DNA of 64,000 bases from Mesorhizobium sp. M2A.F.Ca.ET.046.03.2.1 (lineage in GTDB: Bacteria; Pseudomonadota; Alphaproteobacteria; Rhizobiales; Rhizobiaceae), in contig NZ_CP034449.1 in the NCBI RefSeq assembly GCF_003952425.1, forward strand, positions 3,906,001-3,970,000. The letters are read 5' to 3'. The position numbers were made by a program, and so were the translations under genes. Position 1 is the stretch's first letter, and the number at the start of each line of letters is the position of its first letter. Below the pieces are notes generated by a model. It saw only the letters and a program-made list of their open reading frames with translations, was not told the origin of the DNA and did not search any database. Shown piece by piece: positions 1 to 64,000 of the stretch.

Positions 1-42
1 GGAAAGGCGCATCAGGCCAACACATCCACCGCGAGAGACAGA

Positions 43-1200
43 ATGCATTTTAGAACGGTCCTGAGCGGCACGCTTGCGCTGCTGCTCGTATCAAGCCTCA
101 CAAGCCTCGCCGCGTCGGCCGACAGCGCCGGACAGGCTTCCGGCAACGGCTTTACCTTTCACCTGCCGACGCTCGGCATCTTCGGCGACAAGAAGAAGCC
201 TGAACAGGCGCAGATCGCGCAGGATAGTGGCGGCGGCGTGACCGGTCTGGAAGACCAGCTGCGCCAGCTGAACGGCAAGATCGAGGAGATGAATTTCCAG
301 ATCCTGCAGATGCAGGAACAGATCCGAAAGCAGCAGGAAGACAATGAGTTCCGCTTCCAGCAGCTCGAGGGCGGTTCGCAAGGAGGCGCCAAGCCGGCCG
401 GGCAGAAGAAATCGGAAGCCGCGCCTCAGGACGGAACCGGCAACACCAATCTCGGCGATGCCGGCACCGGGGATTCCGGCACCGGCGACGCCGGAACCGA
501 CAATAGCGTCGCGCAGGCTCCGGCGACGCAGGCGCCTGCTGACACCGGCGGGCAAAATGGCGGCGGCAAGACGGTCGGCGACGTCATTGTGGAATCGCAG
601 ACCGGCGACCCCGGCAAGCTGATCACCGGCGCGCCGCCGAAGAATTTCGGCACCATCACCGTCGACAAGAACGGCAATGTCGTCAATGCCGAGACCGGCC
701 CGCAAGCCAGCGCGCCGGTGCAGGCTCCCGCGGCCACGGCAAGCGCTCCTTCCGCCGAGACGCCGGCCAAGAAGAACAAGTCCGGCGACACGCAAGTCGC
801 GGCCCTGCCGTCGACCAACGATCCCGACGAGCTCTACCGCAATTCCTACCAGTTCATCTTGTCGGGCGACTATCCAACCGCCGAGCAGGGCTTTCGCGAC
901 CATATCTCGCGCTTCCCCAAGGACGCCAAGGCGGCGGACGCGCATTACTGGCTGGGCGAGTCTCTGCTGGGTGAGCAGAAATACCGTGACGCGGCCGAAG
1001 TCTTCCTCGCCGCCAGCAAGGAGTACCCGAAGGCCAAGAAAGCCCCCGACATGCTGCTCAAGCTCGGGGTTTCGCTGGTCGGACTGAAGCAGAATGACGT
1101 CGCCTGCGCCACTTTCAACGAGATCGGCAAGCGCTATCCCGACGTCTCAGCCACGCTCAAGGAGCGCATCAAGCAGGAAAAGGCGCTGGCGGCGTGCTGA
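43..1200 (+). CDS. cpoB: Cell division coordinator CpoB (YbgF), Tol-Pal associated
   Basis: Periplasmic protein of 385 aa that in other bacteria links the Tol-Pal envelope constriction system with peptidoglycan synthesis. The N-terminus has a signal peptide (hydrophobic run at about residues 8-24, then ASA). Residues about 66-110 form a Gln/Glu-rich coiled coil typical of the YbgF trimerisation segment. A long Gly/Thr/Ala/Pro-rich linker follows, and from about residue 260 there are TPR-like repeats (starting DPDELYRNSYQF, with AHYWLGESLL). Linker and length are larger than in E. coli (about 260 aa), as is usual in rhizobia. The gene overlaps tilS by 7 nt, so the two are almost certainly cotranscribed. 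The rest of tol-pal would lie left of the window. Confidence 0.9.
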   Translation: MHFRTVLSGTLALLLVSSLTSLAASADSAGQASGNGFTFHLPTLGIFGDKKKPEQAQIAQDSGGGVTGLEDQLRQLNGKIEEMNFQILQMQEQIRKQQEDNEFRFQQLEGGSQGGAKPAGQKKSEAAPQDGTGNTNLGDAGTGDSGTGDAGTDNSVAQAPATQAPADTGGQNGGGKTVGDVIVESQTGDPGKLITGAPPKNFGTITVDKNGNVVNAETGPQASAPVQAPAATASAPSAETPAKKNKSGDTQVAALPSTNDPDELYRNSYQFILSGDYPTAEQGFRDHISRFPKDAKAADAHYWLGESLLGEQKYRDAAEVFLAASKEYPKAKKAPDMLLKLGVSLVGLKQNDVACATFNEIGKRYPDVSATLKERIKQEKALAAC

Positions 1201-2570
1201 CGCCCGATACCAAAGCCGACCTCTCAGACGACCTTTTCTCCGACCTGGACCTTTCGACCGGCGCCGTTGCAGCCGTGTCCGGCGGCAGCGACTCGACCGC
1301 CCTGCTCCTCCTTCTCAAAGATCATCTCGACCGGACCGCACCGGGCGCCAGGCTGCTCGCGGTGACGATCGATCATGGCTTGCGGCCGGATTCGGCCACC
1401 GAGGCACGGCAGGTTGCCGATTTCTGCGCCGAGCGCGGCGTCGCGCATCGCATTCTCGCCTGGCGCGGCGACAAGCCCCTGACCGGTCTGCCGGCCGCGG
1501 CACGCGCGGCGCGCTACAGGCTGCTGGCGCAAGCAGCCGACGCCGAAGGCATCAAGCTGATCCTGACCGGGCACACCGCCGACGACCAGGCCGAGACGGT
1601 GCTGATGCGGCAGGCACGCGACGATGACGGCCGCGGGCTTGCCGGCATGGCGCCCGCCACGCTGCATGACTGGCGCACCTGGATCGTCCGGCTGCTGCTC
1701 GGCACAAGGCGTGCGGCACTGCGCGACATGCTGCGGCATCGCGACATCGGCTGGATCGAGGACCCGACCAATATGGATGTCCGCTTCGAGCGGCCACGCA
1801 TGCGCGCGTCGCTCGCGCAGGGCGAAGGCGAACGGCGCATTGCCGAGGCGCTGGCGCTGTCGGCCCAGGCGGCACGTGAGCGCCACGACATCGGCCGCCG
1901 CGCCGCCATGCTCATCGACGCGTTCGCCAGCAGACCGGTTCCGGGTCTCATCCGCCTCGATCGCGATTTCGCTTGGCATGAGGACGGCCAAGCGGCCGTA
2001 TACGTGCTGCGCATCCTGCTGGCCACGGTTGGCGGCATGTCTTTTCTCGCCGACCAGGCGCGCTGTGCTGAGCTGCTTTCCCGCCTGCAGCTGGGATCGC
2101 TTTGCGCTACATTGTCGCGGACGGTGGTCGATGCGCGCCGTACAGGCATTTTCCTTCGCCGCGAAAGCCGCAACCTGCCCGTCCCCGCGCCGCCGGCGGA
2201 TAATTGGCTTTGGGACAACCGCCGGCGCATCACTTTGAAAGACGGGTCGGGCGATTTGGTGATCGCGCCGCTGGGCCCTGCCGCCGCCAGTAAAGCGCCC
2301 TTCAGCGAGGATGTTCCACAGAGCCTTTCACGCGCGGCGCTTGCCGCGGAGCCAGCGCTATGGTCCGGCGGCAAACGCCTTGATTTCGCTGGCGGCGACG
2401 CCGGCCGGCAATCGGTGTCGATCGTTCCGGCGGTTGCCCCTTTCGCGCGCTTCCTGCCGTGCTTCGACATTGAACCCGCCACCGCCGTCGCGATGCTTGT
2501 CGGAGCGCCGCCGGTGCCGGCGCCGCCATTCCATGGCCATGATGGTGGGCGACGGTGGGCGAAAGCTTAA
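1194..2570 (+). CDS. tilS: tRNA(Ile)-lysidine synthetase TilS
   Basis: ATP-dependent enzyme that modifies the wobble cytidine of tRNA-Ile(CAU) to lysidine in the cytoplasm. The PP-loop ATP-binding motif SGGSDST is at residues 29-35, followed by the family motifs around DHGLRPDS and GHTADDQAETVLMR. The length, 458 aa, is close to the usual 430-460. It starts with GTG inside the end of cpoB (GTGCTGA overlap), which argues for translational coupling. The C-terminal third is less conserved, as in other family members. The gap to ftsH is about 100 nt. Confidence 0.9.
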   Translation: MLTPDTKADLSDDLFSDLDLSTGAVAAVSGGSDSTALLLLLKDHLDRTAPGARLLAVTIDHGLRPDSATEARQVADFCAERGVAHRILAWRGDKPLTGLPAAARAARYRLLAQAADAEGIKLILTGHTADDQAETVLMRQARDDDGRGLAGMAPATLHDWRTWIVRLLLGTRRAALRDMLRHRDIGWIEDPTNMDVRFERPRMRASLAQGEGERRIAEALALSAQAARERHDIGRRAAMLIDAFASRPVPGLIRLDRDFAWHEDGQAAVYVLRILLATVGGMSFLADQARCAELLSRLQLGSLCATLSRTVVDARRTGIFLRRESRNLPVPAPPADNWLWDNRRRITLKDGSGDLVIAPLGPAAASKAPFSEDVPQSLSRAALAAEPALWSGGKRLDFAGGDAGRQSVSIVPAVAPFARFLPCFDIEPATAVAMLVGAPPVPAPPFHGHDGGRRWAKA

Positions 2571-2674
2571 CCGATACGTGCTGTTCTGCTTGGCAAGGGG
2601 AGGCGCTCTCCCTATGTTAGGCCCAAGCTTCTCCATCATCGCGGGCCCGCAGGCGGGCTCCAACGGGACAATAG

Positions 2675-4609
<1,935 letters not shown>

Positions 4610-4630
4610 GGACAGCGAATGCTCACAACG

Positions 4631-4667
4631 AACGCCGCGGATCAAACCGCGGCGTTTTGCTTTTTTG
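4631..4667 (+). terminator. Intrinsic terminator of ftsH
   Basis: Perfect 10-bp stem AACGCCGCGG / CCGCGGCGTT with a 6-nt loop (4641-4646), followed by a T-rich tract ending at about 4667. It lies directly after ftsH. Confidence 0.85.
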
Positions 4668-4700
4668 GGCGCGCCGGGAGTTTGGCTGGCGTGCGCTGGT

Positions 4701-4770
4701 GATTGGCGAAAGCGGTGGGACAGCCAATCTCCCTCTTTGTGGGAGAAATACCCGGCAGGCAGAGGGGCGC
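4701..4770. repeat. Degenerate palindromic intergenic repeat (family A, one arm)
   Basis: In reverse complement this resembles the repeats at 6259-6332 and 23684-23850: a CTGCC-GGC core, a hairpin built on CTCCC...GGGAG, then GATTGGC and a TTTCGCCAATC end. It is a degenerate single arm between the ftsH terminator and the IS insertion. Confidence 0.5.
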
Positions 4771-4820
4771 TGTCCCGCGGGCGTATCAAAGCTTGGGTTC
4801 CTCGCCCCCGCCAAGGCGGG

Positions 4821-6117
4821 CAGGGCTGTCCGGGGAAAGTTAGACATAGTCGAGGCTCATCTGATCGGGAGAGCAGCGGGGGTACCTTCGACTTGGATTG
4901 ACGGGCGGCGGTTTGTCGATGGCGGCGATGTGGCGCCGCTCGAACAGGCATCGTGTCACCAGGTCGGTGAAGCGCAGGATCGGCAGTGCAACGCGATATG
5001 CGCGCGCTGCAATGCGCAACAGCGCATAGGCGATCATGGCGGCGAAGAGCTGCAGGCGGATGGCGTTGTCATTGTTGCCGAGGAACTTACGGATCTTGAG
5101 GTGCTGCTTGATCCAGCGGAACAGGAGCTCAATCTGCCAGCGCCCCTTGTAGAGGGCTGCTATGTCGGCGGCCGAGCGCTCGAGATCGTTGGTCAGCAGC
5201 GTGATGGTGTCGCCTTCGTCTCGCTTCACGATGATGCGACGCAAGCGGATCGGCAGTTTGGAATCGCCTTTGCTGGCAAAGCTCACCTCGGCATCCTCAA
5301 GCACGGTGAAGCCATCGCCGTGCATGGCTGCGAGGGGACGATCGCACACCAGCTTGAGCCCCATGTTGGTTTTGGGCCGGGTGACGAAGAAGGCTTGCGC
5401 CGCCGCGATCGCCGTCCACCAGCCGTAGTGGCAGTAACCCTTGTCGAACACGTAGGTCGCACCGTCTTCGATAGAGATGGTGCGGCCGATCTGGGCGTCG
5501 TTGACGTTGGCATCGGTGATGTCGAGGACGCGCGGACAGTCGCTGTCTGGATCATAGACGATATGCAGCTTCATGCCGCGGATGCGGCCGTTCGACTTGG
5601 CCCAGTCGCAAAGCTTGCCGAGCGGGATGGGCGTGGAATCGATCAGCCGCAGCATGGCACTGCCTTCGCGACGCATCTGCCGGTCGAGTTGGCCTGCAAG
5701 CAGGGCGAACGTCTCGGCGAAGACGGCTACAGGGCGGCGCCGGTTGGCGTCCGACAAGGTCGAGCGCCGCAACAGGTCGCTGCCGAGGTGGTAATGGTGC
5801 TGGCAGTTGGCGTTCCAGCCGGCTTGCAGGCTGCGAAGGCTCGTCGCGCCGCTGAGCTGAGCATAGATCAACACCACGAGATGGTCCCAGCTCTTGAACG
5901 ACTTGTCATACGCATCCCCGTCATGGCTATCCACAATCGTCTGGAAGCGGCGACGATTGATCGGTTCAACCAGCTTGCCAAGAATGCTAGGCGTAAAGCG
6001 CATGCCCCGTTCCCTTTCTGAGTCTCGACAACCAGAAGGTAGACGGAAAATCCCCGTCTTACGGGGCATGCACATGCGGCATTTCGATTCACCCGAACCT
6101 TTCCCCGGACAGCCCTG
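4821..6117 (-). mobile_element. IS4-family insertion sequence, copy 1 (1297 bp)
   Basis: The ends are 19-bp perfect inverted repeats, CAGGGCTGTCCGGGGAAAG, at both boundaries. The flanking 9-bp direct repeat CAAGGCGGG (4812-4820 and 6118-6126) is the target duplication. A single transposase gene fills the element. Copy 2 at 46150-47446 has the same length, the opposite orientation and an identical transposase protein, so transposition was recent. The boundary could be moved by one base (GCAGGG), which would shorten the duplication to 7 bp. The 9-bp version fits IS4-family behaviour better. Confidence 0.92.
4840..6003 (-). CDS. IS4-family DDE transposase (copy 1)
   Basis: Transposase of 387 aa. 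The N-terminal part (about residues 1-90) resembles the DUF4372 domain found in one IS4 subgroup. A DDE domain follows: D122 in LIDSTPI, D187 in VFDKGY and E292. The IS4 signature Y-x2-R-x3-E-x6-K is complete (Y285, R288, E292, K299). The start at 6003 is chosen because it opens the conserved MRFTPSILGKLVEP block; a longer in-frame extension runs out through the inverted repeat and is not believed. The protein is identical to that of copy 2, so the gene is intact and probably active. Confidence 0.93.
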   Translation of the reverse strand: MRFTPSILGKLVEPINRRRFQTIVDSHDGDAYDKSFKSWDHLVVLIYAQLSGATSLRSLQAGWNANCQHHYHLGSDLLRRSTLSDANRRRPVAVFAETFALLAGQLDRQMRREGSAMLRLIDSTPIPLGKLCDWAKSNGRIRGMKLHIVYDPDSDCPRVLDITDANVNDAQIGRTISIEDGATYVFDKGYCHYGWWTAIAAAQAFFVTRPKTNMGLKLVCDRPLAAMHGDGFTVLEDAEVSFASKGDSKLPIRLRRIIVKRDEGDTITLLTNDLERSAADIAALYKGRWQIELLFRWIKQHLKIRKFLGNNDNAIRLQLFAAMIAYALLRIAARAYRVALPILRFTDLVTRCLFERRHIAAIDKPPPVNPSRRYPRCSPDQMSLDYV

Positions 6118-6258
6118 CAAGGCGGGGGAGAGGTGGCCGCGAAGCGGACGGAGAGGGGCCTTCGCAGGGCGCTCCCCTCTCCGTCTCGGCTCGCCGAGCC
6201 ACCTCTCCCCACTTTCGTGGGGCGAGGAACCTTCGTCCTGTGAGCGTCCAGTTCGTTC

Positions 6259-6332
6259 GCGCCCCCCTCTGTCCTGCCGGACATCTCCCCCACCAGGGGG
6301 GAGATTGGCCGTCACGCCGGCTTTCGCCAATC
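6259..6332. repeat. Palindromic intergenic repeat (family A, single arm)
   Basis: It contains CCCCCCTCTGTCCTGCCGG, a hairpin CTCCCCC...GGGGGGAG, GATTGGC and a CACGCCGGCTTTCGCCAATC end. This matches the left arm of the complete element at 23684-23850. The 6118-6440 stretch holds only repeats: this one and the remainder of the family B element. No gene is seen there. Confidence 0.6.
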
Positions 6333-6440
6333 GCAAGCGTCGAAAGAAGGAAGACTCCGAAGCTGCCGATCTTTGATCGTTTTAAAGGAGCCGAGGACGT
6401 GACTTTTGAAGCTATCCAACAAAAGGAAGAGGCTAAGCGA

Positions 6441-6893
6441 TCAGCTCTTCAGCCGCGCATTGCAGAGGCTGTAGTAGCCGCCGCCCTTCTGGATCCAACG
6501 AAGGCCGTTCAACGTACCCGCCTCCTTGTTGTCGTGGTAACCCTGCAGGCAGGTCTTCATCCGGGCCTTCGCGGGCGTTTCGGTGTTGAACTCGGCAGCG
6601 AGGGTGGTCGGGAATGTCACACCCGCCGGCGCCACAGTGGGGGTGACCGCCGCGCTGGTGTCTTTTTCTGCTGGCTCCGCGGTTTTGACCGAATCCGCGC
6701 TGACACTCTCCGCGGCGGACGTGGCGCATTTCTCCTTGCGGAAAGCGGCCCAGTCCATGCCGTTCAGAGTGCCGCCATCCTTGGCTGCCCGATAGGTCTC
6801 GCCACATTCCTTCATCGTCAGTGCGCTTGCCGGCGCGACATTCCAAGTGACCAATGCCGTCACAGCCAATGCCGCCAATTTCAAATTGAACAT
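6441..6893 (-). CDS. Secreted two-repeat cysteine protein, paralogue of the next gene
   Basis: 150 aa, with a signal peptide (hydrophobic 6-16, cleavage probably after ASA at 22-24). Two copies of a cysteine-pair repeat are visible. The first, residues 26-56, has C30 and C56 (26 apart) with the core GTLNGMDW and FRKEKC. The second, 112-144, has C115 and C144 (29 apart) with GTLNGLRW and YYSLC. A Ser/Ala/Val/Thr linker joins them. The protein at 7130-7996 has the same two repeat types with the same Cys spacings, so the pair arose by duplication. I do not recognise a named family. The oxidising periplasm and paired cysteines suggest disulfide-bonded small modules. Function unknown. Confidence 0.8.
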   Translation of the reverse strand: MFNLKLAALAVTALVTWNVAPASALTMKECGETYRAAKDGGTLNGMDWAAFRKEKCATSAAESVSADSVKTAEPAEKDTSAAVTPTVAPAGVTFPTTLAAEFNTETPAKARMKTCLQGYHDNKEAGTLNGLRWIQKGGGYYSLCNARLKS

Positions 6894-7073
6894 AAGACCC
6901 TCCTGATTGATGATAAGTTAGACGTCTTTTGTATACTGTTTGTTCCCTGTATGTTCAACCAGAATTTTGCGAGCTACCCATAAGCCTGGCGGTGGGCAGT
7001 GTGGGCAAATCGACGATGCCGGCAGTCCCGCCATATGCAGATAGAGCAAGGCCGCGGGCGTCTTCGCCTGTAC

Positions 7074-7107
7074 AAAAAAGCCCACGCATCTTGCGATGCG
7101 CGGGCCT
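7074..7107 (-). terminator. Intrinsic terminator of the cysteine-repeat gene
   Basis: Read on the minus strand, a GC-rich stem (GGCCCGCGCATC paired with GATGCGTGGGC, GCAA loop, one wobble) is followed by a run of six T. It lies just beyond the stop at 7130. Confidence 0.8.
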
Positions 7108-7129
7108 TTTCTCTTGAATAACTAGGCGA

Positions 7130-7996
7130 TCAGCTCTTCAGCTTGGCATTGCAGAGGCTGTAGAAGCCGCCGCCCTTCTGGATCCACTTCAGGCCGTTCA
7201 GCGTATTGGCGTCCTTGTTGGCGTAGTACTGCTCGAGGCAGGTGTGCATGCGGCCCTTGCCCGGATTTTCGGTGGCGAATTTCGGCGAGATCGCCTTCGG
7301 GAAGCTCACGCCCTTTGGCGCTGCGACCGTCGGCTTCGCCGGCTCGCTGGTGTATGTGGCTTCGGTCGGAGCCGGCACGGTGTCGTCGTCATCGGCGCCG
7401 GCACCGCACTCCGCCTTGCGGAAGTCGTTCCACTTCATGCCGTTGAGCTTGTTGGCGGTCTTCGCGGTCTGGTACTTGGTGCTGCATTCCGCCATGGTCA
7501 GGCCCTTGCCGCCGGCGGCAGCCGCGGTCGAGGTCTTGGCCGGCTTGGTTTCGGCTGCAGGCGCGGTGGCAGCCGCGGCGGTTGCGCCCGGGCCGCACTC
7601 GGCCTTGCGGAAGTCATTCCACTTCATGCCGTTGAGCGTGCCGGCGGACTTTGCCGCCTGATACTTGGCGCTGCATTCCTTGGAGCTCAGGCCCTTGGCC
7701 GCGTCGTCGGCAGCGGCGGCTGTCTTTGCCTTCTTGGTCGTCTTGGTGTCGGCGGCCTTCGTGTCGGTCGCAGCCTTGGTATCGGTGGCCGCCTTGGTGT
7801 CGGTCGCGGCGGAAGCATCGCTGCCGCACTGCGCCTTGCGGAACTGGTTCCAGGTCTGGCCGGCAAGCGTTCCCGCATCCTTGGCCGCATTATACTTGGT
7901 GCTGCACTCGGCCATGGTCAGCGCGTTGGCCGGCGCCGCCATGAACAAGGTTGCGACGGCGAGACCCGTCAAAGCTGCAAGTCTATGAATAAGCAT
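7130..7996 (-). CDS. Secreted four-repeat cysteine protein, unknown function
   Basis: 288 aa with a signal peptide (about 1-25, ending ANA). Four repeat units are visible at residues about 27-57, 104-134, 167-197 and 250-282. Units 1-3 follow C-x3-KY-x2-AK-x3-L-x-G-x2-W-x2-FRK-x2-C with cysteines exactly 26 apart (C31/C57, C108/C134, C171/C197). Unit 4 is divergent with 29 between C253 and C282 and ends GGGFYSLCNAKLKS. Linkers are Ala/Thr/Lys-rich; TDTKAA is tandemly repeated at about 65-82. The neighbouring 6441-6893 gene keeps one unit of each kind. I do not recognise the family. A secreted, disulfide-rich repeat protein is the safest description. Confidence 0.85.
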   Translation of the reverse strand: MLIHRLAALTGLAVATLFMAAPANALTMAECSTKYNAAKDAGTLAGQTWNQFRKAQCGSDASAATDTKAATDTKAATDTKAADTKTTKKAKTAAAADDAAKGLSSKECSAKYQAAKSAGTLNGMKWNDFRKAECGPGATAAAATAPAAETKPAKTSTAAAAGGKGLTMAECSTKYQTAKTANKLNGMKWNDFRKAECGAGADDDDTVPAPTEATYTSEPAKPTVAAPKGVSFPKAISPKFATENPGKGRMHTCLEQYYANKDANTLNGLKWIQKGGGFYSLCNAKLKS

Positions 7997-8365
7997 GGCG
8001 TTTTCTCCCTTGCTGCCGCCAATAGGTGTCCCTATGCCAAATCAATAGCTCTCAATGTCTGGTTGCGCCAGATGCATCCGGCGCGGGACCCGTCACAAAG
8101 TGTGTTGCTCCTGATAAGGGGATGAATTGCTTGCGGGTTCGCCGCCAGCGAAGCTTTGCCGGTGGACAGGGCGCTCCGAAAAGCCTCGTGTCGGCAGGTG
8201 TAGCGCCGCCAAGTCAAAGGTGGTGATAGGCTGTCGAACCACTTGCACCGACCGCGACAATGTTTTTCTAAGGATTGGTAATATACAATCACGAAATTTG
8301 ATGATCGGATGCGGCCCAATTGTGGCAATACGGGCCCGCTGAAAACCGACGGGGACTGTAAGGAT
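7997..8365 (+). other. Intergenic region between the repeat-protein gene and glmM
   Basis: 369 bp without a convincing gene. It must hold the divergent promoters for the cysteine-repeat gene and glmM. The stretch around 8250-8300 is AT-rich, but I see no element I can name. In-frame extension of glmM upstream to 8309 is open but lacks conservation features. Confidence 0.5.
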
Positions 8366-9718
8366 ATGGCAGGTCAGTATTTCGGCACGGACGGTATTCG
8401 CGGACGCGCCAACAAATTTCCGATGACGGCCGAGGTCGCCATGCGCGTCGGCATGGCCGCCGGGCTTTCGTTCCAGCGTGGCAATCATCGTCACCGCGTC
8501 GTGCTCGGCAAGGATACGCGGCTTTCCGGCTACATGATCGAGAACGCCATGGTTGCCGGTCTGTGCGCCGCCGGCATGGACGTCTTCCTGCTCGGCCCGA
8601 TACCGACGCCTGCCGTCGCCATGCTGGTGCGCTCGCTGCGCGCCGACATCGGCGTGATGATCTCGGCCTCGCACAACCCTTATTACGACAATGGCATCAA
8701 GCTGTTCGGTCCCGACGGCTACAAGCTCTCCGACGAGATCGAGGAGCGCATCGAAGGCATGCTCGACAAGGACATCGAGCTGGCGCTCGCCGATTCCGAC
8801 GGGCTCGGCCGCGCCAAGCGCGTCGATGGCGTGCATGACCGCTATATCGAATTCGCCAAGCGCACGCTGCCCCGCTCGATGTCGCTCTCGGGCCTGCGGA
8901 TCGTCGTCGATTGCGCGAACGGCGCCTCCTACAAGGTGGCTCCGGAGGCGCTGTGGGAGCTCGGCGCCGAGGTGGTGGCGATCAATGTCGAGCCGAACGG
9001 CTTCAACATCAACAAGGAATGCGGCTCGACCCATCCGGCCGGCCTGCAGAAGAAGGTGCATGAGGTGCGCGCCGACATCGGCATCGCGCTCGACGGCGAT
9101 GCCGACCGCGTGGTCATCGTCGACGAGAACGGAGCGATCGTCGACGGCGACCAGATCATGGCGCTGATCGCCGAATCCTGGCACCAGAGCGGAAGGCTGG
9201 CCGGCGGCGGCGTCGTTTCCACCGTGATGTCCAATCTCGGCCTGGAGCGCTTCCTCGGCGATATGAAGCTGCAGCTGCATCGCACCAAGGTGGGCGACCG
9301 CTATGTCGTGGAGCATATGCGCGCGCATGGCTTGAATGTCGGCGGCGAGCAGTCCGGCCACATCGTGCTTTCCGACTTCTCGACCACGGGAGACGGTCTG
9401 GTCTCGGCGCTGCAGGTGCTCGCCTGCATCAAGCGGCAGAACCGCCCGGTCAGCGAATTGTCGAAGAAGTTCGAGCCGGTGCCGCAGCTTCTCAAGAACG
9501 TCCGCATCTCCGGCGGCAAGCCGCTGGAGGAAGCGCCGGTCAAGGCGGCGATCGAAGAAGGGCGCAACCGGCTCGGCACGTCCGGCCGCCTCGTCATCCG
9601 GCCATCCGGCACCGAGCCGCTGATCCGCGTCATGGCCGAGGGCGACGATCCGCAGCTGGTCGAGGCGGTTGTCAACGACATCGTGGGCATCCTCCAGGAA
9701 ACGCGCAGCGCCGCCTGA
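8366..9718 (+). CDS. glmM: Phosphoglucosamine mutase GlmM
   Basis: Converts glucosamine-6-phosphate to glucosamine-1-phosphate for peptidoglycan and LPS precursors in the cytoplasm. 450 aa, the family norm. The start at 8366 gives [13 protein letters not shown], the conserved N-terminus. The active-site loop ISASHNP has the phosphoserine at S102; the metal-binding DGDADR is at 243-248; the phosphate-binding [10 protein letters not shown] is near the C-terminus. In related genomes glmM follows ftsH directly; here the IS and two repeat-protein genes lie between. A terminator follows. Confidence 0.96.
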
Positions 9719-9752
9719 CAGAGAGATCGGGCCAAAGCTCTTCGCGCTTGGA

Positions 9753-9777
9753 AGCCCGCCGCCCGGCGGGCTTTTTT
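9753..9777 (+). terminator. Intrinsic terminator of glmM
   Basis: Stem AGCCCGCC / GGCGGGCT with a GCCC loop, followed by a run of T to 9777. Confidence 0.85.
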
Positions 9778-9848
9778 GTGCGCGCCCCCAACGGCCGGGC
9801 AACGGCATACCCTCTAAAATTGCATAGATTCGTGGTTAATCGGTACGG

Positions 9849-9863
9849 TTAAACGGCCTTTAA
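9849..9863 (+). promoter_or_regulatory. CtrA-type site upstream of the first outer-membrane gene
   Basis: TTAA (9849-9852), seven bases, TTAA (9860-9863), then CC. This is the full TTAA-N7-TTAA consensus for the cell-cycle regulator CtrA of alphaproteobacteria. It lies 75 bp before the ATG at 9938. The second outer-membrane gene has the same arrangement. Confidence 0.6.
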
Positions 9864-9937
9864 CCTTTGCAATTCATTATCCACGCCGAGGTTCATCTTC
9901 GGGCGGTGTCGTCCCGAGGTCTCTTAGGGGTGACAGC

Positions 9938-10756
9938 ATGTTCAATACAGCAAGAATGGCTTTGTTTGCCGCGTTGCTCGCGGGAGTGGCCGGACCGGCG
10001 CTCGCCGCCGACTTCGCGGAGCCGCCTCCGGTCGAGGAGGCGCCGCCGCCGGTTGTCGAGGCTCAACCGGTCGATGTCGGCGGTTGGTACATCCGCGGCG
10101 ATATCGACTACCACTGGTCGAATTTGGACAGCATCGATTACATCACCTACGGCCCACCGCCCGGCACCAACGATTTCGATTTCGGCGACCTAAAGGGCGG
10201 GTTCTCGCTCGGCGCCGGCGTCGGCTACAAGATCAACGATTACTTGCGTACGGATCTGACTGCCGACTACTGGTTCAAGTCGGACTTCAACGGCCAGACC
10301 TCGGATCTGATCACGACATCGACCGAAGAGTCGAGCATGAGCGCTCTGCTTCTGCTTGCAAATGCCTATGTGGATATCGGCACGTGGAACGGCGTCACCC
10401 CTTATATCGGCGCTGGCATCGGTGGTGCGCATGTCAAGTGGGACACGGTCCATGACCCAAACACCACCGAAACCAACCCCGGGTCGTCCAACTGGCGCTT
10501 CGCCTACGCGCTTATGGCCGGCGCTTCCTACTGCCTCACGGACAAGGTCATCCTCGATGCCGGCTACCGCTTCACTCACATCGAGGGTGGGCGCATGTTC
10601 GAATTCGATACGACCAGCTCCGGACCGGGTTTCGACCACGGCATCAACACGCATGAAGTGCGCGGCGGTCTGCGCTATCAGTTCGGCGGCAATAATGGCT
10701 GCGCCGCGCCGGTGGTCGCCTATCAGCCTGAGCCGGAACCGATCTACACCAAGTAG
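9938..10756 (+). CDS. Outer-membrane beta-barrel protein (Omp25/Omp31-like)
   Basis: 272 aa. A signal peptide (about 1-23, ending ALA) is followed by a Pro/Glu-rich stretch and then an eight-stranded-barrel-like pattern of alternating Gly and aromatic residues (GGWYIRGDIDYHW, GAGVGYKINDYLRTDLTADYW, GVTPYIGAGIG, GLRYQFGG). This is the porin-like opacity/Omp25 type common in Rhizobiales outer membranes. The C-terminus extends past the last strand with a cysteine and a YQPEPEPIY tail instead of a terminal Phe/Trp, which is a little unusual. The start is supported by AGGGG 7 nt upstream. It is a paralogue of the gene at 10953, and both have CtrA-type sites. Confidence 0.85.
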   Translation: MFNTARMALFAALLAGVAGPALAADFAEPPPVEEAPPPVVEAQPVDVGGWYIRGDIDYHWSNLDSIDYITYGPPPGTNDFDFGDLKGGFSLGAGVGYKINDYLRTDLTADYWFKSDFNGQTSDLITTSTEESSMSALLLLANAYVDIGTWNGVTPYIGAGIGGAHVKWDTVHDPNTTETNPGSSNWRFAYALMAGASYCLTDKVILDAGYRFTHIEGGRMFEFDTTSSGPGFDHGINTHEVRGGLRYQFGGNNGCAAPVVAYQPEPEPIYTK

Positions 10757-10777
10757 AACTGGCGCATCCGAAGTTCG

Positions 10778-10804
10778 ACCGCCCGGCATCAGCCGGGCGG
10801 TTTT
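10778..10804 (+). terminator. Intrinsic terminator after the first outer-membrane gene
   Basis: 10-bp stem ACCGCCCGGC / GCCGGGCGGT with loop ATCA, followed by TTTT. Confidence 0.8.
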
Positions 10805-10862
10805 CGTTTGTGCGCGGCGGGTGAAATTTCATCGAAATCAATTCGGTAACTCTCTGTTAGCC

Positions 10863-10877
10863 TTAACCGGCACTTAA
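10863..10877 (+). promoter_or_regulatory. CtrA-type site upstream of the second outer-membrane gene
   Basis: TTAA (10863-10866), seven bases, TTAA (10874-10877), then CC: a full TTAA-N7-TTAA match, 76 bp before the ATG at 10953. A further GTTAAC lies at about 10885. Confidence 0.6.
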
Positions 10878-10952
10878 CCACTATGGTTAACAATGGCTGC
10901 TTGAAACGGCGCCCGCGTTCGCGGCTGGCGCCAATCTCGGGAGCCGGGGACC

Positions 10953-11732
10953 ATGACATCCAGATCGCGTATCGCGTCAGCTCTTGCCGCAACCATCCTG
11001 TTGCCGATGACGCCGGCGCTCGCGGCCGACTACGATCCGCCGATCTATGTCGACCAGGCGCCGGACTACCAGCCGGTCGAGGTCGGCTCGGGCTGGTATC
11101 TGCGCGGGGACGTCGCCTATCTGCCGCAGGAGACCTTCGACAACGGGGATTTCACCTTCCCGTCAGCGATCGACAACGAAAGCTTCAGCGAGGGCGAGGA
11201 CGCGTATTTCGCGAGCATCGGCTTCGGCTATCATTTCAACGATTACCTTCGCGCCGATCTCAACCTGGGCTATCTGCCCGGCAATCACGTCAGCGTAAGC
11301 TATGACGATTCAGCGGTCGCACCGGCGGGAACGGCGATCCTGGGCTCGGGAAATGTGAAGAACTACGCGTTCTCCGGTATTCTCAATGGTTATGTCGATC
11401 TGGGCACCTATGTCGGGATCACGCCCTATGTCGGCGCCGGCATTGGTTTGGTTCGGACGACAAGCAAGCTTTCGGCCTCATACACAGACAGCGCCGACTC
11501 CTCCAACGATTTCGTCCTGAGCAGCAACAAAAACCAATACTCGCTCGCCTATACGCTCAATGCGGGCCTTGCATACCAAGTGACCAAGAATGTTCTTGTC
11601 GACCTCGGCTACCAGTATTTCTCCGCCCCCAATGCGGAATATGTGGCCGCCGAGAGCCTGACCTCCTATCCCACCCGTAAGGGGATCAGCAACCACCAGA
11701 TCAAATTCGGCCTGCGCTACGACCTCTGGTAA
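10953..11732 (+). CDS. Outer-membrane beta-barrel protein, paralogue
   Basis: 259 aa with a signal peptide ending ALAA (about residue 25) and an acidic stretch, then barrel strands with alternating aromatic/Gly pattern (GSGWYLRGDVAYLP, SIGFGYHFNDYLRADLNLGYLPG, GITPYVGAGIGLV, VLVDLGYQYFSAP). It ends GLRYDLW, the terminal aromatic residue expected for BAM-dependent insertion. It shares layout with the protein at 9938 (FNDYLRADL versus INDYLRTDL), so the two are duplicates. It is separated from the first by a terminator and has its own CtrA-type site, so it is a separate transcription unit. Confidence 0.87.
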   Translation: MTSRSRIASALAATILLPMTPALAADYDPPIYVDQAPDYQPVEVGSGWYLRGDVAYLPQETFDNGDFTFPSAIDNESFSEGEDAYFASIGFGYHFNDYLRADLNLGYLPGNHVSVSYDDSAVAPAGTAILGSGNVKNYAFSGILNGYVDLGTYVGITPYVGAGIGLVRTTSKLSASYTDSADSSNDFVLSSNKNQYSLAYTLNAGLAYQVTKNVLVDLGYQYFSAPNAEYVAAESLTSYPTRKGISNHQIKFGLRYDLW

Positions 11733-11872
11733 AGCGAAGCGGGTCACGAAATGCCACGGCGGGCCCAACGGCTCGCCGTTTTCATTTCGGGGCGCGCCGG
11801 GTGGAAGGGAATATCCCAACAACGACAAAAACTTTGCTCTTGACGCCGAAAGGCTGAAAGCATATCGCCGTC

Positions 11873-11924
11873 CGTGGGCCACCCCTCCCCAACGAGGGGC
11901 CACTATCTGGAAGGATAGACCACG
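11873..11924 (+). promoter_or_regulatory. Structured serC leader (resembles the alphaproteobacterial serC RNA motif)
   Basis: Three helices form a closed multi-branch structure ending at the start codon. P1 is CGTGG (11873-11877) with CCACG (11920-11924). P2 is CCCCTC (11882-11887) with GAGGGG (11894-11899). P3 is CTATC (11903-11907) with GATAG (11914-11918). The Shine-Dalgarno sequence GGAAGGA spans the P3 loop and stem, so folding would control ribosome access. From memory this matches the conserved serC RNA described upstream of serC-serA in alphaproteobacteria. A TTGACG box at 11840-11845 may be the -35 element. Confidence 0.7.
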
Positions 11925-13100
11925 ATGACGACACCTACCAAGCCCGGACTCCGTCCGGCAAACCCCAATTTCTCCTCAGGTCCCTGCGCAAAACGTCCCG
12001 GCTGGTCGGCCGAGGCGCTCTCTAAGGCCGCGCTCGGACGCTCCCACCGCGCCAAGATCGGCAAGAGCAAGCTCGAACAGGCGATCGAGCTGACGCGCGA
12101 CATCCTCAAGGTTCCCGCGAACTATCGCATCGGCATCGTGCCGGCGTCGGACACCGGCGCGGTCGAGATGGCGCTGTGGTCGCTGCTCGGCGAGCGCGGC
12201 GTCGACATGGTCGCCTGGGAGAGCTTCGGCTTCGGCTGGGTGACGGATGTCGTCAAGCAGCTCAAGCTCGCCGACGTGCGCAAGTTCGAGGCCGGCTACG
12301 GCCAACTGCCCGACCTCAAGCAGATCGATTTCGATCGCGACGTGGTCTTCACCTGGAACGGCACGACCTCGGGCGTGCGCGTGCCGAACGGCGATTTCAT
12401 TCCCGCGGACCGCAAGGGCTTGACCATCTGCGACGCGACGTCGGCTGCCTTCGCGCAAAGGCTCGACTTTGAAAAACTCGATGTCGTCACCTTCTCCTGG
12501 CAGAAGGTGCTGGGCGGCGAAGGCGCGCACGGCATGCTGATCCTGTCGCCCCGCGCCGTCGAGCGGCTGGAGACCTACAAGCCAGCCTGGCCGCTGCCGA
12601 AGATCTTCCGCCTGACCTCGGGCGGCAAGCTGATCGAGGGCATCTTCAAGGGCGAGACCATCAACACGCCGTCGATGCTGTGCGTCGAGGATTATCTCGA
12701 TGCGCTGCACTGGGCGAAGTCGATCGGCGGCTTGGAAGCGCTGATTGCCCGCGCCGACGCCAATGCCGCGGTGCTCGACCGGTTCGTTGGCAAGTCGTCG
12801 TGGCTCGGCCATCTGGCCGTCGATCCGGCAACGCGCTCGAACACGTCCGTGTGCCTGTCCTTCACCGATCCGGATATCGCGGCGCTCGATGCCGACGGTC
12901 AGGCGGCTTTCGCCAAGGGCCTCGTCTCGGCGCTCGACAAGGAAGGTGTCGCCTACGACATCGGCTCCTATCGCGACGCGCCGCCCGGGCTGCGCATCTG
13001 GTGCGGCGCCACCGTCGAGACCGCCGATCTCGAAGCGCTTCTGCCCTGGCTCGACTGGGCCTTCGCCGCGCAGAAGGCGTCGCTCAAGGCGGCGGCCTGA
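11925..13100 (+). CDS. serC: Phosphoserine aminotransferase SerC
   Basis: Pyridoxal-phosphate enzyme of serine biosynthesis (3-phosphohydroxypyruvate plus glutamate to phosphoserine), cytoplasmic. 391 aa, matching the longer alphaproteobacterial form. N-terminal [15 protein letters not shown] is characteristic; the PLP lysine is K194 in [15 protein letters not shown]. The ATG directly follows the closing helix of the leader RNA. serA follows 66 nt downstream, giving the first two dedicated steps of the pathway in one operon. Confidence 0.95.
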
Positions 13101-13166
13101 AATCCGTGGCGGCCTGCGGGCCGCCACCATTTCCCGACACATCCAATTCCCTTCAAGGAGGCCGTG

Positions 13167-14768
13167 ATGGCGCCCCGCGTTCTCGTTTCGGATAAACTTT
13201 CAACCACCGCCGTGCAGGTCTTCAAGGATCGCGGCATCGAGGTCGACTACCTGCCCGACCTCGGCAAGGACAAGGAAAAGCTGCTCGAGGTGATCGACCA
13301 GTATGACGGCCTCGCCATCCGCTCGGCGACCAAGGTCACCGAGAAGCTGATCAATGCGGCAACCAGGCTCAAGGTCGTCGGCCGCGCCGGCATCGGCGTC
13401 GACAATGTCGATATCCCGGCCGCCAGCCGCAAGGGCATCATCGTGATGAACACGCCCTTCGGCAATTCGATCACCACGGCCGAGCATGCGGTGGCGATGA
13501 TCTTCGCGCTGGCGCGGCAGATCCCGGAAGCCAATGCCTCGACCCATGCCGGAAAATGGGAAAAGAACCGCTTCATGGGCGTCGAGATCACTAGCAAGAC
13601 GCTGGGCGTGATCGGGTGCGGCAATATCGGCTCGATCGTCGCCACGCGCGGCGTCGGATTGAAGATGCATGTGATCGCCTTCGACCCGTTCCTGTCGGAC
13701 AGCCGCGCCGAGGAGCTCGGCGTCCAGAAGGTCGAGCTCGACGAGCTTTTCGCCCGCGCCGACTTCATCACGCTGCACACGCCGCTGACCGAGAAGACGC
13801 GCAACATCATCGACGCGGCCGCGATCGCCAAGATGAAGGACGGCGTGCGCATCATCAATTGCGCGCGCGGCGGCCTGGTCGTCGAGGCCGATCTGATCGC
13901 GGCGCTGAAGAGCGGCAAGGTGGCGGGCGCGGGCATCGACGTATTCGAGGTCGAGCCGGCGGAGAACAACCCGCTGTTCGGCATGGAGAATGTCGTGGCG
14001 ACACCGCATCTCGGCGCCTCGACCACCGAGGCTCAGGAGAATGTCGCGCTGCAGGTCGCCGAGCAGATGAGCGACTATCTCATCAATGGCGCCGTCTCCA
14101 ACGCCATCAACATGCCTTCGATCACCGCGGAGGAGGCGCCGCGGCTGAAACCGTTCGTCAAGCTCGCCGAGGTGCTCGGCGCCTTCGTCGGTCAGGTCAC
14201 CGAGGATCCGATCAAGGAGGTCGAGATCCTGTTCGATGGCTCGACCGCGACGATGAACACCCGCGCGCTGGTGAGCGCCGCCCTTGCCGGCCTGATCCGG
14301 CCGCAGGTCTCCGACGTCAACATGGTGTCGGCGCCGATCATGGTGAAGGAGCGCGGCATCATCGTCGCCGAGGTCAAGCGCGACAAGTCGGGCGTGTTCG
14401 ACGGCTATATCAAGCTGACGGTCAAGACCGAGCACATGACGCGCTCGATCGCCGGCACCTGCTTCTCCGACGGCAAGCCGCGCTTCATCCAGATCAAGGG
14501 CATCAATCTCGACGCCGAAGTCGGCCAGCACATGCTCTACACGACCAATGCCGACGCGCCTGGCATCATCGGCCTGCTCGGCACGGTGTGCGGCGAGAAC
14601 GGCGTCAACATCGCCAATTTCCAGCTCGGCCGCAACCGGCCGGGCGGCGATGCCATCGCGCTGCTTTATCTCGACGCGCCGTTCCCGGAAAAGGTGCTGG
14701 AGCAGGTGCGCGCGCACAAGTCGATCGACTCGGCCAAGCGGCTGCGCTTCGACGTCGGCGCCGAGTGA
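13167..14768 (+). CDS. serA: D-3-phosphoglycerate dehydrogenase SerA
   Basis: NAD-dependent first enzyme of serine biosynthesis, 533 aa, the long type with an intervening (ASB) domain and a C-terminal ACT domain that normally senses serine. The NAD-binding motif GCGNIG is at residues 150-155; INCARGG and the catalytic-His region ATPHLGAS follow. The ACT domain covers roughly the last 75 residues (from TTNADAPGIIGLLG). The ATG at 13167 is preferred over the in-frame GTG at 13164 because it is correctly spaced from AAGGAGG (13155-13161). It is the second gene of the serCA operon. Confidence 0.95.
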   Translation: MAPRVLVSDKLSTTAVQVFKDRGIEVDYLPDLGKDKEKLLEVIDQYDGLAIRSATKVTEKLINAATRLKVVGRAGIGVDNVDIPAASRKGIIVMNTPFGNSITTAEHAVAMIFALARQIPEANASTHAGKWEKNRFMGVEITSKTLGVIGCGNIGSIVATRGVGLKMHVIAFDPFLSDSRAEELGVQKVELDELFARADFITLHTPLTEKTRNIIDAAAIAKMKDGVRIINCARGGLVVEADLIAALKSGKVAGAGIDVFEVEPAENNPLFGMENVVATPHLGASTTEAQENVALQVAEQMSDYLINGAVSNAINMPSITAEEAPRLKPFVKLAEVLGAFVGQVTEDPIKEVEILFDGSTATMNTRALVSAALAGLIRPQVSDVNMVSAPIMVKERGIIVAEVKRDKSGVFDGYIKLTVKTEHMTRSIAGTCFSDGKPRFIQIKGINLDAEVGQHMLYTTNADAPGIIGLLGTVCGENGVNIANFQLGRNRPGGDAIALLYLDAPFPEKVLEQVRAHKSIDSAKRLRFDVGAE

Positions 14769-14783
14769 ACGTTGAAAATGAAG

Positions 14784-14814
14784 ACGCCCCGCCTGCATCG
14801 TCAGGCGAGGCGTT
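14784..14814. terminator. Possible terminator hairpin between convergent serA and the EamA gene
   Basis: ACGCC and GCCTG pair with CAGGC and GGCGT around a CATCGT loop, with small internal mismatches. No long T run follows on the serA side, so termination is uncertain. It lies between convergent genes. Confidence 0.4.
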
Positions 14815-14861
14815 GATAGTACAGCCATCGCCAACGGCTGCTTGACGCGTGGCGGGAGATA

Positions 14862-15761
14862 TCATCCCGCCTGCAGTGCCGCTCTGCTGCCGCTGTATTC
14901 GGCAAGGGCAATGCCGCCGAGGACAAGAGCCAGCGCGAAGGCCTGATAGGGCTGAAACTGCTCGCCGACGATCAGCACCGAAAGCAGCGTGCCGAAGATC
15001 GGTACCAGGTTGATGAACAGCCCGGCGCGGTTGGCGCCGATCAGCTCGTTGCCCTTGATGTAGAGAACCTGCGAGACGACCGAGGCGCCGAGGGCCGTAT
15101 AGAGGGTGAGCGCCCATCCGCTTGCGTCCGGCATGACGGCGCGGCCGGCCGCGACCTCCCAGATGACGAAGGGCAGGGAAATCAGCAGCGCGGCGATCGA
15201 CAGCGCCAGCATGAAACTCTGCCAGCGGATTGCGGGCCTGAGGCGCAGCCCCACCGAATAGAGGCTGTAGCAAAGCACCGCCACAAGCATGATGGCGTCG
15301 CCGAAGTTGAGGTCGAGCTTCAAGAGCTGACCGAGGTCGCCATGGCTTGCGGTCAGCGCGACGCCGACGATGGTGAGCACGACGCCGACGATCTGCAGAG
15401 GCCGCACGCGCAGCCGGAAGAACATGAAATTGGCAAGGATGATGACGATCGGGATGGCCGCCTGCTCGATCGAGACGTTGATGGCGGTCGTGTAGTTGAG
15501 CGCGGTGTAGAAGATGACATTGAAGATGGTGAAGCCGCACGCGCCGAGGCCGGCAAGCAGTTTCCAGTGGCTGCGCACTTCGGGCCAGTCCTCACGCAGT
15601 GTCCGCCAGCCGACAGGCAGCAGGATCAGCACCGCCATCACCCAGCGCAGGAACACCAGCATCATCGGCGAGACATGGCCGACGGCAAGCTTGCCCGCGA
15701 CCGAATTGCCGCCCCACAACAGCATGGTCGACAGCAGGAACAGATAGGCGGCTCGGTGCAT
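14862..15761 (-). CDS. EamA-family (drug/metabolite transporter superfamily) permease
   Basis: Inner-membrane protein of 299 aa with about ten hydrophobic segments in two duplicated EamA halves. The first begins LFLLSTMLLWGGNSVAGKLA, the second FGDAIMLVAVLCYSLYSVGLR. These proteins export small metabolites such as amino acids, but substrate cannot be read from sequence. Each half keeps the family pattern of W/GxN in the first helix and a proline-rich E-x-P-x3-I helix (SIEQAAIPIVIIL). It is transcribed toward serA and away from purA. Confidence 0.85.
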   Translation of the reverse strand: MHRAAYLFLLSTMLLWGGNSVAGKLAVGHVSPMMLVFLRWVMAVLILLPVGWRTLREDWPEVRSHWKLLAGLGACGFTIFNVIFYTALNYTTAINVSIEQAAIPIVIILANFMFFRLRVRPLQIVGVVLTIVGVALTASHGDLGQLLKLDLNFGDAIMLVAVLCYSLYSVGLRLRPAIRWQSFMLALSIAALLISLPFVIWEVAAGRAVMPDASGWALTLYTALGASVVSQVLYIKGNELIGANRAGLFINLVPIFGTLLSVLIVGEQFQPYQAFALALVLGGIALAEYSGSRAALQAG

Positions 15762-15901
15762 AAGGGATCGGCCTGCAGGAATGTTCGCGGGGTTCAGGCC
15801 GCCTAAAGTGGCGGCGGCGGCAAGTAAATGATGCGAAAGCTGGAATTTGTTATGCCTGATCGGGACGAGGCTTCGCCGGCATCGTCATGCCGATCCAACT
15901 C

Positions 15902-15953
15902 CTGGAGCATGATCGGGTTCCGAAAGCCGGCTCCCGCTTTTCAAATCATGTTC
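15902..15953. repeat. Palindromic GCATGAT repeat in the purA upstream region
   Basis: Inverted ends around CATGAT and ATCATG with TGGA / TCCA outer bases. The inner part GGGTTCCGAAAGCCGGC resembles the GATCATGC repeat at 39645-39690 and part of 27975-28080. The rest of the 15762-16057 gap shows no gene and presumably holds the divergent promoters of the EamA gene and purA. Confidence 0.6.
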
Positions 15954-16057
15954 CAGGGAAGGTTTCGGCGGCAAAGAAAGGGTCGCGCCGGCCGGCGCTT
16001 GACGCTATAGAGGCTGTCGTTTCAGGCCGCCCGCGCGGCATTTCAAGGGAAAAGAAC

Positions 16058-17356
<1,299 letters not shown>

Positions 17357-17425
17357 TTTCACAGCCCTTCCCGGCGTTACGGCTGATTTGCGGCCGGTGG
17401 GAAAAGAATGCAGGTCACCTGACGC

Positions 17426-19249
17426 ATGGCAGATTTCATCGCCGTTCTGAAAAAGACGATCGACAATCTCAGCGAGAACACGCCGGAGATGCGGTCGAAG
17501 GTCTATGACAAGGCGCGGGTGACAATCGACAAGAAGCTTGCCGATCGCGTTCCACCATTGGCGCCTTCGGTCGTGGATCAGCAGAAGCGCACGCTTGAAG
17601 ACGCCATCTCCAGCGTCGAGCGCAGTTATGCCAAAAGCGTTCCCGCCGCCGATCCGCTGGCGGAGCTGGAGCATATCTTCTCCTCCATCGACCGCAACAG
17701 GAACCAGCCGACCCACTCCCGCCAGCCGGCGCCGCCCGCGGCTGTGCCGGCGCCGGCTAAGCCGGACCCGTTCAAATCAGAACCCCTCAAGCCGACACCG
17801 GCGCCCGCCAGGGCCGAACCGTCCTGGCAAAGCGCGCCGAAGGCGGAGCCGGCGCCGCAAAACCCCGTGAAGACCGAGCCGGCCTGGCAAAGCACGGCAA
17901 GGACGGAGCCGAGCTGGCAGGCCGCGCCAGAGGCGGAGCCTGCCTGGCAGAAGGCGCCGCCACCGCCGATGCCGTCGCCGCGCGAGGACGATGTCGGCCT
18001 GGCGGGCATGGACGCCGCCGACGCCGAGGACGGCAGCGATGTCTTTGCCAATGACGAGCAGCCGGCGGCCGATACTTTCCAACGGCTGCGGCCTCAGCAG
18101 CCGCAGCGCAGGCGCGGCTATGGCGGCCTGATCGCTGCCGTCATCGCGCTTTTGGTGCTGGCCGGCGGCGGTTACGGCATATGGCTGAACAAGACTGCGT
18201 TCGGCTCGCTCTTTGGCCTTGGCGGCAGCGGCAACAAGACGGTCTCGACCGAGCCGCTGGTCAAGCCTGCTCCGGCCAAGCCTGCGACCGAGACGGCGGC
18301 CGCGCCGAGCCCAGCTCCGGCCGCTACAGGCGAGCCCGCCGACACGACCAAGTTCACGCAGCGCCTGACGCCCGAGGGCAAGGAGACCGATCCCGGTCCG
18401 GCTAGCGGACAGGCCACGATCGGCGAAGGCGAATCCGTCGCGGCGCTGACCTCGCGGCCGCCGCCCGCCCCGGCAACGGCGCCTGCGCCGACCGGTGCCG
18501 CGCCTGCGCCTGCCACGCAAACGCCTCCCGCTGCGGCGCCGACGACCGACGCGGCCAATCCGATGCCGCCGGCGGCTGGAACCGCACCGCCAACGGCTGA
18601 TGCGGCAACGACGCCCCCCGCCGCCGGAGCAACGCCACCCGCTGCAGCCACCGCGCCGGCCACACCCGCGCCGGCGACCGCCGAGGCGACCGTGCCGGTC
18701 GGACAGAAGGCGATCTTCTATGAGGAGCGCACCAGCACCCAGCAGGGCACGGCCGAGCCCGGCAGCATCGTCTGGTCGCTGGTCCAGGAATCGCCCGGCG
18801 GCGACCTGCCGCCGGAACCGGCGATCCGCGCCGAAGCGACGATCCCCGGCAAGAACATCCAGCTGCGCATGACGATCCGGCGCAACACCGACCAGACCCT
18901 GCCGGCCAGCCACATCATCGAGATGATTTTCCTGACGCCGGAAGGGTTTGACGGCGGCGGCGTCGACAACATCTTGCGCATCGCCATGAAGAGCTCGGAG
19001 CAGGACGCCGGCAGCCCGCTGATCGGCATCCCAGCCAAGATCGCCGACGGCTTCTTCCTCGTCGCGCTCAACGACACCAAGGCCGACGAGGACGCCAATC
19101 TGACGCTGCTTCGGGGACAGTCCTGGATCGACGTGCCGGTGGTCTACAAGACCGGGCGCCGCGCGCTGCTCACCATGGAAAAGGGCATCCCCGGCGAGAA
19201 GGTCTTCGAGGAGGCGCTGAAGGCCTGGGCGGCGAAGACGTCGGGGTGA
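17426..19249 (+). CDS. Unknown one-pass membrane protein with a low-complexity linker
   Basis: 607 aa that I do not recognise by name. Residues 1-90 form a helical cytoplasmic domain (MADFIAVLKKTIDNL, many charged residues). Residues 95-180 are Pro/Ala-rich with an EP-x-WQ motif repeated four times (EPSWQ/EPAWQ). A basic RRRGY precedes a single membrane helix at about 234-253. A Pro/Ala/Thr-rich stretch of about 170 residues follows. A conserved-looking C-terminal domain from about 435 (GQKAIFYEERTS ... VDVPVVYKTGRR-like end) would be periplasmic. It looks like a rhizobial envelope protein bridging the inner membrane. It begins 69 nt after purA and may share its transcript. Confidence 0.8.
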   Translation: MADFIAVLKKTIDNLSENTPEMRSKVYDKARVTIDKKLADRVPPLAPSVVDQQKRTLEDAISSVERSYAKSVPAADPLAELEHIFSSIDRNRNQPTHSRQPAPPAAVPAPAKPDPFKSEPLKPTPAPARAEPSWQSAPKAEPAPQNPVKTEPAWQSTARTEPSWQAAPEAEPAWQKAPPPPMPSPREDDVGLAGMDAADAEDGSDVFANDEQPAADTFQRLRPQQPQRRRGYGGLIAAVIALLVLAGGGYGIWLNKTAFGSLFGLGGSGNKTVSTEPLVKPAPAKPATETAAAPSPAPAATGEPADTTKFTQRLTPEGKETDPGPASGQATIGEGESVAALTSRPPPAPATAPAPTGAAPAPATQTPPAAAPTTDAANPMPPAAGTAPPTADAATTPPAAGATPPAAATAPATPAPATAEATVPVGQKAIFYEERTSTQQGTAEPGSIVWSLVQESPGGDLPPEPAIRAEATIPGKNIQLRMTIRRNTDQTLPASHIIEMIFLTPEGFDGGGVDNILRIAMKSSEQDAGSPLIGIPAKIADGFFLVALNDTKADEDANLTLLRGQSWIDVPVVYKTGRRALLTMEKGIPGEKVFEEALKAWAAKTSG

Positions 19250-19252
19250 TGA

Positions 19253-19295
19253 GCAATTCCAGGAAAAGTGTGAGCCGTTTTCCGTCCGGAATTGC
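19253..19295. repeat. Nested palindromic repeat GCAATTCC ... GGAATTGC
   Basis: Outer arms GCAATTCC (19253-19260) and GGAATTGC (19288-19295), inner arms GGAAAA (19262-19267) and TTTTCC (19278-19283). It resembles the widespread rhizobial intergenic hairpin and may act as a terminator between convergent genes. Confidence 0.65.
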
Positions 19296-19309
19296 GTAAG
19301 GCAGGCGCC

Positions 19310-19609
19310 TTAAAAGCCTTGAAAGAGCATATCGAGCGCCGCCACGATATCGTCGTGGCGGCTCATGAGATTGGTTCGATTTTCGCCGAGTTCGGTTGCG
19401 GCAACCGTCGCGATTAGGTGGGTGGCCATCACCATCTTCCGGCCGTTGATCTCAAATACCGGATGCAGCTTGCGCATTGGCGAAGGCGCCGAGGTCAGTG
19501 GCAGAAGCGGAACGACCACCCGCGTCTTGAAGTGGTCGAGCAGGTCGGACTGAACGTCGAGCAGATAGCCGCCTTCGATGCCGCTGGCGAAGACGTCATA
19601 GCGCGCCAT
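19310..19609 (-). CDS. ccdB: CcdB-type toxin (DNA gyrase inhibitor family)
   Basis: 99 aa, close to the 101 aa of F-plasmid CcdB. The family pattern is clear: YLLDVQSDLLD, VVVPLLPL, LHPVFEINGRKMVM and a final helix HDDIVAALDMLFQGF. In the F-plasmid toxin the last three residues (Trp-Gly-Ile) are needed for gyrase poisoning; here they are Gln97-Gly98-Phe99, so Trp is lost. Whether it is still toxic cannot be told. The start at 19609 overlaps the antitoxin stop (TGATG), as expected for a coupled ccdAB pair. Confidence 0.88.
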   Translation of the reverse strand: MARYDVFASGIEGGYLLDVQSDLLDHFKTRVVVPLLPLTSAPSPMRKLHPVFEINGRKMVMATHLIATVAATELGENRTNLMSRHDDIVAALDMLFQGF

Positions 19610-19851
19610 CAGAATTGCCGATGTTCGGCGAGTGGGATGCCGTGCTTGTCGACATAGTCGTTCCAAGCGTCTATCGTCGCACGGTTCTCAAGCTTCCATA
19701 GCCGCGTTTTTTCCGCAGCAACCGCTTCCGATATACCGGCCTCCGCAGCCCGTGATACATTCACGTTGAGCCCCTTGGCTTCCGCCATGAGCTGCGAATC
19801 GATCGACAGATTAGCTGGCTGGCGATTTGCGTTCGTTGCAATCTTGCGCAT
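19609..19851 (-). CDS. ccdA: CcdA-type antitoxin
   Basis: 80 aa. The N-terminal half (MRKIATNANRQPANLSIDSQLMAEAKGL) is the ribbon-helix-helix DNA-binding part; the C-terminal half (EKTRLWKLENRATIDAWNDYVDKHG) matches the CcdB-neutralising tail with its R-x-W-x2-EN pattern. The start at 19851 is favoured by GAGGTGA (19856-19862) upstream; an in-frame ATG at 19887 would place the start inside the predicted operator. It neutralises CcdB and probably represses the pair. Confidence 0.87.
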   Translation of the reverse strand: MRKIATNANRQPANLSIDSQLMAEAKGLNVNVSRAAEAGISEAVAAEKTRLWKLENRATIDAWNDYVDKHGIPLAEHRQF

Positions 19852-19866
19852 GACAGTCACCTCGAC

Positions 19867-19887
19867 ATGCGCATACTTTATGCGCAT
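19867..19887 (-). promoter_or_regulatory. Probable ccdAB operator
   Basis: Perfect inverted repeat ATGCGCATA / TATGCGCAT with a 3-base spacer, 16 bp upstream of ccdA. CcdA-CcdB complexes bind palindromes in their own promoter in known systems, so this is the natural autoregulation site. Confidence 0.65.
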
Positions 19888-19911
19888 CGGTGCGTCAGCG
19901 CAATGAGGGTG

Positions 19912-21726
19912 CTATCCCTCCATCTCCTCACGCAGTATCTCCAGCTCCAGCCACTCCTCCTCGAGCGCGGCGAGCGTCGTGCGCTCCTTGTCGAGCGCGG
20001 CGATGGTCTTCTGGAACGAGACGGGATCGCGTTCGTAGAAGGCGGGGTCGGCGATGTTGTTCTCCAGCCTGGCGATTGAGGCTGTCACCGCTTCGATCTT
20101 CTTGGGCAGGGAATCCAGCGCGAACTTCTGCTTGAACGAGAGCTTTTTCGCCGGGCCTTTGGGTGCGGCTTGTTCGGCCTTCGGCGAAGCCTCGGCGGCC
20201 TCGGCTTTCGATCTTGCCTTGCGGTCTTCCAGCTTCGAGCCGCCGCGCTGCGCCAGCATGTCTGAATAGCCGCCGGCATATTCGATCCAGCGGCCGTTGC
20301 CCTCCGGCGCGATCACGCTGGTGACGGTGCGGTCTAGGAAATCGCGGTCGTGGCTGACCAGGATGACAGTTCCGGAAAAGCCCGCGACCAGTTCCTGCAG
20401 CAACTCCAGCGTCTCCATGTCGAGGTCGTTGGTCGGCTCGTCGAGCACCAGAAGGTTCGCCGGGCGCGCCAGCACGCGGGCCAGAAGAAGGCGCGCGCGC
20501 TCGCCGCCGGAAAGCTCGCGCACCGGCGTGCGCGCCTGCTCCGGCTTGAACAGGAAATCCTTCATGTAGGAGACGACGTGGCGCTGCTCGCCATTGACCA
20601 GCAGGTTCTCGCCGCGCCCATCGGTAAGGTAATGCGCCAGGGTTTCGGCCGGGTCGACGGCCTCGCGCTTCTGGTCGAGTGTGGCGATCTCCAGGTTGAC
20701 GCCGAGCCGCACGCTGCCGGCATCCGGCGCGAGCTCGCCGGTCAGCATCTTCAAAAGCGTCGTCTTGCCGGCGCCGTTGGGGCCGACCAGGCCGACGCGG
20801 TCGCCGCGCTGGATGCGGGTCGAGAAACCCTTGACCACGGTGAGGTCGCCAAAGCTCTTGTCGATGCCCTTGGCCTCGATCACCAGCTTGCCGGATTCGG
20901 CGGCGTCGCTCGCCACCATGGTGGCGATGCCTTCGGCGCCGCGGTGGCTGCGGAAGCGCTGGCGCATCGTCTGCAATTCGCCGAGGCGGCGCATGTTGCG
21001 CTTGCGTCTGGCGGTCACGCCGTAGCGCAACCAATGCTCCTCGCGCACGATCTGGCGGCCGAGCTTGTGCTGCTCGCGCTCTTCCTCCTCCAACACCTGG
21101 TCGCGCCATTCCTCGAAATGGGCAAAGCCCTTGTCCAGCCGTCGCGTCTGGCCGCGATCGAGCCAGACGGTGGCGCGGGTGACGCGTTCGAGAAAGCGGC
21201 GGTCGTGCGAGATCAGGATCACCGCCGAAGAGGTGCGGGCAAGCTCCTCTTCCAGCCATTCGATCACGGAAAGGTCGAGATGGTTGGTGGGCTCGTCGAG
21301 CAGAAGGATGTCGGGTTCCGGCGCCATGACGCGCGCAAGCGCGGCGCGGCGCGCCTCGCCGCCAGACAGGTCGCCCGGCTTCTCCTCGCCGGTGAGGCCG
21401 AGATGCTCCATCAGATAGGTGGCGCGATGCGGATCGTCGGCCGGGCCGAGGCCGGCCTCGACATAGGCGCGCACGGTGGCGAAGCCATCCATATCCGGCA
21501 TCTGCGGCAGATAACGAACGGTCGCCGAGGGTTGGCGGAACACTTCGCCGTCCTGCGGCTCGATCATGCCGGCGGCGATCTTGAGCAGGGTCGACTTGCC
21601 CGAGCCGTTGCGGCCGACCAGCGCGATCTTTTCGCCGGCGGAAGCGCTGAGCGCAGCACCGTCGAGCAGCGGGGTGCCGCCGAAGGTCAGTTTAATGCCG
21701 TCGAGGTTGAGAAGTGGCGGCGCCAT
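19912..21726 (-). CDS. uup: ABC-F family ATPase, Uup type
   Basis: Soluble protein of 604 aa with two ABC domains and no membrane segments, acting on ribosomes or DNA rather than transport. Domain 1: Walker A GRNGSGKST at 38-46, signature LSGGEARRAALAR, LLLDEPTNHLD. Domain 2: Walker A GPNGAGKTT at 315-323, LSGGERARLLLAR, VLDEPTNDLDMETLELLQE, the last typical of Uup. A charged linker lies at about 205-260. The C-terminus (from about 530) is a Lys/Glu-rich coiled coil. The start at 21726 is chosen since it begins the conserved MAPPLLNLDGIKLTFGG. It lies 10 nt after the thiamine pyrophosphokinase gene, so the two form an operon. Confidence 0.93.
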   Translation of the reverse strand: MAPPLLNLDGIKLTFGGTPLLDGAALSASAGEKIALVGRNGSGKSTLLKIAAGMIEPQDGEVFRQPSATVRYLPQMPDMDGFATVRAYVEAGLGPADDPHRATYLMEHLGLTGEEKPGDLSGGEARRAALARVMAPEPDILLLDEPTNHLDLSVIEWLEEELARTSSAVILISHDRRFLERVTRATVWLDRGQTRRLDKGFAHFEEWRDQVLEEEEREQHKLGRQIVREEHWLRYGVTARRKRNMRRLGELQTMRQRFRSHRGAEGIATMVASDAAESGKLVIEAKGIDKSFGDLTVVKGFSTRIQRGDRVGLVGPNGAGKTTLLKMLTGELAPDAGSVRLGVNLEIATLDQKREAVDPAETLAHYLTDGRGENLLVNGEQRHVVSYMKDFLFKPEQARTPVRELSGGERARLLLARVLARPANLLVLDEPTNDLDMETLELLQELVAGFSGTVILVSHDRDFLDRTVTSVIAPEGNGRWIEYAGGYSDMLAQRGGSKLEDRKARSKAEAAEASPKAEQAAPKGPAKKLSFKQKFALDSLPKKIEAVTASIARLENNIADPAFYERDPVSFQKTIAALDKERTTLAALEEEWLELEILREEMEG

Positions 21727-21736
21727 ATCTGGAATG

Positions 21737-22381
21737 TCAGCTTTCGGGAAGAGGATAGGGGTGGGCCAGAAGCAGCGCCCGGCCGCGCTCCAGCGCGATG
21801 CCAAGCCGCCCTTTGACCTCGTTTGATATAGTGAGCGAGGAGCCGAACGCCACCTCGACGCGGTCGAGCGGCCATTTGGCGCCGGTGACCGTCAGGCCGG
21901 ACAGGTCGGAGAAGCCGAGCACCGAAAACAGGGTGCTGTCCGCATAGTCGAAACTGGCTTTGCCAGGCAGGATGGGAACGCCTTCCTGTGCGCCGCTCGT
22001 CAGCAACACGGTCGTGCCCGCTTCTGCCAGCCGCACGGCGAGCGCCAGATGCAGGGAGGCATGGTCGGCGCGCTTGCCGCCGAAGGCGCCGGCAAGCACG
22101 AGGCTGGTGGCGCCGCGCTGGAGCGCTTCCGCTATTGCAAGCTCGCCATCGGTCATGTCCTTCTCGGCCGGGAAGATTTTTTGTGGGACGGAAGCCAGAT
22201 CTTCGGGCAGGTTGGCCGGCACCGAGTCGAAATCGCCGACCCAGAGCTCGGGGACAAGGCCCAGCATGCGGGCATGGCCGATGCCGGCGTCGGCGGCGAT
22301 GACGCGCGAACCAGCGATCTGGCGTTCGAGCCGGGGCGTGCGGATAAGCTCGCCGCCAAGCAGGATGGTGAATGTGCCCAT
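21737..22381 (-). CDS. thiN: Thiamine pyrophosphokinase
   Basis: Transfers pyrophosphate from ATP to thiamine, giving the cofactor TPP. 214 aa when started at 22381 (MGTFTILLGGELIRTPRL). Family motifs are present: ADAGIGHA, the acidic GDFDSV, and FPAEKDMTDGELAI, which bind metal and nucleotide. The C-terminal substrate-binding beta domain includes GFSDLSGLTVTGAKWPL and SLTISNEV. It lies divergent to the TPP-riboswitch thiBPQ operon, so imported thiamine can be activated by the neighbouring gene. The symbol thiN is by analogy. Confidence 0.9.
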   Translation of the reverse strand: MGTFTILLGGELIRTPRLERQIAGSRVIAADAGIGHARMLGLVPELWVGDFDSVPANLPEDLASVPQKIFPAEKDMTDGELAIAEALQRGATSLVLAGAFGGKRADHASLHLALAVRLAEAGTTVLLTSGAQEGVPILPGKASFDYADSTLFSVLGFSDLSGLTVTGAKWPLDRVEVAFGSSLTISNEVKGRLGIALERGRALLLAHPYPLPES

Positions 22382-22513
22382 GGCCGTCGCCCTTACCAGC
22401 CCGCCGGGGGAAACGGAAGCCGGAAGCGCCGCGCTTCGGTTCCTGCCTCGGAACATTAGCTGCCCGGCAAACTTCCGCTTGCACGCCGCTTCGGCCGGGC
22501 CTATCTGTCGAGA

Positions 22514-22607
22514 CGCTCTAACGGGGTGCCGGACGTGATCCGGCTGAGAGGCAATCGAGCCAACCCGCTGAACCTGATCCGGTTTGTACCGGCGGAGGGA
22601 TTAGACG
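22514..22607 (+). promoter_or_regulatory. TPP riboswitch (THI element) of thiBPQ
   Basis: The conserved THI-box blocks are visible in order: ACGGGGTGCC (22521-22530), GGCTGAGAGG (22542-22551), ACCCGCTGAACCTGATCCGG (22563-22582) and GGCGGAGGGATTAGACG to 22607. The ends pair as P1 (CTCTAA with TTAGACG, one bulge). It binds TPP and should switch off thiamine import when TPP is plentiful. Confidence 0.95.
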
Positions 22608-22620
22608 TTTCGGACCATCC

Positions 22621-22659
22621 GGCGCCTCAATTCCTTGTCACTCGAACGAAGGAGGCGCC
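22621..22659 (+). promoter_or_regulatory. Shine-Dalgarno-sequestering hairpin below the TPP riboswitch
   Basis: GGCGCCTC (22621-22628) is perfectly complementary to GAGGCGCC (22652-22659), which contains the end of the ribosome-binding site AAGGAGG (22649-22655) just before the thiB ATG at 22661. This suggests control of translation initiation rather than termination. No T run follows. Confidence 0.6.
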
Positions 22660-22660
22660 G

Positions 22661-23671
22661 ATGCGCGCGATATTGTCCAAGCTTATTCTCGCAGCCGGTC
22701 TTTTGTCGCTTCTGGCCGGTGTTGCGCCTGCCGTCGCCGAGGACAAGCTCACCGTCTATACCTATGAAAGCTTCACTGCCGATTGGGGGCCCGGACCGGC
22801 GGTGAAGAAGGAATTCGAAGCCGAATGTGGCTGCGATCTCGAATTCGTCTCGGTCGCCGATGGCGTCGCGCTGCTCAACCGCGTCAAGCTCGAGGGCGCC
22901 GGCACCAAGGCCGACATCGTCCTCGGCCTCGACACCAACCTGACCGCGGACGCCAAGGCGAGCGGGCTGTTCGCGCCGCATGGCGACGTCTCGGGTATCA
23001 ACGTGCCGGGCGGCTGGAGCGACGACACTTTCGTGCCGTTCGACTATGGCTATTTCGCCGTCGTCTATGACACGCAGAAGCTAAAAGTCCCGCCGAAGAG
23101 CCTGAAGGACCTGATCGAGGGTAGCGGCACCGACAAGATCGTCATCCAGGATCCGCGCACCTCGACGCCCGGCCTCGGCCTGCTCTTGTGGGTGAAGTCT
23201 GTCTATGGCGACAAGGCGCCGGAGGCCTGGGCCAAGCTCAAGACGAAAGTGCTGACGGTGACGCCGGGTTGGAGCGAGGCCTATGGCCTGTTCACCAAGG
23301 GCGAGGCGCCGATGGTGCTCTCCTACACCACCTCGCCGGCCTATCACATGGTGGCCGAGAACACCGAGCGCTATCAGGCGGCGTCCTTCGAGGAAGGCGA
23401 ATACCTGCAGATCGAGGTTGCCGGCATCACCACGACGGGTGCCAAGAACCCGCTGACGCAAAAGTTCATCGCCTTCATGACCGGGCCGAAATTCCAGGAC
23501 GTCATCCCGGAAACCAACTGGATGTTCCCGGCCGGCAAGACCGACAAGCCGCTCAACCCGGCCTTCGACAAACTGGTCAAGCCGACCAAGACCCTGCTGT
23601 TCAGCCCGGAGGAGGTTGCCGCCAACCGCAAGGCGTGGGCGGATGAGTGGCTGGCGGTGATGAGCAAGTAG
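22661..23671 (+). CDS. thiB: Thiamine ABC transporter, substrate-binding protein ThiB
   Basis: Periplasmic thiamine/TPP-binding protein of 336 aa. The signal peptide ends at about residue 26 (AVA) and the mature part starts [19 protein letters not shown], characteristic of Thi[14 protein letters not shown] and [19 protein letters not shown] are further family blocks. The start is fixed by AAGGAGG 5 nt upstream; a longer open frame begins inside the riboswitch and is not real. First gene of thiBPQ, but separated from thiP by a 222-bp gap filled with a palindromic repeat. Confidence 0.95.
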
Positions 23672-23683
23672 GCTGCGATGCTT

Positions 23684-23850
23684 GCGCCAAGGCCCCCCTC
23701 TCTGTCCTGCCGGACATCTCCCCCTCAAGGGGGAGATTGGCTGTCACGCCGGCTTTCGCCCATCTCCGACGTTGCAGGATCGAGCGGGGCGTCGACGCTG
23801 CCAATCTCCCCCCTAGAGGGGGAGATGGCCGGCAGGACAGAGGGAGGCGC
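23684..23850. repeat. MITE-like inverted repeat (family A, complete) inside thiBPQ
   Basis: Two arms of about 50-58 bp (23684-23741 and 23800-23850) are inverted copies with few mismatches. Each holds TGTCCTGCCGG and a CTCCCCC...GGGGGAG hairpin ending GATTGGC. About 58 bp lie between the arms. Related single arms are at 4701-4770 and 6259-6332. The element lies between thiB and thiP in the same operon, so the mRNA would carry a large stem-loop there. Confidence 0.75.
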
Positions 23851-23893
23851 GAAGGAACGCGGCGTTGCCTAGCTGAAGCTCGCATGGTGCGGC

Positions 23894-25510
23894 GTGCACT
23901 CCGCGCGTGACTCCCGCGTCACCGCCAGTGTCGTCGCGCTCGCGGCCATCGCCGCGCTCATCGGCGGCGCCTTCGCTGGCCTCATCCTCGAAGGCGCGCA
24001 CGACCTCTCCGGCGCTGCCGCCGCCTTCGACGGCTACCTCCTGCGCGTGGCCCGCTTCACGCTGTGGCAAGCATTGCTCTCGACGCTGCTGTCGGTCGCG
24101 CCGGCGCTGCTGGTGGCACGCGCGCTTTCAAGGCATCCGGCCTTTCCCGGGCGTCGCCTGATCCTGCAGCTCTTCACCGTGCCGCTGGCGTTGCCGGCGA
24201 TCGTCGCGGCGCTCGGCATATTGGCGCTTTACGGCCGCGCCGGGTACTTTGCCGGCGTCTTCGCCCGGTTCGGCGGCGGAGAGTGGCCCGGCATCTACGG
24301 CCTCTCCGGCATCCTGGTCGCGCATGTCTTCTTCAACCTGCCTCTGGCGACGCGCTTGTTCCTGGAGGCGCTGGGCACCATTCCCGCCGACCAGTGGCGG
24401 CTGGCGAGCCAGCTCGGCATGGGCGCCCGGCCGGCCTTCCGGCTGATCGAATGGCCGGTGCTGCGCGCGGCCTTGCCGGGCGTCGCCGGGCTGGTCTTCA
24501 TGCTCTGCATCACGTCCTTCACCATCGTGCTGACGCTGGGCGGCGGGCCGGCCGCGACGACGCTCGAGGTCGCCATCTACCAGGCGCTGCGCTTCGACTT
24601 CGATCCGGCCCGTGCGGTGGTGCTGACGCTGCTACAGATCGCGCTCACCTTCGTCGTGGTCGCAGCGCTCACGCGGCTTGGCGCCAACACGGTCGGCGAC
24701 GCCAATCTGCCGGTCGCGCCCCGCCGCTACCTTTCGGCGGGCCGGATCGAAAGCCTACTGAATGCCGGCCTCATCGCGCTCGCCCTGCTGTTCGTCGCCG
24801 GACCGATGGCGGCGACGGTGGTTTCGGGCCTTCAGGCCGATCTCGGCCGATTGGCGGGCGAGGAAGCGGTGCGCCGCGCGACGCTTACTAGCGCCGGGCT
24901 CGCCTTGATCGCGGCGCTGCTCAGCGTGTCGCTGTCGCTGGTATTGATCGCGGCGCGGCGCGCATTGGCTTTGCGTCGCCGTGCCGGCAGCGCCATGTCG
25001 CTGCTCGAGCATGCCGCCGACACCGGCGCCGGCTTCGTGCTCGTCGTGCCGCCGATAGTTCTTGGCGCCGGCTGGTTCCTGGCGCTGCGCAACATCACCG
25101 ATGTCTTTGCCGTCGCGCCGGTGATGGTCGTCGCCGTCAACGCGGTGATGGCGATGCCCTTCGCCATCCGTGCCATTCGCCCAGCCTATGACGCGGCGAG
25201 CGAACGCCATGAGCGGCTTTGCCTGGCGCTTGGCATATCCGGCTGGACCCGGCTCAGCCTGATCGACTGGCCGTCGCTCAGGCGGCCCTTGGCCACCGGC
25301 TTCGCTTTCGCCATGGCGCTGTCGCTCGGCGATCTCGGCGTGATCGCGCTGTTCGGCAGCGATTCCGTGCAGACCTTGCCCTATCTTCTGCTTGCGCGCA
25401 TGGGCAGCTACCGGACCGCCGACGCGGCGGGGCTCGCCTTGCTGCTCGGCCTGGTTTGCCTGATGCTGGTCGTCGTCGCCGATGGGCTGGGGCGGGAAGC
25501 AAGGGCATGA
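23894..25510 (+). CDS. thiP: Thiamine ABC transporter, permease ThiP
   Basis: Inner-membrane permease of 538 aa made of two fused permease halves with about twelve helices, the known ThiP layout. Each half has an EAA-type cytoplasmic loop ([21 protein letters not shown] and [21 protein letters not shown]). It starts with GTG at 23894 by best fit to the family N-terminus; no strong ribosome-binding site is visible, because the family A repeat lies just upstream. The stop overlaps the thiQ start (ATGA). Confidence 0.92.
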
Positions 25511-26295
25511 CATCGACGGATAACGGCATCGCGGCAGGGAAGGCGCTGACCGTCACACTCGAAGACGTGTCGTTCAGCTATGGCGAATCGTCCTTCCGCT
25601 TCAATGCCGAGTTCGCGGCGGGCAGGATCACCGCCATCATGGGGCCGAGCGGCTCCGGCAAGTCGACGCTGCTCAATCTGATAGCCGGCTTCGAAACACC
25701 TAATAGCGGCAAGGTGCTGATCGGCGGCATCGATATCGGCGCCACGCCGCCCTCGGCGCGACCGGTGTCGATGGTGTTCCAGGAAAACAATCTGTTCGCG
25801 CATCTTACGGTCGAGGCCAATGTCGGGCTCGGCCGCTCGCCGTCGCTGAAGCTCGGCGATGGCGATCGCGCCGCCGTCGCCGAGGCGCTGGCGCGCGTCG
25901 GCCTGGCCGGCAAGGAAAAGCGGCTGCCGCGCGAGCTTTCCGGCGGCGAAAGGCAGCGCGTCGCGCTGGCGCGGGTGCTGCTGCGTGACCGGCCCGTCTT
26001 GCTGCTCGACGAACCTTTCGCGTCGCTCGGCCCGGCGCTGCGCGAGGACATGCTCGACCTTCTCGCCGGCATCCATGCCGAGCGCAAAATGACGGTGCTG
26101 TTCGTCACCCATCAGCCGGAAGATGCGCGCCGCATCGGCCAGAACGTGGCCTTTCTGGATGAGGGCAGGATCGCGGCGACCGGGCCGGCTGATGATTTCT
26201 TCGATCGGTCTGGACCGGATGCGTTCCGGCGCTATATCGGCGATCGAGGCGGCACCGTTGCCGGATCACAACATATTGCCCGGAAGCGGACATAA
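25507..26295 (+). CDS. thiQ: Thiamine ABC transporter, ATP-binding protein ThiQ
   Basis: ATPase of 262 aa energising thiamine import. Walker [10 protein letters not shown] at 46-54, Q-loop VFQENNLF, signature [16 protein letters not shown], Walker [12 protein letters not shown] and H-loop FVTHQPEDA are all intact. The ATG overlaps the thiP stop by 4 nt, so the two are translationally coupled. It completes the operon governed by the TPP riboswitch. Confidence 0.94.
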
Positions 26296-26448
26296 TTTAC
26301 GCTCAAACCGGCAACGGGTGATCCGGCGTTTGCTTGCCTTGTCCGGGGGAGTATGGCTAGGTCCGGCCATGCAGGTCCGGCGGGGCCGCGATTTGCCGAA
26401 AGATTTCGAAAGGAAGCCGATCTGTCGACCGGCGCTGAGAAAGTGTGG

Positions 26449-27915
26449 ATGAGGCCACTGGCACGATTTTTCGCGCTGGCGGGCGTTGCCGTGCTGGCGA
26501 GCTGTCAGATGTTCACGCCGCCGGACGTGCAGGAGAGCGGCTTCCAGCCTTCCGACAAGCCGATCACCGTCGACAATGTCGTCGCCAACGCCAAGCTCGC
26601 CGAAATGGCGAAAGCGCAGCATCCGCGCATTCTCGCCACCTATGGCGGCGAGTATTCCGACCCGAAGCTCGAACGCATGGTGGCCAAGGTCGTCGGCAAT
26701 CTGACCGTGGTGTCGGCCAACCCGACCCAGACCTATCGCATCACCATCCTCAACTCGCCCAACGTCAACGCCTTCGCGCTGCCGGGCGGCTATCTCTATG
26801 TGACGCGCGGCCTGCTGGCGCTGGCCAATGATTCCTCCGAGCTTGCCGCCGTCATCGCCCATGAGATGGGCCACGTCACGGCGAATCACGGGCTGCAACG
26901 GCAGCAGCTCGAGGCCGAGGAAGGCCTGGCGACCAAGGTGGTGTCGGACGTGCTTGGCGACAGCCCGACCGCCAAGGCGGCCCTGATCCGCGGCAAGCTT
27001 CGGCTGGCGCAGTTCTCGCGCAACCAGGAACTGCAGGCCGACGCCATCGGCATCAAGTCGATCGGCGAGGCGGGCTACGATCCTTACGCAGCTGGCCGCT
27101 TCCTGCAGTCGATGTCGGCCTATACCGATTTCCGCTCGGTCAGCGGCGCCACCGACGCCAGCCTCGACTTCCTGGCGACGCACCCCAACACGCCGCAACG
27201 CATCGAACTGGCGCAGCGCCTTGCGCGCAATTTCGGCCCCCCCGGCGTCGGCACGCGCGACCGCGACGCATTCCTCGCGGGCATTGACGGTCTGCTTTAC
27301 GGCGACACGCCGGAAGAAGGCTATGTGCGCGGCCAAACCTTCATGCACCCCAATCTCGGGGTCTCCTTCACCGTGCCGGACGGTTTCGTCATCGACAATT
27401 CGGCGGCCGCCGTCACCGCGACCGGGCCGGGCGACATCGCCATCCGTTTCGACGGCGTGGCGATCGACAAGTCGGTGTCGCTGACCGATTACATCCGCAG
27501 CGGCTGGGTGGCGGGGCTCGAAGACGCCAGCGTGCGCCAGGAGACGATCAACGGCAATGAGGCAGCGATGGCGCATGCCAACGCGCAAGGCTGGCAGTTC
27601 GACATCGCGGTGATCCGCGCCGGCGGGCAGGTCTACAGGCTGCTGACGGCCGCGCCCTCGGCCAGCGCTTCGCTGGATCCTGTGGCGCGCTCGGTCAGCG
27701 GCTCCTTCCGAGTGCTCACCCCAGCCGAGAAGGCGGCGCTTAAGCCGCTGCATATCCGGGTCGTCACCGTCCAGGCCGGCCAGACCATGGGCTCGCTCGC
27801 CGCGCAAATGGTCGGCGTCGACCGCAAGCTCGATCTGTTCCGTGTGCTCAACGCCATGTCGCCGGGCGCCAGCGTATCGGCCGGCGACAAGGTCAAGATC
27901 GTCACCGACAAGTAG
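26449..27915 (+). CDS. M48-family metalloprotease, lipoprotein
   Basis: 488 aa. The start at 26449 gives a lipoprotein signal with lipobox LASC and Cys19, so the protein should be anchored to a membrane on the periplasmic side. The zinc motif HEMGH is at 138-142 and the third ligand region QELQADAIGIKSI follows, as in BepA/Ste24-like peptidases that act on outer-membrane proteins. The C-terminal 55 residues (VVTVQAGQTMGSLAAQMV ... VSAGDKVKIVTDK) resemble a LysM-like fold. An upstream frame extension to 26353 lacks a signal and is rejected. Confidence 0.88.
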   Translation: MRPLARFFALAGVAVLASCQMFTPPDVQESGFQPSDKPITVDNVVANAKLAEMAKAQHPRILATYGGEYSDPKLERMVAKVVGNLTVVSANPTQTYRITILNSPNVNAFALPGGYLYVTRGLLALANDSSELAAVIAHEMGHVTANHGLQRQQLEAEEGLATKVVSDVLGDSPTAKAALIRGKLRLAQFSRNQELQADAIGIKSIGEAGYDPYAAGRFLQSMSAYTDFRSVSGATDASLDFLATHPNTPQRIELAQRLARNFGPPGVGTRDRDAFLAGIDGLLYGDTPEEGYVRGQTFMHPNLGVSFTVPDGFVIDNSAAAVTATGPGDIAIRFDGVAIDKSVSLTDYIRSGWVAGLEDASVRQETINGNEAAMAHANAQGWQFDIAVIRAGGQVYRLLTAAPSASASLDPVARSVSGSFRVLTPAEKAALKPLHIRVVTVQAGQTMGSLAAQMVGVDRKLDLFRVLNAMSPGASVSAGDKVKIVTDK

Positions 27916-27974
27916 GGCTCCGCATTCGCGTTCGTGCGGCCCGGCGCTTTGAGAGCTTGCCGCGATGTGCGATC

Positions 27975-28080
27975 CCTAAAGCGCGTCGCGACCTTTCAGA
28001 TTCGCTCCATGCGCGTAGGTTTTTGGTCACGCGTTTCTTTGTCCCGAAACCGATTCACACTTTCGGGATACATGCTTTAA
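27975..28080. repeat. Rhizobial intergenic palindromic repeat
   Basis: The block with TTTCTTTGTCCCGAAACCG ... CACACTTTCGGGATACATGC and the preceding AAAGCGCGTCGCGACCTTTC resembles the GCATGATCCCGAAAAGTG repeats common in this group (compare 39645-39690). It lies in the 226-bp gap between convergent genes. Nothing else is visible there. Confidence 0.6.
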
Positions 28081-28141
28081 GCCGCGCAATCGACATGGCG
28101 ACATGCGTTGTCCCGGCTGGTCCGGCCACGCGTCGCGGCTG

Positions 28142-30517
28142 CTATCCACCTCTGACGGTGGAGATGCCACCAAAGCCTGTGGTGCTGGCGTCGGTGCCGG
28201 GAGGTTCGCCCGTGGCGGGGCTGTCGGGGGTATCCGGAGTGTCGCTGTCCGGAGTGCTGTCGTCAGTACTGCTCTGCCTGGAAGGAGACGGGCGATCGCC
28301 GCTACTGCCGCCCCGCCAAGGCGCCGGCTCGATCAAGGGCGGCACCGGTTTGACCGGAGGTGGGGTTATCATCGGCGGTGCAGGCGCGCGGATCACCCTG
28401 ATCTTCGTGATTACCTTGGGCTTGCATACAGCGGCTGTCTGGAAGCGGCGCCCGGCAAGACCGAGAATGCTCATCGAATAGACTTCCTGCCGTTCCATGC
28501 TGGCCTTGAGGAACGCCAGAGCGCGGGCCGGATCGGCGGGCACGCCATTGCGGCCTTCCTGGAAGATCAACGCGAGATCGTTCATGGCGCTGATATGCCC
28601 CATCGCCGCAGACTTGAGCAGCAGGTCCAATCCCTTTCGGGGGTTCGGCTCGACGCCGACGCCGTTGAACAAAGCGCGTCCCCAGGCAGCCATGGCGGCT
28701 GGATCGCCCTGGTCGGCCGCCTGGGCATAGAGGCCATTCGCTTTCGTAACATCCGCGGCGGTGCTTGTTGCGGACGCCGCCATATAGGCGAGCTCGAAAA
28801 CGGCTCGGGCATGGCCCTTGTCGGCGGCCTCCTGAATGGCCTTCCTAGCCTCGTCGACCTTGCCGGCCGCCAGCAACGCCCGTCCGAGCTCATAGCGGAA
28901 GCGGACGACATTGGGGTAGGCTTTAACCGCCGCTTCGCAAGCTTCGATCGCTCCGCCGCCGATCTCGTTCGGCTGGCGGCCGGGGGCGACGCCCTGCAGG
29001 TCGAGCGGCGCGCCTGCCGCCCGGTCGCAAGGGTCGACGCTTGGCGACAGTTTCACCGTGGCCGGCTTTGACGCCTTGCCAGCGCGGATCTGGAAGCCGA
29101 GCTCGAGGGGAGCGGCGGCGCCGATCTGCGGCTCGTAGCGCAATTTGTCGATCTCGTTGGCCAGAATGGTCGAATCCGGCGACAATGTGCGATCCGGCAG
29201 CGACAGCGTTCCTGTTGCCGGGTAACTTGCGAGCTTCAGGCTGATGCCGGGGTCTCCGGTCGGAAAATCCAGGTTCAACGGAACCGGGCCGACGCCGACC
29301 GGGACGCTGAGTTTGCTCTTCTTCTGGATCGCCTCGGCGGCACCGGTGATGTGGAGGCCACGCTCCACCATCAATTGCTTCTGCTCGGCCTTCAGGGACG
29401 CTGCGCTCTGCTGGCCCTCAGCGCCACCCTTGATGCGCAAGACCAGGATGCCCTGAGATACGCCACCCCACTCGTCATGTGTGGCATAGGCCAGCGTTTC
29501 GACCTGTTCCTGCGTGTCGGACGCCTTGGGCAGGTCGATCAGCAGACGCGGCAGGTCGTTGCCCGCAATCTGGTCGCCTTCGGCGACGGGTTTGCCGTCC
29601 AGCACCAGGCCTGCGAGCGCGGGAAGCGTTTCAAAGCTTACGGTGACCGCGCTGCCGTCGACAGTGACAGGCGTCGGCAGGTCAAGCGCGACCGGCCCGA
29701 TCCCCGACGGCACGACTCTCTCCAGCACCGGCGGCAGCGCCGGCTTGTTCGCACGGTGCATGAGCACTACTTCGTCGATCAGCGAGGAGTTCTCCCAAGG
29801 AACCTGCTTGCCTTTGGTGGCTGCGACCACGTCGCGGCGCACCGCGGCCATGACCGCGCGTATCTCCTGGTTCGGCGCCAGCGCGCGGCGCGAAAAAGCG
29901 GATGAGAATGGACTGGCGTTGCCCGTCCCGTCATAGGCGATCGCATCGGGACCGGTGGCAAAGGCAATCAGCGCGTTCTGCGAGCTTTTCACCTCGGCAA
30001 GACCGGTGCCGCTAGCGGTGATCAGCTGGTCCCGCAGCCAGTAGTCCTTGCGCGGAAACGGATTGTTGCGGCAGGCATCGAGGATGATGATCTGGATTTT
30101 CGACTTCGAGCGCAATTGCTCCAGCATGTCATCGAGCTTGATCGCCTGAACCTCGATGTCGGCGGCCTGCTTGAGCGAAGCGTCGACAGGGATCAGGAAA
30201 TTCACGCCACCGATCTGAAACCCGTGGCCCGAATAATAGACGACAGCGAGATCGGCGCCATCCGCGGCCGCGAGATAGTTGCGGAACTGCTCCTCGAACT
30301 GCAGCTTGGTGACGTCCTTGGCGACGAATACATCGAAACCGGCCAGCCGGAACGTCTTCGAGACGTCCTTGGCGTCGGTGTCCGGGTTCTTGAGCGCCGG
30401 AATATTGCGGTATTGCGAATTGCCGATCACAAAGGCAACCCTGCGGTCAGCGTGCGCTTCGAACGTCGCGAAGCCCACGAGGATCAAGGCTGCAAGGAAG
30501 GCGCAGCATCGCAGCAT
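28142..30517 (-). CDS. Exported caspase-like (peptidase C14) protein with SEL1 repeats
   Basis: 791 aa with a signal peptide (about 1-23, ending HADR). Residues 25-250 are a caspase p20-type domain: RRVAFVIGNSQYRNIPALKNP, catalytic His98 in YYSGHG and catalytic Cys149 in ILDACRNNPF. The middle (about 260-500) is of unclear fold. From about 520 to 690 there are SEL1/TPR-type repeats (AVFELAYMAAS, GDPAAMAAWGRALFNGVGVEPN). The last 75 residues are Pro/Ser/Thr/Asp-rich and probably disordered. The architecture is typical of orthocaspase-like proteins of rhizobia, whose substrates are unknown. It stands alone, convergent with the M48 gene. Confidence 0.85.
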   Translation of the reverse strand: MLRCCAFLAALILVGFATFEAHADRRVAFVIGNSQYRNIPALKNPDTDAKDVSKTFRLAGFDVFVAKDVTKLQFEEQFRNYLAAADGADLAVVYYSGHGFQIGGVNFLIPVDASLKQAADIEVQAIKLDDMLEQLRSKSKIQIIILDACRNNPFPRKDYWLRDQLITASGTGLAEVKSSQNALIAFATGPDAIAYDGTGNASPFSSAFSRRALAPNQEIRAVMAAVRRDVVAATKGKQVPWENSSLIDEVVLMHRANKPALPPVLERVVPSGIGPVALDLPTPVTVDGSAVTVSFETLPALAGLVLDGKPVAEGDQIAGNDLPRLLIDLPKASDTQEQVETLAYATHDEWGGVSQGILVLRIKGGAEGQQSAASLKAEQKQLMVERGLHITGAAEAIQKKSKLSVPVGVGPVPLNLDFPTGDPGISLKLASYPATGTLSLPDRTLSPDSTILANEIDKLRYEPQIGAAAPLELGFQIRAGKASKPATVKLSPSVDPCDRAAGAPLDLQGVAPGRQPNEIGGGAIEACEAAVKAYPNVVRFRYELGRALLAAGKVDEARKAIQEAADKGHARAVFELAYMAASATSTAADVTKANGLYAQAADQGDPAAMAAWGRALFNGVGVEPNPRKGLDLLLKSAAMGHISAMNDLALIFQEGRNGVPADPARALAFLKASMERQEVYSMSILGLAGRRFQTAAVCKPKVITKIRVIRAPAPPMITPPPVKPVPPLIEPAPWRGGSSGDRPSPSRQSSTDDSTPDSDTPDTPDSPATGEPPGTDASTTGFGGISTVRGG

Positions 30518-30688
30518 GGCAAGTCCCCCATCCGCTATGGTCTGTCGGATTCACCAAAGACCAGTTGCGCGCGCGGGTCTGTTAAAGAATTCACAATACG
30601 CTGATACAGTAAGAAGGAAAGCTTTTGCCGCAACGGGGATATATTTTTGTTCAATGAATAGAACTCGCCAACAACTTCAAGTTGCTGC

Positions 30689-31552
30689 TCAGGCGGCCTC
30701 CGCCAGAAATTCCGGGTTCTGCTTCACCAGCGCCAGCTTCAGCTTTTCCATGGCACGCGCCTCGATCTGGCGGACACGCTCCTTGGAGATGCCGAGCTGT
30801 TCGCCAAGTGATTCAAGCGTGGCGCCGTCATCGCTGAGCCTGCGCTCCTCGATGATGCGAAGCTCGCGGGCGTTGAGCGCGCCAAGCGCGCTTTTCAGCC
30901 AGAGGGCGCGGCGCTGGACGTCGATTCTTTCGCCGACGATCTCGTCAGGCAACGGGTCTTCGGAGACCAGGAAATCCATCCGCTCGGCAGCGCCGTTTTC
31001 GTCCGCAAGCGGTGCGTTGAGCGAGCTGTCTGGGGAGGACAGGCGTGAATCCATCATCGCCACGTCCGCTTCGGGAACGCCGAGCGCCGCCGAGACCTCG
31101 CGGTAGAGCGAGGCATTGGAGAGCGGCTCGGCGCCGTTGGCCAGCCGTGCGCGCAAACGCCTGAGATTGAAGAACAGCGCCTTCTGCGCCGAGCTGGTGC
31201 CGCCGCGCACGATCGACCAGTTGCGCAGGATGTAGTCCTGCATCGAGGCGCGGATCCACCAGGTGGCATAAGTCGAGAAGCGCACTTCGCGCGCGGGCTC
31301 GAAACGAGCCGCCGCCTCGAGGAGGCCGACATGGCCCTCCTGGATCAGGTCGCCGAGCGGCAGTCCGTAATGGCGGAATTTCGAGGCCATGGAGATGACC
31401 AGCCGCATATGGGCGACGGTGATCCGATGCAGCGCGTGCTGGTCGTTCTCTTCCTTCCAGCGGAGCGCAAGGACATGCTCCTCGTCGCGCTCGAGATAGG
31501 GAGCCTTCATTGCCGCCCGGACCAGTGTCCGTCCTGCCGCGTCCTCAATCAT
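30689..31552 (-). CDS. rpoH: RNA polymerase sigma factor RpoH (heat-shock type)
   Basis: Sigma-70 family factor of 287 aa. Region 2 includes GDLIQEGHVGLLEAAARFEP and FSTYATWWIRASMQDYILRN; the RpoH box QKALFFNLR is at residues 123-131, which separates RpoH from housekeeping sigma factors; region 4 ends with the helix-turn-helix LESLGEQLGISKERVRQIEARAMEKL. Rhizobia carry two or more rpoH genes; the divergent sequence and Asp/Ser-rich insert at about 165-190 suggest the RpoH2 type (oxidative/general stress), but that is an inference. Confidence 0.92.
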   Translation of the reverse strand: MIEDAAGRTLVRAAMKAPYLERDEEHVLALRWKEENDQHALHRITVAHMRLVISMASKFRHYGLPLGDLIQEGHVGLLEAAARFEPAREVRFSTYATWWIRASMQDYILRNWSIVRGGTSSAQKALFFNLRRLRARLANGAEPLSNASLYREVSAALGVPEADVAMMDSRLSSPDSSLNAPLADENGAAERMDFLVSEDPLPDEIVGERIDVQRRALWLKSALGALNARELRIIEERRLSDDGATLESLGEQLGISKERVRQIEARAMEKLKLALVKQNPEFLAEAA

Positions 31553-31859
31553 GCCGGCTCCTGTTGGCGGTCATTACGCTCATGACGGTTGAAAAGACGC
31601 CGCCGCGCCCTACAACAGCCATGCAACGTGTCAGGCGCATGGATGGTTCCGCCGCCCGAGGGGGCAAATGTTGCCGGCGGGAACATTCTGTTAGCGGGTC
31701 CCGAAATGCCGCTTCGCGGATTATCGGGCGATTTTGAGAATCAGATTTCCGGGAAAGCCGATTTTTGAAATCGGGTTCCTTATTTCGCGACCTTCTATCT
31801 GTCAGTTTCCGGCTCTCACAATCGGACCGGCATACCGGTCAAAACGGGATCACAGAAAA
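31553..31859. other. Divergent intergenic region, rpoH / amino-acid binding protein
   Basis: 307 bp without a gene. It must contain both promoters. One small perfect hairpin, CCGATTT / AAATCGG (31758-31774), lies on the transporter side. No operator I can name. Confidence 0.5.
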
Positions 31860-32633
31860 ATGAAATGGCTTAAATCGCTCCTCATCGTCGGAACGCTGCA
31901 GGTTCTGGCGGTCACCGCCGGCCATGCCGGCGCCAATCTCGACCAGATCAAACAGGCCGGCGTGCTCAAGGTCGGCACGGAAGGCACCTATGCGCCCTTC
32001 ACCTATCATGACGAATCCAACGCGCTGGTCGGCTTCGACGTCGAGATCGCCAAGGCCATCGGCGACAAGCTCGGCGTCAAGGTCGAGTTCCTGGAAGGCA
32101 AGTGGGATGGGCTGATCGCCGGCCTCGACGCCAACCGCTACGACGCCGTCATCAACGAGGTCGGCATCACCGACGCGCGCAAGGCCAAGTATGATTTCTC
32201 GGATCCCTACATCGCCTCGAAGGCGGTGCTGATCGTGCGCGGCGACAATACCGACATCAAGACCTTCGCCGATCTCAAGGGCAAGAAGTCGGCGCAGTCG
32301 CTGACCTCGAATTTCGGCAAGCTTGCCGAGAAGAACGGCGCGGAACTCGTCGGCACCGACGGCTTCGACCAGTCGATCCAGCTTCTGCTCACCGGCCGCG
32401 CCGACGCCACCATCAACGACAGCCTGTCCTTCCTGGATTTCAAGAAGCACAAGCCGGACGCCAATGTGAAGATCGCCGCGCAGGAAGAGAATGCCGACTA
32501 TTCCGGCGTCATCGTGCGCAAGGGCGATCCGGAACTGGTCGCGGCCATCAACAAGGCGCTGGCCGACATCAAGGCCGACGGCACCTACAAGAAGATTGCC
32601 GACAAGTATTTCGGCCAGGACGTTTCCCAGTAA
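31860..32633 (+). CDS. Polar amino-acid (cystine-like) ABC transporter, substrate-binding protein
   Basis: Periplasmic solute-binding protein, 257 aa, SBP family 3. The start at 31860 gives a signal peptide (MKWLKSLLIVGTLQVLAV, cleavage after about GHA). The mature part has KVGTEGTYAPFTYHDE, GFDVEIAKAIGDKLG, EGKWDGLIAGLDANRYDAV and YDFSDPYI. WDGLIAGLD-x2-RYD-x-VIN resembles the cystine-binding FliY/TcyA subgroup, so cystine is a plausible ligand. A hairpin terminator separates it from the permease, which would keep binding-protein mRNA in excess. Confidence 0.87.
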   Translation: MKWLKSLLIVGTLQVLAVTAGHAGANLDQIKQAGVLKVGTEGTYAPFTYHDESNALVGFDVEIAKAIGDKLGVKVEFLEGKWDGLIAGLDANRYDAVINEVGITDARKAKYDFSDPYIASKAVLIVRGDNTDIKTFADLKGKKSAQSLTSNFGKLAEKNGAELVGTDGFDQSIQLLLTGRADATINDSLSFLDFKKHKPDANVKIAAQEENADYSGVIVRKGDPELVAAINKALADIKADGTYKKIADKYFGQDVSQ

Positions 32634-32658
32634 GCCGAACAGTCTGTTGCCTGAATTC

Positions 32659-32690
32659 CGGCGGGCCGTCTTCGACGGCCCGCCGTTTTT
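32659..32690 (+). terminator. Terminator/attenuator between binding-protein and permease genes
   Basis: Perfect 12-bp stem CGGCGGGCCGTC / GACGGCCCGCCG with TTC loop, followed by five T. A diverged second copy of the motif (GGCCGTCTTTGACGGC ... CGCCGGTTTTT) lies at about 32709-32736. Confidence 0.8.
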
Positions 32691-32795
32691 AACAGGACAC
32701 TCATTGGGGCCGTCTTTGACGGCTCGCCGGTTTTTGCATGATAGTCAGTCCACACGGGGCAACGCGCCGCCGTATCTGGAAGGGAGAAGCGCCCC

Positions 32796-33473
<678 letters not shown>

Positions 33474-33477
<4 letters not shown>

Positions 33478-34247
33478 TCGGCCTCACGAACATCGAGAAG
33501 CGTTTCGGCGACAATCTTGTCCTGAAGGGCGTCACCGTCAGCATCGACGAAGGCAGCGTCACGGCGCTGGTCGGCCCTTCCGGCGGGGGCAAGAGCACGC
33601 TTCTGCGCTGCATCAACCTGCTGGAGATCCCGACGTCCGGTTCCTTGCGCATCGGCGAGGAGACGCTTGCGTTCCATCCGGGCGGCAAGGTGCCGGCAAA
33701 GGATATCCAGCGCATCCGCCTGCAGACCGGCATGGTGTTCCAGAACTTCCAGCTCTTCCCGCATCGCACGGCCATCGAGAATGTGATGGAAGGGCTGGTG
33801 ACGGTGCTGAAATGGCCCGAGCCGAGGGCGCGCGAGCGGGCGATGGCGCTGCTCGAAAAGGTCGGGATGGCGCACAAGGCCGATGCCTGGCCGGCGACGC
33901 TGTCGGGCGGCCAGCAGCAGCGCGTGGCGATCGCCCGGGCGCTTGCGCCGTCGCCGCGCGTGCTGCTGTGCGACGAGCCGACCTCGGCGCTCGATCCGGA
34001 GCTGGCTCAGGAAGTGGTCGACGTGCTCGGGCAACTGGCCCGCGAGGGCACGACCATGGTGATGGCCACGCATGATCTCAGGCTCGCCTCCAAGATCGCT
34101 GAGGAGGTCGTCTTCCTCGATGCCGGCGCGATCGTCGAGAAGGGTCCGGCCTCGGTCGTGTTCGACAATCCGGAGCGCGAGCGGACGAAACGCTTCATCG
34201 CCTCGCTGCGCCAGGAAGAGGCGCAGAAGGAAGGGGGAGACGCGTAA
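33474..34247 (+). CDS. Amino-acid ABC transporter, ATP-binding protein (GlnQ/HisP type)
   Basis: 257 aa. Walker A GPSGGGKST, Q-loop MVFQNFQLFPH, signature LSGGQQQRVAIARALA, Walker B VLLCDEPTSALDPE and the H-loop MATHDLRLA are intact, with the polar-amino-acid family pattern. The ATG at 33474 overlaps the (corrected) permease stop. Partner of the binding protein at 31860. Its function depends on whether the permease frameshift is real. Confidence 0.93.
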
Positions 34248-34270
34248 CCTTCGATAGGCCTTTCAGAAAC

Positions 34271-34295
34271 AAAAAACCCGGCACGAGGCCGGGTT
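34271..34295. terminator. Bidirectional terminator between the ABC operon and carD
   Basis: Stem AACCCGGC / GCCGGGTT (34275-34282, 34288-34295), loop ACGAG. Read on the minus strand it is followed by six T (34276-34271), a strong terminator for carD. On the plus strand the tail GGGTTCTTCGT is weaker. Confidence 0.8.
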
Positions 34296-34319
34296 CTTCG
34301 TAACTTAAAGGGGAAAAGC

Positions 34320-34901
34320 TCAGGCAGCTTCTTCCTGTTCGGATTCTTCGTTGTCGGCCTTGGCGCCGCGCTTCGGGCCCTTGTTGAGGTTGACCTCGAT
34401 GAGACGCACCGCCTCGGTCTCCGACATGCGGTTCACCGCGGCGATCTCACGAGCCATGCGGTCGAGCGCGGCTTCATAGAGCTGGCGCTCGGAATAGGAC
34501 TGCTCCGGCTGGTTGTCGGCACGGTAGAGGTCGCGCACGACTTCCGAGATCGAGATCAGGTCGCCGGAATTGATCTTGGCATCATATTCCTGGGCGCGGC
34601 GCGACCACATGGTGCGCTTGATGCGGGCGCGACCCTGCACGACCTTCAGCGCGCGGTCGACATAATCCTCTTCCGACAGCTTGCGCATGCCGATCGAGGT
34701 CGCCTTGGCGACCGGCACCTTCAGCCGCATCTTGTCCTTCTGGAAATCGATGACGAACAGTTCCAGCTTGTGACCCGCAACTTCCTGCTCGTCGATCGCC
34801 ACGATCTGGCCGACGCCGTGCGCCGGATAGACGATGAACTCGCCGGTCTTGAACCCGTGGCGGGCCGCGGTGGACTTCTTCTGCGGGGTGATCGTTGCCA
34901 T
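34320..34901 (-). CDS. carD: CarD-family transcriptional regulator (CdnL-like)
   Basis: 193 aa. The N-terminal RNA-polymerase-binding domain has FKTGEFIVYPAHGVGQIVAIDEQE, the Tudor-like fold that contacts the beta subunit. The C-terminal helical part (WSRRAQEYDAKINSGD, LYEAALDRMAREIAAV) binds DNA near promoters and stabilises open complexes, especially at rRNA promoters in studied species. The last 20 residues are acidic. Monocistronic with its own terminator. Confidence 0.92.
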   Translation of the reverse strand: MATITPQKKSTAARHGFKTGEFIVYPAHGVGQIVAIDEQEVAGHKLELFVIDFQKDKMRLKVPVAKATSIGMRKLSEEDYVDRALKVVQGRARIKRTMWSRRAQEYDAKINSGDLISISEVVRDLYRADNQPEQSYSERQLYEAALDRMAREIAAVNRMSETEAVRLIEVNLNKGPKRGAKADNEESEQEEAA

Positions 34902-35273
34902 TACGCCCTGAACTCCTTAGTTGTGCCGCCGGCATCATGCCGGCGCGAACCCATGGGCCGACGATAGCCGACCGTTAGCCGCGCAACAGGATGAACCCAC
35001 CGGAAAAGCAGGGAACCGGCATATCGCATGAATGCGACCGCCTGCCCCAGATCGCTCTGGTCCGGACTTAAAAGCTCACCTTTCAGTGATTTGGGGCGTT
35101 AGCGCCATAAATCGACGTCGTGTCACCGGCATGTTTTGCTTATGTAACACAAAAAGTCGGAAGAATCAAGGTTTTGCCGCGTTCGCTAACGCCAAGCGGC
35201 AGTGCTGCCTGTCAAGACAGTATCTGTATCGGCCCCGTTACGCGGCGTCATGCCAGCGCTATCGGCCTCTTTC
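34902..35273. other. Intergenic region carD / fdxA
   Basis: 372 bp with no convincing gene on either strand. It holds the carD promoter and the fdxA 3' end. The 35090-35200 part is AT-richer than its surroundings. No repeat or known RNA is recognised. Confidence 0.5.
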
Positions 35274-35612
35274 TCAATCACCCTCGCCGGGTTCGGCCGA
35301 GAAATATTTCTCGAACTTCCCGGTCTCGCCGTCGAAGGTCTTGGCATCGGCCGGCGGTTCTTTCTTGGCCGTGATGTTGGGCCATTTGTCCGCGTATTCG
35401 GCGTTGATCTGCAACCATTTGTCGAGACCGCCCTCAGTGTCCGGCTTGATCGCGTCCGCCGGGCATTCGGGCTCGCACACGCCGCAGTCGATGCACTCGT
35501 CGGGATGGATGACGAGCATGTTCTCGCCCTCGTAGAAACAGTCGACCGGACAGACCTCGATGCAGTCCATATATTTGCATTTGATGCAATTGTCGGTCAC
35601 GACATAGGTCAT
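35274..35612 (-). CDS. fdxA: Seven-iron ferredoxin FdxA
   Basis: 112 aa, the standard length of alphaproteobacterial FdxA. The start at 35612 gives [26 protein letters not shown]. The cysteine pattern C-x2-C-x4-C-x3-CP and the second [12 protein letters not shown] fit one 3Fe-4S and one 4Fe-4S cluster. Electron carrier in the cytoplasm. An N-terminal extension in frame to 35678 has no support. Confidence 0.93.
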
Positions 35613-35813
35613 TGCAGGCTCCGGAACGTCCCATTTTGTTGGGCTTTTTGGCTGAGGTAACGCCTTTGCCCGCCGCATGCAAGGGTAGGGATTGCCGGCG
35701 GAGCCGGAGGGCCGGAAAGGAATTCCGGCCGGAAGAGCGGATCGACGTCACCGAGCCTGATTGCCGCGCAGTTTCTCGGAGTTTCTCCGGCCACGCCCCG
35801 GGCAGGCTATGTT

Positions 35814-36200
35814 TCAATCGTCGCCGAGCAGACGGTCGGTCTGCCGGCGCTCGCGTTTGGTCGGGCGGCCGCTGCCGGCCTCGCGCAGCGCCGGAATGGC
35901 GTCCGCAACGGCCCCGCCTTTGGGCGTCGGCGTCGGCGACATGTCCTGGTAAAGCAGGCGCGCTTCATCGGCCGGCCCGCGCCGTGTGCCGCAATCCAGC
36001 ACTTTCCAGACCAGGATACGGCCCTCGAGCGTGATGGTCAGCACGTCGCCGGGCTTCACCAGATCGGAGGCCTGCGCTGCTTTGTCGCGATTGATGCGCA
36101 CGCGTCCGGCAACGACGACCTTAGCGGCCAGGGACCGCGACTTCACCGCGCGCGAGAAGAACAGCCATTTGTCGATGCGCTGGCGGCCTTCTCCAACCAT
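35814..36200 (-). CDS. hslR: S4-domain RNA-binding protein, heat-shock protein 15 (HslR)
   Basis: 128 aa. The S4 RNA-binding fold covers about residues 8-65 (RIDKWLFFSRAVKSRSLAAKVV ... GRVRINRDKAAQ). In E. coli HslR binds 50S subunits stalled with peptidyl-tRNA. The basic C-terminus (RPTKRERRQTDRL) is typical. It begins 15 nt after the canonical stop of the helicase gene (36216), so the two are likely cotranscribed. Confidence 0.85.
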   Translation of the reverse strand: MVGEGRQRIDKWLFFSRAVKSRSLAAKVVVAGRVRINRDKAAQASDLVKPGDVLTITLEGRILVWKVLDCGTRRGPADEARLLYQDMSPTPTPKGGAVADAIPALREAGSGRPTKRERRQTDRLLGDD

Positions 36201-36223
36201 TGCAACCGACCGAGGTTATTTCT

Positions 36224-39200
36224 TCAGCTGGTCGCGCAAGGCGGCGAGCTTGGCGAAGGGCGAATCCGGATCGAAGCGCTGCGGGCGTTCCTCGCGCGGC
36301 TTGCCCTGGAAGGCCGGCTTGCCGCCCGGAGCGTTGCCTTTGCCTTCCTGCCTGTTGCCCTTCCAGTCAGGCCGGCCCTCCCGACGATCGCCCTGCGGCC
36401 GCCCTTCGCGGCGTTCACCGCCCTCGCGGCGGTCGCCTGCATCCGGCCTCGGCTTGAATTTCGACCGGTCGAAGCGCGGCTTGCCGGCGCCGTCGCGCTG
36501 GTCGCGGCGGCTTTCATGGGCCGGCCGGTCGCCGGGCTGGCCGCCCGCGGCGCCCGTCTGGCCGTCGCGCGCCGGCTGGTCACCGCGCTGGCGATTGTCG
36601 CGACGGTTGTCGTGACGCTGGCGCGGGCGCTGATGGTCGAAACGCGCCTGGCGCCACAGAAGGACAGGCTTCGGTTCTTCAGCTTCAGCTGGTGTTTCGT
36701 CGGCCTTGCCTTCCCCCTCGTGGGGAGCGCCGGCCGTACCAGCATCTGCATCGTCGGCGCCATCACCTCCACCCGCGTCGCTTCGCGCCGCGACCTCCCC
36801 CATCGAGGGGAGGTAAAGGCGTCGGCGCCTTCGGCCGACTCGAGCACAGCGGCGGGGGCTTCCACAGTGGGAACCTCTTCCGCGACCTCGGCCGCAACTT
36901 CTGACGGCTCTTCAACGGCAGGTTCCGGCGCTGCTTCCGAGCTGGCTTCGGCCGGAGCTTCCGCGACGGCTTCAGTCGGAGCTTCGACGGCTGCCGACCC
37001 CGAGCCCTCGGCTGTTGCCTCTGCGACCGCGGCTTGCGCCTCTGCCGCCTGCGCGGCACGCGCCGCTTCTTCCGCCGCCAGCTTCGCCGCCGCTGCCTCA
37101 CGGGCGGCATTGTCCTGGGCGTCGAGCTTCGCCTTCACTTCGGCGGCAGGCTTGGCCTCAGAGCGATAGCCGAGACCCTTCAGGATCTCTTCCATATCGT
37201 CGGCCGTGGCGCCGAGGATCGACATCATCGGCGGCGTCACCATGAAGGCGTGGCCGTCATAAGCGCCGTCAGGACGCTGGCCGAGACCGGGCTTCCAGTT
37301 GGTCGCCGGGCGGATGAGGTCGGCAAGCCGCTCGAGGATATCGACGCGCACGGCGCGGCGGCCGAGATTGCGATAGCCGGCGAGCTTGTAGAAAGTCTTG
37401 TCGAAGGCCGGGTCGATGACGACCGAGGTGCGGCCGGAGGCCAGCGCATGCACCACGTCGCCGAAGCCCGGCTTGTCCTTGCCGTCGTTCTTCAGCGCCC
37501 AGAGCAAGGTCACCAGACCGGCCGGAGCCGGCTTGATCAGCGCCGGCACGAAGACATGATAAGCGCCGAAGCGCACGCCGAGCCGGCGGAGCGCCGCGCG
37601 GCCTTCCTGATCGAGCGACTTCATCTCTTCGGCGATGTCGCGGCGATTGATCAGGCCGAAATGCTCGACGAGCTGGAAGGCGATGCCGCGCGCGATGCCG
37701 GTGAGCTGGTCGGCATTCTTCAAATCGACCAGCGGCTTCAGCAGCGACTCGATCTGGAAATTGACGAAACGCTCGGCGCGGGACGCAACCTTGTCGCGCG
37801 CAGGGCCGGTCAACTGCTCGTCGGCAAGCAGGACAAGGCGCGGCTTCAGCGCCTCGTCGCCGCCGACCAGCGTGCCGATCGGCGCGCCGATCCAGCGCAG
37901 GACGCCGTCGGAGCCCAAGGCCAGGTCGCCATTGGCGCAGGCGGCAAAGCGTTCGGCGCGCGCGTCGAACTCGGCCGCTAGCGCCTTCTGGGCGGCGGTG
38001 CGCACCGCCTTGGCGTCCTCGCCGCCGGCGCTTTGGTCGGCGGTGAAGCGGAACCCCTGCAACTCGCCGACATGATGGCCTTCGACGAGGACGGTTCCGG
38101 TTGGGCTGATTTCGGCTTCAGGCATGGTATTTTCTCTAAGGCGCCGCATGAGGACGGAAGTCCTGCGGTCTACGAAGCGTTTCGTCAACCGCTCATGCAA
38201 CGCATCCGACAATCTGTCTTCGATTTCGCGCGTCTTTTCCTGCCAGTGTAGCTGATCGGCCAGCCATCCAGGGCGGTTGGAGACGAAAGTCCAGGTGCGG
38301 ATCTGCGCGATCCGGTGCGAGAGCGTGTCGATGTCGCCTTCGGTTGTGTCGGCGCGCCGCACCTGCTCGGCCATGTAATTCTCATCGACATGGCCATGGC
38401 GCGCAAGGTCCATATAGATGGAGGCGATGAGATCGGCGTGCTGGGCCGGCGCGATCTTGCGGTAGTCGGGGAGCGCGCAGGCTTCCCAGAGCAGAGCGAC
38501 ACGCTCCTTGCCGGTGGCCAAGGCGCGGATGTCGCCGTCCTTCGACAGATGCTCCAGCGCCTGCGCGTCGACAGCCGGCAGCGCGCGGGTCAGCCCCTCG
38601 ACCGGCGCATTGGTCTCGGTCGAGCGCTTGAGCGCGTCGAGGCTGGAAAAATCGAAATCGGCGGTGCGCCATTGCAGCACCTTCACCGGGTCGAAATCAT
38701 GGGCCTCGATCTTGGCGACCAGATCCTCGTCGAACGGGTCGACCTGCCCGGTGACGCCGAACGTGCCGTCGCGCAGATGCCGGCCGGCGCGTCCTGCGAT
38801 CTGGCCGAGCTCGGCCGCGCTCAGGTTGCGGTATTGGTAGCCGTCGAACTTGCGGTTCTGGGCGAAGGCGACGTGCTCGAGGTCGAGGTTCAGGCCCATG
38901 CCGATGGCGTCGGTCGCGACGAGATAGTCGACGTCGCCGGACTGGAAGATCTCCACCTGGGCGTTTCGGGTGCGGGGCGACAGCGCGCCGAGCACGACGG
39001 CGGCGCCGCCCTGCTGACGGCGGATCAGCTCGGCGATGGCATAGACCTCGTCGGCCGAGAAGGCGACGATCGCCGTGCGCCGCGGCAGCCGGGTCAGCTT
39101 CTTCGAGCCGGCATAGGCAAGGTGCGACAGGCGCGGCCGCGTCACCACCGACACGCCCTTCAGCAGGCGCTGCAGGATGCCATGCATGGTGGCGGCGCCA

Positions 39201-39604
39201 AGCAGCAGTGTCTCCTGCCGGCCGCGCAGATGCAGGATGCGGTCGGTGAAGATATGGCCGCGTTCGAGATCGCCGGCGAGCTGCACTTCGTCGATGGCGA
39301 CGAAGGCGGCGTCGGTCTCGCGCGGCATCGCCTCGACGGTGCAGACCGAATATTTCGCGCCGGCAGGGACGATCTTCTCCTCGCCGGTGATCAGCGCCAC
39401 CTTGTGGGCGCCGACCTTCTCGCAGACGCGGGCATAGACCTCGCGAGCAAGCAGCCGGAGCGGCAGGCCGATGATGCCGGTCTCATGCGCCACCATGCGC
39501 TCGATGGCGAGATGGGTCTTGCCGGTGTTGGTGGGGCCGAGCACGGCCGTCACGTCGCGGCCCGAAAGGATCAGCGGCTGGGAGTGTTTCGGCTGGATGT
39601 TCAT
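36224..39604 (-). CDS. Suv3-like DEAD/DExH RNA helicase with a frameshifted C-terminus
   Basis: ATP-dependent helicase related to mitochondrial Suv3, 1126 aa in this frame. The start at 39604 opens MNIQPKHSQPLILSGRDVTAV; upstream sequence is a repeat. Walker A GPTNTGKT at 23-30, IDEVQLAGD, motif VATDAIGMGLNLD and QIAGRAGRH are intact. After an Ala/Glu-rich region, at about residue 932 the frame leaves the family sequence: the next 190 residues are Ser/Ala/Arg-rich and out of frame. The canonical tail (KPRFDRSKFKPRP ... FDPDSPFAKLAALRDQLKK) is read in another frame from 36803 to 36216. The switch coincides with the palindromic repeat at 36711-36814. The helicase core is unaffected. Confidence 0.88.
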   Translation of the reverse strand: MNIQPKHSQPLILSGRDVTAVLGPTNTGKTHLAIERMVAHETGIIGLPLRLLAREVYARVCEKVGAHKVALITGEEKIVPAGAKYSVCTVEAMPRETDAAFVAIDEVQLAGDLERGHIFTDRILHLRGRQETLLLGAATMHGILQRLLKGVSVVTRPRLSHLAYAGSKKLTRLPRRTAIVAFSADEVYAIAELIRRQQGGAAVVLGALSPRTRNAQVEIFQSGDVDYLVATDAIGMGLNLDLEHVAFAQNRKFDGYQYRNLSAAELGQIAGRAGRHLRDGTFGVTGQVDPFDEDLVAKIEAHDFDPVKVLQWRTADFDFSSLDALKRSTETNAPVEGLTRALPAVDAQALEHLSKDGDIRALATGKERVALLWEACALPDYRKIAPAQHADLIASIYMDLARHGHVDENYMAEQVRRADTTEGDIDTLSHRIAQIRTWTFVSNRPGWLADQLHWQEKTREIEDRLSDALHERLTKRFVDRRTSVLMRRLRENTMPEAEISPTGTVLVEGHHVGELQGFRFTADQSAGGEDAKAVRTAAQKALAAEFDARAERFAACANGDLALGSDGVLRWIGAPIGTLVGGDEALKPRLVLLADEQLTGPARDKVASRAERFVNFQIESLLKPLVDLKNADQLTGIARGIAFQLVEHFGLINRRDIAEEMKSLDQEGRAALRRLGVRFGAYHVFVPALIKPAPAGLVTLLWALKNDGKDKPGFGDVVHALASGRTSVVIDPAFDKTFYKLAGYRNLGRRAVRVDILERLADLIRPATNWKPGLGQRPDGAYDGHAFMVTPPMMSILGATADDMEEILKGLGYRSEAKPAAEVKAKLDAQDNAAREAAAAKLAAEEAARAAQAAEAQAAVAEATAEGSGSAAVEAPTEAVAEAPAEASSEAAPEPAVEEPSEVAAEVAEEVPTVEAPAAVLESAEGADAFTSPRWGRSRREATRVEVMAPTMQMLVRPALPTRGKARPTKHQLKLKNRSLSFCGARRVSTISARASVTTTVATIASAVTSRRATARRAPRAASPATGRPMKAAATSATAPASRASTGRNSSRGRMQATAARAVNAAKGGRRAIVGRAGLTGRATGRKAKATLRAASRPSRASRARNARSASIRIRPSPSSPPCATS
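36711..36814. repeat. Palindromic repeat inside the helicase coding region (family C)
   Basis: A hairpin ACCTCCCC-CATCGA-GGGGAGGT at 36793-36814, followed by CGCGGCGCGAAGCGACGCG-type sequence. A second hairpin TTCCCC-CTCGT-GGGGAG lies at about 36711-36727. This is the layout of the intergenic palindromes elsewhere in the window, but here it is translated. The helicase frame changes here. Confidence 0.65.
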
Positions 39605-39644
39605 CGGCTCGGAAATAAGTGTTTTTGCCGCTTCGATTCTTTGA

Positions 39645-39690
39645 GCATGATCTTTCTTCGAAAACCGGTTCCCACTTTTCGGGATCATGC
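39645..39690. repeat. GCATGATC ... GATCATGC palindromic repeat
   Basis: Inverted arms GCATGATC (39645-39652) and GATCATGC (39683-39690) around CGAAAACCGGTTCCCACTTTTCG, a known type of rhizobial intergenic repeat. It lies upstream of the helicase start. Confidence 0.75.
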
Positions 39691-39787
39691 TTTTGGTCGG
39701 AAGCGCGGCGACGCCGCCGCGTGTGACAGCCGACACATAGGGATTTAGGACGCCGAGCGAAAGCGGAATGTTCTTTTGGGCAGGCGG

Positions 39788-40264
39788 GAATCGACGGACC
39801 CGGTCAAAACCGCCTGCCGTTAACGGCTGGAACGAGTCTGGAACGAATCAGCGACGAATCGCTGACTCGTTCTGATTCAGGTTTTGTTCACGGCTATATG
39901 TGGATTTTTTTTCGGTGAGTCTCACCACATGCTGAATCGGGAAACTGGCCCGATTCATGCTTTGCCTCCGCCGGGATCGCGTCGCCGTTAACCTTTGCCG
40001 GTGAACGGTCGCGGTCGATTGGAGAGGTGTCGTCAAGGTTATGAATTTGTTGAATTTTCTTAATCGCTTTTAACGATTTGGGTAACGTTTTCGGCTTCTG
40101 CGGTTAACTTTTCGGCCAAAGCCAGAACGAATCGGCGACGAATCAGAGATGCAAGAAGTTTCCCGGTTTGTTCACCCCTAGATATGGTGTTATCCACAGC
40201 TTGCCCACCGAGGATTCACAGTTTGTCAGAAGGGTTGTGCACAGAGAGCGGCCGGGCCGTTAAC
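39788..40264. other. GANTC-dense, DnaA-box-bearing intergenic region (candidate replication origin or cell-cycle control region)
   Basis: The 39605-40426 gap has no gene. By my count twelve GANTC (CcrM methylation) sites lie between 39788 and 40217, against about two expected. A perfect DnaA box TTATCCACA is at 40190-40198, with looser matches TTGTTCACG (39884), TTGTTCACC (40168), TTGCCCACC (40201) and TTGTGCACA (40235). Four GTTAAC half-sites of CtrA type lie at 39819, 39987, 40103 and 40259, and an AT-rich block at about 40040-40110. Two hairpins: a near-perfect 14-bp arm palindrome at 39841-39872 and TGAATCGGG / CCCGATTCA at about 39933-39957. The usual rhizobial origin neighbour hemE is absent, so the origin call is tentative. 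Confidence 0.4.
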
Positions 40265-40292
40265 TTTTGCGTCCCGAATTGAGGCAAGTTGG

Positions 40293-40399
40293 AGCGAATA
40301 GAGAGTAGCGAATAGGGAATAGGGGATAGGGATCTGATAACCGCCGCGCTGACGCCGCCGTTCTTCCCTATTCGCTACTCCCTATTCGCTACTCGCTAA
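40293..40399. repeat. GAATAGGGAGTAGC-type inverted repeat 3' of phaB
   Basis: The left arm (from 40293) is built of tandem GCGAATAG/AGAGTAG units; the right arm (about 40372-40399) is their inverted copy CTATTCGCTACTCCC. It begins 28 nt after the phaB stop. The same element follows phaA at 41178-41266. Confidence 0.75.
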
Positions 40400-40426
40400 C
40401 AGGAGCCGCCGTGGCGACAAATGCCG

Positions 40427-41152
40427 TCAGGCAAAGTACTGGCCGCCATTGGCGGTGATGGTCGAGCCGGTGATGAAGCCGGCCTCGTCGGAAGCCAGGA
40501 AGACGACGCAGCGCGCGATCTCTTCCGGCTCGCCGAGGCGGCCGACCGGGATCTGCGGGATGATGCGCTCGTTGAGCACCTTCTCGTCGATCGCCTTGAC
40601 CATCTCGGTCGCGATATAGCCGGGGCAGATCACGTTGACGGTTATGCCGGCGCGGGCGCCTTCCTGGGCAAGCGCCTTGGAGAAGCCGATGTCGCCGGCC
40701 TTCGACGCCGAATAATTGGCCTGGCCGGCCTGGCCCTTCTGGCCGTTGATCGAGGAAATGGTGATGACGCGGCCGAACTTGCGGTCGCGCATGCCGCTCC
40801 ACAGCGGGTGCGTCATGTTGAAGACGCCGGAAAGGTTGGTGTCGATCACTTCCTTCCACTGTGCCGGCGTCATCTTGTGGAACATGGCGTCGCGGGTGAT
40901 GCCGGCGTTGTTGACCAGCACCGAGACCGGACCGAGATCGGCTTCGATCTGCTTGATGCCGGCGGCGCAGGCATCGTAGTCCGCGACGGACCATTTGTAG
41001 ACCGGGATGCCGGTCTCGGCCTTGAATTTCTGAGCCGCTTCGTCATTGCCGGCATAGTTGGCGGCGACCGAATAGCCGGCGTTCTTCAAGGCGGCCGATA
41101 TCGCAGCACCAATGCCGCGCGTTCCGCCGGTGACAATTGCTACCTTGCTCAT
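40427..41152 (-). CDS. phaB: Acetoacetyl-CoA reductase PhaB
   Basis: NADPH-dependent short-chain dehydrogenase of 241 aa that makes (R)-3-hydroxybutyryl-CoA for polyhydroxybutyrate. Cofactor motif TGGTRGIG at 8-15, NNAG at 81-84, catalytic S134, Y147 and K151 in the S-x12-Y-x3-K arrangement. PGYIATEMV and NGGQYFA at the end are PhaB hallmarks. Downstream of phaA in the same direction, with a palindromic repeat between. PHB synthase is not in the window. Confidence 0.95.
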   Translation of the reverse strand: MSKVAIVTGGTRGIGAAISAALKNAGYSVAANYAGNDEAAQKFKAETGIPVYKWSVADYDACAAGIKQIEADLGPVSVLVNNAGITRDAMFHKMTPAQWKEVIDTNLSGVFNMTHPLWSGMRDRKFGRVITISSINGQKGQAGQANYSASKAGDIGFSKALAQEGARAGITVNVICPGYIATEMVKAIDEKVLNERIIPQIPVGRLGEPEEIARCVVFLASDEAGFITGSTITANGGQYFA

Positions 41153-41177
41153 GTGGTCCTCCCTTTAGAAATCGACT

Positions 41178-41266
41178 GAGCGAATAGGGAGTAGCGAATA
41201 GCGAGTAGGGGTCTGATGTCCCGCCGCGACGCTTTTTCTTCCCTATTCGCTACTCTCTATTCGCAA
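41178..41266. repeat. GAATAGGGAGTAGC-type inverted repeat between phaA and phaB
   Basis: Inverted arms GAGCGAATAGGGAGTAGCG (from 41178) and CCCTATTCGCTACTCTC (to 41266) around TCTGATGTCCCGCCGCGACGC. It is near-identical in plan to 40293-40399. Both copies sit directly 3' of a pha gene. Confidence 0.75.
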
Positions 41267-41274
41267 TTGGCTGT

Positions 41275-42459
41275 TCAGATCGCTTCCACGCACATGGCGA
41301 CGCCCATGCCGCCGCCGATGCACAGCGTGGCAAGGCCTTTCTTAGCGCCGCGGCGGCGCATCTCGTAGACCAGCGTGTTGAAGATGCGGGCGCCGGACGC
41401 GCCGATCGGATGGCCAATGGCGATGGCGCCGCCATTGACGTTGACGATCGAGGGGTCCCAGCCCATGCCCTGGTTGACGGCGCAGGCCTGCGCGGCGAAG
41501 GCCTCGTTGGCCTCGACGAGATCGAGGTCCTTGACCGACCAGCCGGCCTTCTCCAGCGCCCGCTTCGAGGCGGGAATCGGACCGGTGCCCATGATCGCCG
41601 GGTCGACGCCGGCGGTCGCCCAGGAAGCAATGCGCGCCAGCGGGGTGATGCCGCGGCGGGCGGCCTCGGCCTCGGTCATCAGCAGCGCGCCGGCGGCGCC
41701 GTCATTGATGCCGGACGCGTTCGCGGCTGTGACCGTGCCGTCCTTGTCGAAAGCGGGCCTCAGCTTGGTCATGGCGTCGATCGTGGCGCCATGACGGATA
41801 TATTCGTCCTGGTCGACGATGGTGTCGCCCTTCTTGCCCTTGATGGTGAAGGCGACGATCTCGTCCTTGAACCTGCCGGCCTTCTGCGCGGCCTCGGCCT
41901 TGTTCTGCGAGGCAAGCGCGAACTCGTCCTGGGTTTCGCGGGTGATCTGGAACTGGCGGGCGACGTTCTCGGCGGTGTTGCCCATGTGGTAGCCGTTGAA
42001 AGCGTCCCACAGGCCGTCCTTGATCATGGTGTCGATCATCTTGTAGTCGCCCATCTTCACACCTGCGCGAAGATGCTCGGCGTGCGGCGACAACGACATC
42101 GATTCCTGGCCGCCGGCGATGATCACCTTGGCGTCGCCGGCGGCGATCTGCTGCATGCCGAGCGCGATGGCGCGCAGGCCCGAGCCGCAAACCTGGTTGA
42201 GGCCCCAGGCCGTGGTTTCCTTCGGCAGGCCGGCATTGATCGAGGCCTGACGGGCCGGGTTCTGTCCTTGAGCGGCGGTCAGCACCTGGCCGAGGATGAC
42301 CTCGTCGACCTCCGCGGCTTCGACGCTCGCGCGGGCGAGCAGTTCCTTGATGACCACGGCGCCTAGCTCATGCGCCGGCGTGGCGGCGAAGCTGCCGTTG
42401 AAGGAGCCGACCGCTGTGCGGGCGGCGCTGGCGACGACGATTGAATTGGAAGCGGCCAT
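41275..42459 (-). CDS. phaA: Acetyl-CoA acetyltransferase (beta-ketothiolase) PhaA
   Basis: Condenses two acetyl-CoA to acetoacetyl-CoA, the first step of polyhydroxybutyrate synthesis. 394 aa. Acylated Cys91 in [10 protein letters not shown], His350 in [10 protein letters not shown] and Cys380 in LCIGGGMG form the thiolase active site. Length and motifs match the biosynthetic class. Transcribed away from phaR, which lies upstream in the opposite direction across a 306-bp gap. Confidence 0.95.
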
Positions 42460-42632
42460 TTTCTTCTCCAGACTTCGAGGTGTCGTATTTTAGGCTATCG
42501 TTGAAGACTTTTCTTGCCCGTTCAATGATCTGAGTCAAACCGGAAATGGGCATGGCCTCCATGCGCGGCAAGCAGAGCGCACGCCAGTCGCGGTAACGTG
42601 ACGTTGGCCGCGCGGCGGATTTTGCAATGGCT

Positions 42633-42661
42633 GTGCAGCATTAATTGATGCCGCAGTGCAC
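42633..42661. promoter_or_regulatory. Inverted TGCA-rich element between phaA and phaR
   Basis: Outer arms GTGCA (42633-42637) and TGCAC (42657-42661), inner arms GCAT and ATGC around TAATTG. PhaR-type repressors of alphaproteobacteria bind TGC/GCA-rich dyads, so this is a candidate operator in the divergent phaA-phaR region (42460-42765). The 13-mer GCAGCATTAATTG here recurs at 44805-44817. Confidence 0.4.
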
Positions 42662-42765
42662 AAACCACTTGGAATTGTGACGCTTTTGCGCGTATCCTTA
42701 ACAGAAGGCGCAATCGTTACCGGCCGCTTACTCCTAGAGGTGCCGGTGTCCTGGGGAGGATCCGG

Positions 42766-43359
42766 ATGGCCGCAAAAGACGACCCGATCGTCATCAAGAA
42801 GTATGCCAATCGCCGGCTCTACAACACCGGCACCAGCACCTATGTGACGCTCGAAGACCTGGCCGAAATGGTCAAGAAGGGCGAGGAGTTCACCGTCCAG
42901 GACGCCAAGACCGGCGACGACATCACGCATCCGGTGCTGACGCAGATCATTTTCGAGCTGGAGAACAAGGACGGGCAGAACATGCTGCCGATCCCGTTCC
43001 TGCGCCAGCTCATCTCCTTCTACGGCGATCAGATGCAGATGATCGTGCCGAGCTTCCTCGAGCAGTCGATGATCGCCTTCTCCAAGGAGCAGGAGCGGTT
43101 TCGCGAGCAGATGAAGGGCGCCTTCGGCAAGACGCCGATGGACATGATGAAGACGCCGATCAAGGCGCTCGAGGAACAGACGCGCCGCAATGTCGAGATG
43201 TTCCAGAACGCCATGCGCATGTTCACGCCGTTCCCGCCCGCCGGCAGCAATGCCGCGGCCCCGGCCGAGCCGCCGAAGAAGGAAGAGAAGTCCGACGATC
43301 TGCAGGAATTGAAGGCGCAGATCGCGGCGATGCAGCGCAAGCTCGACACGATGTCCTAA
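42766..43359 (+). CDS. phaR: Polyhydroxyalkanoate synthesis regulator PhaR (AniA)
   Basis: 197 aa. The N-terminal DNA-binding domain (IVIKKYANRRLYNTGTSTYVTLEDLAEMVKKG) is the signature of PhaR. The PHB accumulation regulatory domain follows (FLRQLISFYGDQMQMIVPSFLEQSM). The C-terminus is Pro/Ala-rich then a short coiled coil. PhaR senses PHB granules and represses phasin and other genes. The GTG/ATG choice is clear: ATG at 42766 follows GGGGAGG. Confidence 0.95.
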   Translation: MAAKDDPIVIKKYANRRLYNTGTSTYVTLEDLAEMVKKGEEFTVQDAKTGDDITHPVLTQIIFELENKDGQNMLPIPFLRQLISFYGDQMQMIVPSFLEQSMIAFSKEQERFREQMKGAFGKTPMDMMKTPIKALEEQTRRNVEMFQNAMRMFTPFPPAGSNAAAPAEPPKKEEKSDDLQELKAQIAAMQRKLDTMS

Positions 43360-43417
43360 CGAGCGCGTCGCGGTTTGGCGGCGATCGCGAGCTGGAGATT
43401 GGCGCAAAGGCCTATCC

Positions 43418-43580
43418 CTTCGTCATCCTCGGGCTTGACCCAAGGATCCATTCCGTGACCGATGCCGTAGGGTGCAGCGGCGCAGAATTCTTTAATCGCC
43501 GCAACGCCTTAGCGTCACGGAATGGATTCTAGGGTCTGCGCGCGTCGCTTCGCTCCTTGCTCCGCCCTAGAATGACGACC
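43418..43580. repeat. Palindromic repeat with GTCTGCGCGCGTCGCTTCGCTC core (family D, copy 1)
   Basis: Inverted ends around CCATTCCGTGAC (left) and GTCACGGAATGG (right), the right flank being GGTCTGCGCGCGTCGCTTCG ... GAATGACGAC. A second copy is at 58708-58918. It fills most of the 251-bp gap between convergent phaR and the HTH-citrate synthase gene. Confidence 0.75.
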
Positions 43581-43610
43581 TCAAACGCGTTTCGCTAATC
43601 TGCAAGGCTA

Positions 43611-44756
43611 TTATCCCGCGCCGATAGGCCCGTCATAGCGGGCGCGGGGCCGGATCAGCCTGTTGCTGGTCACCTGCTCGATGGCATGCGCCGTCCAGCC
43701 GACGCTGCGGCCGAGCGCGAACAGGCGGAACGGCGCGTCGGCCGGCAGGCGCAGGCTGCGCGTTATAGCAGCCAGGGCGAAATCGATGTTGGGGTGCAGG
43801 CCGGTCGCGGCAAGGACCGCCTTGCGAAGGCGCGACAGCCCTTCGTCGATCTCGAGGCCGGAGAAGACGCCCTCGGCGCGCGGGTCGCCTTCCGGATAGA
43901 GCGGATGGCCGAAGCCGGGCAGCGGTCGGTCATGCGCCAGCCAGCGGGCGATCGCTTCGTCCGCGCCCAGCCGCTCCGCATCCTCGACCAGCGCGATCGC
44001 CGCGGCACCCGCGCCACCGTGACGCGGGCCGATAAGCGTCGCGAGACCGGCGAGCAGGCAGGCGGCGATCGGCGCGCCGGTGGAGGCCGCGACGCGGGCG
44101 GCGAAGGTCGAGGCGTTGAGCTCGTGATCGGCCAGCAGCACCAACGCCTTGCGGATAAGGTCGGCGCCATCGTCTTCCACCGACCAGCCCTGCGCCAGCC
44201 TTGCATGCACGGGTTCGGAGCCCGGCGTTGCGCCGAGCGCCGTCGCCAGCGCGCTGGTCGCGGCGGCGCCGTCCTGCTGCAGCATGGCCGGCCTGCGGCC
44301 GAGCGAGGGCCAGCCTTCGGCCGCAAGCGCCGACAGCCTGGCGAAAGCGGTCGGCGTGCCGCTTTGCCCTGCGGCCGAAGGGGTCAGCGAGGCAAACGAC
44401 ACCGGACGGCCGGAGGCCCACAGCAGTCCGGCGGTCTCCTCGAGCGTCGCCGTCGCCGAGAACTCCACCGCGTCCTTGCCGCGATAGATGAGGCGGCCAT
44501 GCAGCACAGTCGAGATCGAGGTGGCGATGGCCGGCTCGCCCCAGGCGATGGCGCTTTCGGCAATCGCTTGCGGACTCCTGCCGCGATCGCGTCGCGTGGC
44601 AAGTGCTGCGATGTCGTCGGCGCGGTACTGGCTGCGGCGCGGATCGGCCTCGTCCGGCTTCATGCCGATGCGGCCGCGGCTGACATAGGCATAGAGCGTC
44701 TGCGGCCGGACATTCAGCCGCTCCAGCGCTTGCTCCCGCGTCAGCCACTCCGTCAT
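43611..44756 (-). CDS. Citrate synthase-family protein with N-terminal helix-turn-helix domain
   Basis: 381 aa from the ATG at 44756. Residues 1-60 form a MerR/excisionase-type DNA-binding domain (MTEWLTREQALERLNVRPQTLYAYVSRGRI, then YRADDIAALATRRDRGR). Residues about 75-381 are a citrate synthase fold with the catalytic set retained: H211 in DHELNAST, H284 in GFGHPLYPEGDPRA and D325 in NIDF. It may be an enzyme, a regulator sensing acyl-CoA or oxaloacetate, or both. It is divergent from a second citrate synthase with 89 bp between starts, containing a perfect palindrome. In-frame upstream extension to 44786 is possible but would cover that palindrome. Confidence 0.85.
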   Translation of the reverse strand: MTEWLTREQALERLNVRPQTLYAYVSRGRIGMKPDEADPRRSQYRADDIAALATRRDRGRSPQAIAESAIAWGEPAIATSISTVLHGRLIYRGKDAVEFSATATLEETAGLLWASGRPVSFASLTPSAAGQSGTPTAFARLSALAAEGWPSLGRRPAMLQQDGAAATSALATALGATPGSEPVHARLAQGWSVEDDGADLIRKALVLLADHELNASTFAARVAASTGAPIAACLLAGLATLIGPRHGGAGAAAIALVEDAERLGADEAIARWLAHDRPLPGFGHPLYPEGDPRAEGVFSGLEIDEGLSRLRKAVLAATGLHPNIDFALAAITRSLRLPADAPFRLFALGRSVGWTAHAIEQVTSNRLIRPRARYDGPIGAG

Positions 44757-44775
44757 TTGCCGCCCTACATTGATT

Positions 44776-44789
44776 ATCTTGATCAAGAT
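44776..44789. promoter_or_regulatory. Perfect palindrome in the divergent citrate synthase promoter
   Basis: ATCTTGATCAAGAT is its own reverse complement. ATTGAT is also repeated at 44769, 44788 and 44796. Likely operator for the HTH-citrate synthase protein, positioned to control both divergent genes. Confidence 0.5.
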
Positions 44790-44845
44790 TGATGCATTGA
44801 TTGCGCAGCATTAATTGCAAAGCGCAAAAGGTCAAGGAGACGATC

Positions 44846-45946
44846 ATGGCGAATGGGCTCGATGATGTTGTGGCGGCCGACACGGTGCTTTCCGATGTCG
44901 ACGGTGTGGGCGGGCACCTCACCATCCGCGGCCATTCGCTTGCGGAACTCGCCGGCCGCTGGCGCTACGCGCAGGTGGTGCGGCTGCTGTTCGACGGCTT
45001 CTTCGACGATCTCCCCGGCGACGCCGAACTGGAGAAGGCGATCGGCAAGGCGCGGGTGGAGGTATTCGATCGTGTGAAGCCGTTGCTTGCGCAGTTCGCG
45101 CCGCTCGACATCTACAGCGGCATGCGAGCGGGCATGGCCGTCCTGCCGGACGGCGACGGACTTGCCGACGCGCTGCGCTTGATCGCGGCGCCGGCGGTGC
45201 TGACGCCGGCCCTGCTGCGCCGTGGCCGGGGCGAGACTCCGATCGCTCCCGACGCAAAAGCCGATCATGCCGGCGATATGCTGCGGATGCTCGCCGGCGC
45301 CGCCTCGCCGGCGCTTGCCAAGGCGCTCGACAGCTATCTGGTGACGGTCTGCGACCACGGGCTCAACGCCTCGACCTTCGCGACCCGCGTGGTGGCGTCG
45401 ACACAGGCCGGGCTGACCTCGGCGATCCTGGCCGGGCTCGGCGCGCTGAAGGGCCCGCTGCATGGCGGCGCGCCGGGGCCGGTGATCGAGATGCTGGACG
45501 CCATCGAGGCCAGCGGCGATGCGACCGGCTGGCTCAGCGCCGAGATCGCGCATGGCGAGCGCATCATGGGCTTCGGCCACCGTATCTACCGCGTGCGCGA
45601 TCCGCGCGCCGACGCGCTGAAGGCGGTGGTGCGGCAGCTTGGTTCCCGCAACGAAGCAAGCAGCAAGAAGATGGGCAGCCGGCTGGCCTTCGCCGAGACG
45701 GTGGAACAGGCCGCGCTCGAAGTGCTCAGGATCGCCAAGCCGCAGCGCTCGATCCAGACTAATGTCGAATTCTACACCGCGCTTCTGCTCGAAGCGGTCG
45801 GCTTCCCGAAAGAGGCATTCTCCAACGTCTTCGCCGCCGGCCGCGTCGCCGGCTGGATCGCGCATGCCCGCGAGCAGCAGGCTACCGGACGGCTGATCAG
45901 ACCGCAGTCGCGGTATTTCGGGCCGGTGCCGGATCTAGTGGCTTGA
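44846..45946 (+). CDS. Citrate synthase / 2-methylcitrate synthase family protein
   Basis: 366 aa, the short citrate synthase type. Catalytic histidines are H171 in CDHGLNAST and H245 in GFGHRIYRVRDPRA. The third catalytic residue, normally Asp in a NVDFY-like motif, is Glu308 (NVEFY), so activity or substrate may differ. The start at 44846 follows AAGGAGA. The main TCA-cycle enzyme of rhizobia (about 430 aa) is presumably elsewhere. Downstream lie the family B repeat and IS copy 2. Confidence 0.88.
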   Translation: MANGLDDVVAADTVLSDVDGVGGHLTIRGHSLAELAGRWRYAQVVRLLFDGFFDDLPGDAELEKAIGKARVEVFDRVKPLLAQFAPLDIYSGMRAGMAVLPDGDGLADALRLIAAPAVLTPALLRRGRGETPIAPDAKADHAGDMLRMLAGAASPALAKALDSYLVTVCDHGLNASTFATRVVASTQAGLTSAILAGLGALKGPLHGGAPGPVIEMLDAIEASGDATGWLSAEIAHGERIMGFGHRIYRVRDPRADALKAVVRQLGSRNEASSKKMGSRLAFAETVEQAALEVLRIAKPQRSIQTNVEFYTALLLEAVGFPKEAFSNVFAAGRVAGWIAHAREQQATGRLIRPQSRYFGPVPDLVA

Positions 45947-46149
45947 GCCTGCTTCCTCGCCCCCGCAACGCGGGGGAGAGGTGGCCCGGCGAAGCCGGGA
46001 CGGAGAGAGGGACGCCGGCCGTGAAGCAGCGGCTCTTTCCGGCGAAGTGCCGATGAATCCGGTCTGCCGAGGTTTCCAAAGCAAATTTCGGCGGTCGAGA
46101 GGCCCCTCTCCGTCCCGGCTGCGCCGGGCCACCTCTCCCCACTTTCGTG

Positions 46150-47446
46150 CAGGGCTGTCCGGGGAAAGGTTCGGGTGAATCGAAATGCCGCATGTGCATG
46201 CCCCGTAAGACGGGGATTTTCCGTCTACCTTCTGGTTGTCGAGACTCAGAAAGGGAACGGGGCATGCGCTTTACGCCTAGCATTCTTGGCAAGCTGGTTG
46301 AACCGATCAATCGTCGCCGCTTCCAGACGATTGTGGATAGCCATGACGGGGATGCGTATGACAAGTCGTTCAAGAGCTGGGACCATCTCGTGGTGTTGAT
46401 CTATGCTCAGCTCAGCGGCGCGACGAGCCTTCGCAGCCTGCAAGCCGGCTGGAACGCCAACTGCCAGCACCATTACCACCTCGGCAGCGACCTGTTGCGG
46501 CGCTCGACCTTGTCGGACGCCAACCGGCGCCGCCCTGTAGCCGTCTTCGCCGAGACGTTCGCCCTGCTTGCAGGCCAACTCGACCGGCAGATGCGTCGCG
46601 AAGGCAGTGCCATGCTGCGGCTGATCGATTCCACGCCCATCCCGCTCGGCAAGCTTTGCGACTGGGCCAAGTCGAACGGCCGCATCCGCGGCATGAAGCT
46701 GCATATCGTCTATGATCCAGACAGCGACTGTCCGCGCGTCCTCGACATCACCGATGCCAACGTCAACGACGCCCAGATCGGCCGCACCATCTCTATCGAA
46801 GACGGTGCGACCTACGTGTTCGACAAGGGTTACTGCCACTACGGCTGGTGGACGGCGATCGCGGCGGCGCAAGCCTTCTTCGTCACCCGGCCCAAAACCA
46901 ACATGGGGCTCAAGCTGGTGTGCGATCGTCCCCTCGCAGCCATGCACGGCGATGGCTTCACCGTGCTTGAGGATGCCGAGGTGAGCTTTGCCAGCAAAGG
47001 CGATTCCAAACTGCCGATCCGCTTGCGTCGCATCATCGTGAAGCGAGACGAAGGCGACACCATCACGCTGCTGACCAACGATCTCGAGCGCTCGGCCGCC
47101 GACATAGCAGCCCTCTACAAGGGGCGCTGGCAGATTGAGCTCCTGTTCCGCTGGATCAAGCAGCACCTCAAGATCCGTAAGTTCCTCGGCAACAATGACA
47201 ACGCCATCCGCCTGCAGCTCTTCGCCGCCATGATCGCCTATGCGCTGTTGCGCATTGCAGCGCGCGCATATCGCGTTGCACTGCCGATCCTGCGCTTCAC
47301 CGACCTGGTGACACGATGCCTGTTCGAGCGGCGCCACATCGCCGCCATCGACAAACCGCCGCCCGTCAATCCAAGTCGAAGGTACCCCCGCTGCTCTCCC
47401 GATCAGATGAGCCTCGACTATGTCTAACTTTCCCCGGACAGCCCTG
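46150..47446 (+). mobile_element. IS4-family insertion sequence, copy 2 (1297 bp)
   Basis: Same 19-bp terminal inverted repeats as copy 1 (CAGGGCTGTCCGGGGAAAG). Flanked by a 10-bp direct repeat CACTTTCGTG (46140-46149 and 47447-47456), the target duplication. Transposase identical to copy 1 but on the opposite strand. The intact separate target duplications of the two copies show that each arose by its own insertion and that the 40 kb between has not inverted through them since. Confidence 0.92.
46264..47427 (+). CDS. IS4-family DDE transposase (copy 2)
   Basis: 387 aa, identical in protein sequence to the copy at 4840-6003, with D122, D187, E292 and the complete Y-R-E-K signature. The start at 46264 follows GGGAACGGGGC. 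The reading frame is open upstream into the inverted repeat, but the ATG chosen starts the conserved MRFTPSILG block. Confidence 0.93.
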   Translation: MRFTPSILGKLVEPINRRRFQTIVDSHDGDAYDKSFKSWDHLVVLIYAQLSGATSLRSLQAGWNANCQHHYHLGSDLLRRSTLSDANRRRPVAVFAETFALLAGQLDRQMRREGSAMLRLIDSTPIPLGKLCDWAKSNGRIRGMKLHIVYDPDSDCPRVLDITDANVNDAQIGRTISIEDGATYVFDKGYCHYGWWTAIAAAQAFFVTRPKTNMGLKLVCDRPLAAMHGDGFTVLEDAEVSFASKGDSKLPIRLRRIIVKRDEGDTITLLTNDLERSAADIAALYKGRWQIELLFRWIKQHLKIRKFLGNNDNAIRLQLFAAMIAYALLRIAARAYRVALPILRFTDLVTRCLFERRHIAAIDKPPPVNPSRRYPRCSPDQMSLDYV

Positions 47447-47539
47447 CACTTTCGTGGGGCGAGGAAAAGAGCGTCTCGCGACCAAAATTTCATCCGATCA
47501 CGCTTGTGTGTTCGTGTTCTTGCCTTGGTTCGTCCTTAT

Positions 47540-47556
47540 ATGTTGCACTGCAACAT
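47540..47556. promoter_or_regulatory. Palindrome upstream of the patatin-like gene
   Basis: ATGTTGCA-C-TGCAACAT, perfect 8-bp arms with a one-base spacer, 68 bp before the ATG at 47624. TTGCA/TGCAA dyads resemble sites bound by PHB regulators, so PhaR control is possible but unproven. Confidence 0.45.
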
Positions 47557-47623
47557 GGGCAGGCAGAAGCCGCCCTTGCAACATGACGCAGGGGCAGGCC
47601 AGCGCATCAAGACAAGGAACGCC

Positions 47624-48754
47624 ATGGCGAAGAACGGCAAGGCGGAGGAAAAGAAGAAGATCAACATCGCGCTGCAGGGCGGCGGCTCGCATGGGGCCTT
47701 TTCCTGGGGTGTGCTCGACCGGCTGCTGGAGGATGGGCGGCTGGAGATCGCGGCGGTGTCCGGCACCAGCGCCGGCGCTATGAACGCGGTGGCGCTGGCC
47801 GACGGTTTTGTCCGGGGCGGCGTGGAAGGCGCGCGAAAGAAGCTCGACGATTTCTGGCGGGCGGTGGCCTCGAAGGGCCGTTTCAGCCCGGTGCAGCGCA
47901 TGCCGTGGGACGTCGCGTGGGGCAACTGGTCGATCGAGAACACGCCGGGCTATCTTTTCTTCGACACGATGTCGCGGGTGTTCTCGCCCTATGTCGCCAA
48001 TCCGCTCGGCCTCAATCCACTGCGCGATGTGGTGGAGAAGGAGATCGACTTCGGCAATGTGCGCGCCTGCAAGTCGATGGAGCTGTTCATCTCGGCGACC
48101 AATGTCGAGACCGGACAGCTGCGCGTTTTCTCCGACGGCGAGATCGACCTCGACACGGTGATGGCGTCGGCCTGCTTGCCGCAATTGTTCCGCGCCGTGG
48201 AGATCAAGGGCGTTCCCTATTGGGATGGCGGCTATGGCGGCAATCCGGCGCTCTTTCCGTTCTTCAAGGCGGCGGCAACCGAGGATGTGCTTCTGGTGCA
48301 GATCAATCCCGTGGTGCGCGAAGGCACGCCGAAAAGCGCCAACGAGATCCAGAACCGCATCGACGAGATCACCTTCAACGCCGGCCTGCTGCGCGAATTC
48401 CGTTCGATCGCCTTCGTCAAGGAGCTGATCGCGGCCGGACGCCTGCCGCATGGCGAATATCGCGACATCCGTATGCACCGCATCGATGCCGACGAGGCTT
48501 TCAAGGACCTCTCGGCCTCGTCCAAGGTCAATGCCGAATGGGCCTTCATCGCCTATCTGCGCGACCTCGGCCGAAGTGCTGCCAGCGACTGGCTGGAAGA
48601 GAATTACGACGCCGTCGGTCAGCGGCCGACACTCGATCTTTCAGGCGAGCTTGACGACGGCTTCAAGCCGTTGCGCGGCCCGGCGCCGGGGCGCCGGGTG
48701 AAGGAGTTCCTCGCCGCGCATATCAAGCCGGAGTCGGCGCGGCGTCGGGCTTAA
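47624..48754 (+). CDS. Patatin-like phospholipase family protein
   Basis: 376 aa. Nucleophile elbow GTSAG at 47-51 with Ser49, oxyanion-hole glycines QGGGSHGAF at 18-26 and the catalytic Asp201 in WDGGYGG form the patatin Ser-Asp dyad. Lipid acyl hydrolase; bacterial relatives are lipases or PHB-associated proteins, and its place near the pha genes hints at the latter. The start at 47624 is supported by AAGGA. The IS inserted about 180 bp upstream, outside the promoter palindrome. Confidence 0.88.
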   Translation: MAKNGKAEEKKKINIALQGGGSHGAFSWGVLDRLLEDGRLEIAAVSGTSAGAMNAVALADGFVRGGVEGARKKLDDFWRAVASKGRFSPVQRMPWDVAWGNWSIENTPGYLFFDTMSRVFSPYVANPLGLNPLRDVVEKEIDFGNVRACKSMELFISATNVETGQLRVFSDGEIDLDTVMASACLPQLFRAVEIKGVPYWDGGYGGNPALFPFFKAAATEDVLLVQINPVVREGTPKSANEIQNRIDEITFNAGLLREFRSIAFVKELIAAGRLPHGEYRDIRMHRIDADEAFKDLSASSKVNAEWAFIAYLRDLGRSAASDWLEENYDAVGQRPTLDLSGELDDGFKPLRGPAPGRRVKEFLAAHIKPESARRRA

Positions 48755-48878
48755 GGTCATCCATGCCTGTCAGCAAGTCCGTCCCGGCTGTCAGCATCTT
48801 CCGCAACGGAACCGGCGGGGCGCTGGATCATGCCCGCGGCGCGATGTAGTCTTACCTGAACGTAAAGGGGAGGTTGCG

Positions 48879-50300
48879 ATGCTGCAAACGAGGCAGAACG
48901 CTCTTGGCGTCCGGTTTGAAGCGCAATGCCGGGCCTTCGAGAAGGAGCCGTTCCCGACGCTGGATGTGCGCAAGGACCGGCTGAACCGCCTGCTGGCGCT
49001 CACCGAAAAGCACGAAGCCGAGATCTGCGCGGCGATCGACAGCGATTTCTCCGCCCGCTCGGCTGAGGAAACGCGGCTTGCCGAACTGTTCGTCGTGCGC
49101 GCCGGCATTAGGCATGCGCTGTCGCATCTCAGCGCCTGGATGCGCGAGCGCCGCGTCGCCACCAGCCTGCCGTTTATGCCGGGGCGCAACCGCCTTTTGC
49201 CGCAGCCGCTCGGCGTCGTCGGCATCGTCTCGCCCTGGAACTATCCTTTCCAGCTCGCCGTCGCGCCGGCGACCGCGGCGCTCGCGGCCGGCAATCGCGT
49301 CATGATCAAGCCGTCTGAGCTGACGCCGAAGTTTTCGGACCTGCTCGCCAGCCTAGTCGAGAAATATTTCGCCGCCGACGAGGTCGCCGTGATGGTGGGC
49401 GACGCCGATGTCGGCAAGGCATTCGTGTCGCTGCCTTTCGACCACCTCCTGTTCACCGGCTCGACCGCCGTCGGCCGCCAAGTGGCGCTGGCCGCCGCCG
49501 CCAACCTGACGCCGGTGACGCTGGAACTCGGCGGCAAGTCGCCGGCAATCTTCGATCCGTCCTGCGACCTCGACGCGGCGGTCGCCAGCGTCGCCTATGG
49601 CAAGCTGCTCAACGCCGGACAGACCTGCATCGCGCCGGACTATCTGATGGTGCCGCGAGGCCAGGGCGCGGCGGTCGCGGCCAAGTTCGCTGTCGCCATG
49701 GCCAAGCTCTATCCGCGCCTCGGCGACAATCCCGACTATACGGCGATCGTCAGCGAGCGGCATCACCGGCGGCTGAGCGACATGGTCGCGGAGGCGCGCG
49801 ACAGCGGCGCCGACATCACCGAGATCAACCCGGCCGACGAGACGCTCGGCGTCAGCGACCGCAAGATGGCGCCGGTGCTGGTGCGCAATGCCGGCGACAA
49901 TCTGCGGCTGATGCGCGAGGAGATTTTCGGGCCGGTGCTGCCGATCGTCGAATATGGCACGGTCGACGAAGCCATCGACCATGTGAACCGGGGTGAGCGT
50001 CCGCTGGCGCTCTACTGGTTCGGCAGCGACAGCGCCAACCGCCAAAGGGTGATGCGCGAGACGGTGGCTGGCGGCGTCACGATCAACGACTGCATGCTGC
50101 ATCTGGTGCAGGAGCGGCAGCCCTTCGGCGGCGTCGGCGAGAGCGGCACCGGCGCCTATCACGGCGAATGGGGATTCCGCACCTTCAGCAAGGAAAAGCC
50201 GATCTTCATCCAGTCGAAGCTCAGCGCGGGCGGCCTGCTGCGCCCGCCTTACGGCAGGACATTCGAGCGGATCTTCCGGCTGCTCAATCTCATCACTTGA
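48879..50300 (+). CDS. calB: Coniferyl-aldehyde dehydrogenase (aldehyde dehydrogenase family)
   Basis: NAD(P)-dependent aldehyde dehydrogenase of 473 aa. Catalytic Cys250 in NAGQTC, general base Glu216 in LELGGKSP, cofactor region GVVGIVSPWNYPF and FTGSTAVGRQV. The short form with the DYLMVPRG and VQERQPFGGVGESGTGAYHGEWGFRTFS blocks matches coniferyl-aldehyde dehydrogenases that oxidise lignin-derived or fatty aldehydes. The real substrate is uncertain. Confidence 0.85.
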   Translation: MLQTRQNALGVRFEAQCRAFEKEPFPTLDVRKDRLNRLLALTEKHEAEICAAIDSDFSARSAEETRLAELFVVRAGIRHALSHLSAWMRERRVATSLPFMPGRNRLLPQPLGVVGIVSPWNYPFQLAVAPATAALAAGNRVMIKPSELTPKFSDLLASLVEKYFAADEVAVMVGDADVGKAFVSLPFDHLLFTGSTAVGRQVALAAAANLTPVTLELGGKSPAIFDPSCDLDAAVASVAYGKLLNAGQTCIAPDYLMVPRGQGAAVAAKFAVAMAKLYPRLGDNPDYTAIVSERHHRRLSDMVAEARDSGADITEINPADETLGVSDRKMAPVLVRNAGDNLRLMREEIFGPVLPIVEYGTVDEAIDHVNRGERPLALYWFGSDSANRQRVMRETVAGGVTINDCMLHLVQERQPFGGVGESGTGAYHGEWGFRTFSKEKPIFIQSKLSAGGLLRPPYGRTFERIFRLLNLIT

Positions 50301-50648
50301 CAGCTTCAACCGAGGATAGCGGGGCGCTAGCGCGCTCCGACCGGACGGCTGCCGCGGCCCGTGGACGATTTTTCGCATCATGCTGACGGCTGTTGCCAGT
50401 AACCTTGGGGAAACCTGCCGGCGCGCCGGCAAAAGCGCCAGCCGGCTGGCAGAAAAGCCCGTGTTTGTCGAGGTACAGCGTTCCCCGCCGCAATGTTCCG
50501 GCAACTTTTCCGACTATATTGCGCCGCAACTTTCAGGTAGAAGCGGCGTCCGCCGATCACGGCAAATTGAACTAGGCCCCGCGCACACCCATATCGGCCG
50601 CGCGCCCAAGTCGGAAGCGCCGACCTAGCCAGGTCCTGCTACGGAAAA
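50301..50648. other. Intergenic region upstream of the efflux operon
   Basis: 348 bp without a gene. GC-rich imperfect dyads at 50420-50460 (CCGGCGCGCCGG, GCCAGCCGGCTGGC). No neighbouring repressor gene is present, so regulation of the efflux operon is not apparent here. Confidence 0.5.
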
Positions 50649-51866
50649 ATGACGATGCCGAAAATCAGGTTTCACAAGCTTGCAGCCGTTGCCGTGCTCA
50701 TCGGTTTCGCGGCCTGGATGGGAACGGGCGAGTTTTCCTCTGTCGGCAGCGCCGCGGACAAGTCTGTCACCACCGACAAGTCGGTTACTACCGACAAGTC
50801 GGCTACGACCGACAAACAGGCCGGCGCCGGCCAGCCGGAGGCCGCCAAGGCGAAGACAGCCGAGGCTGAGCCAAAGGCCGCGTCGCGCACCGTGGCGGTG
50901 GTGACGCCGCCGCGCAAGACCTTCGCGCGCGCCATCCGCATCTCCGGCCTGACCGAGGCCGACAAGCGCGCCGTGCTGGCGACGCGCGTCGCCGGCGTCA
51001 TCGAAAAGCTGCCGGTCAAGCAGGGCGACCATGTCAAGACAGGCGATCTCGTGCTGATGCTCGCGGCCGAGGAGAAGATCTCCAATGTCGACAACGCCAG
51101 GCAGCTGCTTGTGCAGCGCAAGGCCGAGCTCGACGCCGCCGAGCGGCTGGCCAAGACCGGCAATCTGCCGAAGCTGCAGCTCGACACTGCCCGTTCCAAC
51201 CTGACGCTCGCGCAATCGCAGCTCGATGCCGCGCAGGCGGAGCTCGACCGCAATGAGGTGAAGGCGCCGTTCGACGGCGTCATCGACCGCATCCCGGTGG
51301 AGCTCGGCAGCTCGGTGATGCAGGGCGGCGAGGTGGCGACGATCCTGAAGCTTGATCCGGTCATCGCGCGCGGCGAGATCAGCGAGCGTGACCTGCGCTA
51401 CGTCAAGATCGGCGACCAGGCCGATGTGCGTCTGGTCAACGACCAGAAGGTCACCGGCACGGTTCGCTACATCAGCCGCGATGCCTCGGCGCAGACCCGC
51501 ACCTTCCGCGTCGAGGTGGCGATCCCCAATGGCGACGGCTCCATCCCCGCCGGCATGACGGCCGAGATCACGCTCAGCGCCGAGCCGACCAATGCGGTCA
51601 TGCTGCCGCGTTCGGTGGTGACGCTCGGCGACAAGGGCGACCTCGGCATCCGCGCCGTGGGCAAGGACGACAAGGTGGCCTTCTTCCCGATCGATCTCGT
51701 CGACGACACGCCGCACGGCCTGGTGCTGGGCGGCATTCCGGAAGATGCGCGCATCATCGTCGCCGGCCAGGAGCTGGTAAAGGAAGGCGACTTGGTGAAG
51801 CCCGTCGAGGCCGATCAGGCGACCATCAGCAAGCTGATCGGCGAAGCCGCCGCCGGCACGCAGTAA
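50649..51866 (+). CDS. RND efflux system periplasmic adaptor (membrane fusion protein)
   Basis: 405 aa. An N-terminal membrane anchor/signal (AAVAVLIGFAAWMGTG) precedes a tandem repeat DKSVTTDKSVTTDKSATTDK at about 38-57 and an Ala/Lys-rich stretch. The lipoyl/barrel-sandwich domain starts at about 120 (ATRVAGVIEKLPVKQGDHVKTGD), with a short helical hairpin 150-200 and matching half VKAPFDGVIDRIPVELGS. The beta-barrel domain follows. Partner of the RND pump 74 nt downstream. Confidence 0.9.
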   Translation: MTMPKIRFHKLAAVAVLIGFAAWMGTGEFSSVGSAADKSVTTDKSVTTDKSATTDKQAGAGQPEAAKAKTAEAEPKAASRTVAVVTPPRKTFARAIRISGLTEADKRAVLATRVAGVIEKLPVKQGDHVKTGDLVLMLAAEEKISNVDNARQLLVQRKAELDAAERLAKTGNLPKLQLDTARSNLTLAQSQLDAAQAELDRNEVKAPFDGVIDRIPVELGSSVMQGGEVATILKLDPVIARGEISERDLRYVKIGDQADVRLVNDQKVTGTVRYISRDASAQTRTFRVEVAIPNGDGSIPAGMTAEITLSAEPTNAVMLPRSVVTLGDKGDLGIRAVGKDDKVAFFPIDLVDDTPHGLVLGGIPEDARIIVAGQELVKEGDLVKPVEADQATISKLIGEAAAGTQ

Positions 51867-51940
51867 AGCACGACGCGTCCGTCGCCGGGCCAATCCCGCG
51901 ACGGCGGTCCGCAGCCTTGGAAGCATAACAGGCCGAAGTC

Positions 51941-54900
51941 ATGGATATCGTCAGACTCGCCATCAACAATGCCCGCCTCACAATATCGGCGCTGCTGTTC
52001 CTGCTCGTCGCGGGCTGGGTCGCCTATCAGTCGACACCGAAGGAAGCGGAGCCCGACGTTCCGATTCCGATGATGTATGTCAGCCTGATCTATCAGGGCA
52101 TCTCGCCGGAGGATTCCGAGCGCCTGCTGCTGAGGCCAATGGAAAGCAAGCTCAAGAGCCTCAAGGGGCTGAAGGAGATGCGCTCGGCCGCCTTCCAGGG
52201 CGGCGGCTATGTGCTGGTCGAATTCCAGCCGCAGACGGATCTCGCGACGGCGCTGCAGGATACGCGCAGCAAGGTGCAGGACGCCAAGGCCGACCTGCCG
52301 CAGGCGGCCGAGGAGCCGACGGTCAACGAGGTCAACGTTTCGGAATTCCCGGTCCTGGTCGTGACGCTTTCCGGCGATGTGCCGGAGCGCGTGCTGACGG
52401 CCGCCGCGCGCGAGCTGCGCGACCGTATCGAGGAAGTGCCCGGCGTGCTCGAAGGCTCGCTGCAGGGCGCGCGCGACGACCTCGTCGAGGTCGTCATCGA
52501 CCCGGTCAAGCTGTCCTCCTACGGGCTGCAGCTCGATCAGGTGATTCAGGGCGTCGCTTCCTCCAACAGCCTTGTCGCGGCCGGTAATCTCGAGGGCTCG
52601 GAAGGCAAATACGCGGTCAAGGTGCCGTCGCTGATCGAGACGCCGGAAGATGTCGCCAACCTGCCGGTCGTCGCCACACCGAACGCCGTGGTCCAGGCCA
52701 AGGACGTCGCCACCATCCGCTCGACCTTCAAGGACGCCGAGACAGTCACCCGGCTCGACGGCAAGCCGGCCATCGCCATCGAAGTGAAGAAGCGCATCGG
52801 CGCCAACCTCATCGACACCCTGATCCATGTCCGTGAAGTGTCGGACAATTTCATCAAGACCATGCCCGAGGGCATGCATGTCACCTACACGCAGGACAAG
52901 TCGGTCTTCGTCAACCAGCTGCTCGGCGACCTGCAGAACCATGTGATGATCGCCGTCATCCTGGTGTTCATCGTCATCCTCTATGCGCTGTCGGGACGGG
53001 CTTCCCTGCTCATCGGGCTTGCCATCCCATCATCGTTCCTGATGGGCATCCTGCTGCTCGCCATGATGGGCTACACGATCAACATGATCGTGCTGTTCAG
53101 CCTGATCCTGGCTGTCGGCATGCTGGTGGACGACGCCATCATCGTCACCGAATTCGCCGAACGGCGCATGAGTGAGGGCATGCCGAAGGCCGACGCCTTC
53201 GCGCTGGCCGCCAAGCGCATGGCCGGCCCAGTCATCGCGGCGACGATGACGCGCATCGCCGCCTTCTCGCCGCTCTTGTTCTGGCCCGGCATCATCGGCG
53301 ATTTCATGAAATACATGCCGATCACGCTGATCGTGACGCTGTCGGCTTCGATGCTCTATGCGCTGGTGTTCGCGCCGACTTTGGGCGCGATCTTCGCCAA
53401 GGCGCCGGAGCATCACGAGGAGGGCAATCGCGACGGCTGGTACATGGCCGTGGTCAAGCAGGCTGTCCGCTTCCCGATGACTGTCATCCTGCTCACCGTC
53501 GGGCTTTTGGTCGGCGTCGGCTTCGCCTATTCGAAATATGGCGCGGGCGTCGAGTTCTTCCCGAGCGTCGAGCCGGATTACGGCCTGCTCTATGTCCATG
53601 CCCGCGGCAATCTTTCGCTGGCGGAAATGGACGCCGCCACCAAGACGGCGGAAAGCCGGCTGCTCGGCTGGCCCGGCGTGAAGTCGGTCTATACGCGCGT
53701 CGGCAAGACGCAGGGCGGCGGCCAGGACATTCCGGAGGACGTGGTCGGGGTCATCCAGTATGAATTCGTCGACTGGCGCCAGCGCAAGTCCGCCAACCAG
53801 ATCCTCGATGACCTGCGCGGCGTGATGGCCGGCATTCCCGGCGTCGATGTCGAAGTGCGCGTTCCAGAAGCCGGCCCGCCGACCGGCAAGCCGATCCAGA
53901 TCCGGCTGTCGGCCGCCGACCCGGCCGGGCTGGACGACAAGGCGGGCGCGGTGGCGGCGCGCATCGCCAAGATCCCCAACGTCATCGACATTTCGGACGG
54001 CCTGCCGCCGCCCGGCGTCGACTGGGCGCTCGAGGTCGACCGCGCCAAGGCGGCGCAATACGGCATCAGCCCGACCTCTGTCGGCACGGTGGTGCAGCTG
54101 GTCACCAACGGCCTCAAGCTCTCGGAATACAGGCCAGCCGGCGCCGACGACGCGGTCGACATAAGGCTGCGCCTGCCGGAGGACCGGCGCACTCTGTCGA
54201 CACTCGACGAGCTTCGCGTGCAGACCTCGCAAGGCTCGGTGCCGATCTCCAACTTCGTCGTGCGCAAGCCCGAGCCGACTGTCGGCATCCTCAACCGCAT
54301 CGACGGCGCGCGCACCGTGGTCGTGCAGGCCAATGTCAGCGCCGGCGCGCAGGTCGCCGCCGTGCAAGAGCAGGTCACCAAGGCCGTCACCGACATGGAT
54401 CTCGGCAGCGGCATCCGCTGGAAGCTCGCCGGCTCCAACGAGGACAGCGCCGAAGCCAGCGCCTTCCTCGGCAAGGCCTTTGGCGCGGCGATCTTCCTGA
54501 TCTTCCTGGTGCTCTTGGCACAGTTCAACAAGTTCACCAGCGTGTGGCTTGTCTTGTCCTGCGTGGTGATGGCGACGATCGGCGTGTTCTTAGGCTTGCT
54601 TCTGACAGGCGAGGCCTTCGGCATCGTCATGTCGGGCATCGGCGTCATCGCGCTGGCCGGCGTGGTGGTGAACAACAACATCGTTTTGATCGACACCTAT
54701 GACCGATTGCACGAGGAAGGCTGGGACAAGATGGACGCGGTGCTGCAGACCTGCCGGGAGCGCGCCCGTCCGGTGGTGCTGACGGCGGTGTCGGCCATCC
54801 TCGGCGTGCTGCCGATCGCCTTCGGTCTCGGTCTCGAAATCTTCCATCACGAGACGACGATCAACGCGCCCTCGACGCAATGGTGGATCTCGCTGTCCTC

Positions 54901-55117
54901 GGCGATCGTCTTCGGCCTGTCCTTCGCCACGCTGCTGACGCTGGTGGTGACGCCGTCTATGCTGATGGTGTTCACTCGCGCCAAGGTGAAGCCCGGCCAG
55001 CGACGCGGCTGGTTCGGACGCCTGTTCCGCAGTGGCAAGGGCGAGGTCACGACGGGCGCGCCCGCTGGAGAAACTGGCACAGAGCCGGCGGTTGCCTTTC
55101 CGAAAGCGGCGGAATAG
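51941..55117 (+). CDS. RND-family efflux pump inner-membrane transporter
   Basis: 1058 aa with the twelve-helix AcrB-like layout: helix 1 at about 13-30, large periplasmic loop, helices 2-6 at 338-480, second loop and helices 8-12 from about 860. TM4 carries the proton-relay Asp pair in GMLVDDAIIVTEF. The N-terminus lacks the usual FIxRP start of HAE1 pumps and the divergence suggests a rhizobial subgroup with unknown substrates. Outer-membrane TolC is not in the operon. Confidence 0.93.
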   Translation: MDIVRLAINNARLTISALLFLLVAGWVAYQSTPKEAEPDVPIPMMYVSLIYQGISPEDSERLLLRPMESKLKSLKGLKEMRSAAFQGGGYVLVEFQPQTDLATALQDTRSKVQDAKADLPQAAEEPTVNEVNVSEFPVLVVTLSGDVPERVLTAAARELRDRIEEVPGVLEGSLQGARDDLVEVVIDPVKLSSYGLQLDQVIQGVASSNSLVAAGNLEGSEGKYAVKVPSLIETPEDVANLPVVATPNAVVQAKDVATIRSTFKDAETVTRLDGKPAIAIEVKKRIGANLIDTLIHVREVSDNFIKTMPEGMHVTYTQDKSVFVNQLLGDLQNHVMIAVILVFIVILYALSGRASLLIGLAIPSSFLMGILLLAMMGYTINMIVLFSLILAVGMLVDDAIIVTEFAERRMSEGMPKADAFALAAKRMAGPVIAATMTRIAAFSPLLFWPGIIGDFMKYMPITLIVTLSASMLYALVFAPTLGAIFAKAPEHHEEGNRDGWYMAVVKQAVRFPMTVILLTVGLLVGVGFAYSKYGAGVEFFPSVEPDYGLLYVHARGNLSLAEMDAATKTAESRLLGWPGVKSVYTRVGKTQGGGQDIPEDVVGVIQYEFVDWRQRKSANQILDDLRGVMAGIPGVDVEVRVPEAGPPTGKPIQIRLSAADPAGLDDKAGAVAARIAKIPNVIDISDGLPPPGVDWALEVDRAKAAQYGISPTSVGTVVQLVTNGLKLSEYRPAGADDAVDIRLRLPEDRRTLSTLDELRVQTSQGSVPISNFVVRKPEPTVGILNRIDGARTVVVQANVSAGAQVAAVQEQVTKAVTDMDLGSGIRWKLAGSNEDSAEASAFLGKAFGAAIFLIFLVLLAQFNKFTSVWLVLSCVVMATIGVFLGLLLTGEAFGIVMSGIGVIALAGVVVNNNIVLIDTYDRLHEEGWDKMDAVLQTCRERARPVVLTAVSAILGVLPIAFGLGLEIFHHETTINAPSTQWWISLSSAIVFGLSFATLLTLVVTPSMLMVFTRAKVKPGQRRGWFGRLFRSGKGEVTTGAPAGETGTEPAVAFPKAAE

Positions 55118-55142
55118 AGCGGTTCGCAACGCCAAGACGAGA

Positions 55143-55170
55143 AGCCGCCCGGAACAACCGGGCGGCTATT
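55143..55170 (+). terminator. Terminator-like hairpin after the RND operon
   Basis: 10-bp perfect stem AGCCGCCCGG / CCGGGCGGCT with AACAA loop, followed by ATTTGC. Confidence 0.65.
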
Positions 55171-55213
55171 TGCATTGTTCCCTCGAAGTTCAACCAGACG
55201 GCGAGGATTTTTC

Positions 55214-55372
55214 ATGACGATCGGCACAATTCTCGTAATAATCCTGATCCTGATCCTGATCGGCGCCGTGCCGGCATGGCCGCATTCGCGCTCCTGGGGC
55301 TACGGCCCTTCCGGCATCGTCGGCGTCATTTTGGTCGTGCTGCTCATCCTGCTGCTGATGGGCAGAATCTGA
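55214..55372 (+). CDS. DUF3309 small membrane protein
   Basis: 52 aa, nearly all hydrophobic: helix 1 at 3-19 (GTILVIILILILIGAVP), the conserved WPHSRSWGYGPSG turn, and helix 2 at 33-50. Length and motif match DUF3309, common in rhizobia and of unknown function. Its own terminator follows. Confidence 0.88.
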   Translation: MTIGTILVIILILILIGAVPAWPHSRSWGYGPSGIVGVILVVLLILLLMGRI

Positions 55373-55386
55373 TCTTCAATGAATTG

Positions 55387-55413
55387 CGGCCGGGCTTTGA
55401 AACCCGGCCGTTT
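55387..55413 (+). terminator. Intrinsic terminator after the DUF3309 gene
   Basis: Stem CGGCCGGG / CCCGGCCG with loop CTTTGAAA, followed by TTT. Confidence 0.7.
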
Positions 55414-55435
55414 CATCTTTCGTTGGAGCTTTTGA

Positions 55436-56392
55436 TCAAGCGCCCAGGCGCGAGGGCTGCACGGCGATGCCGATATCCTGCAAGGCCTCCTTCACCGCCT
55501 CATCGAGCGGGGTATGCGGGATTTCGCCGATGATCTCTTCCAGCCGCGTCGAAACCAGCCGGTGCGGCTCGTAGCGCAGATAGGACATCGACACGATCTC
55601 CTTCCACATTGCGACGAACGGGCTGCCGGCGCGCAGAACCCACCAGGGCATGAAGGAGAGCTTCAGCTTGCGGCCGAGCGCCTTCTCGGCCGCCGCCTTC
55701 ATGTCGAGGTCGGTGATGGCGTGGCCGGGGAAGTTGATGGCTTCGAAGAGGCCCGTTTTGTCGAGGTTCTTCGCCAGGCCGACGAAGGCGACGGAGAAGT
55801 CCGGCAGGTAGGCCCATTCATGGGTCAGGTCGGCCGGGCCGGGCGCGGTGTAGACGCCCTTCTCCATCTTGGCGGCGACGACGAGGTCGAACCAGGAGCC
55901 GCTGCCGGTGCCGCCGAAGAAGTCGCCGGCTCTGAGGACGATGGTGCGGACCCGGCCGGCTTCGGCCTCGCCGCGAAACAGGTCTTCCATGGCGCAGCGG
56001 ATACGGCCCTTCTCGGTGGTCGGATGGAACGGCGTCGCTTCGGTGATCACCTGCGGCATCGGCGAGCCGTAATTGTAGACGGTGCCCGGGAAGAGATGCA
56101 GGGCGCCGTTTTCACGGCAGGCGGTCATGACGTTCTCGGCCATCGGCATGCACTTGCCCCAATCGGTGTAGATCGGGTTCAAGCCGTTGAAGATGATGTC
56201 GACGCCTTGGGTGGCGCGGATCAGGGATTGGCGATCCAGCGCGTCGCCGGCAACCGCGGTGGCGCCCTTGAGTTCGGCCGGAACCTTGCCGGTACGGGTG
56301 ACGGCGCGGACGTCGAAGCCGGCGTCGATGAAGGCCTTGCCGACCACGCGGCCGAGCCGGCCATTGGCGCCGAGGATTGCGATCTTGGTCAT
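55436..56392 (-). CDS. NAD(P)-dependent epimerase/reductase (extended or atypical SDR)
   Basis: 318 aa from the ATG at 56392. N-terminal Rossmann motif ILGANGRLGRVVGKAF (GxxGxxG at about 8-14), then VTRTGKVPAELKGATAVAGDALD and a GTVYNYG active-site-like block. Substrate unknown. Divergent from a LysR regulator, a standard regulator-target layout. A longer frame to 56602 runs through the LysR start and is rejected. Confidence 0.82.
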   Translation of the reverse strand: MTKIAILGANGRLGRVVGKAFIDAGFDVRAVTRTGKVPAELKGATAVAGDALDRQSLIRATQGVDIIFNGLNPIYTDWGKCMPMAENVMTACRENGALHLFPGTVYNYGSPMPQVITEATPFHPTTEKGRIRCAMEDLFRGEAEAGRVRTIVLRAGDFFGGTGSGSWFDLVVAAKMEKGVYTAPGPADLTHEWAYLPDFSVAFVGLAKNLDKTGLFEAINFPGHAITDLDMKAAAEKALGRKLKLSFMPWWVLRAGSPFVAMWKEIVSMSYLRYEPHRLVSTRLEEIIGEIPHTPLDEAVKEALQDIGIAVQPSRLGA

Positions 56393-56488
56393 CTGTTCTC
56401 TCCGTGGTTTGCGTTTGCACCTGCAATCTGATGCCTTCATCGACGAATTGAAATTGACCGAAGTCGACGTTCTGTTATTCAAAAATGA

Positions 56489-57403
56489 ATGAAGGAATTC
56501 GACTGGAACCTGATCAAGAGTTTTGTCGCAGTCGCCGAGACCGGCAGTCTGTCGGGCGCCGCGCGCCGGCTCGCGGCCAGCCAACCGACGCTCGGCCGCC
56601 ACATCGCCGAGCTGGAGGCCGCGCTCGGCGTCACGCTGTTCCGGCGTGCGCGTCGCGGCTACGAGCTGACCGAGGCGGGCAGCACGCTCTACGAGCGCGG
56701 ACGGGCGGTCAGCGCTGAGGCCAATGCGTTCTCGCTGCTGGCGCTGGGCTCTGTCGAGGCGATCGAGGGCACGGTGCGCATCGCCGCTTCGGAAGTGGTC
56801 GCCGCCTTCGTTCTGCCGGACATGATGGCGCGGCTCGGCGAAGAGGAGCCTGGCATCGAGGTCGAGATCGTCGCCTCCAACCAGGTCGAGAATCTCTTGC
56901 GTCGCGATGCCGACATCGCCATCCGCATGGTTCGGCCGGCGCAGAACGAACTGGTGGCGCGCAAGGTCACCGACATTCCGCTCTGCCTATGCGCGGCGAG
57001 CGTCTATCTCGACCGGCGGGGCCGGCCGGAAAAACCCGCCGACCTCGCCGATCACGCCTTGGTCGGCTTCGACCGCAGTGACGAGATCATTCGCGGCTTC
57101 ACGTCGTTCGGCATTCCGGTCGGCCGCAGCCATTTCCGCTTTAGGACCGACAACCAGATCGTGCTGTGGGAGGCGGTGCGCACGGGAAACGGCATCGGCC
57201 TCGGCCAGGAGCCGTTGGCCGACCGCGATCCGGACCTGGAAAAGCTGTTGCCCGATGTGCCGCTGCCGGTCCTGCCTGTCTGGCTCGCGATGCATCGCGA
57301 CGTGCGCACCAGCATGCGCATCCGCCGCGTGGCGGATTTCCTGCATGAGGGGCTGAAGCTTTATTCGGCCGGCACGGGTTCGGGAGCGAATTCTGCGCGG
57401 TGA
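56489..57403 (+). CDS. LysR-family transcriptional regulator
   Basis: 304 aa. N-terminal winged helix-turn-helix (DWNLIKSFVAVAETGSLSGA, ARRLAASQPTLGRHIAELEAALG) and a C-terminal effector-binding fold from about 92. Likely regulates the divergent epimerase gene at 56392 across 96 bp. An ATTCA-AAAA-TGAAT dyad (56477-56490) overlaps its own start codon and could mediate autoregulation. The 3' end overlaps the convergent MFS gene by 43 bp. Confidence 0.9.
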   Translation: MKEFDWNLIKSFVAVAETGSLSGAARRLAASQPTLGRHIAELEAALGVTLFRRARRGYELTEAGSTLYERGRAVSAEANAFSLLALGSVEAIEGTVRIAASEVVAAFVLPDMMARLGEEEPGIEVEIVASNQVENLLRRDADIAIRMVRPAQNELVARKVTDIPLCLCAASVYLDRRGRPEKPADLADHALVGFDRSDEIIRGFTSFGIPVGRSHFRFRTDNQIVLWEAVRTGNGIGLGQEPLADRDPDLEKLLPDVPLPVLPVWLAMHRDVRTSMRIRRVADFLHEGLKLYSAGTGSGANSAR

Positions 57404-58542
57404 GCGAGCCCTGCCATCAGGAGCACGACGACCAGCAGCCCGGAAAGCGCAATGAAGATCGGTCCGAAGCTCGAATGCTCCGCGACGAAGCCGATCGCCG
57501 ACGGCGCCACCAATATGCCGGAATAGCCCATGGTGGTGACGACGCTCATGCCGGTGCCGGACGACATGCCTTCCTGGTTGCCGCCGGCTGAGAACAGGAT
57601 CGGCACCATGTTGGCGATGCCGAAGCCGCAGAAGGCGAAGGCGGCGATGGCGAGGTAAGGCGAGGACGAGAGGCCGGCGACCAGCATGCCGGCGGCCGCG
57701 ACCAGCGCCGAGCCGCGCAAGGTCTGCACTGCGCCGAAGCGGTTGCGCACGCTGTCGCCCAGGAAGCGCATCAGCGCCATGACGCCCGAGAAGGCGGCAT
57801 AGGCGAGGCCGGCGACCGCGAGGTCGGCGCCCAGTTCCTGATGCAGGAAGAGCGCCGCCCAATCGAGCACCGCGCCTTCGGAGATCATAGTGAGCAGCGC
57901 CATCAGCCCGACCAGATAGACGGCGGTGTGCCGCGGCAGCGTGAATTTCTGATGCTCGACAGCCTGCGGCCGGTCCTCGGCGACGAGATGGCGAATGGCG
58001 AAGGCGATCACGGCAAAGGCGATCACCGTCACCGCGACGGCATGGGGAAGATAACCGTAGTTCTGGATCGAATAGCCGCCGAGCGCGCCGCCGGCGAAGC
58101 CGCCAAGGCTCCAGAAGCCGTGCGAGGAGGACATGATCGCCCGGGAAAGCCTTCTTTCAACCACCACGGCGTTCGAGTTCATGGCGACATCCATGCCGCC
58201 GATCGAACCGCCGAAGATGAGCATGGCGATGGCCGCCAGCGGCACGTTGGGCGCGAGCGCCACGATCAGCAGGCCGAAGCTGCCGCAGACGCCGAACCAA
58301 CGCGTCACGCTGCGCGAGCCATGCCTGGAAATGAGATGGCCGCAGCAGGTCATGGCAATGACCGCGCCGACGCCGAACAAAAGGATCAGCAGGCCGAGCG
58401 TGAACCGAGTGATGTCGAGCCGGGTCAGGAACACCGGGATCTGCGGCGCCCAACTGCCGGTCAGAAAACCATTGGCGAGGAAGATACCGGCGACGGCCCA
58501 GCGGCCGCGTGTCGCGGCCTGCATCGTGGTTTGCATGCTCAT
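57361..58542 (-). CDS. MFS transporter
   Basis: 393 aa with about twelve helices. The start at 58542 gives MSMQTTMQAATRGRWAVAGIFLANGFLTGSWAPQIP. The GHLISRHGSRSVTR loop between helices 2 and 3 is the MFS signature region; SSHGFWSLGGFAGG resembles the FucP/YbjJ-like subgroup. Substrate unknown. Its end overlaps the convergent LysR gene by 43 bp. Confidence 0.87.
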   Translation of the reverse strand: MSMQTTMQAATRGRWAVAGIFLANGFLTGSWAPQIPVFLTRLDITRFTLGLLILLFGVGAVIAMTCCGHLISRHGSRSVTRWFGVCGSFGLLIVALAPNVPLAAIAMLIFGGSIGGMDVAMNSNAVVVERRLSRAIMSSSHGFWSLGGFAGGALGGYSIQNYGYLPHAVAVTVIAFAVIAFAIRHLVAEDRPQAVEHQKFTLPRHTAVYLVGLMALLTMISEGAVLDWAALFLHQELGADLAVAGLAYAAFSGVMALMRFLGDSVRNRFGAVQTLRGSALVAAAGMLVAGLSSSPYLAIAAFAFCGFGIANMVPILFSAGGNQEGMSSGTGMSVVTTMGYSGILVAPSAIGFVAEHSSFGPIFIALSGLLVVVLLMAGLAHRAEFAPEPVPAE

Positions 58543-58707
58543 CGTCCGGATTTCCGCTGCGGTAAATGGTTCGCGCGGCAAATTAGATCGATTCAATTTG
58601 TAGTCAAGAACTGAACAAAGAAAGTGCTTGGACCAAGGGAGCGGCCGAGGATTGGTTCTGTTCGAGGCATACTGCAGCTTTGGAGATTAGCAGAATCGCC
58701 CCTCCAT

Positions 58708-58918
58708 TCGTCATCCACGGGCGGAGCAAGGAGCGAAGCGACGCGCGCAGACCCGAGGATCCATTCCGTGACCTGGAAGCGCCGCTACGACGCAAACCAT
58801 CCCCGGGGTGCACTACGATCATATTCTGGACCGCTGCACTCTTCGATAGTCGTAACGGCATGGATTCCAGGGTCTGCGCGCGTCGCTTCGCTCCTTGCTC
58901 CGCCCTGGAATGACGAAG
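58708..58918. repeat. Palindromic repeat family D, copy 2
   Basis: Inverted ends CGGGCGGAGCAAGGAGCGAA ... and its complement near 58880-58905, with GGATCCATTCCGTGACC inside. Related to 43418-43580. It occupies most of the 397-bp gap 58543-58939. Nothing else is seen there besides the presumed MFS promoter. Confidence 0.7.
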
Positions 58919-58939
58919 TCGCGAAGGCATTCGACAGCG

Positions 58940-59248
58940 TCAATGATCCTTCGGCCGCTTGGCCTCGAACTCGGCCTTCTTGGCTTCTGAAGCCTCGGTC
59001 TGGTTGAGCGCCTGCCATTCGGCATAAGGCATGCCGTAGACGATCTCGCGCGATTTATCCTTCGACAGCGCCACGCCCTCGGCTTCGGCGGCCTCGCGAT
59101 ACCAGTTGGACAGGCAGTTGCGGCAGAAGCCGGCGAGGTTCATCAGGTCGATGTTCTGGACATCGCCGCGCTCGCGCAGATGCGCCACCAGCCGGCGGAA
59201 AGCCGCGGCCTCGAAATCGCGCTTCTGGTCGTCGCTGAGTTCGGTCAT
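58940..59248 (-). CDS. DUF1244 family protein
   Basis: 102 aa. The conserved core FRRLVAHLRERGDVQNIDLMN, then LAGFCRNCLSNWY and DKSREIVYGMPYAEWQ identifies DUF1244. Small cytoplasmic protein with two conserved cysteines (FCRNC), function unknown. Downstream of the amidohydrolase gene, 28 nt apart, probably cotranscribed. Confidence 0.9.
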   Translation of the reverse strand: MTELSDDQKRDFEAAAFRRLVAHLRERGDVQNIDLMNLAGFCRNCLSNWYREAAEAEGVALSKDKSREIVYGMPYAEWQALNQTEASEAKKAEFEAKRPKDH

Positions 59249-59276
59249 CTCGGAAACTCCTGGACTGTCGGCCTGC

Positions 59277-60074
59277 CTACACCGGCCCGGTGCGCGAGCC
59301 GAACATCTTCACCTGATGTATATCGGCACGGCGGTCGATGGCGTCAACGATGGGCGCCAGCCGCTCGGCCCAGGCGAGCGCCCCGGCGCGGTCGGCGATC
59401 AGGTCCTGGCGGATCTCGATCAGCGCATGCGCGTAGCCGTTGACGATGGCGTGGCGGAACATGGTGTCGCCGCGCAGCGCGCCGTCATAGGGCTCGTTGT
59501 CGCCGACGACGAGGGACCTGTCCTGCGCCAACATGTCGATCAGCGGCCGCGCCACGCGGTCGTCGCGGTCCCACAGCACGCCGACATGCCAGGGGCGGAC
59601 GAAGCCCTGCATCACCGGCGTGAAGGAATGGACGGAGAAGATGAACGGCGCCTTGCCCGACGCATGCGCCACGGAGGCGATCATCGCGCCGACGGCGTCG
59701 TGATAGGGCCTGTAGAAGCGGTCGAGCCGCCGTTCGCGCTCTTCCGGAGCTATCGGATAGTTACCCGGCACCACGGTGCCGTCATAGAGCTGACGGATCA
59801 TGGTCGGGTCGTCCTCGCCCCGGTTGGGGTCGACCAACAGCCGCGAGAAGCCTGCCAGCACCGCCGGCGCGTCGAGCGCGGTCGCGAGCTCGCGCGTCAC
59901 CGTCTCGACGCCGATGTCATAGGCGATGTGACGGTCGAATTCGGATGCCGGCAAACCGAGGCTGCCATATTCCTCCGGCAGGTCGCGGCGGGCGTGGTCG
60001 GCCAGAAGCACGACCCCCTTCTTGCGGTCGCCCTCGACAATGTCGAACGGCGTGAAAACTGTGGATCGGGTCAT
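59277..60074 (-). CDS. N-formylglutamate amidohydrolase family protein
   Basis: 265 aa from the ATG at 60074 (MTRSTVFTPFDIVEGD). Family blocks: VVLLADHARRDLPEEYGSLGL, YDIGVETVTRELA, RLLVDPNRGEDDPTMI, FSVHSFTP and GDNEPYDG. In histidine degradation the enzyme hydrolyses N-formylglutamate, but in this short subgroup the true substrate is often unknown, and no hut genes are nearby. Confidence 0.85.
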   Translation of the reverse strand: MTRSTVFTPFDIVEGDRKKGVVLLADHARRDLPEEYGSLGLPASEFDRHIAYDIGVETVTRELATALDAPAVLAGFSRLLVDPNRGEDDPTMIRQLYDGTVVPGNYPIAPEERERRLDRFYRPYHDAVGAMIASVAHASGKAPFIFSVHSFTPVMQGFVRPWHVGVLWDRDDRVARPLIDMLAQDRSLVVGDNEPYDGALRGDTMFRHAIVNGYAHALIEIRQDLIADRAGALAWAERLAPIVDAIDRRADIHQVKMFGSRTGPV

Positions 60075-60310
60075 CGGCTGAAAAGGGGATGGCGGCTGCG
60101 ATGTGGTATCGTCATTCCACGAAGAAGACGCCGGCGCAATGCCGTTGTTTGGCCAAGGTTTCCGCAAAAAATCCCCGGCGCGGGGAGAATTTGCGCGACG
60201 GGCCCTTCTAAATCGATTGGAATTGAACAAAACGGCGCGTTGACATGCGACCGGAGTTTGCTGAAAAGGGGCTTCGAGAGATGCAAATGTGGTTCGCAAG
60301 GGGATCTGCG

Positions 60311-60799
60311 ATGGGTTTTGCCGGCCGGCTGCGCAAGCGCCTGGCCCTGCCGTTGCTGATCGTCGGCGCGGGATTTTTCGCGATAGCCGCGACCTCGCCG
60401 GCCCGGGCCGACTTCCGCGTTTGCAACGCAACGCAAAATCTGGTGGGCGTCGGCATCGGCTATCGCGCCAAGGCCGGCTGGATCACCGAGGGCTGGTGGC
60501 ACATCGAAGGATCGACCTGCAAGACGCTGATCGAGGGTCCGCTGTCATCAAGGTTTTACTATCTTTATGCAGAAGACGCCGAGCGTGGCGGGCGCTGGGA
60601 TGGCCCGATCAACATGTGCGTCGCCGAAAAAGAGTTCAAGATCGCCGGCGTGAATGATTGCGTCGCTCGGGGCTTCCAACGCGCCGGATTCCAAGAATAT
60701 GACACGGGCGAGCAGGCCAGCTGGATGGTCCAGCTGACCGACGAGCCCGCAACGGGAGGCGCGCCAGCGACCCCCGCTCCGGGAACAAACAGTCAATGA
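60311..60799 (+). CDS. DUF1036 family exported protein
   Basis: 162 aa from 60311, preceded by AAGGGGA (60298-60304); in-frame ATGs at 60245, 60281 and 60287 are alternatives. Signal peptide (ALPLLIVGAGFFAIAA, cleavage after ARA). Mature part FRVCNATQNLVGVGIGYRA, GWITEGWWHIEGSTCKTLI and RFYYLYAE with paired cysteines is the DUF1036 core. The C-terminal 20 residues are Pro/Ala/Thr-rich. Its stop overlaps the pyk start (ATGA), so it is coupled to pyruvate kinase, as is common in rhizobia. Function unknown. Confidence 0.88.
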   Translation: MGFAGRLRKRLALPLLIVGAGFFAIAATSPARADFRVCNATQNLVGVGIGYRAKAGWITEGWWHIEGSTCKTLIEGPLSSRFYYLYAEDAERGGRWDGPINMCVAEKEFKIAGVNDCVARGFQRAGFQEYDTGEQASWMVQLTDEPATGGAPATPAPGTNSQ

Positions 60800-62223
60800 G
60801 ACGCAACCGCAAGGTCAAGATCCTCGCCACCATCGGTCCGGCTTCCTCCTCCGAGGAAATGCTGAAGAAGCTCTTCGAAGCGGGCGCCGATGTCTTCCGC
60901 ATCAATATGAGCCATACCGACCACGAGCTGATGCGCACGCTGGTCGGGCGCATCCGCGCCGTCGAGGCCGCCGTCGGCCGGCCGATCGGCATTCTCGCCG
61001 ATTTGCAGGGTCCGAAGCTCAGGGTGGGCAAGTTCGCCAACGGCAAGGAAGCGCTGACTGTCGGCCAGACCTTTACGCTCGACGACAATCCCGAGCCCGG
61101 CACGTCGAAGCGCGTGTACCTGCCGCATCCCGAAATCCTGAGCTCGGTCGAGGCCGGTCACAGACTTTTGATCGATGACGGCAAGCTGGAGCTGAAGGCG
61201 GTGAAGGCCGACGGCAAGTCGATCACCTGCACCGTCGTTGCCGGTAGCGGAATCTCCGACAAGAAGGGCGTCAGCCTGCCCGACACCGACCTGCCGGTCG
61301 GCGCGCTGACCGACAAGGACCGCGCCGATCTCGACGCGGTGCTTGCCACGGGCGTCGACTGGGTGGCGCTGTCCTTCGTGCAGCGGCCGGAGGATCTGGC
61401 GGAAGCGCGCAAGATCGCGCGCGGGCGGGCGCTGATCATGGCCAAGATCGAGAAGCCGCAGGCGGTGGCCAGGCTTCCCGAAATCATCGATCTCTCCGAT
61501 GCGCTGATGGTCGCCCGCGGCGATCTCGGCGTCGAGATGCCGATCGAAGCCGTGCCCGGCATCCAGAAGCAGATCACGCGCGCGGCGCGGCGCGCCGGCA
61601 AGCCGGTGGTGATTGCCACACAGATGCTGGAATCGATGATCACCGCGCCGGTGCCGACCCGCGCCGAGGTCTCCGACGTGTCGATCGCCGTGTTCGAGGG
61701 CGCCGACGCAATCATGCTTTCGGCCGAATCCGCGGCCGGCGCCTATCCGGTCGAAGCTGTCGGCATGATGAACCGCATCGCCACCAAGGTCGAAACCGAC
61801 CCGACCTATGCCGGCATCATCAACGCGCAGCGTTCGGAACCCGAGGCGACCGGGGCCGACGCCATTTCGCTGGCCGCTCGCGAGATCGCCGAGACGCTGA
61901 AACTATCGGCGATCATTTCCTACACCGCGTCCGGCACGACCGGGCTGCGCGCCGCGCGCGAGCGCCCGCAGGTGCCGATCGTGGCGCTGTCGCCGATCCT
62001 CAGCACGGCACGCCGCCTGTCGCTGCTGTGGGGCACGCATTGCGTGGTTTCGGAGGATGCTACCGACCTCGACGACATGGTCGACCGGGCCTGCCGGATC
62101 GCGCTGGAAGAAGGTTTCGGCAAGCCTGGCGACCGCGTCATCATCACGGCCGGCGTGCCGCTCAGGACACCCGGATCGACCAATATGCTGCGGATTGCGT
62201 ATATCGGGTCGGACACGCATTAG
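60796..62223 (+). CDS. pyk: Pyruvate kinase
   Basis: Last glycolytic step: phosphoenolpyruvate plus ADP to pyruvate plus ATP. 475 aa. N-terminal KILATIGPASSSEEMLKKL, then RINMSH, LADLQGPKLRVG, the catalytic-lysine block IMAKIEKPQAV, VARGDLGVEM and VIATQMLESM. The B domain and C-terminal allosteric domain are complete. It starts inside the DUF1036 stop. Confidence 0.96.
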   Translation: MRRNRKVKILATIGPASSSEEMLKKLFEAGADVFRINMSHTDHELMRTLVGRIRAVEAAVGRPIGILADLQGPKLRVGKFANGKEALTVGQTFTLDDNPEPGTSKRVYLPHPEILSSVEAGHRLLIDDGKLELKAVKADGKSITCTVVAGSGISDKKGVSLPDTDLPVGALTDKDRADLDAVLATGVDWVALSFVQRPEDLAEARKIARGRALIMAKIEKPQAVARLPEIIDLSDALMVARGDLGVEMPIEAVPGIQKQITRAARRAGKPVVIATQMLESMITAPVPTRAEVSDVSIAVFEGADAIMLSAESAAGAYPVEAVGMMNRIATKVETDPTYAGIINAQRSEPEATGADAISLAAREIAETLKLSAIISYTASGTTGLRAARERPQVPIVALSPILSTARRLSLLWGTHCVVSEDATDLDDMVDRACRIALEEGFGKPGDRVIITAGVPLRTPGSTNMLRIAYIGSDTH

Positions 62224-62300
62224 CGGCCAGTGGCTGGGTCAGTTGCCGAGTGACTAGCCGCAAGGCACGCCGTCGCGATCGCGACATGAAAGCTTTCAGG

Positions 62301-62488
62301 GTCGGCGCTGCCCCTCATCCGCCTGCCGGCACCTTCTCCCCGTATAGTGACGGGGAGAAGAGGCTGGCCGCAAACTTGGCGCCGTTCCTGCTACGTTGGC
62401 GATTGGCGAAATCGTCGATGCGGCGCTCCTTCTCCCCGTCACTATACGGGGAGAAGTGCCCGGCAGGGCGATGAGGGGCAGCGCCGAC
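62301..62488. repeat. MITE-like inverted repeat after pyk
   Basis: Arms of 60 bp (62301-62360 and 62429-62488) are inverted copies with few mismatches. Both contain GGCGCTGCCCCTCAT and the hairpin CTTCTCCCCGTATAGTGACG. About 68 bp lie between. It fills the 297-bp gap between convergent genes. Confidence 0.8.
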
Positions 62489-62520
62489 GTGAGGTCGTTG
62501 GCGACTGCAATACAAGCTCA

Positions 62521-63582
62521 TCAGGTCGGCGCGAGCTCGGCGTCGGGCACTTTGATGTCGGGGCATTTTCCGTCGTTATGGGCATCACCGGCGATACGGC
62601 CTTCCACGGTCCTTGCCATTGCCTGCAAGTCGATCGGCGCGCCGGCCACCCTCTCGATCGCGCCGACCACGAGATCGGGTGCGATCCAGTCCGGCTTGTG
62701 GCCGAGATTGCGGACCCAAACCAGTTCGGCCCCGGGAATGTCGCGCTCGAGGCCGACGGAGTGGATCGTCGCGTAGACCACCTTGTCGCGGTCGCCCGAG
62801 ATGACGACGGTCGGCGCCTTGATCTCCCGGTAAGCGGGAGAGGCGGCCCGGACATAGTCGTGGAGCTGGGCGACATCGCGTGCGTTGGCGCGAAAGGCGG
62901 ATGGCCTGAGCACCAGCGGGATCGAGGCGTTCTGGAGGTAGAAGTCCGGCAGGGTGTTGGGGGAGAAGACGCAAGCCGTCGCATCGCCGATCCGCAGCAT
63001 GCCGGCCGGATAGGCGAGCGTTTCGGAAAACAGCCAGCCGACCACCGGCATGGCGGTGAGCTTGTAGTACCAGGCGGTCGCGCCGCCCGGCCAGGGATGC
63101 GTGGCCGGTGACACGAAGACGAGACCCGCTGTTTTTTCTGGATGCTGGCGGGCGAAAGCCGTGGTGATCGCGCCGCCGAAGGAATGCGCAACGACAATGG
63201 CCTTTGCAATGCCGAGGCGGTCCATCAGCGCCGCGATCGTATCGGCCTGCGCGGCCAGAGTTTCGTTGTTGCCGCGCCGCGACCAGCCGAGGCCCGGGCG
63301 GTCGAGGAACAGCATCTCGGCGCGGCCCTCGAGCAGCGGCTTCAGCGGCAGCATCTGGTCCTTGAGGTTGGCGCTGGCGCCATGGATGAAGACGAGCGGC
63401 GTCAGGTCGGCGCCGGCAGGTGCCGGGATATGGGCATAATGGATGCGCGCGCCGTTGACCTCGGCGAACTCGCCGGCTGGCGGACTGCGTCGCTCGATCA
63501 GCCAGACGCCGGCGCGGGTGATGCCGGCCAGGGCAAAGAGGAGTGCGATGAGGAAGAGGAGCGCGGCGCCGATGAGGTTCAT
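62521..63582 (-). CDS. Alpha/beta hydrolase, membrane-anchored
   Basis: 353 aa. An N-terminal helix (about 4-24) anchors it. Oxyanion region FIHGASAN, nucleophile Ser134 in VVAHSFGG (Ala replaces the first Gly of GxSxG), acid in ISGDRDKVV and His in VRNLGHKPDW complete the triad. Substrate unknown. Confidence 0.88.
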   Translation of the reverse strand: MNLIGAALLFLIALLFALAGITRAGVWLIERRSPPAGEFAEVNGARIHYAHIPAPAGADLTPLVFIHGASANLKDQMLPLKPLLEGRAEMLFLDRPGLGWSRRGNNETLAAQADTIAALMDRLGIAKAIVVAHSFGGAITTAFARQHPEKTAGLVFVSPATHPWPGGATAWYYKLTAMPVVGWLFSETLAYPAGMLRIGDATACVFSPNTLPDFYLQNASIPLVLRPSAFRANARDVAQLHDYVRAASPAYREIKAPTVVISGDRDKVVYATIHSVGLERDIPGAELVWVRNLGHKPDWIAPDLVVGAIERVAGAPIDLQAMARTVEGRIAGDAHNDGKCPDIKVPDAELAPT

Positions 63583-63766
63583 GCGGTGAGATACGAGGGC
63601 AGGTGAAGATCTGGTTCAGCGGTCAGGCGATCTTGACAGGTTGAGGCTGCGTTGGCAGCCGGAATCTGTCACGCTGCCGTGGTGCGCGCGAGCCGGAGGT
63701 CTCCGCCAATCGTCAACGCATGCCATCCAGCAACGGGAGCAGCCCGTCTGAACTTCCGTGCCGGGG

Positions 63767-64000
63767 CTAGTTCAGATTGATGTCGCGGCTTGCCGATCGC
63801 ATCGACACGGAGAAGCCGGCCAGCACGTCGAACAGCGCGATGATCATCAGCGTGAAGAAGACGGAGTGCGCCGCGCCCTTCACCAGCAGGAACTCGACGA
63901 GAAAGGCGATGAAGACCAGCGTCGACAGAAGGTGATCCAGGATCGAGGCATTGGTCGTGCGCACCGATTTCGAGATCTCGACGAACAGAAAGATCAGCCC
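63767..64000 (-). CDS. Membrane protein, truncated at the window edge
   Basis: The reading frame is open from the right edge of the window; the 5' end lies outside. 77 residues are visible, with hydrophobic segments around LLSTLVFIAFLVEFLLV and VFFTLMIIALFDVLAGFSV, ending SRDINLN. I do not recognise the family. The 184-bp gap before it shows nothing. Confidence 0.7.
   Translation of the reverse strand, partial: GLIFLFVEISKSVRTTNASILDHLLSTLVFIAFLVEFLLVKGAAHSVFFTLMIIALFDVLAGFSVSMRSASRDINLN

Follow-up and report, generated by a model that had tools for sequence, protein, structure and literature searches.

A Mesorhizobium insertion sequence of the IS4 family and its preference for the middle of abundant intergenic palindromes

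Two insertion sequence copies and the repeats they occupy

The window, by which we mean the whole 64-kb stretch of DNA that was analysed, carries two copies of one insertion sequence (IS), each lodged in a palindromic repeat (Table 1). The 19-bp end CAGGGCTGTCCGGGGAAAG is found without mismatch at both ends of copies 1 and 2, giving four matches in the window against a chance expectation of 0.01. The duplication of copy 1, CAAGGCGGG, lies inside the left hairpin CCCCCGCC-AA-GGCGGGGG, about 2.5 bp away from the palindrome axis, and the native hairpin of this repeat class has the form CTTCTCCCC-loop-GGGGAGAAG. The coordinates, the 9-bp duplication, the left hairpin and the extent of the composite repeat had all been given correctly by an earlier, sequence-only reading, as re-reading confirmed. 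The same reading had identified the intact right hairpin with the target of copy 2; the two sequences are indeed the same, with the refinement that the duplication of copy 2 is 10 bp long.

Close uninterrupted repeats are present elsewhere in the same genome (96% over 133 bp) and in other genomes. In addition, the syntenic position of copy 1 in a related genome (locus L332) is empty: it holds a diverged repeat without the IS, identity is 75% across the join and the farther 3' flank matches too. Rfam, at gathering thresholds, gave no family at the palindromic repeats; elsewhere in the window it marked a TPP riboswitch and a serC leader (22512-22617 and 11872-11923).

Table 1. Features of the two IS copies and their insertion sites (window coordinates)
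Feature	Position	Strand	Remarks and basis
IS copy 1, IS4-family insertion sequence	4821-6117	- (transposase)	1,297 bp; ends and duplication read in the sequence
Transposase ORF, copy 1	4840..6075	-	411 aa from first ATG; DDE_Tnp_1 and DUF4372
Likely transposase start	6003	-	387 aa; relatives annotated with a 1,164-bp CDS
Left terminal inverted repeat CAGGGCTGTCCGGGGAAAG, copy 1	4821..4839	+	19-bp end motif search
Right terminal inverted repeat, copy 1	6099..6117	-	19-bp end motif search
Target-site duplication CAAGGCGGG, left copy	4812..4820	+	9 bp; sequence reading
Target-site duplication CAAGGCGGG, right copy	6118..6126	+	9 bp; sequence reading
Composite palindromic repeat GGTTCCTCGCCCC...GGGGCGAGGAACC	4796..6231	unstranded	left hairpin split by IS copy 1; sequence and uninterrupted relatives
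Intact right hairpin CCCCAC-TTTC-GTGGGG = CCCCACTTTCGTGGGG	6207..6222	+	same sequence as copy 2 target
IS copy 2	46150..47446	+ (transposase)	end motif search
Copy 2 duplication CACTTTCGTG	left 46140..46149, right 47447-47456	+	10 bp; flank comparison

Family and subgroup

The IS4 family is defined by the signature Y(2)R(3)E(6)K and by the spacing D(60-110)D(100-150)E (PMC2266710). In the transposase found here, which contains the domains DDE_Tnp_1 and DUF4372 and scored above cut-off with the NCBIfam IS4 family model, the signature Y-x2-R-x3-E-x6-K can be read by eye as Y309, R312, E316 and K323, and the DDE triad D146/D211/E316, also placed by eye, has spacers of 64 and 104, which fit the family spacing. 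Two further IS4 criteria, a transposase encoded in a single ORF and a duplication of about one helical turn, are likewise seen (an ORF of 411 aa; 9 bp in 73 of 79 exact duplications). The IS4Sa subgroup is tabulated with ends CA------T, lengths of 1150-1750 bp and duplications of 8-10 bp (PMC2266710), and the present element, with the end CAGGGCTGT, a length of 1,297 bp and duplications mostly of 9 bp (7 bp in 2 of 79), agrees with this description, the assignment being made by features and not by tree. Judged by these sequence features, the element is an IS4-family insertion sequence of IS4Sa-subgroup type.

Copies in the host genome and in relatives

The host genome, 7.37 Mb in a single contig, contains 13 copies whose identity is 100% as rounded. 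Two of them (L010 and L013) are 1,296 bp long, 1 bp shorter than the others, and have a broken transposase frame; at a third (L003) the flanks are not direct repeats and resemble inverted hairpin loops, probably as a result of recombination between copies. Across the genus, the terminal repeat with at most two mismatches occurs in 44 of 146 genomes, some by chance. At one locus (L184 in G082) two outer IS ends lie 7.2 kb apart with no element-sized pair in between, possibly a composite or decayed structure.

The set used for counting comprises 98 distinct copies with both flanks: 13 from the host genome, 52 from other Mesorhizobium (one artefact pair dropped), 20 from Sinorhizobium meliloti Ak57, 5 from other S. 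meliloti, 4 from S. fredii and R. leguminosarum, and 4 from more distant relatives. Ak57 is represented by 20 of the 23 full copies listed, with one more counted under other S. meliloti; seven loci lacking two ends or enough flank were left out, as were more distant or single-ended copies. A search of the rhizobial family (394 genomes, E limit 1e-60) was kept out of the counts and gave seven genomes besides the host, none with a full-length close relative.

Preference for hairpins

A site was scored as a hairpin when the stem score was at least 6 and the centre lay no more than 2.5 bp from the duplication centre; sites with inexact duplications were scored as 9 bp, taking the better of two joins. 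By this rule, 81 of all 98 copies sit at hairpins, as do 66 of the 79 with exact duplications. The host genome contributes 12 of its 13 copies (8/9 with exact and 4/4 with inexact duplications), other Mesorhizobium 44/52, Ak57 19/20, other S. meliloti 2/5, S. fredii and R. leguminosarum 1/4, and the distant relatives 3/4. The preference is thus plain where a genome has many copies and less marked among the few copies on plasmids. Among 20,000 random positions in 864 kb of the host genome, only 3.3% reach the hairpin rule, so the binomial probability of 12 in 13 is about 2e-17. The position within the hairpin is also narrowly set, with the duplication centre no more than 1 bp from the palindrome axis in 63 of the 66 exact hairpin sites.

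The target hairpins belong to several repeat types with a common CTCCCC..GGGGAG or similar stem. The 864 kb sampled contain 51 such hairpins, or about 59 per Mb, which extrapolates to about 435 per genome; the repeats are mainly intergenic, judged from the sites read. The IS almost always inserts mid-palindrome in one abundant class of short intergenic palindromes. From two insertions out of two, the sequence-only reading had suggested as much for this repeat class, and had called for a count of insertions at hairpins and of their position in the loop; the suggestion generalises to the host genome and to the collection as a whole, in which most copies do not lie in unrelated, hairpin-free sequence.

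Duplications and target consensus

Among the 79 copies with exact duplications, the length is 9 bp in 73 and 7, 8 and 10 bp in two each. The remaining 19 of the 98 copies have mismatched or unrelated duplications, which probably arose in part by recombination between copies, an origin also proposed for such duplications of ISRm22 (PMC1525189). All 79 exact duplications have C as the first and G as the last base, and the CCC/GGG core is matched at all six bases in 62 sites, at five in 13 and at four in 4. Alignment of 50 sites of 9 bp, including six with one mismatch between the duplication copies, gives the consensus YYCC|C-N7-G|GGRR: C and G occupy the duplication ends in 50/50, C stands at -2 and G at +2 in 49 sites each, Y at -3 in all 50 and R at +3 in 49, and the middle of N7 carries little information. 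The same target preference is shown by the Mesorhizobium and the S. meliloti copies. What began as a hint from two copies has thereby become a target rule, at the level of single bases, for an IS4 element that targets REPs.

Some deviations should be mentioned. At L329 the IS lies about 3 bp off despite a perfect core register being available. The 10-bp duplications fit the arm spacing in both counted cases, as does a third, L046, which was dropped from the count for its short flank. A general dependence of duplication length on arm spacing is not claimed, as one of the two 7-bp cases fits it and a 9-bp register was open to the 8-bp cases (by eye).

This register bears on the simplest alternative, namely that the IS inserts at random and survives only in intergenic DNA rich in repeats. 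The density of the hairpins is in keeping with such a view, but only 0.30% of the sampled DNA lies within 15 bp of one, and yet 12 of 13 host copies are found there. Furthermore, the C-first, G-last duplications and the base-level consensus contradict random insertion, and the full core is kept at L004, a non-hairpin site that by eye falls where a gene begins. We regard random insertion with selective survival as extremely improbable. The IS481-type and IS5-type elements described below were considered as a neutral IS control and rejected, since both sit at the same repeats.

Relation to ISRm22

The sequence-only reading knew of no IS4 element with this behaviour; one has in fact been described. 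ISRm22, a member of the IS4 family, has 10 of 10 copies in S. meliloti REPs, and in the consensus of six copies with perfect repeats its insertion point is at the axis of palindromy (Tobes and Pareja, 2006; PMC1525189). The same paper prints the ISRm22 duplications as 6 bp and counts one ISRm22 on pSymB (PMC1525189). De Palmenaer (2008) places ISRm22 in IS4Sa and describes a 'spectacular' conservation of the target arms that ISRm22 shares (PMC2266710).

On pSymB of S. meliloti 1021, one place matches the transposase, with 79% amino acid identity (E limit 1e-5); it shares 18-19 of the 19 bases of the end motif, has a 9-bp duplication and lies in a CTCCCC..GGGGAG palindrome. This copy is probably ISRm22, a name that the searched record does not carry, and the present element is very probably a Mesorhizobium relative of ISRm22. 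Like ISRm22, it belongs to the IS4 family and inserts at the axis of REP palindromes, here with exceptions (12/13 and 81/98 at hairpins; 63/66 near the axis). Unlike the printed 6 bp of ISRm22, the duplications of the S. meliloti copies collected here are 9 bp in 18 of the 20 exact cases and 8 bp in 2. Other S. meliloti relatives are labelled 'ISRm16 family' by NCBI, and the one paper that a literature search on ISRm16 found is unrelated. The position of ISRm22 in the S. meliloti flp cluster (PMC10934763) was tried as another route to its identity and set aside, the nearest listed Ak57 copy being about 66 kb from the T2SSF genes.

Sequence reading and the folded hairpin

The best explanation, which we hold to be likely, is that an ISRm22-like element of IS4Sa type inserts into the dyad-symmetric duplex YYCC|C-N7-G|GGRR with a 9-bp duplication, and that REP-targeting is a by-product. 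The transposase would act on ordinary double-stranded DNA as a dimer, each half reading one CCC/GGG half-site, and insertion would leave a duplication of 9 bp, occasionally of 7, 8 or 10. The core with Y/R arms appears to be nearly confined to loops and upper stems in the abundant intergenic palindromes (an estimated 435 or so per genome), so that the element would behave as a REP-targeting IS and stay mostly out of genes.

The main rival is that what the transposase recognises is not base sequence but an extruded cruciform or hairpin, or palindrome DNA sensitive to supercoiling. That 66 of 79 clean sites are hairpins, 63 of them centred within 1 bp of the axis, is what recognition of a fold would give, and so is the presence of two other ISs at these hairpins, an IS5-family element within the loops and an IS481-type IS at 12-17 bp to the side. 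However, the 13 of 79 exact sites without a hairpin by the rule, some of which have weak stems, still keep 4-6 of the six core bases; 73 of the 79 duplications have one length, 9 bp; and copy 1 lies off the axis.

Counts of potential sites also bear on this. The 864 kb of sampled DNA contain 236 CCC-N7-GGG sites, of which 103 are hairpins with Y/R arms, 29 hairpins without them, 4 non-hairpins with Y/R arms and 100 neither; of the Mesorhizobium insertions, the 38 that combine a 9-bp duplication with a perfect core fall into these four classes as 33, 1, 1 and 3, in a comparison where the background is one genome, the insertions come from several, one repeat can supply several registers, and intergenic and genic insertions may survive unequally. 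With the bare core as the reference, insertions favour hairpins (50 of 60, against 55% of the 236 genome sites), so it is the Y/R arms that carry the argument for sequence reading. When the comparison is limited to sites with both core and Y/R arms, insertions show no preference for hairpins (33/34 insertions vs 103/107 genome sites, p=1), with just four non-hairpin Y/R sites giving this comparison little power. Among hairpins, those with Y/R arms are preferred (33/34 insertions vs 103/132 genome sites, p=0.011), and hairpins that lack them take roughly as few insertions per site (1 per 29) as core sites with neither feature (3 per 100), again at low power. Because 103 of the 107 core sites with Y/R arms are hairpins, reading of the sequence alone predicts the preference for repeats. 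Sequence and hairpin are nearly inseparable in this material, in which 4 non-hairpin sites with core and Y/R arms were sampled and 1 of 38 insertions falls in that class.

Overall, the target is most likely best described as the dyad sequence YYCC|C-N7-G|GGRR, read as CCC...GGG rather than as a folded hairpin, and recognition of a fold as such seems unlikely. The earlier proposal that the transposase recognises folded or palindromic repeats therefore stands as regards targeting of the repeat class, which is precise in position, while its folded-hairpin part is not favoured by the comparison at fixed core and Y/R arms. The target rule itself offers a definite way of telling sequence reading and hairpin reading apart.

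Other insertion sequences at the same repeats

Two further kinds of IS use these repeats. The first, about 1,330 bp long with mostly 4-bp duplications, is of IS481 type by its best NCBIfam match, which is just below cut-off (L351-L361 in the host genome; L417-L435 and L447-L454 in the genus). Its 11 host copies have identical-scoring transposases, and in 11/11 a hairpin stands beside the left end by eye. Among 35 distinct fetched genus copies, 29 have the left end 12-17 bp from a CTCCCC..GGGGAG hairpin by rule, five have the hairpin on the same side by eye (one imperfect) and one has it on the other side. Of these 29, 22 have the loop GTATAGTGAC, in full, slightly varied or in part, vs 5 of the 51 sampled hairpins, a sample in which three of 40 stretches themselves contain a copy of the IS481-type IS.

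The second is an IS5-family IS of about 1,187 bp (L377-L381 in the host genome; also L388, L389, L455, L459 and L393). The five host copies examined all lie in loops of the same hairpins by eye (3/5 by regular expression on joined flanks), and over the genus 10 of 12 distinct fetched copies lie in hairpin loops by eye, L392 not and L394 half. The duplications are 6-7 bp in six clean cases.

What is new is the occurrence, in the host genome, of an IS5-family IS in the loops and of an IS481-type IS beside the same repeats, such that unrelated transposases share them. A literature search (IS481; IS5 and hairpins; rhizobial REPs; Mesorhizobium repeats) recognised no such IS481 or IS5 insertions among the matches listed. 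This convergence is the strongest remaining argument for a structural or protein-borne attractant. The Mesorhizobium palindromes might, on a tentative view that we doubt, serve three or more unrelated DDE transposases as a common docking site, with the IS4 and IS5 types both inserting about the dyad axis and the IS481 type 12-17 bp to one side; the attractant would be some property of the repeat itself, such as extrusion, supercoiling or a bound protein, and each transposase would have its own register.

A narrower version is that a host protein bound to the repeat hairpins recruits several transposases, as has been suggested for the IS1202 family with XerC. This would suit the presence of ISs from three families at the same repeats in one genome, and also the one-sided, 12-17 bp placement of the IS481-type IS in 29 of the 35 fetched copies by rule, which resembles that of ISAjo2, 5 bp from a XerC site (PMC10132070). 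However, a bound protein would obstruct the IS4-type and IS5-type elements, whose cuts fall within the palindrome, and the IS4 consensus is accounted for by its own core, so we consider recruitment by a host protein very unlikely. In any case, a repeat family used by three IS types lends itself well to the question of why selfish elements converge on palindromes between genes.

Comparison with known systems

Symmetric targets are known for other members of the IS4 family: IS186 has a symmetric G/C-run target, with the IS186B duplication GGGGTGCCCCC (PMC12102499), and the insertion specificity of IS231A is cited in PMC2266710. Both differ from the present element in having the G-run on the left and the C-run on the right, which is the opposite polarity, and in their longer duplications (11 bp and 10-12 bp, respectively). 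Their consensus patterns are GGGG-N6/7-CCCC and GGG-N5-CCC, and we know of no intergenic repeat family that either of them targets.

Specific insertion in REPs or palindromic units is also described for IS1397 and ISKpn1 (IS3) and for IS621 and ISPpu9/10 (IS110) (PMC1525189). The transposases of these elements are unrelated to the IS4-type one. Those of the IS110 family are bridge-RNA-guided. IS711, which inserts in the Bru-RS repeats of Brucella, is likewise an IS of palindromic repeats, with the differences that it is 842 bp long and duplicates TA in YTAR (PMC2266754). ISNm1106 (IS5) lies near Neisseria REPs (4/7 and 7/14, type 2) and is described as having no fixed position within them (PMC1525189). 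Given IS711 and ISNm1106, the IS5-type case reported here also has precedents. Several IS families have been found in the REPs of one species, namely ISRm22, ISRm19 and ISRm5 in S. meliloti (PMC1525189); together with the Neisseria IS5 precedent, this means that shared use of repeats as such is not new.

Finally, a 216-bp non-autonomous MITE with the ends of the IS4 element is present in six copies in one genome (G099; L168-L173) and in one copy in another (G002; L186). Six of the seven score as hairpin sites by rule, and the seventh, L170, is one short of the threshold.
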